64,000 bases of DNA, taken from assembly GCA_020427145.1 (NCBI GenBank), contig JAGQOU010000136.1, positions 1-64,000 of the forward strand, written 5' to 3'. The notes under the pieces were generated by a model. It saw only the letters and a list, made by a program, of their open reading frames with translations, did no database searches and was not told where the DNA came from. Each line of letters starts with the position of its first letter. Within the stretch, counting starts at the first letter, position 1. Positions 1 to 64,000 of the stretch are shown here, piece by piece. Origin of the DNA: Planctomycetales bacterium (GTDB lineage Bacteria; Planctomycetota; Planctomycetia; Pirellulales; Lacipirellulaceae). The translations under genes and the position numbers were made by a program.

Positions 1-2
1 GC

Positions 3-692
3 AGGGTGGCTGGGGACGAGCGAAGCGAGCCCCCAGTGAATCGGCGAGCGCCCGAGGCTTCCGGTCCGCTGGGCCGTTGGGAAACCGACGAGACGACGCT
101 CGCGCTGCGTTACTTCCCGGCCGGTCACGCCGATGTGCTGCTGAAAGATTGGCTCGACGCCTTCGCCGCCGCCGCTACCGGCGCACACGCCAACGTCGCC
201 GACCCGCTGCTGCGCGATCTGGTCAAGCCGACCGCCCCCGGCCAATGCGGCATGTGCCACAGCCTGCAGCGCGAGCCCCGCGGCGAGTTGGCCATGCAAT
301 GGCTCGCGCGCACCAACGCCACATCTGCCGGGGCGCCTGGGGACGACCAACGGGAGCCCCCAGCGGCAGCGGACCCCAGCGTCGCTCCACTGGGGGCTCG
401 CTCCGCTCGTCCCCAGCCACCCAGCGCGAATCATGAACTGACTAGCGTCGCGCCACGGGTGGCACTCACGCACTTCGCCCACGGCCCGCACCTCACGCAA
501 CCGCAACTGGCCGATTGCGCCAGCTGCCACCGCATCGCCGCGGGCGCCGACGTGATGACCACCTACGCCCACGACCAGCCCGAGGCGTTTACCCCCGGCT
601 TCGAGTCGCTCCAAAAGTCCGAGTGCGCCGCCTGCCACCGCCCCCAAGCCGCCGGCGACAGCTGCACGCAATGCCATCGGTATCACCCCTGA
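3..692 (+). CDS. Multiheme cytochrome c, C-terminal part (5' end outside window)
   Basis: The reading frame is open from the window edge, so the true start lies upstream; the GTG at 6 sits inside a repeat and is an unlikely start. Four CXXCH haem-binding motifs are visible, at nucleotides 246-260, 516-530, 624-638 and 663-677, which marks a periplasmic or surface electron-transfer cytochrome. The protein ends just after the last motif. Two palindromic repeat units (4-38 and 336-421) are translated in frame as Pro/Gly/Arg-rich stretches such as GDDQREPP and LGARSARPQPP, and the second separates haem motifs 1 and 2. Electron donor and acceptor cannot be told from this fragment. It may be functionally related to the five-haem cytochrome at 6511-9429. 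Confidence 0.8.
   Translation, partial: RVAGDERSEPPVNRRAPEASGPLGRWETDETTLALRYFPAGHADVLLKDWLDAFAAAATGAHANVADPLLRDLVKPTAPGQCGMCHSLQREPRGELAMQWLARTNATSAGAPGDDQREPPAAADPSVAPLGARSARPQPPSANHELTSVAPRVALTHFAHGPHLTQPQLADCASCHRIAAGADVMTTYAHDQPEAFTPGFESLQKSECAACHRPQAAGDSCTQCHRYHP
4..38. repeat. Short palindromic repeat type R1, copy 1
   Basis: A unit of about 33 bp, GGTGGCTGGGGACGAG followed by CGAAGCGAGCCCCCAG. The ends CTGGGG and CCCCAG can pair. Related units lie at 336-421, 3153-3185 and 17838-17870. This copy is inside the coding frame of the partial cytochrome. Confidence 0.75.
336..421. repeat. R1 repeat, inverted pair inside a cytochrome gene
   Basis: A forward unit (336-363) and an inverted unit (388-421) face each other across about 24 bp, giving a potential long hairpin. 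The whole pair has a length and phase compatible with the cytochrome frame and adds no stop codon. The forward unit has the CGACCAACGGGAGC core seen in copies 3 and 4; the inverted unit has the CGAGCGGAGCGAGC-like core of copy 1. Confidence 0.75.
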
Positions 693-844
693 AGCGGAGA
701 CCGGTGATTGCGGGGCGCCGCGCACGAGCCCCGCACGTCGCGTCGGAATTCCGGGCCGCACGCCGCTCGCACTTGCCAAAAAAACGCGTCGAACGCTGAA
801 GTCGCGGTGGGCTAACGTTCCGGATCTCGCGCGCGGGACGCGTC

Positions 845-1180
845 CTAATCCATTTGAACATTCGAATCCGCACGCAAGGCCGCCTCGCGCGCATGCAAAT
901 GTTCGGCGCTCGATCGATCGATTTTGCAGAGATTGTCTCGTTGGATGACGGCCATCAATAGGCGAACTGCCTCTGCGGGCAGTAGTCGCTCGCGGGTTTG
1001 CTCGTGTGGCGCGTGCTCATAGGCCACTTCGACAAACGCGTCGCCGGATTCCCGAATTTGTGCCTGCATCCCCGCGCGATGAACGGTTGCTCCTTGTGGG
1101 GAGCGGCGCACTCGAAAGAGTTGCTGCAGCGATGACGGCTGACCATCCAGGAGTCTGATCGTTTCGTCGAGTGGGCCCAT
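845..1180 (-). CDS. Hypothetical protein
   Basis: A 111-residue reading frame that I do not recognise. It contains a middle section with FRVRRSPQGATVHRAGMQ and an amphipathic stretch AVRLLMAVIQRDNL near the C-terminus. There is no signal peptide or membrane segment. The ATG at 1180 is preferred over the one at 1237, because the extra N-terminal residues look like out-of-frame high-GC sequence, but neither has a convincing ribosome-binding site. It stands alone between the cytochrome and a DUF3885-like gene. The coding assignment rests only on length and plausible composition. Confidence 0.4.
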   Translation of the reverse strand: MGPLDETIRLLDGQPSSLQQLFRVRRSPQGATVHRAGMQAQIRESGDAFVEVAYEHAPHEQTRERLLPAEAVRLLMAVIQRDNLCKIDRSSAEHLHAREAALRADSNVQMD

Positions 1181-1301
1181 GTGGATTTTACGGCAACTCC
1201 GCTCGCCTAACTCTTGGCATAACCGGGCCGCGGCCAACCAACTTTGATTTCAGAAACCGCGCGGCCCGCGCCTCCGTGTCCAGCGCCTCGCTATTTGGCG
1301 A

Positions 1302-1874
1302 CTAGAGCCCGTCGGATCGGCTCGAACGCCAATCACTGAAGCGATTAGACAGCCCGTCCCGATTTGCGATTGACCCAAGGATAACATCCATGCCGCCATC
1401 GTATGGATGAAGTAGCCAAGAGTCAGTCGGATCGAGAATCATTACGTTTGGGATGTAATCGTCAGCAACCAAACGAATTAGGTCATCCAACGCGTGGTTT
1501 GTCCAGGTGATTGTGGATCGAAAAATGTGCCAGTAGTTGGGTTCAGGATCCCCATCGAGTTCATGCATCGCAACGGTTCGCCAATGTTGCGACGGAATCT
1601 GAAGTTTGCAGAACCGCTCGTGCGGCGGCCCGGGCGAATTTGCGTCGGACCAGTTTGTGGTAAGCAATTCCAGCTTCGATCCGTCGGATGCAAGCGCCGC
1701 AAGCACAGCGTTGTGGCGTTCGAGCAACGTTGTCCATTCAGTGTCAGACTTCGGGTACCGCTTTGACTTGGGCAGCGAGTGGAACCGAACCCAGCAGTCG
1801 CGTCGCGAATCGCGTAATGAATGCGCGATAGGGTAGGCGTCATCGAATTGTTGGTTCCAGTAGTCGTCAAGCAT
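1302..1874 (-). CDS. DUF3885-like hypothetical protein
   Basis: A 190-residue soluble protein. The features that suggest the DUF3885 family are the early segment FHSLPKSKRYPKSD followed by a TLLERHNAVLAAL helix, and the C-terminal LLHPYDGGMDVIL motif, which in family members reads close to YHPYDGGADVI. It has no signal peptide. Function is unknown for the family; members are often found singly or near toxin-immunity-like genes, but nothing here supports such a role. Start is the first ATG, with no clear ribosome-binding site. The 3' neighbour side (1238-1301) holds nothing recognisable. Confidence 0.6.
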   Translation of the reverse strand: MLDDYWNQQFDDAYPIAHSLRDSRRDCWVRFHSLPKSKRYPKSDTEWTTLLERHNAVLAALASDGSKLELLTTNWSDANSPGPPHERFCKLQIPSQHWRTVAMHELDGDPEPNYWHIFRSTITWTNHALDDLIRLVADDYIPNVMILDPTDSWLLHPYDGGMDVILGSIANRDGLSNRFSDWRSSRSDGL

Positions 1875-1905
1875 TAGTCCAAATAACTTAGTTTTAGGAT
1901 GGTCA

Positions 1906-2008
1906 GCCGGGCGCCATGGCCACGAAGGTCTTCCGCCGTGGCCATGAATGCGTCCCCGCCGTCAAGCATGCCCACCCCTGAGGACAGGTGTGGGCATGGG
2001 CGCCCGGC
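1906..2008. repeat. Three-way-junction repeat type R2, copy 1
   Basis: A 103-bp element. The ends GCCGGGCGCC (1906-1915) and GGCGCCCGGC (1999-2008) are perfectly complementary. Inside are two further hairpins, CATGGCCACG...CGTGGCCATG and CATGCCCAC...GTGGGCATG. The fold is therefore an outer stem carrying two hairpin arms. A near-identical copy lies at 2410-2511, and the two flank the small gene at 2014-2400. Confidence 0.85.
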
Positions 2009-2013
2009 AAGAG

Positions 2014-2400
2014 CTAATCGGTGCCCAGTGCCAATGTGCGAGCTTGATATGTGAAGACGAATGAGCGGGCGAACTCGAGTTCGGGCAACAACAGAATACG
2101 ATCGATGAGTCGTTTGACACGTTCGTCAGTGAATTGTCGGTGAGAGCGGATTTCAATGCGTCCGGGCTTCACCATGGCGGCAAGAGCATTTCCACGCGAG
2201 TCGTCAGCGTATTTGATTCCCGGCTGGGTTGCGTCGCGATGCTCTTTCGTGTGTGGGAAGAATACGACTCCAGAATCGTTTGCAAGCATCTTGAATAGGT
2301 AGCCATCCTGTTCAAGCATCGGCGCGATGGAATCGAACCCGTAAACGATCATGGAGCGTGCATCATGTAGGAAACGATTTTGCGACAGAACGACTGGCAT
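2014..2400 (-). CDS. Hypothetical protein between two R2 repeats
   Basis: About 128 residues if started at the ATG at 2400 (MPVVLSQNRF), or 112 residues from the ATG at 2352 (MIVYGFDSIA). The frame stays open further upstream to 2688, but that part only translates the R2 repeat and is rejected as coding. The protein is soluble and contains VIYGFDSIAPMLEQDGYLFK-like and VKPGRIEIRSHRQF segments. No family was recognised. It is bracketed almost exactly by the two R2 repeats (1906-2008 and 2410-2511), which suggests that repeat spread, or a duplication of the repeat, has shaped this locus. Confidence 0.5.
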   Translation of the reverse strand: MPVVLSQNRFLHDARSMIVYGFDSIAPMLEQDGYLFKMLANDSGVVFFPHTKEHRDATQPGIKYADDSRGNALAAMVKPGRIEIRSHRQFTDERVKRLIDRILLLPELEFARSFVFTYQARTLALGTD

Positions 2401-2409
2401 AGCCGGGCG

Positions 2410-2511
2410 GCCGGGTGCCATGGCCACGAAGGTCTTCCGCCGTGGCCATGAATGCGGCCCCGCCGTCAAGCATGCCCACCCCAGAGGACAGGTGTGGGCA
2501 TGGCGCCCGGC
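2410..2511. repeat. R2 repeat, copy 2
   Basis: A 102-bp near-copy of the element at 1906-2008, with the same orientation and the same two internal hairpins. The outer stem is slightly degraded at its left arm (GCCGGGTGCC). It lies just upstream of the small gene on the minus strand. Confidence 0.85.
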
Positions 2512-2567
2512 CGTAGGCATGGTCCCCGGCCCTGCGTTCATGCCGTGGTAATCCGCCGTGTTCTGCG

Positions 2568-2933
2568 TCAGGGAGTTCGCAGGATCTTTTCCATCTTGCG
2601 TCCTTTGGCAAGCTCGTCGACCAGTTTGTCCAGGTACCTGACCTGTCGAGTCAGCGGCGTTTTGATGTCTTCGATTCGATAACCGCAAATCGTGCCAGTG
2701 ATCAGGCTCGCATGGGGATTGAGCGTGGCCTCGGCAAAAAACTGTTCCAGCGTCGCGTCTTGGTCGATGAGCTTCTGCAGTTTCTGCGAGCTAAATCCCG
2801 TGAGCCAGGTGATCACCTGGTGCAGTTCCTCGGTGGTTCGCCCCTTCTTCTCAACCTTGGCAACATAGTGAGGATAGACCGCGGCAAAAGTCAGCTTGGC
2901 GACGCGATCGTCGTGTTCTTTCGTGGTACTCAT
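2568..2933 (-). CDS. DUF2200 domain-containing protein
   Basis: A 121-residue protein that matches the DUF2200 family over its whole length: VYPHYVAKVEKKGRTTEELHQ, a VITWLTGF segment, then TICGYRIEDIKTPL and the conserved end RYLDKLVDELAKG. The start is the ATG at 2933, which has GAGGAAG eight bases upstream; the longer open frame back to 3212 only reads intergenic sequence with an R1 repeat. It is cytosolic, of unknown biochemical function. The gene stands alone, followed on the minus strand by the R2 repeat. Confidence 0.88.
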   Translation of the reverse strand: MSTTKEHDDRVAKLTFAAVYPHYVAKVEKKGRTTEELHQVITWLTGFSSQKLQKLIDQDATLEQFFAEATLNPHASLITGTICGYRIEDIKTPLTRQVRYLDKLVDELAKGRKMEKILRTP

Positions 2934-3490
2934 TTCGGCTTCCTCGCTACCGAAGGGGCCATGGTTGATGGTCAGGAACTGCAATCGAATAACGTAAACC
3001 GGCCGGGCGCCCGGCCTCAATGCTCGGATTTTGCCTTCGCCGGATTTTGGTGGAAAATGAGCCAGCGCATCGGGTAAAACGAATGCAGGCTGCCGCGCCG
3101 CTGGGCGGTGCGTCGTGCTGCCGCTTGGTTCCACAACGGGGCGCTCACGAAGGGGTGGCTGGGGACGACCAACGGGAGCCCCCAGGGCAGCGGAACCTCG
3201 CTCGGAGATCACCGCCGGCTGATACGGCGCTACGTCGGTCGCCGCCCCCGCGATGTTGCCGACGGCATCGCGACCCGGCGGCGGCCGCGAGTTTTGCTCA
3301 GTGCCCGTGAGTTTTGTTTGCAGAAAGGAGGGTCGCGGTCAGAGGGCGTTTCACGCAAGTCGTGTAGCGGCAGGTGGTTCGGGCGAAGTTCGCCTTGGCG
3401 CTGCCTGGGGTTTTGCTCGAAGAATTTAATATTTCTGCACCGGTGCAAAAGAGGACGTTGGAACACAGCCCAGCTGGCCGGGCGCGTGGC
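2934..3490. other. Intergenic region without a recognisable gene
   Basis: This stretch separates DUF2200 from the YdeI gene. It contains one R1 repeat (3153-3185) and an AT-richer patch near 3405-3445 that could carry a promoter. Several open frames cross it on both strands, but none resembles a protein family and their composition is that of GC-rich noncoding sequence. Confidence 0.5.
3153..3185. repeat. R1 repeat, copy 3
   Basis: GGGTGGCTGGGGACGACC plus AACGGGAGCCCCCAG, a single forward unit in an intergenic region. It matches the unit at 336-363 almost exactly. Confidence 0.75.
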
Positions 3491-4138
3491 CTAGCGGTGG
3501 CTCTTGTGCGAGCCGTCGCAGGCGGGCGGCTTGCGAGTGAGTCCGCAGGTGCAGTCGTGCATGCCCTTGCCGGCGAGGATTTGCGGAATGAACTTTTCAA
3601 TCCGGGACGTCCGCGTCGTGGATTGCTTGGCCGCCGAGAAATGCATGAGATAGGCGCGCTGTCGTCCCGGGGTGAGGGCGTCGAACGCCCTCTTCAGCGC
3701 CGCGGACTCCGCGAACTTCGCGAGCAGTTCCTCCGGCAACTCGGGCGCCCGAGCCTCGTGCGGTTCGACCTTCAAGCCGGCTCGCTCCACGTCGATCGCT
3801 TCGCGAAGGTAGGCTTTCAGCGTGGGCGCCAACTTGGCGATCTCGCGCACGTCGGTGAATTTCGCCACCCGCGCCGCCTGCGTGTTCTCGCCCGGCTTGA
3901 CCAGCACGCCTTGGGCGTCCTTGAGCAGGGCGCCCTTGAAGATACTCAGCCCGCAGTAGTCCTTAAACGCGGCGATCATCGCCACGTTGCGACCGTCGTG
4001 CGTGTAACAGGGGGCGCGCCACTTCAGCTCCTCGGTCAGATCGCACGCGAGGACGATCGCCCGCAACGCCCGCAGCTCGTCCCGCCACCGCTTGGCGTTG
4101 TTGAAGTAGGGGTCAACCTGGGGATTCGTCTGGCTCAT
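3491..4138 (-). CDS. YdeI/OmdA-family protein with CDGSH-type tail
   Basis: A 215-residue protein. Residues about 10-115 form a DUF1801-like domain (WRDELRALRAIVLACDLTEE, then LKWRAPCYTHDGRN and LSIFKGALLKD). Residues about 120-192 are the bacteriocin-protection/OmdA-like YdeI domain, ending in LTPGRQRAYLMHFSAAKQ. The tail at residues 196-211 reads CTCGLTRKPPACDGSH, which fits the CDGSH iron-sulfur signature C-x-C-x2-T-x3-P-x-C-D-G-S-H exactly (Cys196, Cys198, Cys207, His211). YdeI proteins commonly carry such a short tail, while a lone tail without the full CDGSH fold may bind a metal weakly or not at all. The exact role is unknown. It is a single gene with its start at the first ATG. Confidence 0.85.
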   Translation of the reverse strand: MSQTNPQVDPYFNNAKRWRDELRALRAIVLACDLTEELKWRAPCYTHDGRNVAMIAAFKDYCGLSIFKGALLKDAQGVLVKPGENTQAARVAKFTDVREIAKLAPTLKAYLREAIDVERAGLKVEPHEARAPELPEELLAKFAESAALKRAFDALTPGRQRAYLMHFSAAKQSTTRTSRIEKFIPQILAGKGMHDCTCGLTRKPPACDGSHKSHR

Positions 4139-4340
4139 CGAGTCCTCGTCTCAGCACGAGTCGCGTGTGGTGCGGGCAAACAGCGAAACGCCGCCGGCGG
4201 CGCGGTCTGTGGACGTCACGCGGCTGCCCGAACGACAGTTTCTCTGATAAAGCAAACACCGCGGCAAGTCAATCATGCGAAACACCGCAGTCTGACGGAT
4301 TCGGCCGCTGAGATCGCCAAGAGCACAAACCCAAAAAGTA

Positions 4341-4446
4341 GACAGGATACCAGGATTCTCAAGATCAACAGGAGTGACGACTGAGCAAAGCGAGGCTGTT
4401 GTCCCCGCAATCATCCTGAGCATCCTGCAAATCGTGTGATCCTGTT
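4341..4446. repeat. Inverted repeat element type R3, copy 1
   Basis: The left arm 4341-4374 (GACAGGATACCAGGATTC...) and the right arm 4409-4446 (...ATCGTGTGATCCTGTTC) are imperfect reverse complements across a loop of about 35 bp. Both arms are made of ACAGGAT/ATCCTGT words. The same family recurs as the outer arms of 13165-13441. The rest of the gap 4139-4496 shows nothing else. Confidence 0.75.
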
Positions 4447-4496
4447 CGTCTTTGCTGGGCGCTGTCGGCGAGCTTGGCGGCTCAAGAGCAATAGGT

Positions 4497-6422
4497 TCAA
4501 AACTTCTTCCGCAGTTCGACCCGTGCGCCGTTGATATCATTGGCGTTTTGCAGCCAGCCGTGCATGGCGTCCATGCGGATGAGCCAGGTGTTGTTCAGCG
4601 GGTGCTGGTAGCGCACGCCCACGGCGTACTGATCGCCGGGGGCAATGCGAGTCGGGTCGTTGCCGCGGGTTTGCACCGCGGCGCCTTCGACGATCAGTTG
4701 CTTGTTGAAACAGGCGCCCAGCAGGTCGACCCCCACCGCGGCGCCGTAGGTGTTGTTGCCCGAGTCGTCCAGCAGCGGGTACCCCGTGAGCAGGTCGCTC
4801 TCGAAGTTGATGCCCGTGTTCTTGAGCGGCCCCTGCAAGCGGCCCAGCGGCTGCGGCGAACCAAAGCCGACGAAGAGGTTCACGTACGGAATCACGTTGT
4901 AGGGATTGCGGGTCAGGAAGCTGTTTTCCATCAGCAGCAGCAGGCCGTCGGCGGTGCGGTCGTCGCGCGGGCCGCCCTGGCCGGTGTTGACGATCGCCCG
5001 GACCGAGTTGCTGACCAGGTTGAGGTACCGCCGCGTGTAGCTGACGCCCAGGTTGTGGTAGCTGCGGCCCTGGTTCTCGGGGTCGTCGACGTAAGCGTAT
5101 CCCAATTCAAAATATCCGCCGCGGCGTTCGATGAAAGTGGTCGCCCCGACGAACGTCGCTTCGCGCGAGTCGACGCCCAGCGCCTTGGACGTGAGCTGGT
5201 TGAAGCCGACGAACACGGTGGTGTCGAAGTTCGACCAGTCGAGCAGGGGGTTATTCCTCGCCGGGATGGTCGCTGCCACGCCGACGAAGGCGTCCTCTAG
5301 CCAGATGCCGTTCTGCAAGACGAGCGGAATCAGCCCCACGGCCACCGGCAGGTCAAACGGCGGGCTGGTGCCGGCAAGTCCGCCGAGAATCCAGCCGAGG
5401 TCGCCCTCGATGAACATCGTGTCGGTATTGGGGTCCCAGGCGTCGAAGAACTCCTGCACCTCGCTGTCGCCGTCGTCGAACACGATGCCCGAGAAGTTCT
5501 GCCCCTGGTCCAACGGCCCCCAGAACATGTGGAACCGCTCGGTGGCGGTGAGCCAGAAGTCGATGTCGAGGTTGAGCCGGTTGGCCCAAATGGTTTGGCC
5601 GTTGGCGACATTCTGGTTGTTTGCCACGGCGGTGCGGAAGTCGCCGTAGACGTAGAACTTGGGATGGGTGGGGTTCGTGGCGCCCAAGCAGCAGCCCGAG
5701 GGGGCCCAGGGGCCCGTGTCGTACAGGGGCGTGAAGCATTCGACCCACGGCCGCTGGTTGGGATTGAGGTGTTTGCAGCCGTAGATGCCCAACTCGCCGC
5801 ACGCGTCCCAATAGAAGGATCCCAACATCGGATCCGGCGAGAAGTCGCCAGAGCAGTACGGCCGCCCGGACGAACGGCAATCGAGTCGGTGCGGGTTGAC
5901 GCGCATGACGCCGCCGTCGAGTTCCGCGGGCGCGGGCATCTGATCCCAGCAGGGGGCGTGCATCGACACTTCGCCAGGCGCATACGGCGCCAGCGGACTG
6001 TAGCGCCCCAACGAACGCATAAACCCGGGGCCGGCGACGCCTGGGTGCGGACCCGGGGCGAGATTGCATGCCGGGCCGCAGTAGTTCCCCGCGTCGGTGC
6101 TCACCCCGCCCTGACGAGTCGGCGCCGGGGGCGGGGTGTTCGCGGCGGCGATGCGGAGCGGCCGTTGCCAGTCCGCCGGTGCGCCGCCGATCCCTCCCGG
6201 AGTCGCTCCCCAGGCGGGCGAAGGGGGACCGGTTGGCTGATTCGGTTGCGGCTGCGTTGCAACCGGAGGCAGAGCGAATAGCACGGGCTGCGAGCAAGCC
6301 TCGTTCGCCGTCGCAACCGAGGCCAACCACAGCGCGCACACAACAACCACGCCCAGCCAGCTGGTGGCGGGAGTGCGGTTGCGTTGTTCGCGTTGAGATC
6401 TCACCGTTGCCATTCGCGTCAA
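4497..6422 (-). CDS. Outer-membrane beta-barrel-like protein next to multiheme cytochrome
   Basis: 641 residues. An N-terminal signal segment (WLGVVVVCALWLASVATANE) is followed by a Pro/Gly-rich linker to about residue 110. A Cys-rich section then contains WDQMPAP, CRSSGRPYCSGDFSP and WDACGELGIYGCKHLNPNQ. From about residue 240 it is a long alternating-strand region with many aromatic residues, ending in RVELRKKF with a terminal Phe, as is typical of outer-membrane barrels. I do not recognise a named family. The gene follows the five-CXXCH cytochrome on the same strand after 88 bp, so the two are probably co-transcribed. A porin-cytochrome electron conduit or a surface sensor are possible roles, by inference only. 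Confidence 0.7.
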   Translation of the reverse strand: MTRMATVRSQREQRNRTPATSWLGVVVVCALWLASVATANEACSQPVLFALPPVATQPQPNQPTGPPSPAWGATPGGIGGAPADWQRPLRIAAANTPPPAPTRQGGVSTDAGNYCGPACNLAPGPHPGVAGPGFMRSLGRYSPLAPYAPGEVSMHAPCWDQMPAPAELDGGVMRVNPHRLDCRSSGRPYCSGDFSPDPMLGSFYWDACGELGIYGCKHLNPNQRPWVECFTPLYDTGPWAPSGCCLGATNPTHPKFYVYGDFRTAVANNQNVANGQTIWANRLNLDIDFWLTATERFHMFWGPLDQGQNFSGIVFDDGDSEVQEFFDAWDPNTDTMFIEGDLGWILGGLAGTSPPFDLPVAVGLIPLVLQNGIWLEDAFVGVAATIPARNNPLLDWSNFDTTVFVGFNQLTSKALGVDSREATFVGATTFIERRGGYFELGYAYVDDPENQGRSYHNLGVSYTRRYLNLVSNSVRAIVNTGQGGPRDDRTADGLLLLMENSFLTRNPYNVIPYVNLFVGFGSPQPLGRLQGPLKNTGINFESDLLTGYPLLDDSGNNTYGAAVGVDLLGACFNKQLIVEGAAVQTRGNDPTRIAPGDQYAVGVRYQHPLNNTWLIRMDAMHGWLQNANDINGARVELRKKF

Positions 6423-6434
6423 TTCGTAAGTGTG

Positions 6435-6502
6435 CCACTGCTGGCTTGACCAGCAGTGGGCGCCATGCCCCGCTTCGCACTGCTGGGATTGTCCAGCAGC
6501 GG
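6435..6502. repeat. Two-hairpin intergenic repeat between cytochrome and barrel genes
   Basis: The first hairpin is perfect: CCACTGCTGG (6435-6444) and CCAGCAGTGG (6450-6459), with loop CTTGA. The second, weaker hairpin uses the same CTGCTGG/CCAGCAG words at 6480-6500. It fills most of the 88-bp gap between two co-oriented genes and could moderate transcription or stabilise mRNA. Confidence 0.7.
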
Positions 6503-6510
6503 CACGCGTC

Positions 6511-9429
6511 TCACCGCACGATGAACTCCACGCTTGATTGATGGAAATCCAAGATCCCTTCGTTCATCGCCCGCATCATTTCCGGCGTCGAGCCGCAGAA
6601 CCGCATGAAGTACAGCGGTTCCAGCCGATTGCGCATGCGGAAGGTCAGTCGATAGCGGCCCGGTTCGCAGAGCAATTCGGCCGGCACCCGGTACGGCACG
6701 CGGCGCGAGCCCAACGGCGCCAGCGAGCGGGCTTCCATGCGGATGAACGGCGGGTGATTGATCACCGTAATCGGCTGCGCCCCCGGGCGGATGAACGGCA
6801 GCTGGTCGATGTCGATATTCACCGGCAGGAAGAACTCGCGGTCCGTCCCCTTGGCACCGGTGATGAGGAACATCGTCTGCAGGTTGAACAGCTGCGAGTC
6901 GAACTTCAGCCGCTTGTTGCGCACGTCAACGCTGTGGATGTCGGCCAGATCGCCCAGCGTGTCGAGGTAGCCGGTTTCCCACAGCCGATTGCCGCGGGGC
7001 CCGATCAGCGCCACATTGGCCCACACTTGCGGTTGGGCGCCCAGCGACGCGGTCGGCAGGTTGTGGCCCTCGTTGGTGTTGACCACCACGTACTCAAACT
7101 CCAGCGGCTGGCCGCGCTCGGGCGCGTACTTGAAGAACGGCCCGTCGACGTGCGAGCCGTTTTCCATGACCGCGGCGCGGAGCCGGTCTTTATGGCCGCG
7201 CTTCTTGAGATTGTCGTCGAGGATTTCGCGCGCGTCGGCGCGGTCGTCTGCTTCCTTCCACACCTCGGGGAACGCGACCTGGATGCGACCCTCGTCGACG
7301 GCTTCCTCAAACTCGTCCGTCCCCCAGCCGGCGCGCCAGTCGAACAGCAGCCAGTCGCGCACCGTCCAGCGATACGCCTTGGGATTCTGCGGGAAGATGC
7401 CGGGGTGCGCGATCGAGTACCCCGGGCCGTAGAACACGTGGTTCGAGTGCCGGCGGTTGTCGTTGACTTTCTTTTTGTTGACCACCGCGGCGGGGCCGAT
7501 TTCGAACCCGCTGGGCACGCCGGGGATGCGGCCCATGTGGCAATCCTGGCAGCGAATGCCCTTCCGGCACGCCGGGCTGGCGCGGTACTGCTCCCACACC
7601 ACCTCGAGCTTGATGCCCGGGTAGACCGCCACCTGGTGGCAGGTGATGCAGAAGTCGCTCTTGCCAAGTTGCGGGTTGTAGAAGCCCGCGCGGTGCATGG
7701 CCTGGCCTGGACCCTTTTCGTCGGGCGACGTTTTCAGTTTGAAGTTGTCCTTCTGCTGAATCGCCTGAGCGACGCCGTCGCCGCCGATCGAACCGTACAC
7801 CGGATCGTAGATGTCGCCGGGTACGATGCGGCGCTCGCCGTTGGTGCGGCCGTAGAATTCGTTCACGCGATGGCAGGCGACGCACGTGACGCCCTCGCGC
7901 GCCACCTGCGGCAAGTCCCACAGCGGCGCGGCGCGCGAGATGCCCAACTCGGTCCCCGCGGGCGAATGGCAGCGGTAACAGAAGTAGCCGATTGTGCCCT
8001 GCGCGACGTCGTTGATTTTCTGCTCGAATTTGTGGAACATCGGCGAGACCATCGCGTAGGCGTGGCTCGACATGCTCCACTCGTCGTAAATCTGTTCGTG
8101 ACAGGTGCGGCACTCGGTGGCCGCGGGGTAGCGGCTCTGGGCGACGAACTCGCAGCGCTCCAGCGGCGTTTGCGGCTGGTCGGCTTTGGCGGCGGCGGCT
8201 GACTGCCCCGCGCCCCCCTGGGGGCCGGGCGGCGGGCGACGCAGCGGCGGGTGCGGGTTGGAGACTCCCGTGGGCGGAGGGGCGAACGGCGACGGGCCAG
8301 GGGCGCCGTTGTTTGGCGGCGTCGTCGGGCGCGCGGTCGGCGGCGTGGCGGTCCCCGGGGGGAGTGCTTCGGGCGTCGTCGGCACACGAGGCCTGGCGGG
8401 CGGCGGCACGAGCAGGTCGTCGCGGTCGTCCAGCAGAGAGTCGTCCTCACTGTCCAACAGCGAGTCGTCGTCGCGCGCCGCTGGCGGAGCCGTCATGTCT
8501 TCGCCTGCGTCGAGGAGAGAGTCGTCCTCATCGTCTAACAGCGAGTCGTTGCCATGGGCCGCTGGCGGGGCGGCGAGGTCTTCGCTCTCTTCCAGAAGGA
8601 AGTCGTCGCCTACGTCGTCCGTGCCGTTCGCGGCAATCGGGGCTGGCGGCGACCCCATCGAAGGCGCGAGAAGATCCTCCCCGTCATCCACCAGCGCGTC
8701 GTCGTCGACCGGTTCCTCGACCGCAAGATCCTCCTGCGGCGGCGTCGGGGAAGGCGAATCGGTCGCCGCGGCGGGCGTGTCGTTGAAGTTCAGTTGCGGA
8801 CTGCCGGCGTCGGGCTGATCCGGTTCACCCTGGGGCGCTGCGAGCAAATCATCCACGCCGCCCAACAGATCGTCGGGGTCGTTGCTCGGCATGGCGCGCG
8901 GGGTTGGCGTCGGCAGCGACGCGATGCGCAGCGGCACAGGATAGCGAACCACAGGCACGTCAGCGGAAGCCTGAGCGTTGGCGACGAGCCGCACGCGCGG
9001 CCGTTCGTCGACTGGCGGCAACAGCGTGACGTGATTGTCGCTGGGGTTCGGCTCAAGCCACTCGGGATGATTGGCCACGGCGATCCACCCCGGACAGCCG
9101 CCCTCGGCCAGTATCGACTGCACCTCGGCCGAGACCTGCTGCGAGGGCGCCCGATTTTGCTGCGTGTCATACGCCGCATGCGTCGCCGGGGACGCCGCGG
9201 GGAGCGTCGCGTCCTGCTTGGCTGTGCGCGGCGCTTCGCCTTCGCTGACGCCCTGCCAATACAGTACGCCGGCGCACAGCATGGCCAAGGCCGCGGCGCG
9301 CAGCAGGAGTTGGTCGAAAGATTGCTCGTGACGGAGACGCAAGCGGAGCATCCTTGCTCGGCCGGCGACGGGAGTCGCGCCGGCAATGCTAGCGGAGTTG
9401 GCGGGGTCTAGCCCTTCGTCACCTGTCAT
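6511..9429 (-). CDS. Five-haem c-type cytochrome with acidic linker
   Basis: 972 residues from the ATG at 9429. A hydrophobic segment (LLLRAAALAMLCAGVLYW) near residue 45 anchors or exports the protein. Residues about 190-350 are a low-complexity acidic linker with DDSLLDDEDDSLLD-type repeats, then a Pro-rich stretch to about 430. The haem domain has CXXCH at residues 440, 484, 516, 594 and 627 (CRTCH, CYRCH, CVACH, CITCH, CQDCH), followed by a beta-rich C-terminal domain of about 300 residues. The spacing recalls cytochrome c-554-like multihaem proteins, but the family is not certain. The open frame extends upstream to 9645 without a better start; ATG 9351 is a possible alternative. It is probably an operon with the barrel protein downstream. 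Confidence 0.85.
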   Translation of the reverse strand: MTGDEGLDPANSASIAGATPVAGRARMLRLRLRHEQSFDQLLLRAAALAMLCAGVLYWQGVSEGEAPRTAKQDATLPAASPATHAAYDTQQNRAPSQQVSAEVQSILAEGGCPGWIAVANHPEWLEPNPSDNHVTLLPPVDERPRVRLVANAQASADVPVVRYPVPLRIASLPTPTPRAMPSNDPDDLLGGVDDLLAAPQGEPDQPDAGSPQLNFNDTPAAATDSPSPTPPQEDLAVEEPVDDDALVDDGEDLLAPSMGSPPAPIAANGTDDVGDDFLLEESEDLAAPPAAHGNDSLLDDEDDSLLDAGEDMTAPPAARDDDSLLDSEDDSLLDDRDDLLVPPPARPRVPTTPEALPPGTATPPTARPTTPPNNGAPGPSPFAPPPTGVSNPHPPLRRPPPGPQGGAGQSAAAAKADQPQTPLERCEFVAQSRYPAATECRTCHEQIYDEWSMSSHAYAMVSPMFHKFEQKINDVAQGTIGYFCYRCHSPAGTELGISRAAPLWDLPQVAREGVTCVACHRVNEFYGRTNGERRIVPGDIYDPVYGSIGGDGVAQAIQQKDNFKLKTSPDEKGPGQAMHRAGFYNPQLGKSDFCITCHQVAVYPGIKLEVVWEQYRASPACRKGIRCQDCHMGRIPGVPSGFEIGPAAVVNKKKVNDNRRHSNHVFYGPGYSIAHPGIFPQNPKAYRWTVRDWLLFDWRAGWGTDEFEEAVDEGRIQVAFPEVWKEADDRADAREILDDNLKKRGHKDRLRAAVMENGSHVDGPFFKYAPERGQPLEFEYVVVNTNEGHNLPTASLGAQPQVWANVALIGPRGNRLWETGYLDTLGDLADIHSVDVRNKRLKFDSQLFNLQTMFLITGAKGTDREFFLPVNIDIDQLPFIRPGAQPITVINHPPFIRMEARSLAPLGSRRVPYRVPAELLCEPGRYRLTFRMRNRLEPLYFMRFCGSTPEMMRAMNEGILDFHQSSVEFIVR

Positions 9430-9654
9430 CGAACCGGCCTTGCCGGCAAGTCGAGCAAACGCGGAACAACCCGCAAGGTTTGCCAACCATCTGACCGGCA
9501 ACGGCGGTGGCAAACGTGCGTATTCGGCGGCCGCGCCGGCTGTTTGACCCGCACCGAGCCCCCTTTTATGCTGGCAGTTGCGGCAGCAGCGTTCGGATTG
9601 CGAAGCGGCGCTGCCTGACCGCGTTCGGAACAGAATCTCCCCCAAGGCACATCC

Positions 9655-11163
9655 ATGCGAGCGTGGCTGCTAGCACCAGCGGCGATGGCGGCCGTTGCGC
9701 TGCACCCCGCCGCGCCGGTCGTTGGGCAAACGACGGTCGATCTGACGCCCTTTCTCGGCTACGGCATGGAGGTGGCCGCCGAGATCGACGCCACGCTCGG
9801 CGTCTCTGGCACGGCGCTCTACGCCGAGGGGGCGAACCTCAGCGGCAACCAGTTCGGCGGCTCCGGCGGGCGGGCGTTCGTTTGGCCGCTCAGCGCGCAG
9901 TTTCGCGTGCTCAATTCTCTCGCTCAGTACGACCCCGTGACGTACGAGCCGAAGCTGCGCGAATTCTCCGACCAGTTGCACGCCGGCTATTGGAACAGCT
10001 CGCTGCGCGGCTACAGCTGCTGTCTGGGGGGCAGCGATCGCTACTACGACGACAACGCCCACCTGGCCGTGGCGCTGGCCGAAGCCTATGAGATTACCGG
10101 CGACTCGACGTATCTCTACCGGGCGCGGCTCACGTATCAGTTTCTCATCCAAGGCGAAGCGCCGGGCTACCCCGGCGGCAGCTACTGGCAAGTGGGCAAC
10201 GAAACGTTCTTGGACTCCGCCGCCGCGCTGCAGGGCGCCCGCGCAGGGGCGATGTTGTACAAGGCGACGGGCTTTCAGGTTTATCTCGACAACGCCCTGC
10301 AGCGCTACGCGTGGGCCGCGTCGACGACCCAGTTGGCCGACGGCACCTTCATGGAGAAGCTGTTCTTGACCGGCGACCAGGCGGGCGAAATCGGCAACTA
10401 TCCGCTCGTCAACTTCACCGCCATGGGCATCGAAGCCAACCTGCAGTTCTACGACGTCACGGGCGACCCGCAGTACCTGACCGAGGCGCAGCGAATCGGT
10501 CGCACCGCGGCCAACAAGTACTTCAGCTCCAGCACGGGCGCCATCAACGACGAGGGGTACTGGGCCTACGAATTGGTCGACGCATTTATCGATCTTTACG
10601 AGCGCGATGGCCGCGGGCTCTGGCTGGGCCGCATCGAGAATGGCCTGAACTGGCTGCACGACAACAAAGAGGATCCCGAGGGACACTACGGCAGAATGTG
10701 GGGACGCGATCCCCCACCCGAGGAGACTTGGATCGACGGAACGCTGCAGTCCTGGTATCTCAACGACCAGGCGTCCGTGGCCCGCGCTTATCTGTATGCG
10801 GCGCTCCTGCAGACCGAGCCGATCTCGGGTCAAAACGGAGCGGACTTCAACGACGACGGCGTGGTCAACGGCGGAGATTTTCTCGTCTGGCAGCGCGGGC
10901 TGGGAAAAATTGCCCAGACCGACGGCGCCCACGGCGACGCCAACGGCGATGGGACCGTCGACCGCCGCGATCTGGCCATTTGGCAGTCGGCGTACGCAAC
11001 GACCGCGTCCGCAACCTCGGGCACAACGCCCGTGCCGGAACCTGCGGCGGCGACGCTGGTGGCGTTGGCGATGGCGTCGTTCGCGAACCGCGTCAGTCGA
11101 TCCGCGCGCCGTCGTCGTCGGCATGAAAGAGATGCCAGCTTCCCGACCGCAATCGAGGAATGA
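9655..11163 (+). CDS. Secreted GH76-like glycoside hydrolase with dockerin-like and PEP-CTERM modules
   Basis: 502 residues. The signal peptide is MRAWLLAPAAMAAVALHPAA. Residues about 60-385 resemble the alpha/alpha-toroid GH76 family (alpha-1,6-mannanase-like), with the paired acidic motif YYDDNAHLAVALAEAYE, a QVGNETFLDSAAAL helix and RMWGRDPPPEETWIDG. Two Ca-binding dockerin-like repeats follow (ADFNDDGVVNGGDFLVWQRG and GDANGDGTVDRRDLAIWQ). The C-terminus is a PEP-CTERM signal: VPEP, a hydrophobic helix, then an Arg cluster. An AAGG lies a few bases before the ATG. The gene diverges from the cytochrome gene, and its 3' end overlaps the end of the convergent ABC ATPase gene by 71 bp. Substrate is inferred from family only. 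Confidence 0.85.
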   Translation: MRAWLLAPAAMAAVALHPAAPVVGQTTVDLTPFLGYGMEVAAEIDATLGVSGTALYAEGANLSGNQFGGSGGRAFVWPLSAQFRVLNSLAQYDPVTYEPKLREFSDQLHAGYWNSSLRGYSCCLGGSDRYYDDNAHLAVALAEAYEITGDSTYLYRARLTYQFLIQGEAPGYPGGSYWQVGNETFLDSAAALQGARAGAMLYKATGFQVYLDNALQRYAWAASTTQLADGTFMEKLFLTGDQAGEIGNYPLVNFTAMGIEANLQFYDVTGDPQYLTEAQRIGRTAANKYFSSSTGAINDEGYWAYELVDAFIDLYERDGRGLWLGRIENGLNWLHDNKEDPEGHYGRMWGRDPPPEETWIDGTLQSWYLNDQASVARAYLYAALLQTEPISGQNGADFNDDGVVNGGDFLVWQRGLGKIAQTDGAHGDANGDGTVDRRDLAIWQSAYATTASATSGTTPVPEPAAATLVALAMASFANRVSRSARRRRRHERDASFPTAIEE

Positions 11164-12151
11164 CGCGGTCGCCGGGGCGGTGGGGTTGGTCTGCTGCCAG
11201 ACGCATCGACAGCTGATGGCCCGCAAGCTCGAAGTAGGCCATCGATTCGTGACCCATCTGCTCGACCGCGTCGAGGGTCGCCTCGGGGAGCGACGGTCCG
11301 TCGCCGCCGAGCGCGAGGTCTTCGGCTCGCATCCCCAGGACCACGGGTCCGGCCGCGCGGCGATCGTCCAGTGCAATCTGCCCGCCAGCGAACTGGAACG
11401 TGCCGTCGACGAGTTCGCCGGCGAGGAGGTTCATCGGCGGGCTGCCGATAAAACCGGCAACGAAGCGGTTCGCCGGGCGGCGGTACAGCTGCAGCGGGGC
11501 GTCGGCCTGCTGCACGACGCCGTGGTTCATGATGACGATCCGCTCGCCGAGGGTCATCGCTTCGACCTGGTCGTGCGTGACGTAAATCATGGTCGTCTTC
11601 AGCCGCCGGTGCAGCGACGCGATCTCGGCCCGCATCTGCACGCGCAGCTTCGCGTCGAGATTCGACAGCGGCTCGTCGAACAGAAAGACCTGCGGGTCGC
11701 GCACAATCGCACGGCCCAGCGCCACGCGCTGCCGCTGGCCGCCGGACATTTCGCGGGGGCGTTTGTCCAGCAAGGACGTGATACCCAGCGTCTCGGCCAC
11801 GGCGGTCACGCGCTGCTGGATCTCGGCCTTGGGGGTGCGGCGCATTTTCAAACCAAAGCCCAAGTTCTGTCGCACCGACATGTGGGGATACAGGGCGTAG
11901 TTCTGAAACACCATGGCGATGTCGCGTTGCCCAGGCTCGACGTCGTTGACGCGACGATCGCCGATCAACACGTCGCCGCCGGAGATTTCCTCGAGCCCGG
12001 CCAGCATTCGCAGCGTGGTGCTCTTGCCGCAGCCCGAGGGCCCCACCAGCACGACGAACTCGCCGTCGCCGATCTCCAGATTGAGATCATGCACGGCGTG
12101 GTACCCGTCGGGGTAGATCTTGTCGATGTGTCGAAAGGCGACAGTTGCCAT
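11093..12151 (-). CDS. malK: Sugar ABC transporter ATP-binding protein (MalK/UgpC type)
   Basis: 352 residues. The ATPase domain has Walker A GPSGCGKST at residues 37-45, signature MSGGQRQRVALGRA, Walker B VFLFDEPLSNLD and the switch region YVTHDQVEAMTLG. The C-terminal portion (residues 235-350) is the TOBE/OB-fold regulatory domain typical of MalK/UgpC/MsmX ATPases (VLGMRAEDLALGG). It energises import by the adjacent MalG and the binding-protein/MalF fusion. It is the last gene of the leftward alpha-glucan run. The symbol is given for the family; the true sugar could differ. Its 3' end overlaps the converging GH76-like gene. Confidence 0.93.
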   Translation of the reverse strand: MATVAFRHIDKIYPDGYHAVHDLNLEIGDGEFVVLVGPSGCGKSTTLRMLAGLEEISGGDVLIGDRRVNDVEPGQRDIAMVFQNYALYPHMSVRQNLGFGLKMRRTPKAEIQQRVTAVAETLGITSLLDKRPREMSGGQRQRVALGRAIVRDPQVFLFDEPLSNLDAKLRVQMRAEIASLHRRLKTTMIYVTHDQVEAMTLGERIVIMNHGVVQQADAPLQLYRRPANRFVAGFIGSPPMNLLAGELVDGTFQFAGGQIALDDRRAAGPVVLGMRAEDLALGGDGPSLPEATLDAVEQMGHESMAYFELAGHQLSMRLAADQPHRPGDRVIPRLRSGSWHLFHADDDGARID

Positions 12152-12208
12152 AGATGCAAAGGGGAAAGGGGTAGGGCGGAATGGGGGCGAACAACGCGGC
12201 CGATAGCC

Positions 12209-12226
12209 GCGAGCTTACTAGCTCGC
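12209..12226. repeat. Short hairpin in the malG-malK gap
   Basis: GCGAGC (12209-12214), loop TTACTA, GCTCGC (12221-12226), set in a GCCGATAGCCGCGAGCTTAC context of the kind often repeated in planctomycete spacers. There is no T-run, so it is probably not a terminator. Confidence 0.5.
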
Positions 12227-12287
12227 CGGCGAGTTTGCTAACCCGCGCTTGTCAAATCTCCGTCACCGACGCCGGAAAGCTCGAACA

Positions 12288-13139
12288 TCACTCCTTCACC
12301 GATCCCAATGTCAGTCCACTCACCAGGTATTTACTCAACAGCACAAACACTACGACCACCGGCACGCTCACCAGCAGCGACGCGGCGGCGTACAGGCCCC
12401 ACTGGGTCGACATGCTGGCCTGAAAGCTCTTCAGTCCCAAGGGGAGCGTGAACATGTCCTTGTCCTGCAGAATCTGTGCGGCCACGAGGTACTCGCTCCA
12501 CGCGCTCATGAAGCTGAACAGCGCCGTGATCACCAGTCCCGGCACGGCCAGCGGCAGAATCACCTTGGTGAACGCCTGCCAGCGGGAGCAGCCGTCGATG
12601 CGGGCCGCTTCCTCCAGCGAAGCGGGGATCGTGTCGTAGAACCCCTTCATCTGCCACACGCAGAAGGGCAGGGCGGTGGAGGCGTAAAACACGCACAGGC
12701 CCGCGTAGGTGTCGATGAGCCCCAGCCGCGCGATCATCAGATACAACGGCAGCAGCAACATCGTGGCGGGGAACATCTGCGTGACCAGGATCGAGGTCAT
12801 CATCGCCCCGCGTCCCACGAACCGGAAGCGACTGAACGCGTACCCGCCGATCGCCGCCAGCGCCACGCCGGTGAGCGTGACCGCGGTGGAGACCAGCAGG
12901 CTGTTGAGCAGCCAGCGGACGAACGCCGGCAGCGCGTCGTCGGGCGACTCGCGCGTGAACAGTTGCACGTACGAGTCGAGCGTCCAGTCGTCGGGGACCA
13001 ATTGCCATTTGGAAGTGCGCAGCTGATCCCCGGGGCGCAATGAAATGGAGACGACGTCCAACACCGGCCACAGCGCAATGGCCACAAACACGAGCAGAAT
13101 CGCGTGCCGGGCGAGCGTGATATGGCGGGGTTCGTTCAT
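12288..13139 (-). CDS. malG: Carbohydrate ABC transporter permease (MalG type)
   Basis: 283 residues with six predicted membrane segments, beginning with HAILLVFVAIALWPVLDVVS. The EAA loop EEAARIDGCSRWQAFTKVIL, which contacts the ATPase, sits near residue 180. The C-terminus (YLVSGLTLGSVKE) is the typical ending of MalG-type sugar permeases. It pairs with the MalF domain encoded at 13459-15753 and the ATPase at 11093-12151. The gene is separated from the upstream fusion gene by a 319-bp spacer filled by nested inverted repeats, which is unusual inside a transporter operon. Confidence 0.93.
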   Translation of the reverse strand: MNEPRHITLARHAILLVFVAIALWPVLDVVSISLRPGDQLRTSKWQLVPDDWTLDSYVQLFTRESPDDALPAFVRWLLNSLLVSTAVTLTGVALAAIGGYAFSRFRFVGRGAMMTSILVTQMFPATMLLLPLYLMIARLGLIDTYAGLCVFYASTALPFCVWQMKGFYDTIPASLEEAARIDGCSRWQAFTKVILPLAVPGLVITALFSFMSAWSEYLVAAQILQDKDMFTLPLGLKSFQASMSTQWGLYAAASLLVSVPVVVVFVLLSKYLVSGLTLGSVKE

Positions 13140-13164
13140 GGTCGAGTCAATTCATGCCACAGGT

Positions 13165-13441
13165 TGGACAGGATCACAGGATTTGCAGGATGAACAGGAT
13201 GGACGACCGATCGCGGGATCGCAGAGTTCATCAAGTCAACCACGGATGATACGGATTTCACGGACAAGAAACTTCTTCTTGCAAATCGCTATTCAATTCA
13301 GTTGTTTGCTTTCAGGATGCGAGCGATTGAGTGACCGACAATCCGAGCAATCCGTGTTATCCGTGGTAAAAACGAGTTAGAGTCGAGAACTGCCAACCGA
13401 CAATCATCCTGTTCATCCTGCGAATCCTGTCATCCTGTCAA
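13165..13441. repeat. Nested inverted repeat element (R3 outer arms, second repeat inner arms)
   Basis: The outer arms 13165-13203 and 13403-13441 are reverse complements at about 35 of 39 positions (TGGACAGGATCACAGG... against ...CATCCTGTCAA). Inside them a second pair, 13239-13264 (ACCACGGATGATACGGATTT...) and 13341-13367 (...TGTTATCCGTGGT), is also inverted. The element fills the gap between the MalF-fusion and malG genes. The outer arms belong to the same family as 4341-4446. No open frame of note lies inside, so it resembles a MITE-like or REP-like element. Confidence 0.85.
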
Positions 13442-13458
13442 AATCTCCAAGTTGGTCT

Positions 13459-15753
13459 TCAATATGCGGCCTCGGTCGCCCGAGTGCGATTGAGGAACAG
13501 CGCGCTGAACGCCAGCAGCATCAGGAAGATCACCATCGACAGCGCGGCGCCGTAGCCGTACTTGTACAGGTTGAACACGGCTTTGTAGACGTAGGAGACC
13601 AGGATGTGCGTTTTGTCGGCCGGTTCGCCGCCGTTGGAGACCAGCCACACGACGTTCAGGTTGTTGAACGTCCAGACGGCTCCCAGCGTGATCGCCGGCA
13701 GCAGCACGGGCTTTAGCAGCGGCAGCGTGATGTTGCGGAACTGTTGCCAACGACTCGCCCGATCGATGCGGGCCGCCTCGTACAGCTCGGTCGGGATGCC
13801 CTGCAGGCCGCCCAGGGCGATGACCATCATGAAGGGGAATCCCAGCCAGATGTTGGCCACCAGACACGCGACGAACGCCGGGCCCGCTTCGCCGAGCCAG
13901 TTGACCCGTGCCAAGCCGACGCCGGCGAGGAGGTGGTTCACGGCGCCGAACTCGAAATCGAACATCCCTCGCCAGGTGAGGGCCGTGATGTACGCCGGCA
14001 CCGCCCAGGGGATGATCAGCAAGAGCCGGTAAATGCTCTTGCCGCGGATCGGGCCGTTGAGCATGACTGCCAGCAGCACGCCGAGCGTGACGTGGAAGAC
14101 GACGTTGACCACCGTCCACACGATCGTCAGCCCCAACACGTTCCAAAACTTGCTCGCCTGCTCGCCGGTGAACATGGCGCCGTAGTTCGCCACGCCGATC
14201 ACCTGCCAATCGCGCAGATTGGTCAGCGACATGTTGGTGAACGACAAGACCACGTTGTACGCCAGCGGAAACAGCACGGTGAGCAGGATCACCGCCAGAG
14301 ACGGCAGCACAAACAGATAAGCCAAACGGTTGGTGCGCAGGTCGCGCCACAGGTCCGCCACGGCGCGGCGCTGCCAGTACAGCCCGGCGGCAAGCAAAAC
14401 CAGCCCAGCCAGCGACACCAGCGGCGCGGTCGCGTCGGGCTGCGACACGGTGGTGAGCGCCGCGCATTGTCGCAACGCCTCGGCCTGCATGGCCGCGGCG
14501 GCCGCCGCGGGCTCGAGCTTGCCGGCCATCAGTTCCTGGTAGGCGGGCCGCATCGAATCCCACACGGCGCGGATTTCGATGGCGGTCGGCATCGGGCGGC
14601 CGCGTTCGACCTGGGCGATCGAGGCCGTCAGCAGCGGGTCGTCCGACTCGGCCGCCTTCTCGCGCAACGCCAGCCGCGATGGCAGCACCTTCTGATCCGC
14701 GAGGAACGCGGCCTGCGTTTCCTCGCTGGTGAGAAACTCGATCAGCGCCGCGCCGTCGTCGGCCTCTTGCCCGGATGTGAACGAGGTGAGGCTGTAGCCC
14801 TTGGGGGCGACCATCGGCGCCATCGGCAAGCCGGTGGCCGATACGGTCGGCAGCGGCGCTACGGCCGCATCGATGCGGTCGCTGGCGACGTAACCCTGCC
14901 AGCTCCAATCGCCGTCGATCAGCATCGCCGCCTTGCCGCTGCGGAACAACTCGGCGGCCGCTTCGTAATCCGCGCTACGCGGCAACACGCGGTACTTCGA
15001 CCGCAGGTCGCTCACGAATTGGTAGGCCGCTACCGCCGCGGGCGTGTCGAGCGCGGGAATCCCGTGCACGGCCGAGTCGTCGCCGCTGCTCTCTTCAAAC
15101 ACCCACGCCCCGTATCCGGTGAGAAACGGGACCACGAAGAACGGCTCGGTGTAGTTCCACACCAGCCCGTACCGCTTCGGCGAGCCGTCTTTGTCGGCGT
15201 CGATCGTGTTCTGCTGGGCGAGTTCCACCAACTCGTCCGTCGTGGTCGGCGGCCGCGTGATGTATTGCCGGTTGTAGACGAGCCCCAGGTGGTTGCCGAA
15301 GCGATCGCCCACGAACACCAGTCGCGGCGGATCGCCGGGATCGGCGGCCGGCATATAGATCAACGAACGCGGGTCGAATTGGGCTTGCTCGGATGCGTTG
15401 AACCACGGCGACAGGTCGGCCAGCGCTCCCATGGCGTGGTACACTCCCAGCACGTCCGACGGGCCGTACACCACCTCCGGCCCCGATTGCGCAAGCACCG
15501 CGGCGACCAACCCGCTGCGCAACTCTTCCGTTTCCTTGTAGAGCGCCCGCACGTGCAGATCGGGGCGCTGGCGCTCGAACTCGGCAATCCGCGCGTCGAG
15601 CACGGCGCGATCTTCAGGGCGCATCTGATGCCACAGTCGCACCTCGCGGCGGGCGTCCGCTGGCCCGCACCCGGCGCACAACGCGGCGAACAGCAAGAGC
15701 AGGAGTCGAGCGCCCCGGCGAGTTCGGACGGACTGCAGAGCGAGAATCGTCAT
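13459..15753 (-). CDS. Sugar-binding lipoprotein fused to MalF-type permease
   Basis: 764 residues. The N-terminus is a lipoprotein signal (LLLLLFAALCAGC, Cys29). Residues about 35-425 form an extracellular solute-binding protein of the maltose family (VRLWHQMRPEDRAVLD, GPEVVYGPSDVLGVYH, MLIDGDWSWQG, SGQEADDGAALIEFL). An extra membrane helix (LVSLAGLVLLAAGLYW) follows, then a complete MalF-like permease from about residue 470 with the EAA loop EAARIDRASRWQQF near 658. Binding protein and channel are thus one polypeptide. The ATG overlaps the TGA of the GH13 gene upstream by 4 bp (ATGA), indicating translational coupling. It works with MalG and MalK to import malto-oligosaccharides, inferred from the neighbouring GH13 enzymes. 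Confidence 0.9.
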   Translation of the reverse strand: MTILALQSVRTRRGARLLLLLFAALCAGCGPADARREVRLWHQMRPEDRAVLDARIAEFERQRPDLHVRALYKETEELRSGLVAAVLAQSGPEVVYGPSDVLGVYHAMGALADLSPWFNASEQAQFDPRSLIYMPAADPGDPPRLVFVGDRFGNHLGLVYNRQYITRPPTTTDELVELAQQNTIDADKDGSPKRYGLVWNYTEPFFVVPFLTGYGAWVFEESSGDDSAVHGIPALDTPAAVAAYQFVSDLRSKYRVLPRSADYEAAAELFRSGKAAMLIDGDWSWQGYVASDRIDAAVAPLPTVSATGLPMAPMVAPKGYSLTSFTSGQEADDGAALIEFLTSEETQAAFLADQKVLPSRLALREKAAESDDPLLTASIAQVERGRPMPTAIEIRAVWDSMRPAYQELMAGKLEPAAAAAAMQAEALRQCAALTTVSQPDATAPLVSLAGLVLLAAGLYWQRRAVADLWRDLRTNRLAYLFVLPSLAVILLTVLFPLAYNVVLSFTNMSLTNLRDWQVIGVANYGAMFTGEQASKFWNVLGLTIVWTVVNVVFHVTLGVLLAVMLNGPIRGKSIYRLLLIIPWAVPAYITALTWRGMFDFEFGAVNHLLAGVGLARVNWLGEAGPAFVACLVANIWLGFPFMMVIALGGLQGIPTELYEAARIDRASRWQQFRNITLPLLKPVLLPAITLGAVWTFNNLNVVWLVSNGGEPADKTHILVSYVYKAVFNLYKYGYGAALSMVIFLMLLAFSALFLNRTRATEAAY

Positions 15754-17750
15754 GGCGTCGCGGTGAGAGTCTCGCTGTCGCTGATCAAGAGCACGCCGGA
15801 GCGCGGGGCGATCGTCACCGTTTGCGCTCCATCGGGCATTTGGACGGCATCCGGCGACGTGCCGACGACCAACCGCCACGACGCGCCGGGCGCCGCTGGC
15901 AGCGTCCAGGCGTATGGCTGGTCGCCCCGATTCAGCGCGACCAACGCGTGCTGCCCTTCGCCGTGCCGAAAAAAGCTGAAGAACTTGGCTTTGTCGTCCA
16001 CTTCGGCCACCTCGAACGAGCCGTGCCGCAGCACGGGCAGTTCGCGGCGGGCCTGGATCGCGGCCTGGTAGAAGTCGAACAGCTCGCGGTCGAACGCCAC
16101 GGGATCGGCGGAGCGCTCGCGTCCCAGGGGATCGCTCGCCTCGTCGTCGTACGTCAGGTCGGGCCACACCATTGGCTTGCGGTCGCACGGATCGTCGCCG
16201 CCCCACATGCCGGCTTCGTCGCCGTAGTACACCATCGGCGGGCCCACATACGTCATTTGCATGAGCACGACCAAACGCTGCAGCGCCCGCTCCTCGGCAT
16301 TGGGAGCCCGCACGGCGTAGTCGTCGTGGTAGCGGGGCGTGACCGCTTCGTCGAAGTCGAATCGATCCGCCCGCTTGTACGGCTCGTCCTGTGGGCGATT
16401 GACGATCATCGACGCGAGTCGGTCGGTGTCGTGCGAGTCCATCAGGTTTTGCAACGCGAACTGCTGGGCCGGCGGATACTCGCTGCGGCGCAATTGCAGT
16501 TCGCGGCCAAAGTCGTGCGGCGTGAGTCGTCCGTCGATCAGATAGCCTTTCACCGGAAATGAGAAGGCGTAGTAGTTCATCGTGGCCGAGAACCCGCACG
16601 ACGTCAGGAAATCGCGGGCGTCGTCCCACACCTCGGCCACCGTGTAGGCTGCGGGGTTGATTCCCCGAACCACCGCGTGCCAGTCCTGCCAAAACTTCGG
16701 CGGCACCTCGTTCGCCACGTCGAGCCGCCAGCCATCGATGCCATCGGCCGGGTCGCCGTCGCCGTTGGGATCCATCCAACGGCGGGTCACGTCCAGGATG
16801 TACGCCTTGGGGCCCGGGTGCAGGTCCGAGCCGCCCTCGGCGTCGGCGAATTCCGGCAAGGTGTCCACGCCCCACCAGCCCTTGTAGCGGAACTCGTTGT
16901 GGGGCGTTGCCGGGTCGTCGAAGTGTTGCACGATGTACCAGTCGCGGTACGGCGAATCCTGCTGCTGGTCGCGCAGGTTGGCAAAGGCGAAGAAGTCGCG
17001 ACCGGTGTGGTTGAACACGCCGTCGATGATTACCCGCATGCCGCGCTCGTGGGCGGCGGCGAGTAGCTCCAGAAACAGCTTGTCGGCGGCCGTCCACTGC
17101 CACGTGGCGGGATCGCTGGTTTCGGAGGCGATCAACTCCAAGTCGCCCGCCGGATCGGGGCCAAAGTAGGGCTCGATGTGATGCATCGACGCGGCGTCGT
17201 ACTTGTGCAGGCTGCGGGCGTAGAACAGGGGGTTGAAGTACAGCGCGTTGACGCCCAAGGTTTGCAGGTAATCGAGCTGGTCGATCACGCCCTGCAGGTC
17301 GCCGCCGTAGCGACGGTTGAACACCCCATTGTCGAAGTAGCTGGGGCCGGCCGCGGCCTCCCAGTCGGCGCGGGCGTACCAGTCGCCCGTCCAGGGACTG
17401 ATCGCCCACGTCTCGGGAACCAACTCGGGAAACTCCAGCGACCCATGCGTGGGGTCGTTCGCCGGGTCGCCGTTGCTAAACCGCTCGGGAAAGATTTGGT
17501 AGAACACCGCGTCAGCGGCCCACGCTGGCACGTTGGGCAGCGGTTCGGCGTCGGACCAAGCGACCGATGTGAACTGGTTGTCCACCGGAACTGCGGGATC
17601 AGCCGGCGTTCGCTCAGCCGCCTGGCCGGCTGTCGTCGGGTCGAGCGCCGCGGAGGGGATGCCGGCCTGCTCGCAACCGCCGGCCGCGACGACGCTCAGC
17701 AGTCCCCAGGCGAGGGCGCGGCTGATCAGATTGGTGCGAGGATCGATCAT
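15750..17750 (-). CDS. GH13 alpha-amylase/neopullulanase-type lipoprotein
   Basis: 666 residues. The start is the ATG at 17750, preceded by AAAGGA; the longer frame upstream only translates an R1 repeat. The signal ISRALAWGLLSVVAAGGC suggests a lipoprotein with Cys26. A GH13 barrel follows: YQIFPERFSNGDPANDP, LQTLGVNALYFNPLF, RVIIDGVFNHTGRDF, catalytic nucleophile Asp in GWRLDVANE (about residue 341), acid Glu in VAEVWDDAR (about 373) and MDSHDTDR (about 438). A C-terminal beta domain ends in a GVLLISD-type strand. It cleaves alpha-glucans at the cell surface, and the products are probably taken up by the translationally coupled transporter downstream. Confidence 0.92.
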   Translation of the reverse strand: MIDPRTNLISRALAWGLLSVVAAGGCEQAGIPSAALDPTTAGQAAERTPADPAVPVDNQFTSVAWSDAEPLPNVPAWAADAVFYQIFPERFSNGDPANDPTHGSLEFPELVPETWAISPWTGDWYARADWEAAAGPSYFDNGVFNRRYGGDLQGVIDQLDYLQTLGVNALYFNPLFYARSLHKYDAASMHHIEPYFGPDPAGDLELIASETSDPATWQWTAADKLFLELLAAAHERGMRVIIDGVFNHTGRDFFAFANLRDQQQDSPYRDWYIVQHFDDPATPHNEFRYKGWWGVDTLPEFADAEGGSDLHPGPKAYILDVTRRWMDPNGDGDPADGIDGWRLDVANEVPPKFWQDWHAVVRGINPAAYTVAEVWDDARDFLTSCGFSATMNYYAFSFPVKGYLIDGRLTPHDFGRELQLRRSEYPPAQQFALQNLMDSHDTDRLASMIVNRPQDEPYKRADRFDFDEAVTPRYHDDYAVRAPNAEERALQRLVVLMQMTYVGPPMVYYGDEAGMWGGDDPCDRKPMVWPDLTYDDEASDPLGRERSADPVAFDRELFDFYQAAIQARRELPVLRHGSFEVAEVDDKAKFFSFFRHGEGQHALVALNRGDQPYAWTLPAAPGASWRLVVGTSPDAVQMPDGAQTVTIAPRSGVLLISDSETLTATP

Positions 17751-17837
17751 TCCTTTGTTCCGTGAATTCGCTGCTGGCGCGACGCCGCGCGGCGACAAGT
17801 GGGTCGTGGAGATTGGCGATTGCCTGGGCAGTGCGCG

Positions 17838-17870
17838 GGGTGGCTGGAGACGACCAACGGGAGCCCCCAG
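17838..17870. repeat. R1 repeat, copy 4
   Basis: GGGTGGCTGGAGACGACC plus AACGGGAGCCCCCAG, one base different from copy 3. It lies in the 297-bp spacer upstream of the GH13 lipoprotein gene; nothing else was recognised in that spacer. Confidence 0.75.
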
Positions 17871-18047
17871 TGGCGTCGGACCGAGTTGTATCGCGATTGG
17901 GAGACGCCGCTGCGCTAAGTCTTCCCACGTCTCGTGCTGTCGTGCCGAAGTCAAACGGGGCGACCGCCGCTGCCCCCAGCGTGCGCGGCCGCCCCGTCAC
18001 CAGTACGGGCCGTCGTGAACAAATCGACGACCTGCGAAGTTTGTCGC

Positions 18048-19568
18048 TTACGCGCGACGCCGCGCGGCAGCGAGCAATCCCAGGGCCAACCCGGCGAGGG
18101 CGAGCGTCGCCGGCTCGGGGACGTTCGCAGCCGTGGCTATCGCTGCGGGGACAGTCAGGGAGACAAACTGATCGCCTGGGAAATCCAGCATGTTGACCCC
18201 AGCGAGATCGCCAGTGGGTGAATCCCCGCCAAAGCCGTTGCCACCTAAATTGCCGTCCAGAATGCCCGTTCCCGAGAATTGGTTCGAGGCATAGTTGTGG
18301 TTGCCATTGTTGACGAACGCGAAGATGCGAATGTCGCCGCCCGAGGCGGGAGAGCCGATCGCGCTGAGCGGGATCGAAAACTCCAGTCCGGTCGTCACGT
18401 CGGCAGGATTGCCCGCGTCGCGCGTGCCGCCATTGTCGTCGGTCGTCTCAATCGTGTAGGGATCGCTGCCGTTGACGCCGGCAATGTTGGAGTCGTCGTA
18501 GGCCAACTCCAGGCCAATCGTATTCTCCATGTCGCGGCGGTTGAGGGTGTTATCCGGATCGGCGGGATCAACTGGCAGCACAAAGGCCAATTCGCGAGCC
18601 AGCAGTTGGCCAGTCTCGCCGTCGGTGCCGGTGGTCGTCGCGTAGTTCTTGTCGATGAGTTGACCCTGGCTCAGTCCAGGCAGCGCCGGGCCCAACAGTT
18701 CGGCTGTCGACGGTCCGCCGTTGTAGGGGTTAAAGGCGTAATCGCCGAGTCCCGGGGATTTTCCAAAGTCGACCTGCCAATTGCCCACATCCACGCCGTC
18801 GACAAGTTGGTCGCCGTTGCTGTCGCCGTCGGCCTTGGTGGCGAAGGTGGTCACAGCGTCGAATTGGCCATAGCCGCGTTGCCATGCGAGAAAATCTTCG
18901 CCGTTGACGATCTTGTCGACGTTGAAGTCGGGACCAAACGGGCCGCGGAGCACGTTCGGCATCCCTTGCGGGCCGAGTTGCATCCCCAGGGCCTGCGAAG
19001 TTCCGCCCTGCAGGTCGGCGTAATGAGCGGTGAGGGCGTAGAAACCGACGCCATCGGCATAGCCAAGCGACGCCCCAGTGTTTTCACCGCCGCGGCTGAA
19101 GGTGAGGTAATAGTCGGCAGTGAATCCGGCGTCAAAGGTCAGGCCAGCCTGCCGCTGCAGGGCGCCGGTGCTGGGGTCAGGCAGGTTTACCCCGCCGCCT
19201 TGGGTGCAGCAGTATCCGTCGACCGCCGTGGGCAGGCCGGCGCCCAGCGAGTTGACGCCGCCCGCTTTGCTGTCGATGTAAACTTCGAATTTGTTGAAAT
19301 TCGCTTCCAAGTTGCCCGCAATTGTCACATACAGCCGACCGTTCGCCACCGTGGCGAAGATCTGATCAATCTCCGATCCTCCGCTGCCAACAATTGGGTC
19401 GGGGTTCGTGTTATTGCCGAACTGCGTGTTCGTGTTCTGCGTCGAGAGCGCCGCGCCGTAAGCGGCGTCGGCCGTGCCGTCGATCGTGATCTGGGCTGCC
19501 ACCGGGCTCGCCGCCAAGGCGATCGCCGCCAGCGTCACGATACTGGTCGCTATGCTGCTGAGTCTCAT
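18048..19568 (-). CDS. PEP-CTERM protein with a dockerin-like module inserted in its main domain
   Basis: 506 residues from the ATG at 19568, which has AGGAG ten bases upstream. The signal peptide is MRLSSIATSIVTLAAIALAA. The N-terminal half (TIDGTADAAYGAALSTQNTN, GRLYVTIAGNLEANFNKFEV, GLTFDAGFTADYYLTFSRGG) is clearly paralogous to the PEP-CTERM protein at 25008-26006. Unlike that protein, two dockerin-like repeats (DFNVDKIVNGEDFLAWQRG and GDSNGDQLVDGVDVGNWQ) interrupt the domain at nucleotides about 18775-18935. The shared domain then resumes (TTGLEFSIPLSAIGSP). The C-terminus is VPEP, a hydrophobic helix and RRRA, for sorting by an exosortase. It is probably a surface glycan-binding or scaffold protein of the alpha-glucan locus. 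Confidence 0.85.
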   Translation of the reverse strand: MRLSSIATSIVTLAAIALAASPVAAQITIDGTADAAYGAALSTQNTNTQFGNNTNPDPIVGSGGSEIDQIFATVANGRLYVTIAGNLEANFNKFEVYIDSKAGGVNSLGAGLPTAVDGYCCTQGGGVNLPDPSTGALQRQAGLTFDAGFTADYYLTFSRGGENTGASLGYADGVGFYALTAHYADLQGGTSQALGMQLGPQGMPNVLRGPFGPDFNVDKIVNGEDFLAWQRGYGQFDAVTTFATKADGDSNGDQLVDGVDVGNWQVDFGKSPGLGDYAFNPYNGGPSTAELLGPALPGLSQGQLIDKNYATTTGTDGETGQLLARELAFVLPVDPADPDNTLNRRDMENTIGLELAYDDSNIAGVNGSDPYTIETTDDNGGTRDAGNPADVTTGLEFSIPLSAIGSPASGGDIRIFAFVNNGNHNYASNQFSGTGILDGNLGGNGFGGDSPTGDLAGVNMLDFPGDQFVSLTVPAAIATAANVPEPATLALAGLALGLLAAARRRA

Positions 19569-19710
19569 CGAAAAGTCTCCTGAAGAATTCTGACCGAGCG
19601 ATTCGCTCTGATTCGCGATTGCGCCGTTGGTCGCCCCTCGAAATAGTCTCTTGCCTCTGGCTTCTACGTCACGCGACGCGCCGCCTGCAAACGTTGTGGC
19701 CCCATATGAT

Positions 19711-22700
19711 TCAATTCGTTTCCGGTCGCTTGCCGCCGGGCCTCCGTCCCAGCGGGCCGATGGCGTGGCGATGACGAGCCGCGATGACGCCCGCCGCGGC
19801 CAGCGCTGCCAACGCCACGGCGGTTGGCTCGGGAACCGTCGCCGCGGCCAAAACTGCGGCCGCCCCAATTGGCGCCTGTTGACCGAAGTCCGCCATCCAC
19901 GTTGCCAAGTCGTCGCCGTCGACGCTGCCGCCCAGGTCGGCGTCGCCCTGGTCAAATCGCACGCCGCCGCCATAGCCGCGTTGCCACGTCAGGAAGTCGC
20001 CGCCATCGACCGCGCGGCTCAAGTCGAAGTCGGCCCGACTGGTGCGCACGGCTTGGTCGACCAGTGTGGCGACGTCGCTCAGGCCGACAACGCCGTCGGC
20101 GTCGAGGTCCTTCGTCCAATCAGTTTGTCCGAACGCGGCGTATATCGCCGCGGCGTCGTCGCCGTCGGTTACGCTGTTGCCATCGACATTGCCGCGTCGC
20201 ACCAGCAGCGCGTCGTAGGCGTCGAGCGTGGCGGCGGGCGCCCCGGCGGCCACCAACTCATCGCCCAGGGCGAACAGGTCGACGTCCGTCACCAGCCCGT
20301 CCGCGTTCACGTCGGCCGCCGCGTGGAACTTGGCGTTCTGGCTGTACAGCACGTCTTCAAATGAGTTGTTGTTGAGCCCGACGAGGTCGTTGGTTTGCAG
20401 CAGGCCATTGCCGGTCAGGTCGCCGAACCCGGCGGCCAAGCCGATGGTCGGTCCAAACGGCGAGACGATTCCCGTGAATCGCTGCACGTTGAAATTGCCC
20501 GATTCTTCGAGCGTGACGATGGTCACGGCGTGGTTGCCGCCTTTGACGCCCGTGTAGCCGTACTTGAACGCATCGCGATCGTACTGACCGGCTTTGCCCT
20601 GTCCGGCGTTGACCATCGCCATGATTTCGGCCTCGGTCTTGCCAGCGGCCAGGTCAAGGAAAAAGTGCATCGAGTTGGCCGTGCCGTCGGTCGACTCGAC
20701 GATCAGGTCGCGATTCGCCTGGTTGTTAGGGCTGGAGGCGAACGGGTCGAAGCTTACCAGGGCCGCTTCGGGTTTCAGCCGGTCGATGTAGATCGTGCGG
20801 GTGAAGTCGGTGAACACGGCGGGGCCGCCATCGCCGCCGGTCGCGGCGTCGCGGTGGCGAAACGCGCGGACCGTCAGATAGTGGCGGCCCTCGGCCAACG
20901 CCGTGGCGTCGATGGTTTGGGCAAAGGCGCCGCTCCCCGAGCCGATGTTGGCTCCGCCGTCCCAGACGAAACCGGGCGAATTGACGTCGCCGAACTCCTC
21001 GAACCCGTAGGTCACGCTGTTGGGCGCGACGTGGTCGACCGCCGCGTTGCCGTTGAGGTCAATTCCGCCGTCGAACTTCAGCACGGCGTAATCGCCGTCG
21101 GCGTGGACGTCGCGCACGGGGCTCGATTCGCCGGCGGGAGCGGGCAGCGTGACGGGCGTCGTGGCGAGTTGCACCTGGAACGAGTCGCCCGTGATCACGT
21201 CGATGTCGGCCAGTCGCGCCGTGCCGTTGTTGGCGGCGCTGGGCGTGGCGCCGGGGATCGTCGACGCGATGTTGGTCAGCGAGACGGCCCCCTGCGGCGC
21301 GGCGACGCCGTAGATGACGTAGCCGCGGCCATGCCCCGCGTTGGCGGGAATGCTGATCGACGCCTGACCCGAGCCGTTGACCCGCACGGCTTCGGGAATC
21401 GTCCCGCCCGGGTCGACCGTGGGGTCGGCCGCGTTGCCGGTCAGTTCCACCAGCACCGTGCCGGGGGCGAAATCGGTTTGTACGGTGCGCGTCTCGACGA
21501 CCGAGTCGTTGCGGCTATTGAGCCCGACCACGGCCGAGTTGCTCCGCTCGTAGACGTACACGTTTGAGAACCCGTTCGGGTTGAACGCGTCGTCGAGCCA
21601 CCGTTCGCGAAAGTCGCCGCGGCCGTGCGAGTTGCGCAGTTCGACCAGTTTGGTAATCGTCTCGCCGTAGAAACCGCCCAGGGCGTCCGTCTTGCCGGGC
21701 TGGGGGAAGTTTCCGGGGTCGCCGAACTCCTCGGCCCGCGTGTACACCAGTGCGTTGCCGGGCATCATCAGCGTGTAGGCGTAGGCGACATTGGTCAGAA
21801 AGGCGCCCTGTTCGTCGTGGCTTTGCACGAACGAGACGCCCTGACTGCCGTTGCGCTGCCCGTCGTCGTTCAGGTCGATGCTGGCGTTTTTGATTGTGTG
21901 CCAGTTGTTCGTCTGCCCGTTGCCGCTGAGATTGTTTCGCAGGGCGTAGAACAAGTTGAAGTCGAGCACGTCGCGGTTGCCGCCGATGGAGCCCAGGTTG
22001 TTATTGTCGATGTCCTTGCGAATGAAGTCCTGGATGAACCCCGCGCTGTCGCCGCCGGTTTCGATGAATGAAAAGACGTGCTGCGGGCTGCCGTCCAGCA
22101 GTGGCTCGGTCTTGGCCAAGAACGCAGCTTGGTCAAAATAGTTGTCGAGCACCCAACGCGGAAAATGCCGGGCCGCGTCGAGTCGGAACCCGTCGACGTC
22201 GTACTCTTGGATGAACCAGCGCAGGTTGCGCATCAACAGTCCCGTGGCGTTCTCTACGACCGGGTCGCCAGCCAGCGGGTCGGCAGCGTTGAAATCGTAC
22301 AGCGTTACGTTTTGCCCCAACTTGGGGTTGAATACGGTCGTGCCCCCCTGGTCGATATCGGGGTAGAACCGAGCGTTGTTCGGATCGGGTTGGTTGTAGA
22401 CCGTGCCGGCGGGGATGTTGTTGGGATCGCCGACCGCGACTGGCTGGCGAATGAACTGGTGGTTCTTCTCCTGGGCAATGTCATTGAGCCCGGCCAGATG
22501 GCCGAGGATCTGATCGTCAGAGAGGGCGTCGATGAAAGGATTGTGAAAGTCGCCGTCGATGTCGCCCGGCAGGGTGAGCGCGAATCCCGGGTAGCCGCCG
22601 AGGCTCACGAAGTTGGCGTCGGTGCGATTGCCCACGCCGTTGTGGTTCCAGATCCAGTCGGGATTGACCAGCACGCTCGCGCTATGAGCCGATTGGACCA

Positions 22701-23037
22701 TCGCTTTGAAGCCGTCCGATGTACCGTAGTGTGTTTCGTGGCCGGGCCCGCCCAAATCGAAGCGATCGAACACGTCGTAGCCGACCGAGAACCCGCTGCC
22801 GGCGCGGGTCGGCGGGGGCACCCACAGACGGCCATAGCCAATGTTATGAATGTCAGCCATGCGGTCCTCAATCGTGGTCCACTTGGCCTCGAAGATCTGC
22901 AGGATCGCGGGGGCGGATGCATCTTCGCCGCGAGCCGACTGCGGGCAGACCCAACTCGTCGCCAGCCATAGCACGGCGAGCAGCGCCGTCGCAGGGCGCA
23001 GCACGACGGCAGGGCAAACTTGAGGACGAAGGTTCAT
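19711..23037 (-). CDS. Secreted GH13 alpha-amylase with dockerin-like repeats and PEP-CTERM
   Basis: 1108 residues. The signal peptide is near residues 10-35. The GH13 catalytic domain contains EDRMADIHNIGYGRLWVPPP, VDGFRLDAARHF with the nucleophile Asp (about residue 282), FIETGGDSAG with the probable acid Glu (about 325) and VQSHDEQG (about 407). A beta-sandwich region with LTNIASTIPGATPSA and YVIYGVAAPQG follows. Near the C-terminus there are several EF-hand-like dockerin repeats (DVNADGLVTDVDLFALGD, NVDGNSVTDGDDAAAIY, DLDADGVVGLSDVAT, AVDGGDFLTWQRG, DLGGSVDGDDLATW). It ends with VPEP, a hydrophobic helix and RHRH. It should depolymerise starch or related alpha-glucans outside the cell. 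It follows the lipoprotein gene in the leftward run. Confidence 0.9.
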   Translation of the reverse strand: MNLRPQVCPAVVLRPATALLAVLWLATSWVCPQSARGEDASAPAILQIFEAKWTTIEDRMADIHNIGYGRLWVPPPTRAGSGFSVGYDVFDRFDLGGPGHETHYGTSDGFKAMVQSAHSASVLVNPDWIWNHNGVGNRTDANFVSLGGYPGFALTLPGDIDGDFHNPFIDALSDDQILGHLAGLNDIAQEKNHQFIRQPVAVGDPNNIPAGTVYNQPDPNNARFYPDIDQGGTTVFNPKLGQNVTLYDFNAADPLAGDPVVENATGLLMRNLRWFIQEYDVDGFRLDAARHFPRWVLDNYFDQAAFLAKTEPLLDGSPQHVFSFIETGGDSAGFIQDFIRKDIDNNNLGSIGGNRDVLDFNLFYALRNNLSGNGQTNNWHTIKNASIDLNDDGQRNGSQGVSFVQSHDEQGAFLTNVAYAYTLMMPGNALVYTRAEEFGDPGNFPQPGKTDALGGFYGETITKLVELRNSHGRGDFRERWLDDAFNPNGFSNVYVYERSNSAVVGLNSRNDSVVETRTVQTDFAPGTVLVELTGNAADPTVDPGGTIPEAVRVNGSGQASISIPANAGHGRGYVIYGVAAPQGAVSLTNIASTIPGATPSAANNGTARLADIDVITGDSFQVQLATTPVTLPAPAGESSPVRDVHADGDYAVLKFDGGIDLNGNAAVDHVAPNSVTYGFEEFGDVNSPGFVWDGGANIGSGSGAFAQTIDATALAEGRHYLTVRAFRHRDAATGGDGGPAVFTDFTRTIYIDRLKPEAALVSFDPFASSPNNQANRDLIVESTDGTANSMHFFLDLAAGKTEAEIMAMVNAGQGKAGQYDRDAFKYGYTGVKGGNHAVTIVTLEESGNFNVQRFTGIVSPFGPTIGLAAGFGDLTGNGLLQTNDLVGLNNNSFEDVLYSQNAKFHAAADVNADGLVTDVDLFALGDELVAAGAPAATLDAYDALLVRRGNVDGNSVTDGDDAAAIYAAFGQTDWTKDLDADGVVGLSDVATLVDQAVRTSRADFDLSRAVDGGDFLTWQRGYGGGVRFDQGDADLGGSVDGDDLATWMADFGQQAPIGAAAVLAAATVPEPTAVALAALAAAGVIAARHRHAIGPLGRRPGGKRPETN

Positions 23038-23152
23038 GACGTGCAACAGCAAAATCAGTGGAGTCAATCGTGGCGGCGGCAACGGCGTCGGAGTCGGCCG
23101 CTGGCTGGGGGCCTCGCATGGATCGGTTTGTCAGCAGCGGGAGCGACTGCCG

Positions 23153-23617
23153 CTAACGCCGCCGTCGCGTGGGCTGCCAGCCTTCGGGGGGGGTGGTGTT
23201 GAGCTCAAGGTTGATTTCGTTGGACCCGGAGTCGACTTGGAATTTCAGCCGGGAGTACTCCGCCATGGCGTACCAGGGCGGAGTGAGAGCTTTGCCCGGC
23301 GCCGGCGGACCGCCCACCTGCGACCTCTCGGTCGCCGGCGGTTCGAGCGATACGACCGTCACGCTGTAGTCGCCGGAGGAAAGACCGCGCTCCTTGCCCG
23401 TATAGACGTCGTAGCGACCGTCGCTACTGATTTCAGCGTATGCCGTTGGTCCGCCGTCCGCGGGAAGAAACGCCACGGACCCGCTGCCCAGCGTCTCACC
23501 GTTGAGCGTCACCTCGCCGGTGACGACCGCATCGTACGGCCCGCCGCAACCGATCGTTGCGACCAGCGCTGCGCCTAAGACCAGCAAGGGAAAGCGGAAG
23601 TGTTTCTCGATATGCAC
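23153..23617 (-). CDS. Small lipoprotein with carboxypeptidase-regulatory-like fold
   Basis: 154 residues. The lipobox is LVATIGC (Cys24). The remainder is one beta-sandwich-like domain: VTGEVTLNGETLGSGSVAFL, then TAYAEISSDGRYDVYT and GLSSGDYSVTVVS, the transthyretin-like layout usual for planctomycete lipoproteins encoded directly after DUF1559 pseudopilins. It lies 47 bp downstream of the DUF1559 gene and is probably in the same operon. Role unknown; the constant pairing suggests an envelope partner of the pseudopilin. A similar lipoprotein gene (36878-37306) has the same position relative to the second DUF1559 gene. Confidence 0.82.
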   Translation of the reverse strand: MHIEKHFRFPLLVLGAALVATIGCGGPYDAVVTGEVTLNGETLGSGSVAFLPADGGPTAYAEISSDGRYDVYTGKERGLSSGDYSVTVVSLEPPATERSQVGGPPAPGKALTPPWYAMAEYSRLKFQVDSGSNEINLELNTTPPEGWQPTRRRR

Positions 23618-23664
23618 GCCAAGACTCCTTCGAAGTAACTCGCGGCGATTGGTCCGTCGTCAGG

Positions 23665-24753
23665 TTAGTTTCCCAGAGTCGCGATCTCGCCGCGGTCGCG
23701 CGTCGCCAAGCCTCGATAGATACGGGTATCAATTGATTCTTGAACGAAGTGCACCGAACCGTCGGCCATGACGAATTGAGCGCCGCCCGGGTGCAGACTC
23801 TTGTAACCGCGAGTCTTGTACCAGAAGCTTGTCTTCAGGGTGTTTTCGTCCACCCCGTGGACAAAGTAGTTGAGGGGCAGGCCGCACGTAGCCCAATCGC
23901 CGTCATAGTAGAACGCAGCCGAGTGATAGTCTTGCTCAACGACGCCTTCACCGATCATAAACGTGTTGCTCGTTCCGTCAGTGACGGTGCGCAAGGTGAT
24001 TGGCGCCGCGATGCTCATGCGCTGGAACAGACCGTTGTTTGAGGCGGTGTTGTGGACGTCGGGAGACCCGGTGCCCACATTCGTGCCGGAGTCCGGCACG
24101 GCCGGCGGGACGACGTTCGTGCTGCACGGAACCGAATCGGTTGACAGCAAGGTGTCGCCAACGCAGCCTTTGTAGCTGGTGGACGCTGTAAAGATCCCGC
24201 CCGCCCCGCCGTTATCCCAGTACCAGAGTTGGTCAGACGGCTTGGCCGACTCGTCGGAGGGGCAAGTGAGTACGGGCAGTTGCGTGCCGACAATGTTGCG
24301 CACCTCGATCGCGCCCAGGCCCAATCCTCGGGTTGGCTTCACGCCAAATCCCTTGTCCGCTTTGATTTGTGCGACGAGCTGATCGTACGCCGCCTGTTGC
24401 TCGAGTTGCGGAAGAACTTCCACGATCCATCCCTTGCCGTTCCAGCCGTAGGGCAGCGTGTCAGGGATGTTTTCCGGGGTGCTGCTGACGGCGCAGTCAA
24501 CTGTCCGCAGGTCCGAATGAAACCGCTCGGGCGTGCTGACCGGCAGCGACTTCTTTGTGTCGTTGTAGTTTAAACACGCCAATCCCAGGTTCTTCAGATT
24601 GTTCGAGCAGGTCATGCGCCGCGCCGCTTCGCGGGCGGCTTGCACGGCGGGTAGCAGCAGGGAGACTAGCACGCCGATGATGGCGATCACCACCAGCAGT
24701 TCCACTAAGGTGAATGCGCGGCGCTGGCCGGGGCAGCGGGGGGCTCGCGACAT
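23665..24753 (-). CDS. DUF1559 type II secretion/pilin-like pseudopilin
   Basis: 362 residues. The prepilin motif RRAFTLVELLVVIAIIGV begins at residue 11, with Ala instead of the usual Gly at -1, and runs into the long N-terminal helix LLLPAVQAAREAARR. The DUF1559 body follows, with CSNNLKNLGLACLNYND, TLPYGWNGKGWIVEVLPQ and the conserved C-terminal HPGGAQFVMADGSVHF signature. DUF1559 proteins are strongly expanded in planctomycetes and are thought to form surface filaments. It follows the PEP-CTERM gene at 25008-26006, with a GC-rich hairpin between them. Confidence 0.93.
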   Translation of the reverse strand: MSRAPRCPGQRRAFTLVELLVVIAIIGVLVSLLLPAVQAAREAARRMTCSNNLKNLGLACLNYNDTKKSLPVSTPERFHSDLRTVDCAVSSTPENIPDTLPYGWNGKGWIVEVLPQLEQQAAYDQLVAQIKADKGFGVKPTRGLGLGAIEVRNIVGTQLPVLTCPSDESAKPSDQLWYWDNGGAGGIFTASTSYKGCVGDTLLSTDSVPCSTNVVPPAVPDSGTNVGTGSPDVHNTASNNGLFQRMSIAAPITLRTVTDGTSNTFMIGEGVVEQDYHSAAFYYDGDWATCGLPLNYFVHGVDENTLKTSFWYKTRGYKSLHPGGAQFVMADGSVHFVQESIDTRIYRGLATRDRGEIATLGN

Positions 24754-24920
24754 GGCTTCGATTCCTCTTGAAAAGACTGCGTGCGTGGCGGTTGTCAGGC
24801 GAAGGACGAGGAATCGGCAAATCGCGCCGACCGGTGCGACCTTCGCGTGGCAATCGATACTCGGGTGATTGGGAATATTTCGTTGCGGCGGCCGCAGCCC
24901 CGCGGTGAATCGCCGTCCCG

Positions 24921-24950
24921 CAACCCGCGGCCGTGGAGGGCCGCGGGTTG
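24921..24950 (-). terminator. Strong hairpin between PEP-CTERM and DUF1559 genes
   Basis: CAACCCGCGGCC (24921-24932), loop GTGGAG, GGCCGCGGGTTG (24939-24950): a perfect 12-bp stem just downstream of the PEP-CTERM gene on the minus strand. No clear T-run follows, so it may act as an mRNA-stabilising or partial terminator hairpin. Confidence 0.55.
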
Positions 24951-25007
24951 GGGCGACGCTTTCTCAGGAAGATCACTGCACGACAAGCTCGTGCCAACTT
25001 GTGGTTG

Positions 25008-26006
25008 CTACTTGCGCTGACGACGACGCGCCAATGCCAAGCCTCCCAGACCCAGGCCGGCCAGAGCCAGCGTTGCCGGTTCGGGCACTCCGGGAGAAGT
25101 AATCAGGAAGTACTGATCCCCTGCAAATTGGTTGAAGTTGATACCGGACAGACTGCCGGTGAAACCACCACCGCCGTCGCCGCCCAGGTTGTCCTGTGGA
25201 GCCGCAAGGCCGCCGAGCACCTGATTGGAGTGGTAGTTGTTGTCGCCATTGCCGTAGACGGCGTGGATCTTGATGATGTCGCCGGGGCTCGTGGCGCCGA
25301 TGTCGGCCAGGGCCACGGAGAATTCCAGGCCCGTGGTCACGGCGGCAGCCGCGATCGGATCAGCCGCAGCAGTTCCGCCCGTCACGCCGGCCGTGTTGGT
25401 GTTGTTGAACCCAAAGTCAAGGTTCTGCGTCAGAAACATGCCGGCGTCGGCGCCCGTCGTGGCTGTGCCGCCGGCCAGGATCGAACCGCTCTGCACGCCG
25501 GTTCCCGAACCGCTCGTCGCGGCCCCGTAGTTGCCCAACTCGGCGCCCGGCGCGCTGGCGGCGCGGTTGACAACGTCCATTTCGAACGCTCCGCCGCCCC
25601 AGCGGGCGAACAGGTGATAGTCGGCCTCGAAGCCGGCATCGAACGTCAGGCCCCCGAAGTTCTGCGACACGTTGCCGAAGTCATAGGCGAGCGCGCCGTT
25701 GAGAGTATTCTCGCCGCCTAGGATCGAGTCGATGAAGACGCTCACCTTATTGAAGTTCGGCTCGATGTTTCCCGTCAGCATGACGTAGAGCCGTCCGCCG
25801 GAAAACGTGGCGTAGGCCGCATCGAGTTCGCCGCCGCCGCCGGCGCCGAGGCCGGTCGGGTCGCTGGCGTCGCCGAAATTGGTTTGCACCGTTTGCACGG
25901 CGTATGGCGCGCCATACGAGCCGTCGAGCGTGCCGTCGACGGTCGGCGCGGCGAGCGCTGGCGCTGCCAGCAGGCTCAAGATAAGTAGACCTAACACACG
26001 CTTCAT
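25008..26006 (-). CDS. PEP-CTERM surface protein (paralogue of 18048-19568)
   Basis: 332 residues from the ATG at 26006, preceded by GGAGGT at good spacing. The signal peptide is MKRVLGLLILSLLAAPALAA. The single domain includes TVDGTLDGSYGAPYAVQT, GRLYVMLTGNIEPNFNKVSV, GLTFDAGFEADYHLFARWGG and TTGLEFSVALADIG, matching the protein at 18048-19568 but without the dockerin-like insertion. The C-terminus is a PEP-CTERM signal (VPEPATLALAGLGLGGLALARRR). It lies directly downstream of the anti-sigma gene and upstream of the DUF1559 pseudopilin. It is probably a surface-attached glycan-binding protein under the control of the sigma/anti-sigma pair. Ligand unknown. Confidence 0.85.
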   Translation of the reverse strand: MKRVLGLLILSLLAAPALAAPTVDGTLDGSYGAPYAVQTVQTNFGDASDPTGLGAGGGGELDAAYATFSGGRLYVMLTGNIEPNFNKVSVFIDSILGGENTLNGALAYDFGNVSQNFGGLTFDAGFEADYHLFARWGGGAFEMDVVNRAASAPGAELGNYGAATSGSGTGVQSGSILAGGTATTGADAGMFLTQNLDFGFNNTNTAGVTGGTAAADPIAAAAVTTGLEFSVALADIGATSPGDIIKIHAVYGNGDNNYHSNQVLGGLAAPQDNLGGDGGGGFTGSLSGINFNQFAGDQYFLITSPGVPEPATLALAGLGLGGLALARRRQRK

Positions 26007-26214
26007 GATGCTACCTCCGGGAGGAGTCCCCCTAGTGGGAAAAAAGGGCGCCGGCCGTTCGCCGCGGCGGAACGTTCGGCAGACAGTGGAACAGGTCGTG
26101 AGTCGATTGGAGCCGACGACACGGGTCGCCAAGCATGTCCGTCACGATCCGCAGACCGTGGCGCTGCGCCTCGCAATTCCTGCGGGGCTGTTGGTGTCGG
26201 GGTCGCCGCTGGAA

Positions 26215-28113
26215 TCAGCCGCGATCGCCCACGGCGCGATTCCCCGCGCCGCCGTCAAGTAATACCGCCCACACGACCTGCCCTTCGCGAATAGCGGTTC
26301 CGGGCGACTGCAGTGGTTGAAAAGCGATCCGCCGTTGCAGTCGGCCCGGGTTTGATCCCCAGCGGCCGGTGACCGCCAGGAAGTGAGTCCCTACGCGCAG
26401 CTCGTCGACTTCGTGGACTTTCGTACCGTCGAAGTTGCCCAAACTGATCCGATCAAACGCAAAATTGCCCCGCAGCACGGCGTCGACGTGGCACAAGCTT
26501 TCGTCGCGCAACGACTCGGGGTTTCGGTAAACCTGCACGACGTCGCGGTTGGCGACGCCGTAGGTAATCTTAATCACAAAGAGGTTGACTTCCGAGCTCT
26601 CGGCGCCCAATGCCGGCAAATTGGCGGCTCCGTAGACGTTGACGTTCGACGTGGCGCCATAGCCGGCCCCGTCGGCGCCGTTGCCGATGCAGAGCACGCG
26701 ATTGCTGTTGCCGTCGCCGCGCTGGAACTCCACCCCGTAGAAGCCGTCGTCGATGCGGTCGACCCGCTGCAGAAAGCTGATATACACCTCGTTGCCGTCG
26801 CGACCGACCAGCCGTACGCCGTCTTGGTTTTCGACCAGGCCGGCCGTGTCGAACACTCCGCCGACCGACGTGGCCAGGCTGCGCCGAATGCGGTTGTGTT
26901 GAGCCGTTTGAGCCGCGCGGTTGCCCACTGGCACTACCCCTTCGATTGCGAGGCTGCCCATCCGCACCTCGTTGGATTCGGGGCCCGCCTGATCGTCGGC
27001 CGCAATGTTGAACCAGGCGCCCGCCCAACCGAAGCCGCCGTTCTGCGCCTCCAGCGGACCGTTGGGATAACGGAAGCCATCGTAGGCCAGCAGTCCGTCG
27101 TGCGGCCCGGCGCTCGGGAGCAAATTGCGGACAAACATCGCATCGTTGGCGGGAAACTCGGCGACGGTTGTGGAAAGCGGGTTGACCCGCGCGGCTTGCG
27201 CACCGCCCAGTTCCAAACGTTGCAGCGAGTGGCCGTCCTCGTCCAGTACGTCAGCGCTCACCGAGCCGTTGAAGACGTGCAATTCCGCCGCCCCCGATTG
27301 CTGAGCGACGACGCCAAACTCCGCGGCGACTTCCCACACGTCAAGCGCGCGGGTTTGCACGCGGAAGCCCCGCGCTCGACCCGGCACGACGGCCGCGAGG
27401 CGACCTTCGTTCAAGGCGACGCGGTCCGAGGCGCTGACGGTGAACGATGCCGGCCCTTCCAGCAGCAGCGTCGCGCCGTCGTTGAATGTGACCTCGACAA
27501 GACCTTCCTGCAGTTGCAGATGCTGTCCTGCGAGCAGCGCGACGCCGTAGCCGCCGGCGCCAGCCGAATCGGCCCAGACGCAGTTGTGCGTGCCCGTGAT
27601 GCGGGCGACGACTTGGTCGTTGTCAACAGATGGACTGGCGGGGGTGGTTGCATCTCCAGCGGCCGCCGAGTTGCGGGCTGCCACGGACGCCTGCCGCGTC
27701 GCATCCCAAGTGCGCGTCAGCATGCTGCTCAACACCGCCACGCCCATCAACGACGCGGCCAACGCCAGCCACTGTCCGCCGCGGCGCCGCGCTGGCAAGT
27801 CCTGAGCTGGTTGCGATCCTCTTGCCGTGTTGCGCGCGTCGACGCGGCGACCGGTCGAGGGCGCGTCGACTTCAGGGTCGTCGTCGGCCGCCTGACGTCC
27901 CGCTGCGCCCTGCAACAGTTCGCCGGCGTCGCCGTAGAGGCTGCCGTGCATCCACATATAGTTGGTGTAGATCGTGCGCGCCGCGGCGCTGTCGCGCAGC
28001 ACCTCGTCGAGCCGTCCTCCGTCGGCGTCGCTGATCACGCCGTTGCACAATGCGCCGATCAATTCGATCAGGCGATCACGCGGCATGTCAGCGATGGCGG
28101 AGCGAGCGGTCAC
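26215..28113 (-). CDS. FecR-like anti-sigma factor with C-terminal LamG-like domain
   Basis: 632 residues with a GTG start at 28113 that overlaps the TGA of the sigma gene (GTGA), so the two are translationally coupled; an in-frame ATG at 28149 lies inside the sigma gene and is less likely. The cytosolic N-terminus (LIELIGALCNGVISDADGGR, YTNYMWMHGSLYG) is the typical anti-sigma region. One membrane helix (WLALAASLMGVAVLSSML) follows at about residue 125, then a periplasmic FecR domain (NDGATLLLEGPASFTV, LNEGRLAAVVPGRARGF, FGVVAQQSGAAELHVFNGSV). From about residue 345 there is a LamG-like jelly-roll domain that could sense an external ligand. It probably sequesters the ECF sigma factor until a surface signal arrives. 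Confidence 0.88.
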   Translation of the reverse strand: MTARSAIADMPRDRLIELIGALCNGVISDADGGRLDEVLRDSAAARTIYTNYMWMHGSLYGDAGELLQGAAGRQAADDDPEVDAPSTGRRVDARNTARGSQPAQDLPARRRGGQWLALAASLMGVAVLSSMLTRTWDATRQASVAARNSAAAGDATTPASPSVDNDQVVARITGTHNCVWADSAGAGGYGVALLAGQHLQLQEGLVEVTFNDGATLLLEGPASFTVSASDRVALNEGRLAAVVPGRARGFRVQTRALDVWEVAAEFGVVAQQSGAAELHVFNGSVSADVLDEDGHSLQRLELGGAQAARVNPLSTTVAEFPANDAMFVRNLLPSAGPHDGLLAYDGFRYPNGPLEAQNGGFGWAGAWFNIAADDQAGPESNEVRMGSLAIEGVVPVGNRAAQTAQHNRIRRSLATSVGGVFDTAGLVENQDGVRLVGRDGNEVYISFLQRVDRIDDGFYGVEFQRGDGNSNRVLCIGNGADGAGYGATSNVNVYGAANLPALGAESSEVNLFVIKITYGVANRDVVQVYRNPESLRDESLCHVDAVLRGNFAFDRISLGNFDGTKVHEVDELRVGTHFLAVTGRWGSNPGRLQRRIAFQPLQSPGTAIREGQVVWAVLLDGGAGNRAVGDRG

Positions 28114-28793
28114 AGCAATCCTTCGGCATTCAGCGTGCGGTCGATGCACTCGTGCAGCGAGCGGCGAATTCGGTTGAGGGCCTTGTAGACCGTGTTCACC
28201 GGTCGGCCAATCTCTTGAGCAATGGTCTTAAAGTTGGGAGCCGACTCGCCGTAGCAGCGTTGGACCAACTGGCGGTCCCCGTCGCCCAGTTTGCCCAGGC
28301 AACGTTGCAGCGCCTCGCGGCGAAAATCAAACAGGTCGGCCCGGCGACTGGCGTCCTCGGCGATCAACGCACAGGCGTCGTCGCTCAGTTGGAATCCGGT
28401 CCGCTTGGCCTCGCGGCGAAACTTTCGCACCTGGTTGTGGGCGATCACGCTCACCCATTTCACAAAATCGGTGCCCAGTTCGAACTGGTCGGACAGCCGC
28501 CACACGGTGACGGCCACTTCCTGAAACACCTCCTCGGCGTGGGCGGGACTGGACAGCAGCGACACCAAATACGAGAACAGCCACCGGTCGTGCCGGGCGA
28601 ACAGGCGGGCAAACGCGTCCCGCCGCTCGTCAGCCGGCAACCCACCGGGGGCTGCTCCCTGCCATCGCGAACCGGGTGCGCCGCCGGTCGCGTCGGGTGA
28701 ATCGTCCTGCCTGTGGCCGCCATCCATCCCGCCATCCCTCTTGGGCCTTGGGCAATTTGTCTGTGGGCCAGCGTCGCTGCTCCCGCTTGCCAT
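28110..28793 (-). CDS. ECF-type RNA polymerase sigma factor
   Basis: 227 residues. After a low-complexity N-terminus of about 50 residues, region 2 begins (AFARLFARHDRWLFSYLVSL, HAEEVFQEVAVTVWR, FELGTDFVKWVSVIAHNQVR) and region 4 ends the protein (CLGKLGDGDRQLVQRCYGES, FKTIAQEIGRPVNTVYKALN). It fits the planctomycete/verrucomicrobial ECF subgroup paired with FecR-LamG anti-sigma factors. The start is probably at 28793, and an ATG at 28727 would also preserve both regions. The gene overlaps the anti-sigma gene by four bases. It is the first gene of the leftward run and may drive it. The upstream 28794-28910 is AT-rich and is a likely promoter zone. Confidence 0.93.
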   Translation of the reverse strand: MASGSSDAGPQTNCPRPKRDGGMDGGHRQDDSPDATGGAPGSRWQGAAPGGLPADERRDAFARLFARHDRWLFSYLVSLLSSPAHAEEVFQEVAVTVWRLSDQFELGTDFVKWVSVIAHNQVRKFRREAKRTGFQLSDDACALIAEDASRRADLFDFRREALQRCLGKLGDGDRQLVQRCYGESAPNFKTIAQEIGRPVNTVYKALNRIRRSLHECIDRTLNAEGLL

Positions 28794-29284
28794 ATAGTTA
28801 GGCGCTGAGTCGCGGGAATTGGTATGGGAAAATGTCCATTGCTAACAATCGGCGAGTATTGGGATGATAAGAAAAGTCGTAAGAAAATATCAAATAAGGA
28901 TTTGCAGCGCGTGGAGGCGGAGCGGTAGGGCGCGAAAAACTCAAATTGCACCCTGGCGGTCAACTCCCCACATCATGCGAGCGGCTGGTCAAAGACAGCT
29001 TGGGCGAGGCGGCGGGTGTGCAATTTGACCCGATTCCGCCGATTTGTCTTGACCGCAGGCATGGGTGGACGTCACATTGGCAATCGGTATGAAAGCGCTT
29101 GCGACACGGCGATTCCCTCGATTTGGCTGACTTTCGCCGTTGTGCGATTTGTCGGAAGTGCCTGATGAGGGTCGCCTCGACCCATAGCGCGGCGGACGCA
29201 TGTCGCCGCGACGTGGATGTCGATTGATTTGCTGTCCTTCTCCTTTGGTTGGTCTTTCTCCTTTTTGCAGTGAGTCGCGATCTC
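28794..29284. other. Divergent intergenic region, promoter zone
   Basis: 491 bp between the leftward sigma gene and the rightward PEP-CTERM gene. Positions 28795-28915 are markedly AT-richer than the surroundings (GAAAAGTCGTAAGAAAATAT) and suit a leftward promoter. A LacI/CcpA-like palindrome lies at 29090-29103. The open frames crossing this stretch look spurious. Confidence 0.5.
29090..29103. promoter_or_regulatory. CRE-like palindrome
   Basis: TGAAAGCGCTTGCG, centred on the perfect palindrome AAGCGCTT, agrees at 13 of 14 positions with the catabolite-responsive consensus TGWAARCGYTWNCW used by LacI-family regulators. Distance to the PEP-CTERM start at 29285 is about 180 bp. It could be chance. 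Confidence 0.25.
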
Positions 29285-29956
29285 ATGAAGAACATCATTG
29301 TGACCGCCGCATTGGCGGTCGCCTCCCTAACCGCCAGCGCTGCCCAGGCGAGCCTGCTCACCGACGGCAGCTTCGAAATTGCAACCGGGGGCTCGACGAC
29401 TAGCAATAGCCCGTGGATTTTGGCTGCGAACAAGCCAAACAATGTCGATGTTGCCACCCAATTTCAGACGGCTCCCTGGTCGAGCAGCGACGGAAACACC
29501 GGCGTGTGGTACAAGTCGTTTACCGGCTTGGGGAACGGAAGCAATCTCACGGGCACTTCGATCTTAACTCAAAGCGTCGTAGCCCCTCAGACTGGCGGCT
29601 ACATTCTGACGTTTGACGCCGCTCGAGAAGCAAACTTCCTGGCTGACGAATGGTATGTCGCCATCGTCTCGAACACGTCCGGCGGCGGTTTGCAGGATAC
29701 CGTCGATCTGCTGACTGCCCCGATGCCGCCTGGCAATTTTGGCTCGGTCGCTACTCAGTTTTCGTTGGCGCTGAGCGGCGTCGACGCCGGCGATACGCTC
29801 AGCGTATTTGCGGTCATGACGGGCGGTCGCAATTCTAACGTGAATCCTCAATCGGCGTTCCTCGACAACTTCGATCTGAATTTTGTCCCCGAACCCGCGT
29901 CGATGGCATTGGTCCTGTTGAGCGCCGTTGGGATCGCGCTGATTCGTCGTCGTTAA
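29285..29956 (+). CDS. PEP-CTERM protein, stand-alone
   Basis: 223 residues from the ATG at 29285, chosen because MKNIIVTAALAVASLTASAA is a clean signal peptide. The body is one beta-rich domain (LLTDGSFEIATGGSTTSNSP, TGVWYKSFTGLGNG, TGGYILTFDAAREANF, LSGVDAGDTLSVFAVMTG) of the galactose-binding-like type common in PEP-CTERM proteins. It ends in FVPEPASMALVLLSAVGIAL followed by RRR. The base composition is somewhat less GC-rich than that of its neighbours. It is monocistronic: divergent from the sigma gene and followed by an intrinsic terminator at 29987-30021. Function unknown. Confidence 0.82.
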   Translation: MKNIIVTAALAVASLTASAAQASLLTDGSFEIATGGSTTSNSPWILAANKPNNVDVATQFQTAPWSSSDGNTGVWYKSFTGLGNGSNLTGTSILTQSVVAPQTGGYILTFDAAREANFLADEWYVAIVSNTSGGGLQDTVDLLTAPMPPGNFGSVATQFSLALSGVDAGDTLSVFAVMTGGRNSNVNPQSAFLDNFDLNFVPEPASMALVLLSAVGIALIRRR

Positions 29957-29986
29957 TCGATTCGCCACTTCTTCGGTAAGACCTCG

Positions 29987-30021
29987 GGCCGGCAAGCCAT
30001 TGTGGTTTGCCGGCCTTTTTT
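29987..30021 (+). terminator. Intrinsic terminator after PEP-CTERM gene
   Basis: GGCCGGCAA (29987-29995) pairs with TTGCCGGCC (30007-30015), followed by six T residues. It lies 31 bp after the stop codon. Confidence 0.9.
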
Positions 30022-30149
30022 CTTTGCCAATCTGCGCGAACGCCCGACAGTATGTGCCGCATCATCGGCCGCGGCTTGCAGTTTGAAAGCGATCAGACCG
30101 AGTGCGAATCGATAGGCTCTCGGTCGCCGCCGCTTGGCGCCGGCTGCGC

Positions 30150-31553
30150 TTACTCAGGCAACCCCAGATACTCGCGGGCGTTGCCGTAGCAGACGCCCTT
30201 GATCAGCGGGCCGAGCAGGTCGTCGCAGTCGGGCAGGGCGCCGCGCTCGACGTCCGTGCCGAGCATGTCGCACAGGCAGCGGCGGAAGTACTCGTGGCGC
30301 GGGTACGACAGGAACGACCGAGAGTCGGTCAGCATGCCGATGAACCGAGACAGCAGCCCCTGGTTGGCCAGCATCCCCATCTGCTCGGTCATGCCGTCCC
30401 ACTGGTCGAGAAACCACCAGCCGCTGCCCCACTGGATTTTGCCGGCGACCGAGCCGTCCTGGAAGTTGCCGATCATGGTGGCGAACACTGCGTTGTCGGC
30501 CGGGTTGAGGTTGTATAGCACGGTCTTCGGCAAGGAATTCTCTTGTTCCAGCCGGTCGAGGTAGCGAGCCAGCGGCGCAGCCTGCGGCACGTCGGCGATC
30601 GAGTCGCCGCCCACGTCGCGGCCCAGTTGCGCCATGAGCCGCGAGTTGGCGTTGCGCAAGGCGCCGAGGTGTAGCTGCTTGGTCCAGCCTTTCTCGGCGT
30701 CCAGCACGCCAAAGTAGTGCATCAGGTAGCTGGCGAATTGTTCCTTCTGCTCGGGAGTCGCGGCGTCGCCGGCGCGGGCCTTGTCGAAGATGGCGGCAGC
30801 GGCCGCTTCGGTGCAGTCGGCGGCAAAGCACCGCTCCAAGCCATGATCCGACAGCCGGCACCCTGCTTCGTGGAAGAAATCGTGCCGTTGACGCAGTGCA
30901 TCGAGCAGCAACGCCAGCGAGTCGACGGACGTGTTCGCCGCGGCCTGCAACTTCTCGATCCAGCCGTTGAACACGTCCGGCTGATCGACGTCCAGGACGC
31001 GATCGGGGCGGAACGTGGGAAAGACGCCGGTGGGCAGATCGCTCGCGGCAATCTGCTTGTGCCAATGCAGGTCGTCGACCGGGTCGTCCGTGGAGCAGAC
31101 GGCGCGGACCTTGAAGGTTTTGAAAATGCCGCGGGGGGTGAGATCGTCGCTGGCCAGTCGTTCGTTGGCGGCGGCCCAGATGCGCGGGGCGGACTCTTCG
31201 CTCAGTAACTCGTCGATGCCGAAGTACCGGGCGAGCTCCAGGTGGGTCCAATGGTACAGCGGGTTGCGCAGCGTTTGCGGAACCGTGCGGGCCCAGGCGA
31301 GAAACTTCTCGTAAGGTTCGGCGTCGCCCGTGCAGTAGCGTTCCGGTACGCCGTTGGCGCGCATCGCCCGCCACTTGTAGTGATCGCCCCCCAGCCAGAT
31401 TTCGGCGAGATCGCGGTAGCGGCGGTTCTCGGCGATCTCGGCCGGCGGCAAGTGCGTGTGGTAGTCGAGGATCGGCTCGTCGGCGGCGAACTGGTGATAC
31501 AACCGCCGGGCGGCGTCGGTTTGCAGCAGGAAATCGTCGTGGATGAAAGACAT
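30150..31553 (-). CDS. uxaC: Glucuronate isomerase
   Basis: 467 residues, the usual length for UxaC. The N-terminal metal-binding motif LDYHTHLPP is at about residue 29, followed by WLGGDHYKWRAMRANGV and NPLYHWTHLELARYFGI. CSTDDPVDDLHWHK and TDSRSFLSYPRHEYFRRCLC are also characteristic. It converts D-glucuronate to D-fructuronate (and galacturonate to tagaturonate) in the cytosol. It lies 57 bp downstream of the TRAP transporter large permease on the same strand, which suggests that the transporter imports a uronic acid or a product containing one. No other hexuronate-pathway gene is visible in the window. Confidence 0.96.
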   Translation of the reverse strand: MSFIHDDFLLQTDAARRLYHQFAADEPILDYHTHLPPAEIAENRRYRDLAEIWLGGDHYKWRAMRANGVPERYCTGDAEPYEKFLAWARTVPQTLRNPLYHWTHLELARYFGIDELLSEESAPRIWAAANERLASDDLTPRGIFKTFKVRAVCSTDDPVDDLHWHKQIAASDLPTGVFPTFRPDRVLDVDQPDVFNGWIEKLQAAANTSVDSLALLLDALRQRHDFFHEAGCRLSDHGLERCFAADCTEAAAAAIFDKARAGDAATPEQKEQFASYLMHYFGVLDAEKGWTKQLHLGALRNANSRLMAQLGRDVGGDSIADVPQAAPLARYLDRLEQENSLPKTVLYNLNPADNAVFATMIGNFQDGSVAGKIQWGSGWWFLDQWDGMTEQMGMLANQGLLSRFIGMLTDSRSFLSYPRHEYFRRCLCDMLGTDVERGALPDCDDLLGPLIKGVCYGNAREYLGLPE

Positions 31554-31610
31554 CGTCGTTGGTTGGTGAATGAGTTCTGAAAAGGGTTCCGCGCGGTCGC
31601 CAGCGGCGGG

Positions 31611-32909
31611 TTACTTGAGCAAGCCCAACGCTTGCGGCAGCCACTCCGACAGCGCCGGCACGTACGTGATTGCCAGCAGCGCCGCGAACATTGCAATCAA
31701 AAAGGGAATCATCGGCTTGGTGACCTCGGCAATGGTCGTCTTGCCGACGCCGCAACCGACGAACAAGCACGTCCCCACCGGGGGCGTACACAGACCGATG
31801 CACAGATTCACGATCATCATGATGCCGAAGTGGACCGGCGACATGCCCAGTTCCGTGACCACCGGCAGAAAGATAGGCGTGAAGATCAGCACCGCCGGGG
31901 TCATGTCCATGACCGCCCCCACCGCCAGCAGCAGCAGGTTGATTAGCAGCAAGATAATCAGCGGGTTGTCCGAGACCGCCAGCAACGCCGTGCTGATCGA
32001 CTGGGGAATCTGTTCCAGGGCCAGCACCCATCCCAGGGCCTGGCTGGTGGCGATCAGCAAGAAGATCACGGCCGTCACGATGCCGGTCCTCAGCAGCAGT
32101 TCCGGCAGTTGCAGCAGCTTGACTTCTTTGTAGATGAGCACGGCAAGGATGAACGCATAGAGGACCGTCACCGCCGCGGCCTCGGTGGGAGAGAACACGC
32201 CCCCGAGAATGCCGCCCAGGACGATGAAGATCAGCAGCAAGCTCGGCAGCGCGCTCCGCCCGGTGACCAAGACCTTGTGGAAACTAAACGGCGTCGACTC
32301 ACCGACGCTCTTGCCGCGAAACATTACGGCGCAGGCGATCATGATCGCCAGGCCCACCAAAATCCCGGGCAGGACCCCTGCCATGAACATTGCCGCCACC
32401 GAGACGTTTCCGGTGACGACCGCGTAGACGATCATGATATTGCTGGGCGGGATCACCAGCCCGGTGGTCGACGCCGTGGTGGTGAGGGCCACGGAAAATC
32501 GCCGGTCGTAGCCGCCGCGGGTCATCTCGGGAATCATGATGCCGCCGATCGACGAGAGCGCGGCGGTGGCCGACCCGGAGATCGCCCCGAACAGCATGCA
32601 GGTGATCGTGGTGATGTAGGCCAGTCCCCCTTTGAACTGGCCGGCGATGGCCGTGGCGAACGCGACCAATCGTCGGGCCATGCCGCCTTCGCCCATCAGC
32701 AGGCCGGCGAGCACGAAAAACGGAATGGCCAGCAGCGGAAAGCTAGCGATCCCTTTGCTCATCCGCTGCGCCATCATGAACCCCGACGGCACCGTTCCCA
32801 GCGACAACATGGTCAGCAGCGCGCTGACGCCCAGCGCGATCGCAATCGGCGCATTCATCAACAGCACGATGACAAACGCCGCGACGAGGATGAGTACCTG
32901 CAGGTCCAT
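31611..32909 (-). CDS. dctM: TRAP transporter large permease
   Basis: 432 residues from the ATG at 32909 (MDLQVLILVAAFVIVLL). It is an integral membrane protein of about 12 helices, with DctM hallmarks MNAPIAIALGVSALLTM, FPLLAIPFFVLAGLLMG, LTTTASTTGLVIPPSNIMI and PVHFGIMMIVNLCIGLCTPP. It provides the ion-coupled transport channel and acts with DctQ and DctP. It begins 13 bp after the dctQ stop and is followed by uxaC. The longer frame to 32969 lies over dctQ and is not needed. Confidence 0.95.
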   Translation of the reverse strand: MDLQVLILVAAFVIVLLMNAPIAIALGVSALLTMLSLGTVPSGFMMAQRMSKGIASFPLLAIPFFVLAGLLMGEGGMARRLVAFATAIAGQFKGGLAYITTITCMLFGAISGSATAALSSIGGIMIPEMTRGGYDRRFSVALTTTASTTGLVIPPSNIMIVYAVVTGNVSVAAMFMAGVLPGILVGLAIMIACAVMFRGKSVGESTPFSFHKVLVTGRSALPSLLLIFIVLGGILGGVFSPTEAAAVTVLYAFILAVLIYKEVKLLQLPELLLRTGIVTAVIFLLIATSQALGWVLALEQIPQSISTALLAVSDNPLIILLLINLLLLAVGAVMDMTPAVLIFTPIFLPVVTELGMSPVHFGIMMIVNLCIGLCTPPVGTCLFVGCGVGKTTIAEVTKPMIPFLIAMFAALLAITYVPALSEWLPQALGLLK

Positions 32910-32922
32910 GGGCAACGTGCGT

Positions 32923-33498
32923 CTAGGTCGCGGAAGGGACGTCGGGGGCGGTTGTCGAGGGGTCGGCATCCTCCGCAGGACCGCCGGCGATCAGTTGCCA
33001 CAGGCGATCCACGGCAAATATCACGATGAGCGTGCCGCTGATCGGAGCCGCCAGATAGACGTACCCCATCGGCACGCCCAGCGCGGGGGTCTGCTGACCG
33101 GCCCCGAGCGTCTTGCTCACCAACGCGAATCCGCCGTAGACCATGGCGAACGCGGCAAAAGCGAGCACCGTGATCTCGGCCGCCACGGCGAGCCACCGCT
33201 TGGCCGGCGCGTCGAGCCGCGATGCGACGTAATCGAACCCGAGATGTTCGCCCCGGCGGTACGCCACGGCGGCCCCCAAGAGGGCGACCCACATCAGCAG
33301 GTACTGAGCCGCTTCGTCGGTCCAGGGGCTGGGCCCGGAAATCAGGAAGTTGAGAAACGCAAACTGCGAGAGATATCGCGATGCGACGCCCCACAACACG
33401 ACCAGGACCAGGGCGGCCATCACGACGATGACAGTCCACTCGAGCGCCGTTTGCAGGGCGGTCAGCACGGGGGCCAGCGGCGAGGAGGCGCGCTTCAT
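32923..33498 (-). CDS. dctQ: TRAP transporter small permease
   Basis: 191 residues with four membrane helices, including VIVMAALVLVVLWGVASRYL and AQYLLMWVALLGAAVAYRRG with the typical motif HLGFDYV just after. DctQ proteins bridge the binding protein and the DctM channel. The start ATG overlaps the TGA of dctP (ATGA, 33495-33498), so the genes are translationally coupled. The C-terminal tail is rich in Asp, Ala and Pro. The sequence is weakly conserved within the family, but position between dctP and dctM makes the call secure. Confidence 0.93.
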   Translation of the reverse strand: MKRASSPLAPVLTALQTALEWTVIVVMAALVLVVLWGVASRYLSQFAFLNFLISGPSPWTDEAAQYLLMWVALLGAAVAYRRGEHLGFDYVASRLDAPAKRWLAVAAEITVLAFAAFAMVYGGFALVSKTLGAGQQTPALGVPMGYVYLAAPISGTLIVIFAVDRLWQLIAGGPAEDADPSTTAPDVPSAT

Positions 33499-34526
33499 GG
33501 CTTCACCTTCTCGATCCGTTCGACGAGATCGCCCACCGGAGTGCCCTCGTATTGTTTTAGCATCCCCGCCGACTTGGCGGCGAACAGCGCCTTATCGGGG
33601 TAGTGGATCGTGACGCCTTCCTCTTGCACCGCGGCGAGGGCCGCTTCGGTGTCCTCTTGCCACAGTCGTCGCTCGTACACGACGCTCTCGTCGACCGCCG
33701 CTTGGATCCACTCTTGCGTCTGCGCCGGCAACTGTTGCCACAGCTTTTCATTGACGATCAGCAAGTCCGGCACGCGCGTGTGTTCGTCGAGCGAGTAGTG
33801 TTTGCAGACCTCGAAATGGCGCGTGTTGCGAAAACTGGGCGGATTGTTTTCCGCCCCGTCGACCATCTTCTGTTGCAACGCCGAGTACAGTTCGCCGAAG
33901 CTGATTGGCGTGGGAAAACCGCCCAGCGCCTTGACCATCCCCATGGACGTCTCGCTGCTTTGCACGCGGATCTTTAGCCCCGCCAGGTCGTCGGGCTTGA
34001 GAATCGGACGATTGGCCGTGTAGAAGCTCCGCGCCCCGGCGTCGTAGTAGCACAGACCGCGCAAGCCCGCCTGGGCGCCCTTGAGCAGCAACTCGCGGCC
34101 GATGGGGCCTTCCAGCACGTTCCAGAAGTGCGCCTCGTCGCGGAACAAGTACGGCAGGCCGAACACGGCCATCTCGGGCACGAAGCTCTCCAGCGGCGAG
34201 GTCGAGACCTTGGTCATCGCCAGCGCGCCGTGCTGCACTTGCTCCAGCAATTCCGTCTCCGAACCCAGCTGGCCGTTGGGAATGATGTCGACCGTCACGG
34301 CGCCGTCGGAGATCTCCGCCAGCCGCTCGGCGAAAAACACCATGCCGCGGGCGACCGGGTGTTGCTGGTCCATCGCGTGGCCCAGCTTCAGCGTAATGTG
34401 TCGATTGGCCGCCGGGTCGTTGGGGTTGGGGGTATTCCGTTCCCCCTCGATCAGCGCCGCCGCGACGGTCGCTCCCAAGGCGGCAATCAACGCGCCAACC
34501 ACGCCAATAGATGCAATGCGATTCAT
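33495..34526 (-). CDS. dctP: TRAP transporter substrate-binding protein
   Basis: 343 residues from the ATG at 34526, chosen because MNRIASIGVVGALIAALGAT is a signal/anchor segment; the open frame to 34757 extends into spacer. Family motifs: LKLGHAMDQQHPVARG, DIIPNGQLGSETELLEQVQ, LAGLKIRVQSSETSMGMVKA with the conserved substrate-carboxylate Arg, and FGELYSALQQKMVDGAEN. It binds an organic acid, here plausibly a uronate given uxaC in the same gene run, and hands it to DctQM. It lies downstream of the GH113-type secreted enzyme. Confidence 0.94.
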   Translation of the reverse strand: MNRIASIGVVGALIAALGATVAAALIEGERNTPNPNDPAANRHITLKLGHAMDQQHPVARGMVFFAERLAEISDGAVTVDIIPNGQLGSETELLEQVQHGALAMTKVSTSPLESFVPEMAVFGLPYLFRDEAHFWNVLEGPIGRELLLKGAQAGLRGLCYYDAGARSFYTANRPILKPDDLAGLKIRVQSSETSMGMVKALGGFPTPISFGELYSALQQKMVDGAENNPPSFRNTRHFEVCKHYSLDEHTRVPDLLIVNEKLWQQLPAQTQEWIQAAVDESVVYERRLWQEDTEAALAAVQEEGVTIHYPDKALFAAKSAGMLKQYEGTPVGDLVERIEKVKP

Positions 34527-34645
34527 GGGGAACGCGAGTTTGACGAGCGGAGAACCGAGCGCAGGGCGAGCCATCAGCAACTCGGCCCCGTCACCGCGAC
34601 GATACGCAGCACTGCCGAATCTCGCCAACTCGCCGCCGGCGCAGA

Positions 34646-34657
34646 ACACTTTAGTGT
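34646..34657. promoter_or_regulatory. Palindrome upstream of dctP
   Basis: ACACTTTAGTGT, a 12-bp palindrome with only the two centre bases unpaired, 120 bp upstream of dctP. It could be an operator for a local regulator. Weak evidence on its own. Confidence 0.3.
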
Positions 34658-34746
34658 GTGCGGTTTGAGCGACGGTGCAAGTGGCGGGGCGGCAATGGTC
34701 GCAGTCCCTGCGTAAAACCCACCCTGTCGTGCGTCCAGACCAGTCA

Positions 34747-36762
34747 TCAGGCGGCACAGCGCGTGCGCCGGCGACGCAGCAAGGCCGCCCCGGTCGCCGC
34801 AGCCGCCGTGACCGCTAAGCTCGCCGCGGCGGGCTCGGGGACCGCGCCGGCCGACGGCACGGCGGCGACGCGGCCGAATTGGCTCGACCAAACGGCAAGA
34901 TCCGCCGCGTCGACGACGCCATCGTCGTTGGCGTCGCCGGGGGCGCTGCCGCCGTAGCCGCGCTGCCAAGCGAGAAAGTCCCCGCCGTCCACGGCCCCAT
35001 CGCCATTGAAGTCGGCGTCGTCCGGCGCCAGATCGATCAGCGAAACGCGATCCAGGTATGCGGTCGCCTGCGCGCCGTTGGGCCACGCCCCGTCGAACCC
35101 AAAATGGAGCACCGCCGATGCAATCCCGGCGCTCAAGTCGAAACTCGACAGCGGGATCGACACGGTGAACTGCTGGTCCCCCCGCGCGCCGATGTCGGCG
35201 AACGGGAACTGCTGATTCCAGCCGTCGAGGTCGGTGTCGAACGACACGTGCAGGTTCATGTCCGACAGGCCGACAGGCAGAGCGTTGGCCAGGTAGCTCA
35301 CGTCAAATTCCAGCACATAGTTTTCCGCCCCGTCGGCGAGCGCGTTCTGCAGGGCTTGCAGCTGAGGGCCGCTCATCGCGACGCGGGCGTCCCAGGTCCA
35401 ATCGTCGTCGCTCTTGGTGATTGCCAGACTCTGGTTGCCGTCCGTCGCCCCGAACGTGGAAATAGCGAGCGTGCTCTGGCTGCCCGAGTAGTTGGGAAAC
35501 TGAAACCCATCGAGTCCGGCCTCGAAGCTGTACAGCAACTCGGAACTTTGCGGCGGCGCGACGCCGGGGTCGGGATTTGTGCCCTGCATGAAGCTCGACA
35601 GCCACTGCGCGGTTTGCTGATTGGCGGGCTGATTGCCGCCAGCGGGGTTCATGTTCCATGCGCTGCCCGCGGACCCGGTCATGTCCCACTGCCAAACGTG
35701 GGCGGCGAGAAACTGGCCGCTGGCGAGCCGCCCGTCAAGCGCTCGCATCAAACCTTCAAACGCCATGTTTTGTTCGTCGGCGTCCAGCGGTTGGCTTTCG
35801 CCCTGCGGCGTGACCGTCGTGCGATTGCGGGGCAAGTAGCCCGCCTCGGTGAACTCCACCGGCAGCCCCGCGCCCCCCTGCCGCGCCGCGGCGAAGGGCA
35901 GAATCTCGTTGTCGAGTTTGCTATTCCAGGCGTTTTCCACCGCGGTGATGAAGCCGATGTTCGGATACGCGCCTGAAGCGTCGGCCTGACTGCTGCCGAG
36001 CAGGTTTGGAAAGTAGGAATCGATGCCGACGAAATCGATCGCCGGGTTGTCCCAAATCGTCGCTGCGAGGTTGGGGTGGTTGTAGTTGTCCCAGTTGGAA
36101 GCGTAACCGAGCGTGCCGGAGAAGGCGCCGTCGACCGCGGCGATCAGCGAGTTCCACTGGGCGTTGTTGCCGGCGTTGCGCGTGATGGCCCGCAGCTCGG
36201 TGCCCACGGTCAGCGAATCGGCGCCGGCCGTCTCGGCCATCTGGGCCACGTCGAGCAGATACTGCTGGTAGTCGCCCCAGAAGTTGCTTGACTCGCCGCT
36301 GCCGGGCGTCGGATCGTAGTACCCGCGCCAGGCGTTCGAGTTGGTCGCGCTTTGAAAATAGTTATTGCCGTTCTTCAGCTCGACGAAAGGATTGACCGTC
36401 ACCCGCATCCCCAGCGACTTGGCTCGCGCCACCCCGGCGGCGACGTGACTCAGCTCGGGACCGCGGGTCGACGCGGCGGCAATCGTCCCCGCCGGCGACG
36501 CGGCCGAAGAGCTGGTTTCGACAAACCGAATCGGGCTGAGCGAAACCTCGTCAAACCCGGCGTCAAACGCCGCCTGCACCGCGCCCTCCCACACCTGCGC
36601 GCCATTGGCAAAATTACCCCACGAGACCAGATTGAACCCGACGCCCGGATCGACGCCCGATTCGTAGCGAACCACGTCGGCTTGGCAGGGCAGGGCGGCC
36701 GGCAGCGTCGCGGTGACGAGCGTGCAGTACGCAGCGGCGGAAGCGAGGCGTGGCTTGATCAT
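34747..36762 (-). CDS. Secreted GH113-type mannanase with binding domain, dockerin-like repeats and PEP-CTERM
   Basis: 671 residues from the ATG at 36762. The signal peptide is residues 1-28. Residues about 38-370 form a TIM barrel like GH113 beta-1,4-mannanases: GVGFNLVSWGN, LTVGTELRAI with the probable acid/base Glu189, YASNWDNYNHP, IDFVGIDSYFPNLL, and VEFTEAGYLPR with the probable nucleophile Glu306. Residues about 410-590 are a jelly-roll domain (LLYSFEAGLDGFQFPNYSGS, FGATDGNQSLAI) shared with the PEP-CTERM protein at 38628-40202. Two dockerin-like repeats (ADFNGDGAVDGGDFLAWQRG and GDANDDGVVDAADLAVWS) and a VPEP...RRRR tail end it. It should cut beta-mannan-type glycans at the surface. 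It lies between the lipoprotein gene and dctP. Confidence 0.85.
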   Translation of the reverse strand: MIKPRLASAAAYCTLVTATLPAALPCQADVVRYESGVDPGVGFNLVSWGNFANGAQVWEGAVQAAFDAGFDEVSLSPIRFVETSSSAASPAGTIAAASTRGPELSHVAAGVARAKSLGMRVTVNPFVELKNGNNYFQSATNSNAWRGYYDPTPGSGESSNFWGDYQQYLLDVAQMAETAGADSLTVGTELRAITRNAGNNAQWNSLIAAVDGAFSGTLGYASNWDNYNHPNLAATIWDNPAIDFVGIDSYFPNLLGSSQADASGAYPNIGFITAVENAWNSKLDNEILPFAAARQGGAGLPVEFTEAGYLPRNRTTVTPQGESQPLDADEQNMAFEGLMRALDGRLASGQFLAAHVWQWDMTGSAGSAWNMNPAGGNQPANQQTAQWLSSFMQGTNPDPGVAPPQSSELLYSFEAGLDGFQFPNYSGSQSTLAISTFGATDGNQSLAITKSDDDWTWDARVAMSGPQLQALQNALADGAENYVLEFDVSYLANALPVGLSDMNLHVSFDTDLDGWNQQFPFADIGARGDQQFTVSIPLSSFDLSAGIASAVLHFGFDGAWPNGAQATAYLDRVSLIDLAPDDADFNGDGAVDGGDFLAWQRGYGGSAPGDANDDGVVDAADLAVWSSQFGRVAAVPSAGAVPEPAAASLAVTAAAATGAALLRRRRTRCAA

Positions 36763-36877
36763 GGAAACTTGCCGACGACGAGCAGACGCCGCGGATTGGC
36801 GCGCGGAGTCCATCAGCAGAAGCTCGCCACGGCTCATCGCGTCGGGGCTCGCTTGCGTCTGCTGCTGGAACTCATGA

Positions 36878-37306
36878 CTACGGCCGCGGCACCTTGATTT
36901 CCAACGGCGCGTCGGCCGTGTCGACGATCAACGGAGAACTGCCCGGCAGCGTGTAGTCCTTGGGCACCACCGACTTTCCCGCCTTGTCCGTCGCATAGAA
37001 AAACGCCACGCGATGCCGCCCGGGAATGAGTCCGTCGGCATGCTTGTAGCTGGTGACGTACTCGAACTTGCCGGACGCGTCGACCCGAGCCTGCGCTGGG
37101 CGGGGCCGCGCGCCCTGCTCGACATCGGGGGCGTCGAGGGCGTAGAAGTTCAGCGCGTAGCCGCCAATTGGCAGCGGCGAACCGTCTTCATAGGTCACGG
37201 TGCCCGAGACGGGTATGTATTCGTACGGCGAAACCGAGCCGGTGCATCCGCACGCAACCAGCGCTCCCGCGATGGCGAATGCACAACGAAAATGCGAAGA
37301 GTTCAT
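36878..37306 (-). CDS. Small lipoprotein paired with DUF1559 gene
   Basis: 142 residues. The lipobox is ALVACGC (Cys21). A single beta-sandwich follows (VSGTVTYEDGSPLPIGGYAL, ARVDASGKFEYVTS, GLIPGRHRVAFFYATD). It has the same general design and gene position as the lipoprotein at 23153-23617: directly after a DUF1559 gene and before a dockerin/PEP-CTERM glycoside hydrolase. It starts 57 bp downstream of the DUF1559 stop. Envelope-located, function unknown. Confidence 0.82.
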   Translation of the reverse strand: MNSSHFRCAFAIAGALVACGCTGSVSPYEYIPVSGTVTYEDGSPLPIGGYALNFYALDAPDVEQGARPRPAQARVDASGKFEYVTSYKHADGLIPGRHRVAFFYATDKAGKSVVPKDYTLPGSSPLIVDTADAPLEIKVPRP

Positions 37307-37363
37307 GGCGAACGTGCTGATTGCCTAACGAGGAAGGTCGACGCGGATCGTCGACCGTCGATG

Positions 37364-38521
37364 CTACTCGATCGTGCCGGAAGCGTAACCGTCGGCCGAC
37401 ATGTTGATCCGCTGCCAGACGCCGAAATTCCCCTGCAGCGTGTCGTCGGGGTTGGAGCAACCGATGCAGGAGCCGCCGGTGATGGTGCCCGCGTCAATGA
37501 AATCACTGATAAATCGTACGCTGGCGTCGGCCATGGCGACGTAGGCGCCGCCGACGTGAACGCTGCGCACGACCGATTCGGCGCTTTGGTCAACGCCCGG
37601 ATCAGGCCGCATGCACTCGGCCAGCAGCGTGGCGTCGCCGACGTCTTCGATGATGTCCTTCGCGCCGTAGATGTCGTCGTCGTAACCGCCGCAGGAGTTG
37701 ACGGCTCCCTGCACGTCGGACGCATGCCGACAGTGAAAACTGGAGCCGCACATCCCCATGGCCCACACGCCGCGCCGGTCGCGGGGGCTCAGCCCGACGC
37801 GCATTTCGCCGATCATGATAGTGTTGCTCGTGCCGTCGGTGATGCGCCGCAGTTCCAGGCCCTGCCAAGTCACGGCGCCCATGCCCAGATTGAAGGGCAG
37901 AAGGCCCGGCAGCTTTGCCGTCGACGATCCCGAACCAGTGCCAGCGGCGATTTGGTTATTCTCGTAGTTGCCCCAATACTGGTAGGCGTTCAGCCCATAG
38001 TTGCCGCGGGCCCAAGCGAGGTTGTTGTAGCCACCGACGAAAGGATTGTTGGCGCCATTGTCACTGGGGCAGAGAAACAGCGGCACCTCGGTCGCGATCT
38101 CCGCGACGTCGTTGGGATTGACTGACGCCGGGTCGGTGATCCGTTTCGAATCGGCCGGCGCCGTCACGTTCCACTTGGCGTCGATGCGGTCGTAGAGATT
38201 CTGCAACTCGACCTGCGGAAGGATCTCGATCAGCCAGTTCGTGAAAAGTCGCTGATCTTTAAAGGTGTCCTGATTTACGTTGGGGACGATGTAAGCCGGC
38301 GCCGGGAACTCGCCCTTGCTTGATTCGTACGTCATCACCGCCAGCGCGATGTTCTTCAGATTGTTTTGGCACTGGGCCCGCCGCGCCGCTTCGCGCGCGG
38401 CTTGCACGGCCGGCAGTAGCAATGCCACCAGCACGCCGATGATGGCGATCACCACCAGCAGCTCCACGAGGGTGAAGCCGCGGCGACTGCGCGACAACGA
38501 TTGGTTTTCGTCCTGATTCAT
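37364..38521 (-). CDS. DUF1559 type II pilin-like pseudopilin
   Basis: 385 residues. The prepilin motif RRGFTLVELLVVIAIIGV starts near residue 13, followed by the helix ALLLPAVQAAREAARR and CQNNLKNIALAVMTYES. The DUF1559 body has SNTIMIGEMRVGLSPRD and the C-terminal VHVGGAYVAMADASVRF signature. It should be processed by a prepilin peptidase and assembled in the envelope. In this locus it is preceded by two PEP-CTERM genes and followed by the lipoprotein gene. It is the counterpart of 23665-24753 in the alpha-glucan locus. Confidence 0.94.
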   Translation of the reverse strand: MNQDENQSLSRSRRGFTLVELLVVIAIIGVLVALLLPAVQAAREAARRAQCQNNLKNIALAVMTYESSKGEFPAPAYIVPNVNQDTFKDQRLFTNWLIEILPQVELQNLYDRIDAKWNVTAPADSKRITDPASVNPNDVAEIATEVPLFLCPSDNGANNPFVGGYNNLAWARGNYGLNAYQYWGNYENNQIAAGTGSGSSTAKLPGLLPFNLGMGAVTWQGLELRRITDGTSNTIMIGEMRVGLSPRDRRGVWAMGMCGSSFHCRHASDVQGAVNSCGGYDDDIYGAKDIIEDVGDATLLAECMRPDPGVDQSAESVVRSVHVGGAYVAMADASVRFISDFIDAGTITGGSCIGCSNPDDTLQGNFGVWQRINMSADGYASGTIE

Positions 38522-38627
38522 ATCGTTTCGACTCCCGTCCTTCTGTCCCGACTTTCGGCCGCTCTGTTCCGTAACGCGCCGCCGGGACTTGCCGAGGCAG
38601 CGCCTGGTGCGCAGGTCTCACCTCGAA

Positions 38628-40202
38628 TCATAGCGCGACGTTCAACGGCCAACGCGACCGCCGGCGGACGCCGAGCAAGCCGGTCGCAGCCAACACCGCC
38701 AGGGCGATCGTCTGCGGCTCGGGGACGGCGCCCACGGCTGCCGCGGCCGCCGTCGTGCCAAAGTTCTCCTGCCAAATTGCCAAATCGGCGTCATTGACCA
38801 TCCCGTCGCCGTTGGCGTCGCCCTCGGCCAGCGTCGTGCCGGTTCCATAGCCGCGCTGCCAGGCGAGGAAATCGCCGCCGTCAACAACGCCGTCGGCATT
38901 GAAGTCGGCGTTGTCGGTCGACACCTCGCTAATGACGCGGAAATTGTCAATCTGATACAAGCCGGGACCGTCGGTGTTGGTCGACAGGCCGATTCGCAGA
39001 TACGTGGTGCCCACAAGGAGGCCCGCATCCGCGAGACTCATGCCCGACGTGTTGTCGATCATGTTGCTCAGCTGAATGGTGACGGTGCCCGTGTCGCCTT
39101 CGACCGGCCCATTGAAGCTGGCCCCTTCGGCATCGTAGAACGCCCCCGTGCTGTCGGTGAAATGGACGCCAAACTTGGCATAGCCCGCGGAGTACGGAAA
39201 GTTGTCGCCGATTCGCACGTCAAAGGCCACGGCGGTTGCTCCGTTGATCTTGCCGACCAAGTCGTCGATGGTCGCCTGCAGCGTGGCGTCGATGTCTTCA
39301 ATTTCGGGATCAGGATTCGTGTCCGAGGAAATCTGGAACTGGCTGCCCCATGTGAAATTCGGCGAGGTCTGCGAACTGCGATCGATTTCCAGCGCGTAGG
39401 TTCCATCCGTGGCGCCCACCGTGGTGATCGCGTGCGTGTGCCCCGTGCCAAAGCCGGGGGTCCAACCCTCAAATTGCTCGTTCACCTCGGTCGTCGCCGG
39501 GTTGTCGGGCGTTTCCCAGGAAAAGAGCGTCGTTTCGACAACCTGCGGCAACTGCGTGAAGCGGATGTTGTCGAGGTAGTACTTCACGCCCTCGCCGCCG
39601 CCGCCGTTCACATGGTCGCTGTTGGTGCCAATGTTGAGCTGGTAGAAGCCCGAGTTCTCTGACACGGGCAGCAGCGCCATGGGGACGCTGATCGGATAGA
39701 CCAGCGGATAGGTCGGCGTGCCGGCGACCGCGTCGATGATGTTTGGCGACACGTTGAGCGATTGTTTGAAACCCGTCGTGTCGCTGTTGACCGCGACGTT
39801 CATCAAGAAGTAGTTGCCGATGCTGGACGTACTGCCGAAGCTGTCGGGCGTAAACACGACGTCAAAATCCAACGAGTAGGCGTCGGGATTCGCCGCGACC
39901 GCGTTGAACGCGTTGTAACGGGCCGCGTCGCCGGCGCCGACGTTTGACAGCACGTCCCAGCCGTAGGAGGGCCCGGTTTCGACGACCAGGCTCTGAGTTC
40001 CCTCGGTCGCGGCGGAAGCCGACGTGCCGATGCTGATGAAGTCGGAGTCGTTGTAGCCAGTCGCCTGCCAGCCTTCGAGCCCCGTTTCAAACGACCACAA
40101 CAGTTGTGCCTGGGCCGCCGGGCCGCAGAACAGGCAGACCAGAGCGACGAGTCCGCCGCACAATCCGTTTTGTTTTGTTGCGAGCATGGCAAATGAACGC
40201 AT
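38628..40202 (-). CDS. PEP-CTERM protein with two jelly-roll repeats and dockerin-like module
   Basis: 524 residues from the ATG at 40202, preceded by GGAAGG. The signal peptide is near residues 12-33. Two related beta-sandwich domains follow: LLWSFETGLEGWQATGYN... (about residue 35) and LFSWETPDNPATTEVNEQFE with ITTVGATDGTYALEI (about 235). The second resembles the non-catalytic domain of the mannanase at 34747-36762. Two dockerin-like repeats follow (ADFNADGVVDGGDFLAWQRG and GDANGDGMVNDADLAIWQ), then VPEP, a hydrophobic helix and RRRSR. There is no catalytic domain, so it is probably a surface glycan-binding protein with the same ligand as the mannanase. Confidence 0.85.
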   Translation of the reverse strand: MRSFAMLATKQNGLCGGLVALVCLFCGPAAQAQLLWSFETGLEGWQATGYNDSDFISIGTSASAATEGTQSLVVETGPSYGWDVLSNVGAGDAARYNAFNAVAANPDAYSLDFDVVFTPDSFGSTSSIGNYFLMNVAVNSDTTGFKQSLNVSPNIIDAVAGTPTYPLVYPISVPMALLPVSENSGFYQLNIGTNSDHVNGGGGEGVKYYLDNIRFTQLPQVVETTLFSWETPDNPATTEVNEQFEGWTPGFGTGHTHAITTVGATDGTYALEIDRSSQTSPNFTWGSQFQISSDTNPDPEIEDIDATLQATIDDLVGKINGATAVAFDVRIGDNFPYSAGYAKFGVHFTDSTGAFYDAEGASFNGPVEGDTGTVTIQLSNMIDNTSGMSLADAGLLVGTTYLRIGLSTNTDGPGLYQIDNFRVISEVSTDNADFNADGVVDGGDFLAWQRGYGTGTTLAEGDANGDGMVNDADLAIWQENFGTTAAAAAVGAVPEPQTIALAVLAATGLLGVRRRSRWPLNVAL

Positions 40203-40519
40203 TCCGCGCCCTTCCGTTCTTTGTTCCGGCGGTTGTGCGAGGTCCGACCGCGCCGGATGTGCCGTGATGTGGATCGAGATGGTGGAAGACGAGTACGAGT
40301 TCGTCGGACGAGACAATCGGGCGACGAACTCGACGCCGACTGCTGCCCCGCGAGCCGGTCGCCGATCGTTCGCCGCGAGAGGTGGTTGTGACTGATTCTT
40401 TCGCTGTCGGCATTGAACCTGGCCCGGTCCGCGGCATGAACGCCGCCGCGGACCAGACCAGTCGTTTCAATTGGACATTTATTCTGCAAGAGGCGATATC
40501 AACCGCCCGGCAGTGACTT
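40203..40519. other. Spacer between two PEP-CTERM genes
   Basis: 317 bp. It contains a terminator-like hairpin for the upstream gene (40426-40454) and otherwise no recognisable element; a promoter for the 38628-40202 gene may lie at 40240-40400 on the minus strand but none could be defined. Confidence 0.45.
40426..40454 (-). terminator. Hairpin downstream of PEP-CTERM gene
   Basis: GGTCCGCGGC (40426-40435) and GCCGCGGACC (40445-40454) form a perfect 10-bp stem with a 9-base loop, 66 bp past the stop of the gene at 40520-41710 on the minus strand. No good T-run, so it may terminate only partly. Confidence 0.5.
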
Positions 40520-41710
40520 TCATCGGAGCCGCCGCCGCAGGGCGACGGACGCCGCGAGCCCCCCCGCAAGCAACGCAAGCGTCGCCGGCTCGGGGATCGT
40601 TGAGTAACGAACCAGATCGATGTTGATCGTCACGTCGTTGGCGTGCGAACCGAGGTTCACGCCGCTGAACTGCACGTCGAACATGTTGCTGAGCCCGGCC
40701 AGCGGGAAAGTCAGGTCATAGAACTGGCCGTCAGCCACCAGCGACAAGTCGCCGGCCGACTGATACGTATATCCCGTTCCAGTTTGATAGTACGCCTGCA
40801 CCGGAATGCTGTCGCCGACGCCGCCTCCGGTCACGTCGGTGGCCGACATCCGGTAGGTCACGTAGTTGTAGTTCGACAGGTCGGTCAGCCGTTCGTTGAA
40901 ACTGTTGCCGTTGAAGACCGTGCCGTTGCCGTAAGCGATCGCAGCGCCGCTGGCGTCGCCCACGCCATGGTCGCCTTGATCAATCCATTTGAGCGTGCCG
41001 AGGCCCGCGTCGTGTGACAGGCCGGTTTGATTCTGGTTGCCGTCGTTGCCGAGGATGGCGCCCCGGTCGAAGTTGGCGAACACGCCTTGCAAGCCGCCAT
41101 CGGACGTGCCGGCGTCGTGAGTCGCCAGATCGCGAACCGAAAGCGGCGTACCGGCGCTGCGGACTTCTTCCAGCGTCCACACCACGTTGCCCACCGCCGC
41201 ATGGTCGCGGGCGCTGAAGCCCAGCGTGCGGATGTAAACCTGTTGCCCGTAGGTCAAACCGGCCAGCGGCAATTGGTAGGTATTCACGCCCGGCGCGACA
41301 GAGATGTCCGGGCCCAGGCTGACGTAGCTATACGCGGTCGAGGCCTGCACGTAGAATTGCACGTCGATCGGCCCCGATCCGTTGTGGCCCAGATCGAACT
41401 CAAGATAGTCGAGCCCGGTCAGATCAAGACCGCCGGTCGCGGCCGATTCCTCAAGTCGCCGATTGGCTCCGTCGCGAATTGCAACATCAGCGCCAGCCGT
41501 GGCGCCGATTTCGATGATGGTCAGTTGACCGGCCGTGTTGTTATTCAGCAACACGTCGTTGTTGCCAAAATTCTTGGCCCAGTCGTCAACGCTTGCCGCG
41601 CCGTCCCACGTGTAGAGGACGCGCGGGGATTGGGCCTGCGCCGAACGGGTCCCTGCCGCGATCGCCGCGACGGCCAGCAGGGGAAGGAAAACTCGTAGCT
41701 GTGTTCTCAT
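40520..41710 (-). CDS. PEP-CTERM surface protein downstream of lacI
   Basis: 396 residues. The signal peptide is MRTQLRVFLPLLAVAAIAAG. Two beta-rich domains carry YTWDGAASVDDWAKNFGNND, GGLDLTGLDYLEFDLGHNGS, PGVNTYQLPLAGLTYGQQVY and, in the second half, YNYVTYRMSATDVTG and FYDLTFPLAGLSNM, which look like a duplication. No dockerin-like repeat is present. The C-terminus is IPEPATLALLAGGLAASVAL plus RRR, an IPEP variant of the PEP-CTERM signal. It is the first structural gene after the LacI-type regulator on the same strand, and a candidate LacI operator lies 275 bp upstream. It is probably a carbohydrate-binding surface protein. Confidence 0.82.
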   Translation of the reverse strand: MRTQLRVFLPLLAVAAIAAGTRSAQAQSPRVLYTWDGAASVDDWAKNFGNNDVLLNNNTAGQLTIIEIGATAGADVAIRDGANRRLEESAATGGLDLTGLDYLEFDLGHNGSGPIDVQFYVQASTAYSYVSLGPDISVAPGVNTYQLPLAGLTYGQQVYIRTLGFSARDHAAVGNVVWTLEEVRSAGTPLSVRDLATHDAGTSDGGLQGVFANFDRGAILGNDGNQNQTGLSHDAGLGTLKWIDQGDHGVGDASGAAIAYGNGTVFNGNSFNERLTDLSNYNYVTYRMSATDVTGGGVGDSIPVQAYYQTGTGYTYQSAGDLSLVADGQFYDLTFPLAGLSNMFDVQFSGVNLGSHANDVTINIDLVRYSTIPEPATLALLAGGLAASVALRRRLR

Positions 41711-42125
41711 TAGACATGTCTCCCAGAAGACGATCGAAAAGGGTGTGGACTTTCAGAGCGAAGTATTCGCTCCATGTCGACTGCCGTCCGCTCAGCTCTC
41801 GCGCTCATGTTGACCGGAGATCGACCACGGCTGCCTTCCATGGTAGTTGCGAGTCGCCCGGTGCTCGATGTCCGTGGTCCGTTCGCGTTGGGTCCGCTAG
41901 AGATGCCAAAATCGCGTAGAAAAGTGGGTTGTTTGGCCGGCCGCGGGCCAGTTTGGGGTGATTTCGTCGTGCGGCTCGGCAAACTTGCTCAAGTAGTTTA
42001 ACAACTGCAGAATAGCCATCCGAAATCGGCCTGTCAACAAAATCCACGGCCATTTTGGCGCCAAACCGTCGGAATCTCAGTTACCGCATGCGCCCGCCGA
42101 GGCAAGCAGATTGGAACCAGGCGCG
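41711..42125. other. Regulatory spacer between lacI and PEP-CTERM gene
   Basis: 415 bp. AT-richer than the coding surroundings at 41980-42060. It holds the candidate LacI operator at 41985-42004 and presumably the promoter of the leftward PEP-CTERM/DUF1559/mannanase gene run. No open frame of note. Confidence 0.5.
41985..42004. promoter_or_regulatory. Candidate LacI operator, left copy
   Basis: TTGCTCAAGTAGTTTAACAA, an imperfect palindrome that shares 17 of 20 positions with the site at 43320-43339. It lies 275 bp upstream of the PEP-CTERM start at 41710. Confidence 0.55.
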
Positions 42126-43196
42126 TCAGGGCGTTTCGCAGGGCGGGTGCGAGCACGATTGCCGGACGACAAGATCGCCCCCGACGCGGATCGTCGTGGG
42201 CGGACTGTCGGCGTAGTCGCCATCGAGTCGGTCGAGAATCAGCTGCGCCGCCCGGCGGCCGATCTCTTTGGGCCGCTGCCGCATCGTCGTCAGCGGCGGG
42301 TGCATCGTGCCGGCGAAATCGAGATCGGCAAAGCCAATGACCGACACGTCTTCGGGGATTCGCAGGCCGAGCGTCTCGGCCGCCTCGTACACGTAGACCG
42401 CTTCGTGATCGGTGACGCAGAACACGGCCGTGGGGCGGGGCTGCCGGGTGAGGATGTCGGTGGCGACTTCCAAGCCGTTGCTGCCCCACGGGTTCAGTCG
42501 CCACGTGGAGACTTCCAAGCCGGCCAACTCGTCCACGGCGGCCTCGAACGACGCCCGACGGCGAACCGCCCAGGCCTGCCAGGCCGTCTCGCGCGAGGAG
42601 AAGCACGCAATTTCGCGGTGTCCCAGCGCCAACAGATGTTCGGCCACCGTGTGGGCGCAGCGTTGTTCGTCCGTCTCGATGGAATCGGCGATTTGTTCGG
42701 CGGAATACTCGTGGTCGATCACAACCACCGGCACGCGGCGCTCGATCAATTCGCGGAAGTGCTCGTAGTAAGCCACCGCAAACGACGGCCACAGAATGAG
42801 CCCGTCGACGCGGCGATCCAGCAACCGGCTGATCTGCCGGAGACCCTGCTGTTCGTCCTGCTCGAAGCGGGGCATCTCTTGGCAGTCGCCGACCCACACG
42901 GTGATCGGCAGGTAGTCGGCCGATTCCAGGCACAGGTGGATTCCGGCGAGCACATCGACCCAGAACGAGTCGAACGGCGGGATCATCACCCCGACGGTCT
43001 TGGTGCGGCCGGTTTGGATGCCGTTGACCAGCAGGTTTCGGCGCCAGCCCAGCTTGCGCGCGGCTTCCAGCACGCGGCGACAGGTTTCCTCGCCGAATCG
43101 CTCCTGTTCGCCGCGGAGAATCCGCGAGGCGGCGCTCAACGAGACCTTGGCCGCTTCGGCGACGTCCTTCAAACGCGGAGCGGAAGTCCCTGACAT
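42126..43196 (-). CDS. LacI-family transcriptional regulator
   Basis: 356 residues from the ATG at 43196 (MSGTSAPRLKD). The N-terminal helix-turn-helix is LKDVAEAAKVSLSAASRILR, followed by RRVLEAARKLGWRRNLLVNG and the hinge. The periplasmic-binding-protein-like effector domain has TVGVMIPPFDSFWVDVLAGI, RRVDGLILWPSFAVAYYEHF, VPVVVIDHEYSAEQIADSIE, LALGHREIACFSS and IPEDVSVIGFADLDFAGTMH. It should repress carbohydrate genes in the absence of a sugar ligand. It is divergent from GH130 (43478) and upstream of the leftward PEP-CTERM run; matching palindromes lie on both sides of the gene. Confidence 0.95.
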   Translation of the reverse strand: MSGTSAPRLKDVAEAAKVSLSAASRILRGEQERFGEETCRRVLEAARKLGWRRNLLVNGIQTGRTKTVGVMIPPFDSFWVDVLAGIHLCLESADYLPITVWVGDCQEMPRFEQDEQQGLRQISRLLDRRVDGLILWPSFAVAYYEHFRELIERRVPVVVIDHEYSAEQIADSIETDEQRCAHTVAEHLLALGHREIACFSSRETAWQAWAVRRRASFEAAVDELAGLEVSTWRLNPWGSNGLEVATDILTRQPRPTAVFCVTDHEAVYVYEAAETLGLRIPEDVSVIGFADLDFAGTMHPPLTTMRQRPKEIGRRAAQLILDRLDGDYADSPPTTIRVGGDLVVRQSCSHPPCETP

Positions 43197-43319
43197 GGCA
43201 ACTAGTTGACCAAGGGAAGAAGGGCTTGGCAGCAACGCCCAAAACAGGCTGCAGCCCCCATCATGGGCCATTGGCGTCAAGTCCTCAATCGGAAACCGCG
43301 CTGGCGGCCCCGGGAAAAG

Positions 43320-43339
43320 TTGCTCAAATACTTGAACAA
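43320..43339. promoter_or_regulatory. Candidate LacI operator, right copy
   Basis: TTGCTCAAATACTTGAACAA, an imperfect 20-bp palindrome (8 of 10 base pairs in the half-sites), in the divergent lacI-GH130 spacer. The spacer is 281 bp long; the site is 124 bp from the lacI start and 139 bp from the GH130 start. Similar to 41985-42004. Confidence 0.6.
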
Positions 43340-43400
43340 GCGGCGGCTTGCGTCTAATCTGGACCGCTGTGGGAGGAATTTCCGTAGCGATTTCACGTTT

Positions 43401-43435
43401 CGGGCGGCAGCTTCCAAGCTGCTAGCCCGTTTTTT
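43401..43435 (+). terminator. Terminator-like hairpin in the GH130 leader
   Basis: CGGGC (43401-43405) and GCAGCTT pair with AAGCTGC and GCCCG (43425-43429), with one small internal bulge and a two-base loop, followed by six T residues (43430-43435). It lies 42 bp upstream of the GH130 ATG, with no rightward gene before it, so it may be an attenuator in a leader RNA. Confidence 0.6.
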
Positions 43436-43477
43436 CCGCTGCGTCGGACTTTTCAACGCCTTTGTCGACAGTGAGTT

Positions 43478-44542
43478 ATGGCTGATACATCCTCTTCTGT
43501 TTCTGCGGCGCCTGCCGACGGCGCGCAGCGGACTTCGAGCGACGTCAAGGGAACCGCGAGCCGCAGCGCCGCGGCCATTCCCTGGCAGCAGCGCCCCGCG
43601 GGTTCTCACTCGTTGTTGTGGCGACATTCGGGCAATCCCGTGATTGGCCGGCACCACATGCCCGGCGCCCAAGGCATTTACAACAGCGCCGTGGCGCCCT
43701 TCGGCGACGGGTTTGTCGGCGTGTTCCGCGTGGAAATGCAGACGCGGTATCCGCATCTGCACGCCGGCTGGAGCGACGACGGCTTGGATTGGCACATCGA
43801 GCCCGAGCCGATTCAGTTCGCCGAGTTTCCGGATACCCCGATTGGGGTGGAGTACGCCTACGACCCGCGCGTGGTCAAAATCGACGACGCCTACTACATC
43901 AGTTGGTGCGGCGGGCACAACGGGCCGACGATCAGCCTGGCGCGTACGCGCGACTTTCAGGAGTTTGAGCGGCTGGAGAACGCGTTCCCGCCCTTCAATC
44001 GCAACGGCGTGCTGTTCCCGCGCAAGATCAACGGCAAGTACTACATGCTCCATCGTCCCAGCGACAACGGGCACACGCCGTTCGGGGACATCTACCTCAG
44101 CCAAAGCCCCGACATGTGTCACTGGGGCGTGCATCGATTGGTGATGCGCAAAGGGGGCGACCACACGGGGCAGTGGTGGCAGCGCACGAAGATCGGAGCC
44201 GGGCCGATTCCGATCGAAACCGACGACGGCTGGCTGATGATCTACCACGGCGTGATGGACACTTGCAACGGCTTCGTCTACAGCATGGGCGCGGCGTTGC
44301 TGGATCTCGACGAGCCGTGGCGCGTCCGCTACCGCACGAATCAGCACATCATGACGCCAGAGGCGGACTATGAAGTGTTCGGCCACGTGCCCAACGTGGT
44401 GTTCCCCTGCGCGGCGCTCGCCGACGCCGCGGCGGACCGATTGGCGATTTACTACGGCGCGGCCGACACGTCGTCGTGCGTTGCGTACGCTCATCTCAGC
44501 GAATTGATTGCTTTCACGAAAGAGAACTCCACCGTATTCTAA
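43478..44542 (+). CDS. GH130 mannoside phosphorylase-type enzyme
   Basis: 354 residues, no signal peptide, so cytosolic. The five-bladed propeller motifs fit GH130: NPVIGRHHMPGAQGIYNSAV, FVGVFRVEMQTRYPHLHAGW, DPRVVKIDDAYYISWCGGHN, HRPSDNGHTPFGDIYLSQSP, KIGAGPIPIETDDGWLMIYH and HVPNVVFPCAALAD. GH130 enzymes phosphorolyse or hydrolyse beta-1,4- or beta-1,2-linked mannosides, giving mannose 1-phosphate in the phosphorylase case. It begins the rightward transcript that continues with a sugar symporter and mannanase. The first 40 residues are low-complexity, so an internal start is possible. A candidate operator and an attenuator-like hairpin lie upstream. Confidence 0.92.
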   Translation: MADTSSSVSAAPADGAQRTSSDVKGTASRSAAAIPWQQRPAGSHSLLWRHSGNPVIGRHHMPGAQGIYNSAVAPFGDGFVGVFRVEMQTRYPHLHAGWSDDGLDWHIEPEPIQFAEFPDTPIGVEYAYDPRVVKIDDAYYISWCGGHNGPTISLARTRDFQEFERLENAFPPFNRNGVLFPRKINGKYYMLHRPSDNGHTPFGDIYLSQSPDMCHWGVHRLVMRKGGDHTGQWWQRTKIGAGPIPIETDDGWLMIYHGVMDTCNGFVYSMGAALLDLDEPWRVRYRTNQHIMTPEADYEVFGHVPNVVFPCAALADAAADRLAIYYGAADTSSCVAYAHLSELIAFTKENSTVF

Positions 44543-44758
44543 CGGCGGAACCGCGCGGCAGATGGCGGCGACGGCGCTGCGCACGCGGCAATGGCCGCGA
44601 TTTGACTTTTCCCGCGGATCGCTCGGCTAACCGCCTGTGAGAAGACGGGACAGGCACGCTCGCAGCACTCGAGACTTCGGATCGGTCTGGCCCCGTACCG
44701 TGGACCAGCCCCCTTTTTCAACAGGCTGCGAAGCAAGCAGCCGCGGCGCGCACCGGCT

Positions 44759-46687
44759 ATGTCCGAACTGCACTTCAGCCAACTCGACAAGGCCATTATC
44801 GTCGCCTATCTGGCGGCGACCGTCGGCATTGGGTTCTGGATTTCCAAACGCGCGTCGAAGAACATTCAGAACTATTTTCTCGGGGGCAATTCCATCCCCT
44901 GGTACATGCTGGGGCTGTCCAACGCCTCGGGCATGTTCGATATCAGCGGCACCATGTGGATGGTGTCGCTCATGTTCATCTACGGCGCCAAGAGCGTGTG
45001 GATTCCCTGGTTGTGGCCCGTGTTCAATCAGGTGTTCATGATGGTGTTTCTGTCGGTGTGGCTGCGTCGCTCCGGCGTGATGACCGGGGCCGAGTGGATT
45101 CGCTTTCGCTTTGGCGACGGGCGCGGGGCGAAGTTGGCGCACTCGGTCGTCGTGGTGTTCGCGCTGATCAACGTGATCGGCTTTCTGGCGTTCGGATTCG
45201 TCGGCATCAGCAAGTCGGCGGCCACGTTCTTGCCGTGGGTCTTGTCTCCGGATCCCGTGAAGAACGCCAATCTCTACGGCTTGGGCATCACGATCCTAAC
45301 GACCGTGTACGTCGTGAAGGGCGGCATGTTCAGCGTCGTGTTTACCGAGGTGCTGCAGTTTGTGATCATGTCGATCGCCTGCGTCTGGGTTGGCTGTATT
45401 GCCATGGCGCGGGTGGCGCCCGATGCGCTTGCCGCGATGACGCCCGAGGGGTGGCAAAGCTTGTTCTTCGGCCGGGAGTTGAATCTCGATTGGTCGAACC
45501 TGCTGCCCGCGGCGGGCGACCGAATTGCCAGCGACGGCTGGGAGTTGTTCGGCGCCTTCGTCGGTTTGATGTTCATCAAGGGCGTGCTGCAAAGCGTCGC
45601 CGGCCCGGCCCCCAACTACGACATGCAGCGCGTCCTGTCGGCCCGATCGCCGCGCGAGGCGGCGTACATGAGCGGCATCGTCAACCTGGTGCTGCTGGTG
45701 CCGCGGTACATGCTGGTGACGGGGCTAGCCGTGTTGGCGGTCGTGTTCCTTTCTGCACAGTTGCGCACCCAAGGCGCCGACGTCAACTTTGAAGTCATCA
45801 TGCCGCTGGTGATGCGCGAGTTTATTCCCAGCGGGCTGTTAGGGCTGTTGGTCGCGGCGTTGTTGGCGGCGTTCATGAGCACCTACGCCGCCACCGTAAA
45901 CGCGGCGCCGGCGTATGTGGTCAACGACATCTACAAACGCTATTGGCGTCCCGATGCTTCGGATCGCGCCTACGTGACCATGAGCTACGTGGTGTCGATC
46001 GTGGTGGTCGTTATCGGCACGGCGATCGGCCTGTACGTGGCCAAGCTCAACGACATCGTGCAATGGATCGTCACGGCGCTGTACGGCGGCTACACGGCGG
46101 CCAACCTGCTGAAGTGGATTTGGTGGCGGTTCAACAGCTACGGCTACTTCTGGGGAATGGCGACGGGGATCGTCGCCGCGGGCGTGGTTCCCAAGGCCGC
46201 CACTTGGTTGGCGACCGATGGTACGATTGAACCGGTGGCGGAGATCTATCTGTTTCCCGTGATCTTCGGCCTGTCGCTGATTGGGTGCGTCGCCGGTTCG
46301 TTGGCCACCCCTGCGGACGATCGCGACGTGTTGAAGCGGTTCTATTTGAAAGTGCGTCCCTGGGGCTTTTGGGGGCCGATTCATGCGGCCGTGGCTGCCG
46401 ATCACCCGGCAGTGCAGGCGAATCGCAATTTCGGCCGCGACATGCTCAACTGCGTTGTCGGCATTGCCTGGCAGACCGCGCTCACGGCGGCGGGCGTGTT
46501 CTTGGTGTTTCAAGACTTTGGCAAGCTGGCGGCGGCCGTTGGCGTGATTGCTGCGTCGTCGCTGTTTCTGAAATTCAATTGGCTGGATCGGATCGAGGAT
46601 TACCCGCCCGATCTGCCGCAACCCGAAGCCGTCGAGCCGGCGCCCCTCGCCGGCGCCGGGCTCGCCGCGGAGGCGCCGTCATGCTGA
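44759..46687 (+). CDS. Sodium/solute symporter (SSS family)
   Basis: 642 residues with about 13-14 membrane helices. The first helices read KAIIVAYLAATVGIGFWISK, then YFLGGNSIPWYMLGLSNASG, a family-typical start. Conserved later segments are GGMFSVVFTEVLQFVIMSIA, ALLAAFMSTYAATVNAAPAY and VNDIYKRYWRP. It couples uptake of a sugar or related solute to a sodium gradient in the inner membrane. It lies between GH130 and the two-domain mannanase, which points to mannose or manno-oligosaccharides as substrate, by inference. Its last seven bases overlap the ATG region of the mannanase gene. Confidence 0.92.
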   Translation: MSELHFSQLDKAIIVAYLAATVGIGFWISKRASKNIQNYFLGGNSIPWYMLGLSNASGMFDISGTMWMVSLMFIYGAKSVWIPWLWPVFNQVFMMVFLSVWLRRSGVMTGAEWIRFRFGDGRGAKLAHSVVVVFALINVIGFLAFGFVGISKSAATFLPWVLSPDPVKNANLYGLGITILTTVYVVKGGMFSVVFTEVLQFVIMSIACVWVGCIAMARVAPDALAAMTPEGWQSLFFGRELNLDWSNLLPAAGDRIASDGWELFGAFVGLMFIKGVLQSVAGPAPNYDMQRVLSARSPREAAYMSGIVNLVLLVPRYMLVTGLAVLAVVFLSAQLRTQGADVNFEVIMPLVMREFIPSGLLGLLVAALLAAFMSTYAATVNAAPAYVVNDIYKRYWRPDASDRAYVTMSYVVSIVVVVIGTAIGLYVAKLNDIVQWIVTALYGGYTAANLLKWIWWRFNSYGYFWGMATGIVAAGVVPKAATWLATDGTIEPVAEIYLFPVIFGLSLIGCVAGSLATPADDRDVLKRFYLKVRPWGFWGPIHAAVAADHPAVQANRNFGRDMLNCVVGIAWQTALTAAGVFLVFQDFGKLAAAVGVIAASSLFLKFNWLDRIEDYPPDLPQPEAVEPAPLAGAGLAAEAPSC

Positions 46688-49600
46688 TTCGCCAGGTGTC
46701 GTTGTGCGTTGTCGTGGCGGCAGGCTTCCTTGCGGCGGCGGCGTCCGCGAGTAACGCGGCGGAACCAGCCAGCGGATTCGAAAACTTCATCACGACGCAC
46801 GACGCCCAGCTCTACGACGGCGCGCAGCGTTTGCGGTTCGTGTCCTGGAACATCCCCAATCTCATTGCGATCGAAGACGCTCTTGATTTCCTCGGCGAGT
46901 CCCCCTGGCGGTGGCCCGATGAGTTTGAGATTGCCGACGCCCTGGAGTCGGTGCGACAGATGGGCGGCAGCGTGGCCCGCACGTACGTGATTACGGTCCG
47001 TCGCGAGGGATCGGACATGGGCGATACGGTTCACGTGCTGGGCCCGGGCGAGTTCAATGAAGAGGCGTTCGTCGCGCTCGACCGCGTGCTGCAGATTGCT
47101 AACGAAAAACAGGTGCGGATCATCCTGCCGCTGGTCGACAACTGGAAATGGATGGGGGGCGTCGAGCAGTACGCCGCGTTCCGCGGCAAGGAAGCCGAGG
47201 AGTTCTGGACCGATCGCCAGTTGATCGACGATTTCAAGGCGACGGTGCGGCACGTCGTCAATCGTCGCAATACGCTGACCGGCCAGTTGTATCGCGACGA
47301 CAAGGCGATCCTGGCGTGGGAGACGGGCAACGAACTCGACGCGCCGCCGGAGTGGACGGCGGAGATCGCCGCCTACATCAAACAACTCGACCCCAATCAT
47401 CTGGTCATCGACGGTCGATCTTTGCACGGCGTGCCGGAGCCGTCGCTGGACGATCCGAACGTCGACGTGGTGACGACGCACCACTACCCGGGCCCCGGCC
47501 GCAATCTTGTCGAAGCGGTGAAGACCGCCGTGGCAACCGCGCGCGGCAAAAAGGCGTACTTCGTCGGCGAAGTCGGCTTCGTGCCGCTGGATGAGGCGGC
47601 CCGCGTGTTTGATGCGGTGATCGACGAGGACGCCAGCGGGGCGCTGTACTGGAGCCTGCGGTTCCATCGTCGCGAGGGCGGTTTCTACTGGCACGACGAG
47701 CCCGCCGGCGGCAACACGTTCAAGGCGTATCATTGGCCGGGGTTTGATTCGGGCGACGCCTACCGCGAACGCGAGCTGCTGCAAACTCTGGTGGCCGCGG
47801 CGCGGCGCATTGAAGGATCGGGCGATGACCGCACCGCGCCCCCGCGCGACCAGCCGCTCGCCCCCGCGCGGCTGCTGCCCATCGAACATCCGGGGCGGAT
47901 CTCGTGGCAAGGTTCCGCCGGCGCCAGCGGATACGACGTTCAGCGGGCTCCGACGGCAACCGGACCGTGGGAAACTGTCGGCGTCGACGTGAGCGACGCG
48001 GCCGTGCAGTACCGGCCGCTGTTTTGCGACGACAGCGTGCGGCCCGGCGAATCGTACTATTACCGCGTGATTGCCCAGCGAGCAGACGTGGCGGGTCCGC
48101 CGTCGAACTGCGTCGGGCCGATCGCCGTCGACAAGGTCGTCTTTGTCGACGAAATGCAGGACCGCAGTCGACTGGCAAGCACAGCGGGCCGTGCGTCGTT
48201 CCGCAGCGACCACGCGCGACGGTCGCAGGAGGACATGCATCGACTGGAGTTGGCGCCAGGCGCCTCGGTCGACTACGAAATGCCGGGCGACATTTCCGCC
48301 GCGTCGGTGTGGGTCTTTGCCGACCAGCCAGCGCTGTCATGCTCGATTGCCGTTTCGGCGGACGGAGAGGTGTGGGACCTGCTCGCCGTCGCATCCACCT
48401 CGCCGGCGCGCAGCGGCGGCGACTATGGCTACCTGCGGCCCGTGTTGCTGAACGTGAAAGCAACCGCAACGGGAAGACGGTTTCTCCGCATCGCTAACGA
48501 CGCCGAGGCGGATGGGAGTTTTCAGATCTCGCGCGTGGAGATTGCTCACGGCGGCGCGAAGCAGACTTCGTCGTCGGTCAATCGGACCAGCGCCGCGGAC
48601 GCGGCGCCCGCCGCCAAGGCGAGGCCGAAGCCCGAGTTTGTCAAAGGCGTGTCCTGGGGGTGGGTCGGTTCGTGCGGCGACTACGCAGGCGAGGCGGCGG
48701 CCCGCTCGATCGACGAATTGGCGGCAACCGGGGCCGAGTGGATTTGCATTGCGTTTGCCACGACGATGCCCGCTTTCGACAATCCGCACTTTGGCTGGGG
48801 CGTCGAAAATCCGCGGATGGTTTCCGACGATGAAATTCGCCGGGCGATTGCGCTGGCGCGGCAGCACGGCTTGAAAGTGATTCTCAAACCTGTCGTCAAC
48901 TGCGACGACAACGAGTGGCGAGCGTGGATTCGTTTCTACCGGCCGACAACCGCCGAGGAGCAGGCCGCCGGATTGGCGGGCGTCGGCAACCCTTGGGGCG
49001 ACAACCCGGGGCGGCTGGAGGGGATGACCGTCGACCACGCCAAGTGGGACGCGTGGTGGGACAATTTCCGCGGGTTCCTGCTGCACTACGCGGAACTCGC
49101 GGCGGAGCAAGACGTGGAGCTGTTTTGCCTGGGTTGCGAGATGAGCTCCACCGAATCCGCGGAAGCTCGCTGGCGCGCACTCATCGGGGAGATCCGTGCG
49201 CGTTACGACGGATTGCTGACTTACGACATCAATCACGGGCGCGAGACGCGCCTGACCTGGTGGGACGCCGTCGACGTGATTGGGGTGAGCGCCTACTACG
49301 CCATCCCGCCGCTCGGCGATACGACTGCCGAGGAGGCGGCGCAGCAGACAACCAGTTTGGCGGAGATGAAAGCGCACCTGGCCGCGCTCAAGCCGGAGTT
49401 GGCGGCCATCAGCGCCGCGCACGGCAAGCCGATCTTGTTTATCGAAACGGGCGTCACAAACGTCCGCGGCTGCGCTCGCTATCCCTGGACCCACCCCGAC
49501 GCGAAGCCCGACAGCCCGCTCGACGAGACCGAGCAGGCGAACTACTACGCGGCGATGCTCGACACGTTTTGGGGCGAGCCGTGGTTTATGGGCTATGCGT

Positions 49601-49755
49601 GGTGGGATTGGCCGGCCCGATTGTACGATCGCCGGCAGGCCGGCGAGGATCGCAGTTTCTGCATTTACGGCAAGGCTGCCGAGTCGGTGCTGCGCCAGTG
49701 GTATGCCAAACCGACGCCGGTCTTAGGGGCCGTGAACGAGGCGACGGCGCCGTGA
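46681..49755 (+). CDS. Two-catalytic-domain mannanase (GH5-like plus GH113-like)
   Basis: 1024 residues from the ATG at 46681, which overlaps the symporter stop. A signal peptide of about 26 residues is followed by a GH5/mannanase-like barrel (about 33-360) with acid/base Glu218 in WETGNELD and nucleophile Glu297 in VGEVGFV. A Fn3-like domain (about 403-483, [14 protein letters not shown]) and a beta-sandwich, possibly carbohydrate-binding, domain (about 488-625) come next. The C-terminal GH113-like barrel (about 650-1017) has [25 protein letters not shown] with Glu820 and FIETGVTN with Glu922. Both barrels belong to families that cut beta-mannans. Its stop overlaps the GTG start of the sulfatase (GTGA). 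Probably periplasmic or extracellular. Confidence 0.87.
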
Positions 49756-51510
49756 CACGTTCATGCCTGTTGTTCGCACTGCTGGCGGTGGTCAGTTTCC
49801 CGGCAACGCTTCTTGCCGTTCAGACGCAGCCCCACGTGTTGGTGATCATTGCGGACGACATGGGCTGGGGCGACCTGAGTCGTCACGGCAATACCAACCT
49901 GGCGACCCCTCGCCTCGACGGCTTGGCGGCGGCGGGGGCTCGGTTCGAGCGATTCTATGTGCAGCCGGTGTGCGCTCCGACGCGGGCTGAGTTTCTCACG
50001 GGCCGCTACGCCCCGCGCGACGGAGTGACGGGCGTCACCCAGGGGCGGGAGCGCCTCGACCCGGGCGTGCCGACGATTGCCGCTGTGTTTCAATCGGCAG
50101 GCTACGCGACGGGGCTGTTTGGCAAATGGCACAACGGCGCCCAGGCGCCGTACCATCCGCTCACCCGCGGCTTTGACGAGTTCTATGGTTTTTGCTGTGG
50201 TCATTGGGGCCTGAATTTCGACCCGCCGCTCGATCACAACAGGCGAATTGTCGAGGGACGCGGATATCTGGCCGACGATCTGACGGACCGGGCGATCGAG
50301 TTTATGAGCGCATCACGCTCCGAACCGTTCTTCGTCGTGGTCGCGTACAACACGCCCCATTCGCCGATGCAGGTTCCCGACCGGTGGTGGCGCCCGCATG
50401 CCGATCAGCAACTCACGCTGCGCGGCACGCAGCCGGCGGCCGAGAACGTTCCGCATACGCGGGCGGCGCTCGCGATGGTGGAGAATCTTGATTGGAACGC
50501 GGGTCGATTGCTCGACGCCCTGACCAAGCGCGGCTATCGCGATGACACGATCGTCGTATTCTTCAGCGACAACGGCCCCAATGGCCACCGATTCAACGAC
50601 GGCTTGCGGGGAATCAAAGGGTTGGTTGATGAAGGCGGCGTTCGTTCGCCGCTGTTCGTTGACTGGCCCGGGGCGCATTGCCGCGGGCCGGACGATCGCA
50701 CCGAGCGCGGCGGCTATCGACCTACTGCCGACGCTAGCCGATCTGGCGGATATCGACGTCCACCAGAGCGAATCGCTCGACGGGGTCACCCTGGCGCCGC
50801 TGTTGCGCGGGACCGCGACGGACCTGCCGCCGCGGTCGCTGTTTACGCACTGGAACGAACGGACGGCGGTTCGCGCCGGCGAGTTCGTGCTCGATGCGAA
50901 CGATCGCCTCTACGATCTTGCCGCCGACCCCTGCCAATTGCAGAACGTGGTTGACGCTCACGAGGAAACTGCGAGCCGACTCCGCGCGGAGCGGCGCGCG
51001 TGGCTTGCCGATGTGTTTGCGGGGGGCGATCATGATCGGCCGTTTCCCATCGGCCACCCGGGCTTGCCGACCACGTACTTGCCTGCCGCCGACGGCGAGC
51101 CGCACGGCGGCGTGCAGCGTTCCAGCCGGCACCCGAACAACTCGTTCTTCACCAATTGGACGATCGTCGAAGGGTTCGTTAGTTGGGACGTCGAGGTGCT
51201 GCGGGCCGGCAAGTATCGGGTCGAGGCCTACTACACCCGGCCGGTCGACGCGGAGGCTCCGACGTTGGAATTGCGCTTTGCCAACCAGAGTCTGCGGGCG
51301 ATGGTCGTCGATGGCTACGATCCGCCCGAGATCAGCACGCAGCACAATCGCGTGCCGGCCGAAGAGTCGCCGGTGAAGCGGTTTCGCGCGGTGGAGTTGG
51401 GCGAAATCGAGCTGCCCTTAGGGCGAGGCGAGCTTGCGTTGCGGGCGGTTGAGGCCCCGAGCGGTGCGGTGATCGACTTGAGTCAGCTCGCTCTGACGTA
51501 TCTTCCGTGA
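49752..51510 (+). pseudogene. Sulfatase with a one-base frameshift
   Basis: The GTG at 49752 overlaps the mannanase TGA. The first frame reads a signal peptide ([17 protein letters not shown]) and a type I sulfatase: [27 protein letters not shown] with the Cys to be converted to formylglycine, [20 protein letters not shown] and [10 protein letters not shown]. At the run of four G at 50670-50673 the frame is lost ([10 protein letters not shown]); one G fewer restores [20 protein letters not shown], and the other frame continues to 51510. That part carries [10 protein letters not shown], the [15 protein letters not shown]-type end of the sulfatase domain and a C-terminal domain (SFFTNWTIVEGFVSWDVEVL) found in other planctomycete sulfatases. 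It is either a real pseudogene or a homopolymer sequencing error; the intact downstream frame favours error or a recent mutation. Confidence 0.85.
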
Positions 51511-51538
51511 GGCGACGCCCGGCCCGGGGGTAGTCGCC
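51511..51538. terminator. Weak hairpin between convergent genes
   Basis: GGCGAC (51511-51516) and GTCGCC (51533-51538) flank a GC-rich centre, between the sulfatase stop and the convergent rhaM stop. No T-run is visible. It could serve both strands. Confidence 0.35.
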
Positions 51539-51541
51539 CGC

Positions 51542-51862
51542 TCATTCGGCGCCGTCCATCCGGAAGACTTCCTGAAGGTTGGTCGCCACGGGGCTGCTGT
51601 CGGGATTGGCCGCCATCAGCGGGGCCATGAAGTCCCACCAGCGGCGGCAGACGTCCGTCTGGGCGATCGCTTCCCAGCGGGTCGCGTCGGCCACCTCGGC
51701 ATACGCGAACAAGTCCCCCGAGTGTCGGTCGAGAAAGATCGAATACTCGTACACGCCGTGCTCGCGCAACACCGCCTCCAACTCCGGCCAAATGGGGTTG
51801 TGACGGCGGATATACTCATCTTCGCAGCCGGGAAACAGCTGCATGCGAAAGGCGAGACGCAT
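51542..51862 (-). CDS. rhaM: L-rhamnose mutarotase
   Basis: 106 residues, the usual RhaM length. The family pattern is complete: FRMQLFPGCEDEYIRRHNPI with the catalytic-site His, WPELEAVLREHGVYEYSIFL, LFAYAEVADATRWEAIA, then TDVCRRWWDFMAPLMAANPD and the ending NLQEVFRMD. It interconverts the alpha and beta anomers of L-rhamnose in the cytosol, supporting rhamnose use. Rhamnose is a main sugar of rhamnogalacturonan, which fits the pectin enzymes at 56-64 kb. It is the last gene of a leftward group with two propeller proteins, 52 bp after the PQQ-type gene. Confidence 0.95.
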   Translation of the reverse strand: MRLAFRMQLFPGCEDEYIRRHNPIWPELEAVLREHGVYEYSIFLDRHSGDLFAYAEVADATRWEAIAQTDVCRRWWDFMAPLMAANPDSSPVATNLQEVFRMDGAE

Positions 51863-51914
51863 GGGGTGAAGTCCCCTTTGTCAGAACAGAATGGGTCGGT
51901 CGGTGAAACTCGGG

Positions 51915-54083
51915 TTACTGCAGCGGCAGGCAGAGCAACTCGCTAGGCGTGCGTACATACAGCCGGTCGCCAACGATCGCGGGATAGGTGTAAGGCACGG
52001 CCGAGCGTTCGGCGTCGGCCTGCACAACGCCCGCGCGGGCGGCGATGCGAAGGCCGGCGTCGCTGAACTCGATCAACAGCAGTTCGTTGCCGCGACCTTG
52101 CACGAGCAAGCGGTCCTCCGCGGCCAGGATCGCCCCATAGTCGGCAAACGCGTCGTCCTCGATATCGCCGACCAGCGCCAACTCCCTCTCGGCGTCGAGG
52201 CAGAGCAGTCGATGGTTCACGCAAAAAACGCGCGAGCCGACCGCCACCGGCGTACTGATGTCGGGGGCCAACTCGTCCGATTCGGCGAGCGGGTCGGGGA
52301 TGATGCGCCCCTGGTCGTCGAAGTCGAACAACCGCGTGGCGTTGTTCTCGGTGCAAACGAGCAGACGCCCGTCGACCGCCACGGGCGTGGGGACGTTGAA
52401 GTCGCCTTCATAGGGCGGGGCCAGGCTCCATAGTTGCTCGCCCGTGGCGGGGTCCCAGCCGCCAAGTTGCGATTGCGTGTGGCCGACAATTTGGCGGACG
52501 CCGCCGAGAGTCGCCACGGTCAGCGAGCCGTAGCCCTGCGGTTCGCCCGGCGTTTGCCAAACCGTTTCGCCGGTGGCCGCGTCGAGCGCCGCGAGCGCCG
52601 CGTCGGGCGCCCCGGGGTTCACGACAATCAACCCGTCGACCGCCAGCGGCGACGAGCAGGTGCCCCACGGCAAGTCGTCGGTGGCGAAGAACTGCCGCCG
52701 CACGTTGGTGCGCCACACGACCGCGCCGTCCGCCAGCGAGGCGCAAGTGAGATCGCCGAAGGCGCCAAACAGGTACACGCGGTCGTCTAGAATCAACGGC
52801 GTCGCGCGCGGCAGGTTGTCGTAGTCGAGCCGGCCGGGCGCGGGGTAGGCGACCGTCCATAACTCGTCGCCCGTGTCGGCCGACAGGCAGCGAAACACGT
52901 CCGATACGTTGGCCGCGTCGCGATCGCCGATCACGACGTACTGGGGCGTGGCCGCGATGCCGCCCAGGCCGGGCCGCGACAGCGGATGGCGCCAGGCGAC
53001 TGTCGGCGTTGCCGGCAACGTGCGGGGCAGCCACGCACAGCGTCCGTTGCGGTGCGGGCCAAGCCAGCCCGACCAGGCCGCTTGCTCGGCGGGCGCGGTC
53101 TCGTCGGTGGTTGCGGCGGGCGACGCTGCTGGTTTGGTCTGCTCGCCCGGGTTGGCGTCTGTCGTCGCGGCGTCGTGCGTCTGCTTCTTCAGCGCTGGTT
53201 CATCCTTGGCGGGCAAGAATCCGAGCAAGCTTTCCAACGCCGCGAGCATCTCCGGTTCGCCGGCGGCGTCGATCAGCATGTCACGCACGGCGGCTTGCTG
53301 CTCGGCGGAAAGCCGGTTCGTTGCGAATGCGGCGACGAAGGGCACGGGGTCCGTCTCGCCGACGACGCGCAGGTCGCCCTTCTTGATCGTGCCGCAACCT
53401 TCCAACAGCGGGGCCGCGTAGCTGGAGATCACCGCGGCCGCGTGTTGGCTGTCGCCCCACTCGATGATCTTCGTCGCGCCGTCGCTGCAGGCTTCGGACG
53501 TTTCGCACTTGTCGGCGGGCAACGTCTTGACGCCGGCGGCGGCGAGCAGCTTGCGCGCGGCAGCGAATTTTTCATCGCAATCGGCGGGGCCGAAGAGAAT
53601 GCGATAGCCGGCCAGATCGGCAATTTCTCGGGCGGCGTCGGCGCTGCGAACGACCACCAAGCCGTGCTGCGTCGTCTTGCCGTCTTTGCCCGTGAGTCGC
53701 GCAAGCAGTGCGGGCTTGAGCTTCAGTCGCTTGCCTTCGGCGCGGACCACGGAGTCTTTGCCGATAACTAGATCCACCGCGTCGACCTGCTCTTTGGCCA
53801 GCGCCCCGGCGATGGTTTCGGAGAACACGACGGCCACCGGTTGCTTGAGGCGGCGGCTGAGATACTCGCCGAGTACTTCATAACGCCGCTGGGCATAGCC
53901 CTCGACGCAGGGGCAAGACAGGGGCGCGGCCAGCGGGTCCATGACCACCACGGTTAGCTGTCGATTGAACTCGGGCGACTCAGGCGCCGCGCGACACGCG
54001 CCGGCAAGTGCCGCGAGGACGAAGCTGGCGGCGATCATCGCCCGGCAGCTGCGATGACGGGAAAGCATCGATTCACTCCTCAT
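51915..54083 (-). CDS. PhnD-like binding domain fused to PQQ-type beta-propeller
   Basis: 722 residues. A signal peptide (AMIAASFVLAALAGACRAAP) is followed at residues about 40-290 by a domain like phosphate/phosphonate periplasmic binding proteins (LTVVVMDPLAAPLSCPCVEG, LGEYLSRRLKQPVAVVF, GYRILFGPADCDEKFAAARK, AAVISSYAAPLLEGCG). An Ala/Thr/Pro/Lys linker leads to a PQQ-like propeller from about residue 335 (WSGWLGPHRNGRCAW, LSADTGDELWTVAYPAPG, LDAATGETVWQTPGEPQG, WDPATGEQLWSL, LDAERELALVGDIEDDAF). An N-terminal sensor coupled to a propeller platform is the simplest reading. It is unlikely to be a dehydrogenase, because PQQ-like repeats occur widely without cofactor. It is encoded 82 bp after the NHL-type gene, in one operon. 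Confidence 0.8.
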   Translation of the reverse strand: MRSESMLSRHRSCRAMIAASFVLAALAGACRAAPESPEFNRQLTVVVMDPLAAPLSCPCVEGYAQRRYEVLGEYLSRRLKQPVAVVFSETIAGALAKEQVDAVDLVIGKDSVVRAEGKRLKLKPALLARLTGKDGKTTQHGLVVVRSADAAREIADLAGYRILFGPADCDEKFAAARKLLAAAGVKTLPADKCETSEACSDGATKIIEWGDSQHAAAVISSYAAPLLEGCGTIKKGDLRVVGETDPVPFVAAFATNRLSAEQQAAVRDMLIDAAGEPEMLAALESLLGFLPAKDEPALKKQTHDAATTDANPGEQTKPAASPAATTDETAPAEQAAWSGWLGPHRNGRCAWLPRTLPATPTVAWRHPLSRPGLGGIAATPQYVVIGDRDAANVSDVFRCLSADTGDELWTVAYPAPGRLDYDNLPRATPLILDDRVYLFGAFGDLTCASLADGAVVWRTNVRRQFFATDDLPWGTCSSPLAVDGLIVVNPGAPDAALAALDAATGETVWQTPGEPQGYGSLTVATLGGVRQIVGHTQSQLGGWDPATGEQLWSLAPPYEGDFNVPTPVAVDGRLLVCTENNATRLFDFDDQGRIIPDPLAESDELAPDISTPVAVGSRVFCVNHRLLCLDAERELALVGDIEDDAFADYGAILAAEDRLLVQGRGNELLLIEFSDAGLRIAARAGVVQADAERSAVPYTYPAIVGDRLYVRTPSELLCLPLQ

Positions 54084-54165
54084 CGAGGAAGGAAGATGCG
54101 GCGGCTCAGCGCGAGCCGCCGCATGGAACTGCGGGACGATTCCACCGGATGCACGCGACTAACGC

Positions 54166-55770
54166 TCAGTCGCCAATGCCGAACAACCGCAGCCAACCGC
54201 CGCCGGCCGTCTGCGAACCGTCCGCTTTGTCGGCGATCGGCTCGGTCGGATCCGGCAACACGCGGTCGAGCACGGCGATGTGGTTGCGCGTCACGTCGAG
54301 CATGTACACGCGATCGCCGCCGTCGCTCACGCCGATGGCCACCTTCTTGCAGCCGGGCACCACGTCGGCCGCGCCGACGACGCTCAGCAACTGGCCGTCG
54401 GGCGAGTAACGCTTGATGCGGCCCGTGGTGTCCTCGGCGGTGTAAACGACCCCATCGGGTCCAAACGCCAGGTTCATGGGATTGCAGCAGCTGCCAAAAC
54501 CCTCGACCCCGGTGCGGGCGCTCTTGCCCCAGGTGCCGACAAGTTCGCCCGCCTCGTCGTAGCGGCAGACGCGATGCCGCGAATTCTCGGCCACGTACAC
54601 GCCCGTGTCGCTCGCCTGGACGTCCATCTGCCCGCAGCAGCCGCTCAGGCCCGAGACGATGCACTCGCCCTCGCTCAGATCGGGCGCGAGTTTCCACACG
54701 TCGTACGCGTAGCCCGCGGGGGCGCGGCAGGCGATGAACACGGCGTCGCCCGTGCCGCTGATCGAGGCGACCGCCATCTTGTACTGCAGCGCCGACTCGA
54801 CGAGTTCGTCAATCTGCTCTTCGGAAAGCTCGTCCGGCTTGGCGCCATCGCCGAATCGCTCCTTGTAGTCCGCGAGCGCCTGCTCGTAGAGCCCGCGATT
54901 CTTCTGGAGCATTTCGCTCCGTTTCTTGTTGGACTGCAGCGAACTCGCCAGCGTCTCGATCTTTGCCGCGGCTCGTTTGGCTTCCGCGGCGTCGCCAGTT
55001 TGCGTCTGCGCGATGCGTTCGTTGACGATCTCCTCGAGGATAGTCTTGCGCGCCTCGGCGTCCTGTGTGGCGAACGTTTCAAGTTGCTCGTCGAGTTGGT
55101 CGAGGGCCCGCGTGTACGCGTCAATCACCTGCGGCATCGTTTCAAATTGTTGCTTGTGCTGCTGGACGACCTCCTCGCGAATTTGTTCCACGTTCGCGCG
55201 CAGAGCTGCGACGTGCGGCGAGTCGACTTGAGCGAGTTCGGCTCCGTCGCTGTCGAGTCGCAGAATCTTGCCGCCGCCCGCAACCAGGATCGTGCCGTCG
55301 GGGGCCAAATTGATCGCCTCGGGCGCAACCGCCAGCTCGATCTGCCGCACGAGGTCGCCCGCGCGGTCAAAGACGCGAATTTCATTCGCCGGGCCGGTGA
55401 CGCCGGCCAGCATGTTGGCGTCCGCGTCGAGGCAGAAGCACTGCACCGTCGCCTCGGCAACGCCCTCGGGATTGATCGACACGAGCATCGATTGCTTGTG
55501 CGTCGGTTGCGAGCCGGTGTCGTTGCTCGCCGTCGCTTCGGCGGCGGCCGGGGGCTCGTTGGCCGTCGCATCGACTGTCGTCTCGACGGCCATTTCGGTC
55601 GTCACTTCCGCGGCCGGCGCCGTCTCGTCGTTGTTGATCGCCACGACAACGACTCGTGCCTCGATCTGTCTCGGCGCGTTAGCGTCGTGGTCTTCCGCGG
55701 CTTGCGCGACTCCCGCCGCACCGCAGTTGAGTAACAACAGCGCCGACCACCCTAGTAACCACTTTGTCAT
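54166..55770 (-). CDS. NHL-type beta-propeller protein split by a coiled coil
   Basis: 534 residues from the ATG at 55770 (MTKWLLGWSALLLLNCGAAG, a signal peptide with a possible lipobox). Residues about 75-175 contain propeller blades (CFCLDADANMLAGVTGPANE, LAPDGTILVAGGGKILRLD). A predominantly helical, charge-rich coiled-coil region follows at about 180-330 (LRANVEQIREEVVQQHKQQF, AKRAAAKIETLASSLQSNKK). The propeller resumes with NHL-like repeats (GCCGQMDVQASDTGVYVAEN, NPMNLAFGPDGVVYTAEDTT, IGVSDGGDRVYMLDVTRNHI). The CCGQ and SCCNP motifs bring paired Cys residues together. It is probably periplasmic or membrane-associated. Function unknown; it is co-transcribed with the PhnD-PQQ fusion. Confidence 0.75.
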   Translation of the reverse strand: MTKWLLGWSALLLLNCGAAGVAQAAEDHDANAPRQIEARVVVVAINNDETAPAAEVTTEMAVETTVDATANEPPAAAEATASNDTGSQPTHKQSMLVSINPEGVAEATVQCFCLDADANMLAGVTGPANEIRVFDRAGDLVRQIELAVAPEAINLAPDGTILVAGGGKILRLDSDGAELAQVDSPHVAALRANVEQIREEVVQQHKQQFETMPQVIDAYTRALDQLDEQLETFATQDAEARKTILEEIVNERIAQTQTGDAAEAKRAAAKIETLASSLQSNKKRSEMLQKNRGLYEQALADYKERFGDGAKPDELSEEQIDELVESALQYKMAVASISGTGDAVFIACRAPAGYAYDVWKLAPDLSEGECIVSGLSGCCGQMDVQASDTGVYVAENSRHRVCRYDEAGELVGTWGKSARTGVEGFGSCCNPMNLAFGPDGVVYTAEDTTGRIKRYSPDGQLLSVVGAADVVPGCKKVAIGVSDGGDRVYMLDVTRNHIAVLDRVLPDPTEPIADKADGSQTAGGGWLRLFGIGD

Positions 55771-56238
55771 GGCCCCTGCTCCTTGTCTTGGCGACGAAAA
55801 ACGACACGGCAATCGCCGGCGCGCAGAGCATAACCCTACGGCACTGGCGCATCACCAACCTAGGGCGATTCTACCCGGTTGAGCGTCGTCGTGTCTCGCG
55901 AAAGAAGAAACTCCGAACGATGATTCGTTCGAATCGGTGCGATCTTGCTTCGGCTCGCAGGGTAAAGTTTGCGTAATCTTCCAGCCCCGCGTATTGGCGT
56001 GCTAGCGCCGACAGCTCCGCCGAGACGTCGGCGTCCTGTGGGTCGTCAGCCAAGTTGGTTTCTTCGGTGAGGTCGCTCGTCGGATCGAGCGGCATTTTGC
56101 CGGGGCCTGCATCCCTTGCCCCTCTAGCGAGGGGGGGGCAAAGCTTCACCGGCTTGGACCAGTGGTCGGTGATTTCGACGATCGGCGGACGAGGCGGCCT
56201 GGTCCGGGCGCCGCCGGATCGTAAGGAGACGGGGCGAA
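55771..56238. other. Spacer with a possible gene remnant
   Basis: 468 bp without an intact gene. A minus-strand frame at about 55985-56095 contains a sequence resembling the end of a sulfatase domain (see separate entry). The remainder (56100-56235) is a GC-rich spacer downstream of the GH2 gene with a run of eight G at 56129-56136. Confidence 0.45.
55985..56095 (-). pseudogene. Possible sulfatase C-terminal remnant
   Basis: The minus-strand frame reads MPLDPTSDLTEETNLADDPQ followed by DADVSAELSALARQY. The string SDLTEETNLADDPQ with the following short helix is how sulfatase domains usually end (LYDLxxDxxExxNLADxxP). No sulfatase core remains upstream; the frame before it reads spacer. It could be a decayed gene 3' end left after a deletion, or a coincidence. 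Confidence 0.35.
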
Positions 56239-58644
56239 TTAGCGAACGGCGCGGATTGTCACGGCGCCAGGGGCGAGTCCGTCCGCGGCCGCAGTCACTT
56301 TGATTTCGCCTGGCGCGTCGAGCGCCTTGACGTACGCCGTGCATTGTCCTTGAAACGCGCGGCGGCGGGTCGCTTGAAACGGTTCGTGGCTGACAATCGA
56401 GCCATTGTCCACGACCGCGATCTGGCCCGGGCCCTGCACGGAGAATTCCACCTCGACGTCGCTGCGCGGCAACGGCGTGCCGTCTTCGTCGACCACGCGG
56501 GCCGTGACGACGGCCACGTCGTCCCAGTTTGGCGCGAGTTCGTCGCGGTGCGTGGACAGTTCGATGTGATGCGCCTCGCCCGCGGTGTGCAGTTCGTGTC
56601 GGGCGACTTCGTGTCCGTCGTTGCGACCGATCGCGGTGAGCTGGCCGGCGGCGTAGTCGATTTCCCAAGTGCGGGGGCGCGCGTCGGCGGGGAGCGACTT
56701 GACGCCAAACGACTTGCCGTTGCGAAACAGCTCGACTTCGTCGCAATTGCTATAGACTTCCACGATCTCTTGGTGCGGCTGCGAGTTGCGCGGCGTCCAA
56801 TCGTCGAACAGAACCTGCCGCCGCCGCCACTCGACGGCTTCGTAGCCCGGGTCGGTTGGAGTCGCTTCGGTGGCGGCGACGCGGCGGAAGACGTGGACCA
56901 TCGGCGCGTCGCTCCACCAACTCTGCCGCTCGTAGCCCCGCGGGTGGACGCGGCCCGTGCGATCTAGCAGCCCCGCGTTGTAAGTGGTCACCGGCCACAT
57001 GCGCGACTCGCCCAGGTAATCGATGCCGACCCACAGAAACTGCCCCGCGTGTTGCGGATTGTCGCGGCACGCGAGCCACGTGCTGCGTTCGTGCCCCTGC
57101 TCGGTTCCAATGATCTTGCGCTGGGGGTCGTCGCGCCACGCCTGCAACAGTTCCAGGTCGCGGTAGTTGGTGCCGATCACGTCGAGCATGTCGGCCAGCC
57201 CGTTGTCGTAATCGTGACTGACGTTCGGGCGGAACAGCGCTTGCGTGACCGGTCGGGTCGGATCGGAGCCGTGGCAGACGTCGACCAGGTCGCGGAGGAT
57301 TCGCTTGGCCAATTCCTCCTTGGGCGTGTCGTGGATTTCGTTGCCGACGCTGTACAGGATCACCGACGGATGGTTCCGGTCGCGGAGAATCGTGTCGCGC
57401 ATGTCGCGGTGGGCCCACTCGCGGAAGTGCAGATGGTAGTCGTACTTTCGCTTGCCGACCGTCCAGCAGTCGAAGAACTCGTCCATGACCAATATTCCCA
57501 GGCGATCGCACAGGTCGAGAAACTCGGGCGCCACGGGGTTGTGGGCGGTGCGCACGGCGTTGACGCCCAGATTCTGCAGCTGCGTGAGCCGGTACTCCCA
57601 CACGCTCAGCGGCACGGCGGCGCCAAACGCCCCGGCGCAGTGGTGCAGGCAAACGCCCTTGATTTTGAGATTGCGTCCGTTGAGCCAGAACCCCGTCGCC
57701 GGGCGGAACTCCGCGGTGCGAATGCCAAACGGCGTCGCAGTCTCGTCGACCGGCTGGTCGCCGCGGCTGAGTGTGACGACCGCGGAGTACATCGCGGGCT
57801 GATCCACATCCCACAGCCGCGGATTGTCGATCGCCAGCTCGCAGTGCGCGGCGTCCGTTGCTCCGGAGTCGATCTCGCCGGCGCAATTGCCCGTCGCCAC
57901 GACTTGGTCGGCGTCGTCGAGGATGCGCACGTCGACGCGATAAGCCTGTTTTGCTTCACTTTGATTCGCAAGGTCAACGGCCACGCCGACCACGGCCCGC
58001 TCGGGCGTGATGATCGGCGTCGTGATGCCGATGCCCGAGTACTCAATGTGCAGCGGGTCGACGACGGTCATCCGGACATGCCGATAGATGCCGCTGCCGG
58101 AATACCAACGCGACGCCACTTGCTTCGACGTATCGGTGCGCACGGCCAAAACGTTGGGGCCGTCGTCGCCATAGCGCAGGTGGTCTGTCAGGTCGTACTG
58201 AAAACTAACGTAGCCCAGCGGCCGATGGCCGAGCGAATGGCCGTTGATCCAGACCTCGCTGTCAGCCATCACGCCATCGAACTCCACGAGCACGCGTTTG
58301 CCCCGCCACTCGTCAGGCGCGGCGAACCGCTTGCGATACCAGGCGACGCCGGTGGGAAGAAAGCCGCCCTCGCCGCTTGCCGGATTCGCTTCGTCAAACG
58401 GCCCCGCGATGCTCCAATCGTGCGGCACGGCGATGCGTTGCCATGAGCTGTCGTCGAAGTCCGATGACTGAGACTCTGCGGCGTCGCCCCGCAGGAATCG
58501 CCAGTCGGGATCGAAGTCAACCGTGAGCCGCGCCGCGGGGACCTCGGGCTCATCCGCGCCGTGGGCGAGCGGGTTCCAACAACTCGTCGCCAGGGCGATA
58601 GCAACACAGCTTACGGTCGCCAAGCGGTGAGGAATTCCGCGCAT
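56239..58644 (-). CDS. GH2 beta-galactosidase-type enzyme
   Basis: 801 residues. A signal peptide at residues 5-29 directs export. The GH2 jelly-roll domain (WQRIAVPHDWSIAGPFDEAN, GVAWYRKRFAAPDEW, VWINGHSLGHRPLGYVSFQY) is followed by an Ig-like domain and the barrel with IKGVCLHHCAGAFG, AVRTAHNPVAPEFLDLCDRL, and the acid/base Glu in YSVGNEIHD. IIGTEQGHERS carries the probable nucleophile Glu. C-terminal Ig-like domains (VEVYSNCDEVELFRNGKSFG, VVTARVVDEDGTPLPRSDVE) match those of bacteroidetal/planctomycete GH2 beta-galactosidases. It would remove galactose side chains, for example from rhamnogalacturonan, given the neighbouring CE12 gene 59 bp upstream. Confidence 0.93.
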   Translation of the reverse strand: MRGIPHRLATVSCVAIALATSCWNPLAHGADEPEVPAARLTVDFDPDWRFLRGDAAESQSSDFDDSSWQRIAVPHDWSIAGPFDEANPASGEGGFLPTGVAWYRKRFAAPDEWRGKRVLVEFDGVMADSEVWINGHSLGHRPLGYVSFQYDLTDHLRYGDDGPNVLAVRTDTSKQVASRWYSGSGIYRHVRMTVVDPLHIEYSGIGITTPIITPERAVVGVAVDLANQSEAKQAYRVDVRILDDADQVVATGNCAGEIDSGATDAAHCELAIDNPRLWDVDQPAMYSAVVTLSRGDQPVDETATPFGIRTAEFRPATGFWLNGRNLKIKGVCLHHCAGAFGAAVPLSVWEYRLTQLQNLGVNAVRTAHNPVAPEFLDLCDRLGILVMDEFFDCWTVGKRKYDYHLHFREWAHRDMRDTILRDRNHPSVILYSVGNEIHDTPKEELAKRILRDLVDVCHGSDPTRPVTQALFRPNVSHDYDNGLADMLDVIGTNYRDLELLQAWRDDPQRKIIGTEQGHERSTWLACRDNPQHAGQFLWVGIDYLGESRMWPVTTYNAGLLDRTGRVHPRGYERQSWWSDAPMVHVFRRVAATEATPTDPGYEAVEWRRRQVLFDDWTPRNSQPHQEIVEVYSNCDEVELFRNGKSFGVKSLPADARPRTWEIDYAAGQLTAIGRNDGHEVARHELHTAGEAHHIELSTHRDELAPNWDDVAVVTARVVDEDGTPLPRSDVEVEFSVQGPGQIAVVDNGSIVSHEPFQATRRRAFQGQCTAYVKALDAPGEIKVTAAADGLAPGAVTIRAVR

Positions 58645-58703
58645 CGTCGAATCCTAAAGTGCGGTCAAAAGCGGGCGTGTCTCCGCGCTGCCGACGAGGC
58701 CGG

Positions 58704-60722
58704 CTATTCAGCGGCTTGCGACGGCGCGGTTGTTTCGAGCGCAGCAGGGTCCCAGCGACCGCTTGCCGGAACAGCAAAGGCGTCTGGATGCAGCGGGTGG
58801 TCCAAGTCCAGTGGCGGCAGATCGTCGACTAGCCACCGCGCCAGCGCGGGGTCGGCGTCGCGCAAGCGACTCGCGACGCAATTGGCGAGCAGATACGCGC
58901 CGTACGACGTGTGATGGGTTCCGTCTTGAAACGCCGCGTCGAGATCGTCGCCCAGCGCCGCGTACAGTTGCCGACTGAGCTCCTGCAGGTCGATGAGCGC
59001 CACGTCCTCGTCGCGCGCCACCTCGCGTACTGTTTGCGGATACTCGCCGAGCGTGTCGTCGACAACGCCTGCCTTGCGCTCCATCGACGTGACGAGAATC
59101 GGCGTGGCGCCGCGACGGCGCGTCTCGGCGACGATTTCCTGCAGGTTGCGACGATATTCGTCCAACGCCCCTGGCCGCTGGTCCTTCATGTCGTTGTGAC
59201 CAAACTGCACGAGCAGAAAGTCGCCCTTGTGCATCTGCGAAAAGATCTTCTCGAATCGGCGGGCCCCGACGCTGCCGCGGACAGTCTCGCCCGACTCGGC
59301 GTGGTTGGCGATTGCCAGTCCCGGTTTGAACAACAGCGGCAGCATCTGTCCCCAACTTCCCCACGGCTCCTGTGGTTGATCGGTCACGGTCGAGTCGCCC
59401 GCGAGGAACAGCGTGACGGCGCGCCACTCGGGGACGATAGTCAACGCGTCGGGCAGGCCGCCGCAAAACTCCAGCGTCAGGCGATCGTCCCACGCCCACG
59501 CCTCGGAGGTCTTTTCACGATCCTTCAAACGCACGGTGCGACCATCCGCCGCAACGCCAATCGCCGGCGTGCGGATGTTGACGGTGAACTCACGACGCAG
59601 GCGGCCGTCATCATCGGTCGCTGCCATCACGCGTCGCAGTTCGGCCTTGACCGCCGCGGGATGCGGCGAGTTGCGGCCAACGCCGAGGCTCACATGGTAA
59701 TTGCCCTCGGGCAGGTCGACCGAGAAGTACCGGGAGTCGACGCCGTCGGGGGCTTCGATCGTCTCAAAACCGAAGCCGCGCTGCGGCGAGTACGCGTCGT
59801 CGGCGTCGACGTGAATGCCCCCGTCATGGACGCCCGCCTCGCGAAAGAGAAAGCGGTACGCCGCGCGCGGGCGCGTCGTCGTCGGCGCCGCTGCGGTCGA
59901 TTCGTCGTCGGTCTCGGTCTCGTTCGCGACGACGAATTCCGCCAGCGGGCAATCGGACAGAGCGCGAATGCCGGCCGCGACGCACGCGGCGTTAATGCGC
60001 GCACCGGCCCGCGTGGTGTGCGTGTGATCGGGCACCGTGAACAGGTCGCGCGACACGGTTTCCTCGCCCAATTGTTCGTAGCGCTGGGCGATGATGTCGT
60101 TGAGGTCGACGAAGATCGCCCCGCTTTGCTCAGCAGCCTCGCTCGCCCAGCGGCCGTAGTCGCGGCTTGCGCGCAGGACCCGCTCGCCCAGCCACATATT
60201 GCGCGGCACGGGCGACAGCACGATCGCCGTAGCGCCCTTGGCCTGGGCGTCGGTGACGTACTTGCGCAGGTACCAGCCGTAGCTATGCACAGTCTCTTCG
60301 ACTCCCGTGGCGGCGACGACGCCTTGTTGTGATTCGTCCCCGTTGCCTTTGATCGAGGCGCGCGGGCGGTCGCCCTCGAACATCTGGCCGCCGTCGTTGT
60401 GGCCAAATTGCATCAGCACAAAGTCGCCCGGACGGAGTCGATCCAGCGCCTCGTCCCACAGCCCCTCAGTCAGGTACGTGCGACTGCTGCGCCCGCCGCG
60501 GGCGAAGTTCTCGACCTTCACCCGCTGCGCATCGAAGTGGTCGGCGAGCACCTGCCCCCATCCCCATAGCCCGCCGTCGCCGCGACCGCTGCCGTTCTTC
60601 ACGGTCGAATCGCCGATCAGGACGACGCGCACCGGCGCGTCCGCATCATCCCCGACGGCACGGTCCGCAAATGCAAATAGGAATCCCGAACAGAAAACGA
60701 CGGCGCAAAGAGATCGCATCAT
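58704..60722 (-). CDS. Tandem rhamnogalacturonan acetylesterase (two SGNH/CE12 domains)
   Basis: 672 residues from ATG 60722 (or 60719), then a signal peptide (LCAVVFCSGFLFAFADRAVG). The first SGNH domain has the nucleophile in VVLIGDSTVKNG, then ENFARGGRSSRTY, LMQFGHNDGG and the His in VPDHTHTTRAG. A central beta-rich domain (GFGFETIEAPDGVDSRYFSV, LPEGNYHVSLGVG) resembles malectin/rhamnogalacturonan-lyase-associated domains. The second SGNH domain has FLAGDSTVTDQPQEPWGSWG, IANHAESGETVRG, LVQFGHNDMKD and DGTHHTSYGAYLL. Both domains keep the catalytic Ser and His, so both should be active. It deacetylates pectic polymers ahead of GH28/PL attack. It is transcribed with GH2 in the leftward direction. 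Confidence 0.9.
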   Translation of the reverse strand: MMRSLCAVVFCSGFLFAFADRAVGDDADAPVRVVLIGDSTVKNGSGRGDGGLWGWGQVLADHFDAQRVKVENFARGGRSSRTYLTEGLWDEALDRLRPGDFVLMQFGHNDGGQMFEGDRPRASIKGNGDESQQGVVAATGVEETVHSYGWYLRKYVTDAQAKGATAIVLSPVPRNMWLGERVLRASRDYGRWASEAAEQSGAIFVDLNDIIAQRYEQLGEETVSRDLFTVPDHTHTTRAGARINAACVAAGIRALSDCPLAEFVVANETETDDESTAAAPTTTRPRAAYRFLFREAGVHDGGIHVDADDAYSPQRGFGFETIEAPDGVDSRYFSVDLPEGNYHVSLGVGRNSPHPAAVKAELRRVMAATDDDGRLRREFTVNIRTPAIGVAADGRTVRLKDREKTSEAWAWDDRLTLEFCGGLPDALTIVPEWRAVTLFLAGDSTVTDQPQEPWGSWGQMLPLLFKPGLAIANHAESGETVRGSVGARRFEKIFSQMHKGDFLLVQFGHNDMKDQRPGALDEYRRNLQEIVAETRRRGATPILVTSMERKAGVVDDTLGEYPQTVREVARDEDVALIDLQELSRQLYAALGDDLDAAFQDGTHHTSYGAYLLANCVASRLRDADPALARWLVDDLPPLDLDHPLHPDAFAVPASGRWDPAALETTAPSQAAE

Positions 60723-61281
60723 GGCGCGTTGGAATGAGGTTCCGGTGGAGGAGCAGACGCTTGCGCGAGTCGCGCGGCAAGCTTCGTCGCATCGTAGCAT
60801 ACCCGCGGCGTCGGCGTCTTCAGAGGGCTCGCACGGCGGGCCAGTCGGTTCGTTTGCGCGGCGCAGCGATTTCGTTGTGCCCGGGGGCGGCGAGTCGTCG
60901 TTGTCGCCGACCGTCGCGACGGTTGGACGCGCCGGTCGCGAGGCTTGCATTCTCCGTTCTCAACGCAGGCCGCTGCGGAAAAACCGCAAAGGCCCGCGGT
61001 CCCGCAGCGGTTTTTTTCGAGAAGGCTCGTAAAAGGTTGAGCGGAATTGCTTCGGCGATTACCGTAAATTGAGTCGTCGACGTGAAGTCGGCGATGCCTT
61101 TTCAGCGAGCAAGAGACGATTCACGTCTCAATTGCGTCTTGATTTCTGTCGTGCCCAGGGGGTAGGGCGGCTCAAGTTGGGATTGGTCATGGTTGGCTCG
61201 GGATCGCGTTGGCGTCGAGGCGCGTCAACTGTCATTCCAGCGTACTTTAGTTCATTGTTTTTCACCGGGAGGGATTGTCTC
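60723..61281. other. Divergent spacer with an orphan terminator
   Basis: 559 bp between the acetylesterase and a rightward PEP-CTERM gene. It contains a strong plus-strand terminator at 60970-61017, although no plus-strand gene precedes it, and an AT-richer zone at 61040-61080 and 61220-61265 that may hold a rightward promoter. No credible ORF. Confidence 0.5.
60970..61017 (+). terminator. Orphan intrinsic terminator
   Basis: CCGCTGCGG (60970-60978) pairs with CCGCAGCGG (61002-61010), followed by seven T residues. The loop contains a further small GC-rich hairpin. No ORF precedes it on this strand, so it may end a small RNA or act as an attenuator for the gene at 61282. Confidence 0.7.
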
Positions 61282-62001
61282 ATGAGACTAAGTTCTGGGC
61301 TTCTTTGCGCTGCCATTGCGGCGTTATCAGTCGGCGGCGCTCGTGCCGCCACGATGACCGCCATCGCTAGCGCCGACACCTTCACGCGAAGCGGCGTCAA
61401 CGCCGGCGCGGCAGAGAATTTGAGCGTAAACGGTTTTGGCGGCGGAGACTTCGTCGCTTACTTTCGATTTGATCTTTCGGGCGTGACCGGACCGATTACC
61501 GACGCCACGCTGAAACTGCACGAAACGGCCGGAGTGCGCAACGACGGCATCACCAATGGTCGCCACCAAGTGTATGGCTTGACCAATGCGGCGGGAAACA
61601 CGCCGCAAAACTGGGACGAGTCGGTCGATCTGGTCGCAGGAGCCGAATACACAAACACCGGCGGCAACAACATCGACTTGGCGCAAGTCTTCAACCTCGA
61701 CGCCGACGCTGGCGCCAATGTCACGGAGACTGTTCCCGGCACGGACAATGTGGACGTGACGACCGCCGGACCGGACTTGGTGACGTTCCTCAACAATCGC
61801 CTGGCTGACGGCGGTCTGACCACGTTCATCGTGTCGATCGACGCCGACAATCGGGGCTATGGTTTTGCGTCGCGAGAGAACGCGAACGCGGACTTCCGAC
61901 CCATGCTGACGATTAGCGGCCCTGGCGTTGTGCCGGAGCCGACCTCGCTGGCGCTGCTGGCCGCGGCCCTGGGCGGCCTCGCCATGGTGCGTCGTAAGTA
62001 A
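61282..62001 (+). CDS. PEP-CTERM protein with DNRLRE/CBM96-like domain
   Basis: 239 residues from the ATG at 61282, preceded by GGGAGGG eight bases upstream. The signal peptide is MRLSSGLLCAAIAALSVGGA. The body resembles DNRLRE/CBM96-type carbohydrate-binding domains: IASADTFTRSGVNAGAAENL, DFVAYFRFDLSGVTGPITDA, TLKLHETAG and FIVSIDADNRGYGFASREN. The C-terminus is VVPEPTSLALLAAALGGLAM plus RRK. It is followed by a strong terminator, so it is monocistronic, but it sits between the acetylesterase and the GH28 gene and may bind pectin or its fragments at the cell surface. Confidence 0.85.
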   Translation: MRLSSGLLCAAIAALSVGGARAATMTAIASADTFTRSGVNAGAAENLSVNGFGGGDFVAYFRFDLSGVTGPITDATLKLHETAGVRNDGITNGRHQVYGLTNAAGNTPQNWDESVDLVAGAEYTNTGGNNIDLAQVFNLDADAGANVTETVPGTDNVDVTTAGPDLVTFLNNRLADGGLTTFIVSIDADNRGYGFASRENANADFRPMLTISGPGVVPEPTSLALLAAALGGLAMVRRK

Positions 62002-62029
62002 CGTTTGACATCGTACTGACGATCCCCGC

Positions 62030-62064
62030 GGGCGCGTCCAGATTGGCTGGACGCGCCCGTTTTT
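62030..62064 (+). terminator. Intrinsic terminator after PEP-CTERM gene
   Basis: GGGCGCGTCCAG (62030-62041), loop ATTGG, CTGGACGCGCCC (62047-62058): a perfect 12-bp stem, then GTTTTT. It lies 29 bp after the stop codon. Confidence 0.92.
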
Positions 62065-62154
62065 CGTTGTAGGCTGACCGGTCGCTCGTCTCAACTCTTC
62101 TGTCACGCGTTTGCCGTTGGCGGCCGATGCCGCCGACTCGCTGGAGTCTCCTGG

Positions 62155-63456
62155 ATGTTTCGCTTTGTCTTGTCAATCGCCCGCGTGGCGACGGTTGTTG
62201 TGTGCCCGATCGCCGCGGTTGCCGCCGCCGATCATTCGATTCTTGACTTCGGCGCCGAGCCGGGCGGCGAGACGCTCTGTACCGCCGCCATTCAACAGGC
62301 GATCGACCACGCGGCAGCCGACGGCGGGGGACGCGTCGTCGTGCCGGCTGGCGTATTCAAGTCGGGCGCGCTCACGCTGAAGCAGGGCGTCGAACTGCAT
62401 CTGGCCGAGGGCGCCGTGCTGCTGGGGTCGACCGATCTGGCCGACTATCCCAAGCAGGTGACGCGCATCGAGGGGCACTTCGAGCCGTGGCGACCGGCGC
62501 TGGTCAACGCCAAGGACTTGCAGGGAGTGCGGATCACCGGCCCCGGCACGCTCGACGGCAACGGCAAGCCGTTCTGGACCGCCTTCTGGCAGCGCCGTGC
62601 CGAGAACCGCAAATGCACGAACCTGGAGGTCGAGCGCCCCCGGTTGATGTTCTTGGAGAATTGCCGCGACGTGGAGATTCAGGGCATTCACCTGAAGGAC
62701 TCGGGATTCTGGAATCTGCACCTCTACAAATGCCGCGACGTGACGGTCGAGGGAATCACGATCACCGCGCCGCATGGCGACCCGCCGAAGATCGTCGGCG
62801 AGGGTCAGCCGTGGGACGAGGTGTCGATTGATCGGGCGCCGAGTTCCGACGGCATCGACGTCGACAGCTGCCAGAACGTGACGATTCGCGGCTGCACGAT
62901 TTCCGTGGGCGACGACTGCATTGCACTGAAGGGCACCAAGGGGCCGCTGGCGATGGAGGACGAAACGAGCCCGCCGGTCGAGAACGTGACAATCGTCGAC
63001 TGCGATCTGCAAAGCGGCCACGGCGTGATGACCTGCGGCAGCGAGGCGACGATCGTGCGCAACGTGACGGTGAAGAACTGCCGCGTGGGACCGGGGATCC
63101 CCGTGGTGCGGCTCAAGCTGCGCCCCGATACGCCGCAGTTGTACGAGAACATCACGGTCGACGGGATCGTGGCGGATCACGCGCAGGCGCTGTTCGACGT
63201 GAAGCCCTGGACGCAGTTCTTCGATCTGCAGGGGCACGAGCCGCCGAAGTCGCAGGTGCGGAATGTCACGGTCAGGAACGTGACGGGGTCGTTTCGCTCG
63301 CTGGGCGAGTTGCGCGGCAATCCAGGGGATGAGATTGAGGGCGTGGTGCTGCGGGACGTGGAGATTCAAGCCAACAACACCCGCTTGCGCGTCGACGACT
63401 CGACTGCGATACGGTGTGAGAACGTGCTGGTCAACGGGAAGCCGCTGGAGCTGTAA
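62155..63456 (+). CDS. GH28 polygalacturonase-type enzyme
   Basis: 433 residues. A signal peptide at about residues 1-24 is followed by a right-handed beta-helix. The GH28 signatures are all present: SSDGIDVDSC (Asp232), VGDDCIALKG (Asp253/Asp254), SGHGVMTCGSE (His289) and VRLKLRPD (Arg319, Lys321). The upstream motif WNLHLYKCRDVTVEGITIT is typical of exo-acting bacterial members. It hydrolyses galacturonan linkages in pectin, or rhamnogalacturonan in some members. It lies 91 bp upstream of an oligogalacturonate-lyase-like gene on the same strand, consistent with a pectin operon. An upstream GGAG occurs about 12 bases before the ATG. Confidence 0.95.
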   Translation: MFRFVLSIARVATVVVCPIAAVAAADHSILDFGAEPGGETLCTAAIQQAIDHAAADGGGRVVVPAGVFKSGALTLKQGVELHLAEGAVLLGSTDLADYPKQVTRIEGHFEPWRPALVNAKDLQGVRITGPGTLDGNGKPFWTAFWQRRAENRKCTNLEVERPRLMFLENCRDVEIQGIHLKDSGFWNLHLYKCRDVTVEGITITAPHGDPPKIVGEGQPWDEVSIDRAPSSDGIDVDSCQNVTIRGCTISVGDDCIALKGTKGPLAMEDETSPPVENVTIVDCDLQSGHGVMTCGSEATIVRNVTVKNCRVGPGIPVVRLKLRPDTPQLYENITVDGIVADHAQALFDVKPWTQFFDLQGHEPPKSQVRNVTVRNVTGSFRSLGELRGNPGDEIEGVVLRDVEIQANNTRLRVDDSTAIRCENVLVNGKPLEL

Positions 63457-63546
63457 GGTCGCCAGGAAGCTGCCGCGCGGCGACTTGGGAAATGTCTTTT
63501 TGCAAACACGCGGCCGCGCGGAACGGCCGCACCCCGGGAGGCAGTT

Positions 63547-64000
63547 ATGCCGCTTCAAAGTCGGCGTCGTTTGTGGTGGGCAACGGTTTTGATCTGTGCC
63601 GGCGCGGGCCTGTTGGGCCAATCGGCGCAGGCGGCCGACGACCCGCCGCGCGAGTGGATCGACCCCGCCACCGGCCACCGCATCGTCCGCCTCTCCGACG
63701 AGCCGGGCAGCCAAAGCTTGTACTTTCACCAGTACCCGTTCTCGGCTGACGGTCGCAAGATGGTGTTCACCACGCCCGCGGGCATCGCGACGGTCGACCT
63801 GCAAACCCGCGAGATTCAACCGGTCGTCAGCGGGCCCGTGCGCATCCTGCTCACCGGCCGCAAGACAGGCGACGTGTACTACATCGAGGCGGGCGTCGTG
63901 AAGGCGGCGAATCTCGACACGCACGCGGTGCGCGAGGTCGCAGCATTGCCCGAACAGTTCCGCTTTCCGATGCCGGCCCGACAGTTAGGCCGCTGGCGGC
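63547..64000 (+). CDS. Oligogalacturonate lyase-like protein (PL22 type), 3' end outside window
   Basis: The ATG at 63547 has GGGAGG six bases upstream and opens a frame with no stop through the window end (151 codons visible). The signal peptide is about residues 8-30 (RLWWATVLICAGAGLLGQSA). The first propeller blade reads EWIDPATGHRIVRLSDEPGS, YFHQYPFSADGRKMVFTTPA, IATVDLQTREIQPVVSG, which is the usual beginning of PL22/oligogalacturonide lyase and related WD40-like proteins in planctomycetes. It would split unsaturated or short oligogalacturonates made by the GH28 enzyme encoded just upstream. The full length and catalytic residues are not visible here. Confidence 0.8.
   Translation, partial: MPLQSRRRLWWATVLICAGAGLLGQSAQAADDPPREWIDPATGHRIVRLSDEPGSQSLYFHQYPFSADGRKMVFTTPAGIATVDLQTREIQPVVSGPVRILLTGRKTGDVYYIEAGVVKAANLDTHAVREVAALPEQFRFPMPARQLGRWR

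Follow-up and report, generated by a model that had tools for sequence, protein, structure and literature searches.

A REP-type repeat family of a Planctomycetales bacterium occurs in frame within a multiheme cytochrome gene and other genes

REP (repetitive extragenic palindrome) sequences are defined by a GTAG or GTGG foot located 0 to 2 nt 5′ of a hairpin (PMC6006769). Although mostly intergenic, REPs that are read in frame within genes are known in several bacteria, including the Verrucomicrobia example O. terrae, and the palindromic elements of Rickettsia (RPEs) are the classical in-frame case (PMC3733652). In-frame REP insertions also occur in tnpA-REP genes of subclass 2.4, where they leave the reading frame undisturbed and, according to the authors, lie at the periphery of the protein (PMC6006769).

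Here, we describe a repeat family in the draft genome of a Planctomycetales bacterium (Pirellulales, Lacipirellulaceae; GCA_020427145.1; 5.86 Mb, 567 contigs, 72% complete). The window, i.e., the whole stretch of DNA that was analyzed, comprises 64,000 nucleotides (contig JAGQOU010000136.1, positions 1 to 64,000). Judged by its sequence, we classify the repeat as a REP/REPIN family and not as an RPE, because it has a REP foot and lacks the CGTC tag of RPEs.

The repeat family and its copies in a multiheme cytochrome gene

The repeat unit is a hairpin of approximately 27 nt (CTGGGG...CCCCAG), directly preceded by a GTGG foot in most copies. In nearly all copies, it is bordered by an outer flank that reads GGGTGGC or differs slightly from this sequence; copy 2a has a degenerate foot (GCGC). 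GGGTGGC was considered as a novel foot tag, an idea that was dropped, as the published GTAG or GTGG definition fits (PMC6006769). The basal stem extends for 6 bp to the first mismatch, one below the 7-bp minimum of the RNAMotif descriptor used in the same study (PMC6006769). In the genome itself, one hairpin type had 99 matches and the other had 113, against 0 to 3 for reversed-pattern controls. Read in context, 193 hairpins resolved into 131 elements. Of these, 62 are doublets (61 of them inverted), and the remainder are single hairpins. As such, the family combines a GTGG foot at the hairpin with a high copy number, mainly outside genes, as expected of REPs, while each inverted REP pair forms one long hairpin, as expected of REPINs.

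Two spacings dominate among the doublets, 24 to 26 nt (type A, to which the cytochrome doublet belongs) and 7 to 8 nt (type B). Doublets of type B lie within longer, inverted outer arms (ACCGTTT...AAACGGTATCAC). At L092, L099, L103, and other loci, these arms read ACCGTTT...AAACGGTATCACTACC and the flanks are mostly non-coding-like, and nested type B doublets with arms GTGATNCCATTTGC...GCAAATGGTATCAC were seen at loci L148 to L187 of a genome of the same genus (G001); a type B doublet plus its outer arms makes up a larger composite element. Some genomes of the same family (G001, G007, G013, and G022) have hairpin variants of their own.

The window contained 2 to 5 matches to the repeat, where 0 to 0.01 were expected by chance (Table 1). 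Its doublet folds, as DNA, at −29.1 kcal/mol (z −3.0), and it alone stands out, as single hairpins folded no better than shuffled sequences; the foot is mostly unpaired in single-hairpin folds. The elements are rather stop-poor, with 5.10 open frames of 6, compared to 4.65 for shuffled sequences and 4.26 for the flanks. The copy upstream of the DUF2200 gene is spanned by an ORF at 2568–3212 (−), but was not counted as intragenic, as the DUF2200 domain starts only at residue 103 of this over-long ORF, well after the copy. Elsewhere in the window, a second inverted hairpin doublet is present at 1901–1999 and 2405–2503, in copies that are 95% identical, with outer feet of the GGGCGCC/GGGTGCC type and hairpins ATGGCCACG and CATGCCCAC. 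The latter hairpin has 8 genome matches, one of them beside a fragment of a gene for a REP-associated tyrosine transposase (RAYT, or TnpA-REP; contig C3). This repeat was rejected as a member of the family: its hairpin is different, its foot is of a similar type, and its genome matches number 8. Additionally, DUF1801 and OmdA occur together in a single ORF at 3491–4138 (−), which ends in a CDGSH-like zinc finger segment that scores below its Pfam cut-off.

Table 1. Coordinates of the cytochrome gene, its heme motifs, and the repeat copies in the window
Feature	Position	Strand	Remarks
C-terminal part of multiheme c-type cytochrome gene	3..692	+	Stop codon 690-692; 28 orthologs aligned
REP copy 1	4..36	+	Foot GGGTGGC (GTGG 6-9); hairpin 10-36 (CTGGGGACGAGCGAAGCGAGCCCCCAG); in frame; at contig break
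CXXCH heme motif 1 (CGMCH)	246..260	+	C, C, H invariant in 29 sequences
REP copy 2a	331..363	+	Degenerate foot GGGCGCC; hairpin 337-363, CCAACGG loop type; in frame; absent from orthologs
Spacer, 26 nt, between inverted hairpins 2a and 2b	364..389	+	Within one of the two common spacing classes (24-26 nt)
REP copy 2b	390..422	-	Foot GGGTGGC 416-422; hairpin 390-416, GCGGAGC loop type; inverted partner, REPIN-like doublet with 2a
CXXCH heme motif 2 (CASCH)	516..530	+	C, C, H invariant in 29 sequences; insert lies between motifs 1 and 2
CXXCH heme motif 3 (CAACH)	624..638	+	C, C, H invariant
CXXCH heme motif 4 (CTQCH)	663..677	+	C, C, H invariant
REP copy, single hairpin	3153..3185	+	Core 3160-3185; intergenic, upstream of DUF2200 gene
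REP copy, single hairpin, one mismatch	17838..17870	+	Core 17845-17870; flanks not coding-like

Orthologs of the ORF at 3–692 were found in 30 of the 44 genomes of the family. Across the window sequence and 28 aligned orthologs, the residues C82/C85/H86, C172/C175/H176, C208/C211/H212, and C221/C224/H225 are invariant. While the score for Pfam Cytochrome_C7 (24.0 bits) is slightly below the cut-off of 24.8, the conserved CXXCH motifs and the like architecture of the orthologs identify the product, at the sequence level, as a multiheme c-type cytochrome. The original prediction placed copy 1 and the inverted pair inside this frame, which is indeed open throughout copy 1 and both hairpins of the pair (repeat cores at 11–36 (+), 338–363 (+), and 390–415 (−)). 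Ortholog matches are split at query residues ~105 and ~153, and about 40 alignment columns near residues 110 to 150 are filled only by the window among the 29 sequences; 32 of the window residues in these columns come from the doublet at 331–422. None of the 28 orthologs contains this insert, and all retain the CXXCH motifs. Because the pair columns are unique to the window and the CXXCH residues are invariant, we conclude from the alignment that the spacing of heme motifs 1 and 2 is truly enlarged by the insert, which bears out the proposal that the second insertion pushed two heme motifs apart. The insert would probably form an exposed loop. A target-site footprint could not be read at this insertion, as the nearest ortholog is only ~60% identical.

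The window starts with base 1 of contig C7, so that the ORF begins at a contig end. A 5′ part of the cytochrome gene is found on another contig of the draft (G000:C332:72-1166:-), with 64% identity to the ortholog in G001. The end of C332 overlaps exactly with window positions 1–25, within the repeat, and the frame continues across it (...EPRANGRVAGDER / RVAGDERSEPPVNRRAPEASGPLG...), so that copy 1 (4–36) is in frame as well. The join of the two contigs is thus likely, based on gene continuity and a 25-nt overlap that lies within a repeat. As both parts match adjacent segments of one ortholog, we take both insertions to be in frame; the contig break falls at the repeat. In the cytochrome ortholog of another relative (G006, locus L050), a different linker of the protein contains another repeat-like peptide (SPLPNPPQQGEGILGEGS), likewise in frame, possibly by independent insertion of an unrelated repeat.

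In-frame elements in other genes

Elements were called intragenic when the ORF on either side of them had codon use of the coding type, with genes called by codon use and homology. In this draft genome, 12 of the 126 scorable elements (~10%) lie within genes and in frame: the one in the cytochrome gene and 11 others. The copies outside the cytochrome had originally been taken to be intergenic, which holds for most of them, but not for these 11. Besides the cytochrome, the genes with an in-frame element encode UbiE/MenG, MnmE, PrmC, MutS, BioA, RlmKL, ValRS, KdtA, GluQ-RS, a CPBP-type membrane protein (a weak family match), and one unassigned protein. A further element, L334, was taken off the list, as it probably lies in a 5′ leader. 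In relatives, similar cases were found in FlhF of G007, which scores above its NCBIfam cut-off, and in a long ORF of G001.

Among the elements with coding flanks on one strand, no frame-breaking insertion was found, and all 10 to 11 keep the frame without a stop codon. By our own arithmetic, ten of ten in frame has a probability of ~2e-5 if the insert length is random modulo 3. The lengths of the doublets modulo 3 are mixed, so the retention of the frame points to selection acting after insertion. The frame in which the element is read differs by gene, yielding GDDQREPP, LGTQRS, GDAAQRSPQG, or ALGAALRSVPSHP, which argues against one selected peptide. The GDDQREPP-type peptide highlighted in the original prediction is indeed encoded in the cytochrome, but is merely one of several readings.

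The inserts were placed structurally by alignment to solved homologs. For PrmC, MutS, BioA, ValRS, the GluRS type, the UbiE type, and, most weakly, MnmE, solved homologs without the insert align on both sides of it. In ValRS, query residues 168 and 207, which flank the insert, meet residues 603 and 604 of the PDB chain. RlmKL scores 641.7 with its insert, compared to a family cut-off of 466. The partial KdtA protein is matched by KdtA models, but with scores below their cut-offs. The ValRS gene (L069), along with its REP doublet, contains a second, different palindrome-like segment in frame, of ~129 nt, coding for LAPLPRGERLGEG...SLRGRGEP; the first 28 nt of this segment had no match elsewhere among the fetched loci.

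Association with RAYT genes in related genomes

In G007, a RAYT gene is flanked on both sides by a near-identical hairpin with the GGGTGGC feet pointing outward. With 89.4 bits, its product exceeds the NCBIfam NF047646 cut-off of 80, and it contains the HUH and Y motifs (DHVH and YIHLNPV). Doublets with a like foot type and lineage-specific hairpins lie on both sides of four orthologous RAYT genes (in G012, G017, G004, and G006). More broadly, among 75 related RAYT loci with enough flanking sequence, mostly from Planctomycetota, inverted flanking arms were present at 65, and 51 of these 65 had a GTGSC/GGGSC motif near the outer end, a count made without a shuffled control. The foot at the 75 loci reads GTGG or GTGC. 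The GTGC foot (GTGCCAC or GTGCCAT), seen in place of GTGG at many planctomycete RAYT loci, among them L268, L271, L374, L387, and L392, falls outside the published GT[AG]G definition.

A profile search of the 72% complete genome detected no intact RAYT of this clade, nor was one found in G001. A RAYT remnant of 57 residues is present (C3:9057–9227); it adjoins a different repeat and is unlinked to the hairpin studied here. Three distant Y1-transposase genes of the genome were rejected, as they lack such a repeat. From the arrangement in the relatives, it is likely that the repeat was mobilized by a RAYT.

Alternative readings and comparison with known systems

We put the probability at roughly 85% that the repeat represents a REP/REPIN family that RAYTs have probably spread and that is tolerated in loops and linkers. 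RAYT, an HUH nuclease, would recognize REP units as single-stranded hairpins and copy or move them, and the repeat would have spread in this Pirellulales lineage chiefly into intergenic sites. A minority would have inserted into genes, where selection would have retained the copies that lie in surface loops or flexible linkers, keep the frame by their length, and contain no stop codon. The cytochrome would carry two such tolerated insertions, and the decorated proteins would presumably function normally.

An assignment to the RPEs, as dedicated selfish elements specialized for protein genes and adding functional peptide loops, would account for the in-frame copies in housekeeping genes, some of which fall into classes already represented among published cases (aminoacyl-tRNA synthetases and DNA repair; PMC3733652), and for the openness of the elements in 5.1 of 6 frames. 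However, just ~10% of the elements lie in genes, and their reading frame varies between these genes. Additionally, the foot is GTGG without a CGTC tag at the unpaired end, the string CGTC occurring only inside the stem-loop, and a RAYT of G007 has a near-identical hairpin on both sides, whereas no transposase is linked to CGTC/RPE repeats (PMC3733652). We consider this assignment improbable; the resemblance to rickettsial elements that was originally noted stands as a functional analogy, not as an identity.

Even less probable is that we are looking at a cytochrome pseudogene in decay, or at a chimera of the assembly, whose frame the repeats leave open by chance. The draft does consist of 567 contigs with copy 1 at a contig end, and a stop-poor element breaks frames less often than random DNA would. 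Still, neither contig part shows a break in the frame, identity to the G001 ortholog is 58–66%, and codon use is of the coding type on either side; all heme motifs are kept, and the same pattern recurs in about eleven other genes, none of them frame-shifted. Derivation from another transposon, as MITEs defined by GGGTGGC terminal inverted repeats or by the longer outer arms, is equally improbable. One subtype, the doublet of 75 to 77 nt, is nested in such arms, and a similar arrangement is dominant in G001, but the arms are missing from the intragenic subtype, single hairpins and other spacings are common, and the RAYT of G007 lies between copies of the hairpin whose feet point outward.

Going beyond the REP/REPIN reading, a planctomycete-centered RAYT clade with GTG(G/C)-foot REPs might keep seeding in-frame peptides into essential proteins, some of which became functional linkers or loops. 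We regard this as unlikely; if true, the REP system would be a source of protein innovation. The cases reported here are well-documented RAYT-type repeats in mostly housekeeping proteins, with the frame kept, in a phylum with few REP studies. Relatives with a matching RAYT, together with insert-free orthologs, make the gain of protein segments driven by RAYTs, and its importance, testable. The cases also serve as a warning, as such repeats split contigs within genes and place repeat-encoded peptides in protein databases. A limited literature search found no publication on this planctomycete repeat, which is no proof of absence.

With the canonical REP/REPIN-RAYT systems of the GT[AG]G-foot family (PMC6006769, PMC3116915, PMC2817692), the repeat shares a GTGG foot by a GC-rich hairpin, a high copy number, a mostly intergenic location, inverted doublets, and a hairpin flanking a RAYT, here in a relative. 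It differs in that an intact cognate RAYT was not found in its own, 72% complete genome, in that the planctomycete RAYT clade has GTGC besides GTGG feet, and in that ~10% of the elements lie in frame in genes. The intragenic GTAG/CGTC REPs described by Di Nocera et al. in 2013 (PMC3733652) are likewise head-to-head dimers in frame in conserved genes, including those for tRNA synthetases and DNA repair; here, the host belongs to the Pirellulales, the foot is GTGG, and the gene set is different. RPEs have in common with this repeat that a palindromic element is translated within conserved genes, but they have a CGTC tag, Rickettsiales hosts, and no association with a transposase. Finally, the insertions of subclass 2.4 affect the transposase itself, whereas those reported here are in unrelated host genes. 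To these systems, our analysis adds a planctomycete REP family for which relatives contain linked RAYTs, together with a documented list of genes, most of them housekeeping, that carry the insertions.

Follow-up and report, generated by a model that had tools for sequence, protein, structure and literature searches.

Gene layout at the contig start

The window, meaning the whole stretch of 64,000 nucleotides that was analysed (Planctomycetales bacterium, contig JAGQOU010000136.1, positions 1 to 64,000), begins at a contig end and carries close to it, on the reverse strand, a gene for a five-haem cytochrome c followed by a gene for an outer-membrane beta-barrel. The features of this locus are as follows, PCC4 denoting a published putative porin-cytochrome cluster described below.

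6511..9429, reverse strand: five-haem cytochrome c gene, 972 aa, ATG at 9429
8179..9264, reverse strand: greater part of the acidic, low-complexity linker, in which [DEN][DS]LL motifs recur
6514..8178, reverse strand: folded cytochrome part (aa 418-972), five-haem domain and C-terminal beta domain
6423..6510, no strand: 88-nt spacer with palindromic hairpin (6436-6458)
4497..6422, reverse strand: outer-membrane beta-barrel gene, 641 aa, TTG start
5670..5849, reverse strand: conserved 60-residue segment (aa 192-251) preceding the first long barrel strand
4500..5669, reverse strand: predicted OprD/Occ-like barrel (aa 252-641), read as 18 strands
3..692, forward strand: C-terminal part of a ten-haem cytochrome assigned to PCC4, four CxxCH, truncated by the contig start

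The cytochrome ORF (6511-9429) contains exactly five CxxCH motifs (CRTCH, CYRCH, CVACH, CITCH and CQDCH), matches PF13435 in Pfam, and is built from an N-terminal hydrophobic segment, a Pro/Asp-rich linker, the five-haem domain and a haem-free C-terminal Ig-like domain, with about 384 aa, the linker region, ahead of the first haem. The barrel ORF (4497-6422) holds no CxxCH motif, has no Pfam and no NCBIfam match at E <=1, and ends in Phe, a C-terminal residue common in outer-membrane barrels. Between the two genes lie 88 nt, or 97 nt if the barrel starts at the ATG three codons further. A preliminary description of this DNA had proposed a five-haem cytochrome with a co-oriented neighbouring barrel gene across an 88-nt hairpin-bearing spacer, and the ORFs, motifs and fold all bear this out.

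The spacer hairpin is stable (-48 kcal/mol, z = -5.0), none of 200 shuffles being equally so, and the 23-nt palindrome with perfect arms at 6436-6458 is found at three sites in the genome at the pattern searched, the spacer included. The other two copies form a close pair at G000 C479:23489-23589. The palindrome half-site is present in none of the spacers of the 22 relatives' regions described below, and a terminator scan returned no site within the spacer. On these grounds the hairpin was rejected as a conserved part or a terminator, and it looks incidental to the pair.

Conservation of the pair

A search of 59 genomes, that of the window included, covered 36 from the window's family (Lacipirellulaceae), of which 24 hold a strong cytochrome match (E below 1e-250). 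The barrel adjoins the cytochrome in all 24, in one genome (G025) as two pieces at a contig end. Some weak cytochrome matches, in G010, in G039 and on contig 19 of G028, have no barrel match. Furthermore, a scan of genome contigs gave at least 584 pattern matches, 503 of these confirmed, from which the best 80 were kept by score and not at random. Conservation of the pair had been named beforehand as a check, and among these best 80 of at least 503 confirmed loci the barrel follows immediately downstream, in the same orientation, in 76, the contig ending after 670, 283, 1 and 216 bases in the remaining four; chance pairing was rejected on this basis. Sixty of the 80 loci are planctomycete-labelled or unspecified and 20 are proteobacterial- or verrucomicrobial-labelled, all 20 of these being metagenome bins whose individual assignments may be wrong. 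By their labels, cultured carriers of the pair include Lacipirellula, Adhaeretor, Botrimarina and Rhodopirellula.

Assignment to the PCC4 cluster

PCC4 was proposed in 2017 by He et al. (PMC5566968) as a putative porin-cytochrome cluster in which genes for a porin and for three kinds of periplasmic cytochrome (4, 5 and 10 haems) are accompanied by those for an inner-membrane protein and further redox proteins. The inner-membrane protein is described there as having two WX3HX13H motifs, an SGXXG motif, and five transmembrane helices whose motifs are ferric-reductase-like, and in Subgroup II a PF13247 Fe-S gene lies upstream of its gene (PMC5566968). The same source reports carriers among Alpha-, Gamma- and Zetaproteobacteria and Planctomycetes, and proposes the cluster as an electron conduit in which electrons are drawn as moving opposite to export (PMC5566968). 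Our comparison drew on sections of PMC5566968, PMC11976967, PMC13264449, PMC5615132, PMC10732223, PMC5877670, PMC4245776 and PMC7198977; no functional test of any PCC4 gene was found in the sections considered of the PCC4 literature, and no literature joining extracellular electron transfer, porin and Pirellulales was found. Porin-cytochrome complexes are named in a survey of Planctomycetota and KSB1 bins (PMC10732223), and one of our loci, L073 (isolate OFTM39), shares its name with a bin in that survey.

Clustering of the genes that neighbour the pair over the 80 loci placed a ten-haem family in 18 of them, one of its members having 8 motifs. Two separate four-haem families occur in 15 and in 9 loci, and several redox families are also present. 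Pfam searches on L072 and others identified an Fe-S protein with cyclic-nucleotide-binding domains and PF13247, a reductase with NAD-binding and 2Fe-2S domains, and a c554-type four-haem cytochrome, with no Pfam match for the inner-membrane protein; PF13247 is present in the Fe-S protein of the window's own genome and in those of L072 and L138. In L138, which is proteobacterial-labelled, the Fe-S/cyclic-nucleotide-binding protein is fused to a pyridine-nucleotide oxidoreductase domain (Pfam), and the likewise labelled L142 and L146 carry what appears, by clustering and length only, to be the same fusion.

Regions of 15-20 kb were then taken for 22 of the other 23 pair-bearing genomes of the family, G025 ending at the pair. 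In 18 of the 22, genes for the ten-haem, inner-membrane, Fe-S and four-haem proteins lie close to the pair, accompanied by the reductase gene in 17, and in those 18 the ten-haem gene is on the strand opposite to the barrel; the four-haem gene of these relatives encodes 4 haem motifs. The other four regions (L155, L160, L162 and L170) have no other PCC4 genes near the pair, and the inner-membrane gene lies elsewhere in the genome. Two WX3HX13H motifs are present in 17 of 17 clustered inner-membrane proteins of relatives and in the window genome's own copy, and SGXXG is in place in 15 of the 17 and again in that copy. A simple hydropathy scan of the L072 protein gives 4 hydrophobic segments, against the five helices of the published PCC4 protein. 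The Fe-S gene lies upstream of the inner-membrane gene wherever a region contains the two (18 of 18), the gap in L157 being about 3.4 kb. At L142 and L146 the neighbours of the pair include a ten-haem gene and an inner-membrane gene of greater divergence. By eye, the ten-haem protein (L072:14544-16664, L181:3-1718) also has a Cys-rich stretch before a hydrophobic helix, possibly a metal-binding domain.

In the window's own genome the PCC4 genes are spread over three contigs, with haem counts of 5 and 6+4. The forward ORF at 3-692 encodes the last four haems of the ten-haem cytochrome, and contig C332, which shares a 25-nt identical end overlap with the window contig, holds the other six CxxCH (the N-terminal part) together with the inner-membrane protein and the Fe-S gene. 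Contig C80 carries the reductase and four-haem genes close to its end. An end overlap between C80 and C332 was looked for and none was found, and the join of these two contigs is presumed from the gene order of relatives. Further into the window (11093-17954) are ORFs whose translations, read by eye, resemble a maltodextrin-type ABC transporter with an alpha-amylase-like protein.

The pair almost certainly belongs to PCC4, an assignment made through the published description of that cluster and not through its sequences. The likeness comprises the porin, the cytochromes with 4, 5 and 10 haems, the inner-membrane protein with WX3HX13H and SGXXG, and the upstream PF13247 gene. There are also differences, in that within the window's family the pair is convergent to the other genes and sometimes unlinked from them, the planctomycete cytochrome has a long linker, the barrel is predicted to be OprD-like, and diverged pairs exist without the inner-membrane protein. 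The preliminary description had seen in the two genes the minimal layout of an electron conduit. The pairing of cytochrome and barrel stands, but the pair is not a minimal two-gene conduit; it forms part of the larger gene set of the putative PCC4, whose other genes lie near it in 18 of the 22 relatives' regions and, in its own genome, at the window start and on two further contigs.

Co-occurrence with the inner-membrane protein

Within the Lacipirellulaceae the inner-membrane protein is found in 23 of the 24 pair-bearing genomes versus 0 of the 12 without the pair (Fisher p = 1e-8, kinship among genomes ignored), the single pair-bearing genome with no match being 58% complete. The link is not one of mere neighbourhood, since four genomes (G011, G013, G023 and G026) have the inner-membrane gene either at a distance of at least about 19 kb from the pair or on a different contig. 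An internal stop interrupts the copy in G013. Outside the family, G048 and G057 have weak inner-membrane matches and no pair. For half of the 80 loci the source genomes were searched as well, 40 in all, at least three of which are already in the family set, as identical coordinates show; the inner-membrane match is strong (E below 1e-30) in 32, weak in 3 and absent from 5. The pair and the inner-membrane protein thus occur together within the family, and beyond it not exclusively. The pair as an always stand-alone unit was rejected, given this co-occurrence and the PCC4 genes nearby in 18 of 22 regions.

Six further loci (L171-L176, from G043 twice, G056, G049, G040 and G032) have diverged 5- or 6-haem cytochromes beside diverged barrels, with 21-27% identity for the five measured. 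None of the six regions has a match to the PCC4 inner-membrane protein, and for five of the six pairs (those in G040, G043, G049 and G056) there is no such match genome-wide.

Fold of the cytochrome and its linker

The folded part of the cytochrome was modelled from 51 sequences (pLDDT 81.9, pTM 0.84, confidence being weak at 178-192 and 439-466). The model aligns to the penta-haem c552 of Thermochromatium tepidum (5ze8) with Z 18.3 over 349 residues, the next row scoring 9.9, and 5ze8 is also the sole strong match of a profile search (E 5e-18, haem part). Foldseek gave no cytochrome among the 50 matches listed, and a second aligner run on Foldseek's own candidates placed 5ze8 first. The two proteins are alike in having five haems and a C-terminal beta domain (349 residues aligned, versus a chain of 385), but their identity is 19%, and the cytochrome described here has a barrel neighbour and, in planctomycetes, a long N-terminal linker. 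Besides the five motif His, eight non-motif His are conserved at 90% or above.

The stretch from the hydrophobic segment to the first haem has a median length of 229 aa among the 61 sequences that are planctomycete-labelled or unspecified, that of the window included, and of 32 aa among the 20 proteobacterial- or verrucomicrobial-labelled ones; within this set row L125 is mis-segmented and contig ends truncate some of the frames. The long planctomycete linker may tether the cytochrome across a wide periplasm. The motif [DEN][DS]LL, picked after viewing the sequences, occurs 8 times in the window's linker versus 0.07 expected from shuffles, and 62 times over 81 proteins versus a shuffle expectation of about 2.4, L072, L130, L132, L140 and L069 being further examples; 12 planctomycete-labelled proteins have at least two copies and 0 of the 20 others has any.

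A barrel that serves the secretion or surface display of the cytochrome could also make use of a long linker such as that of planctomycetes, and c552 has reportedly been suggested to be related to AvECN, an archaeal extracellular cytochrome filament. The linker is, however, short in the 20 proteobacterial- or verrucomicrobial-labelled loci, and the barrel has no consistent family match, secretion or other, so that we regard this role as highly improbable.

Fold of the barrel

The barrel model (aa 192-641, 54 sequences) has a mean pLDDT of 87.9 and a pTM of 0.81, and upholds the barrel-like protein of the preliminary description; with the pair also conserved, neither of the two refuting outcomes named there occurred. 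It contains 21 DSSP strand elements, which we take to be one short strand ahead of the barrel and 18 transmembrane strands, of which two are broken. The best structural match is to OprD/Occ channels (Z 27.5, 2.9 A, 320 residues aligned), with MOMP and AlgE as further matches and overall Z of 23-27.5 over about 315-345 residues. OprD, AlgE and MOMP have 18 strands each. The likeness to Pseudomonas OprD/Occ, and to AlgE and MOMP, is one of predicted fold, whereas identity is 7-12% in the listed rows, there is no Pfam match, and the barrel described here has an extra 60 conserved N-terminal residues and a cytochrome partner. Most OprD/Occ alignments begin within a few residues of the end of this segment (aa 192-251), a candidate docking or plug element. 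Strand positions charged in at least 80% of sequences number 27, of which 25 are on the lumen side (11 positive, 14 negative), the lumen being taken as the more polar side, which makes the parity rule partly circular, with three strands barely differing between sides. By the standard formula, which uses strand number and shear, the C-alpha radius would be about 16.5-17 A for 18 strands versus about 24 A for 26, the shear being assumed and the value not taken from model coordinates.

The Pfam and NCBIfam libraries contain an MtrB/PioB model. At E <=0.1, none of the Pfam or NCBIfam models is shared by two or more of the 54 barrel members; among the same members Pfam gives no match to the OprD sequence family at that threshold and one weak match to the generic OMP_b-brl (0.035), and a PDB sequence search with the barrel profile returned nothing meaningful. 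Where a barrel family is missing from the structure-match lists, this was not taken as evidence. The preliminary description had recognised no match to MtrB/PioB, and the family searches agree, in that homology to MtrB/PioB is not supported among the 54 members, with room left for a remote kinship.

MtrAB and PioAB likewise pair a barrel gene with a multihaem cytochrome gene, and MtrB is described as a 26-strand sheath enclosing the decahaem MtrA. Here, in contrast to a decahaem wire in 26 strands, a barrel read as 18-stranded stands beside five haems and an Ig-like domain. An arrangement of the MtrAB/PioAB type, with the cytochrome or part of it inside the barrel and electrons passing directly across the outer membrane, would fit the tight conservation of the pair, and PCC4 was indeed proposed as such a conduit (PMC5566968). 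We nevertheless consider it unlikely, because the folded five-haem and Ig-like module of 555 residues would hardly be accommodated within an 18-strand barrel of the smaller radius. Furthermore, CxxCH is absent from the window barrel and from 100 ORFs of its cluster, among which are some fragments and shadow frames, and even Cyc2, the fused cytochrome-porin that offers a precedent, is described with a single conserved haem motif, from which the haem-free barrel protein here differs. The electron-conduit layout suggested at the outset therefore holds as a barrel with a multihaem partner, but hardly as a wire within a barrel, and the predicted fold leads us to favour, with some confidence, a barrel that acts as a channel rather than a sheath.

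A model for the pair in trans-envelope redox chemistry

We propose that the pair is, on balance, the outer module of a PCC4-type electron-transfer chain that spans the envelope. The carriers of this chain would be cytoplasmic NAD(P)H or quinone, the Fe-S protein, a pair of presumed b-haems in the inner-membrane protein, the ten-haem cytochrome (with the four-haem one) and the five-haem cytochrome, with electrons passing between them. Less certainly, the five-haem cytochrome would be periplasmic, held on a long tether in planctomycetes, and docked at or near the barrel, which, also less certainly, would be a selective channel bringing a small redox substrate, a shuttle or a metal ion to the docked cytochrome. 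A role in trans-envelope redox chemistry as such is probable. As to the direction of the electrons, the reductase gene, together with ferric-reductase-like motifs in the helices of the inner-membrane protein, makes export from NAD(P)H plausible, and the reductase slightly favours it.

A more specific form of the favoured channel reading, overlapping with it, would have the barrel import a small acceptor, such as an oxyanion, for reduction by the five-haem cytochrome in the periplasm, a role resembling that discussed for ExtI/ExtKL in selenite reduction by Geobacter. The ext cluster is described as comprising a porin (ExtI), 4-, 5-, 10- and 12-haem cytochromes, a b-type cytochrome and a Rieske protein, so that its parts list, with the penta-haem ExtKL in the same fold group, is similar. 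The OprD/Occ-like channel fold of our model would suit this specificity, and penta-haem cytochromes of cable bacteria, grouped with ExtKL and similar to T. tepidum c552, have been described as potentially catalytic. The inner-membrane partners differ, however, the window barrel has no NCBIfam match, and the ExtKL model of NCBIfam covers 30 residues of the cytochrome around a haem motif at 30.6 bits versus a cut-off of 250. The eight conserved non-motif His could, moreover, fill every axial position, which leaves an open catalytic haem putative, and we hold such a dedicated reductase pair to be possible though rather doubtful.

Returning to the favoured channel reading, we tentatively extend it to the class as a whole. 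Barrels of the PCC4 type may be selective channels with a tethered five-haem cytochrome, which carries out periplasmic redox chemistry on imported solutes, and the pair may be an older, portable unit that has been joined to different inner-membrane electron sources, an idea that stems from the diverged 5- or 6-haem pairs found without the PCC4 inner-membrane protein. What is new here is the structural reinterpretation of the barrel, the PCC4 set itself having been put forward in 2017 from the arrangement of its genes. For the PCC4 class the barrel model casts doubt, on structural grounds, on a wire inside a barrel. If the channel reading is true, estimates of extracellular electron transfer that count porin-cytochrome gene pairs in metagenomes would be inflated. 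The pair occurs in cultured planctomycetes, Lacipirellula, Adhaeretor, Botrimarina and Rhodopirellula among them, which makes the question testable.
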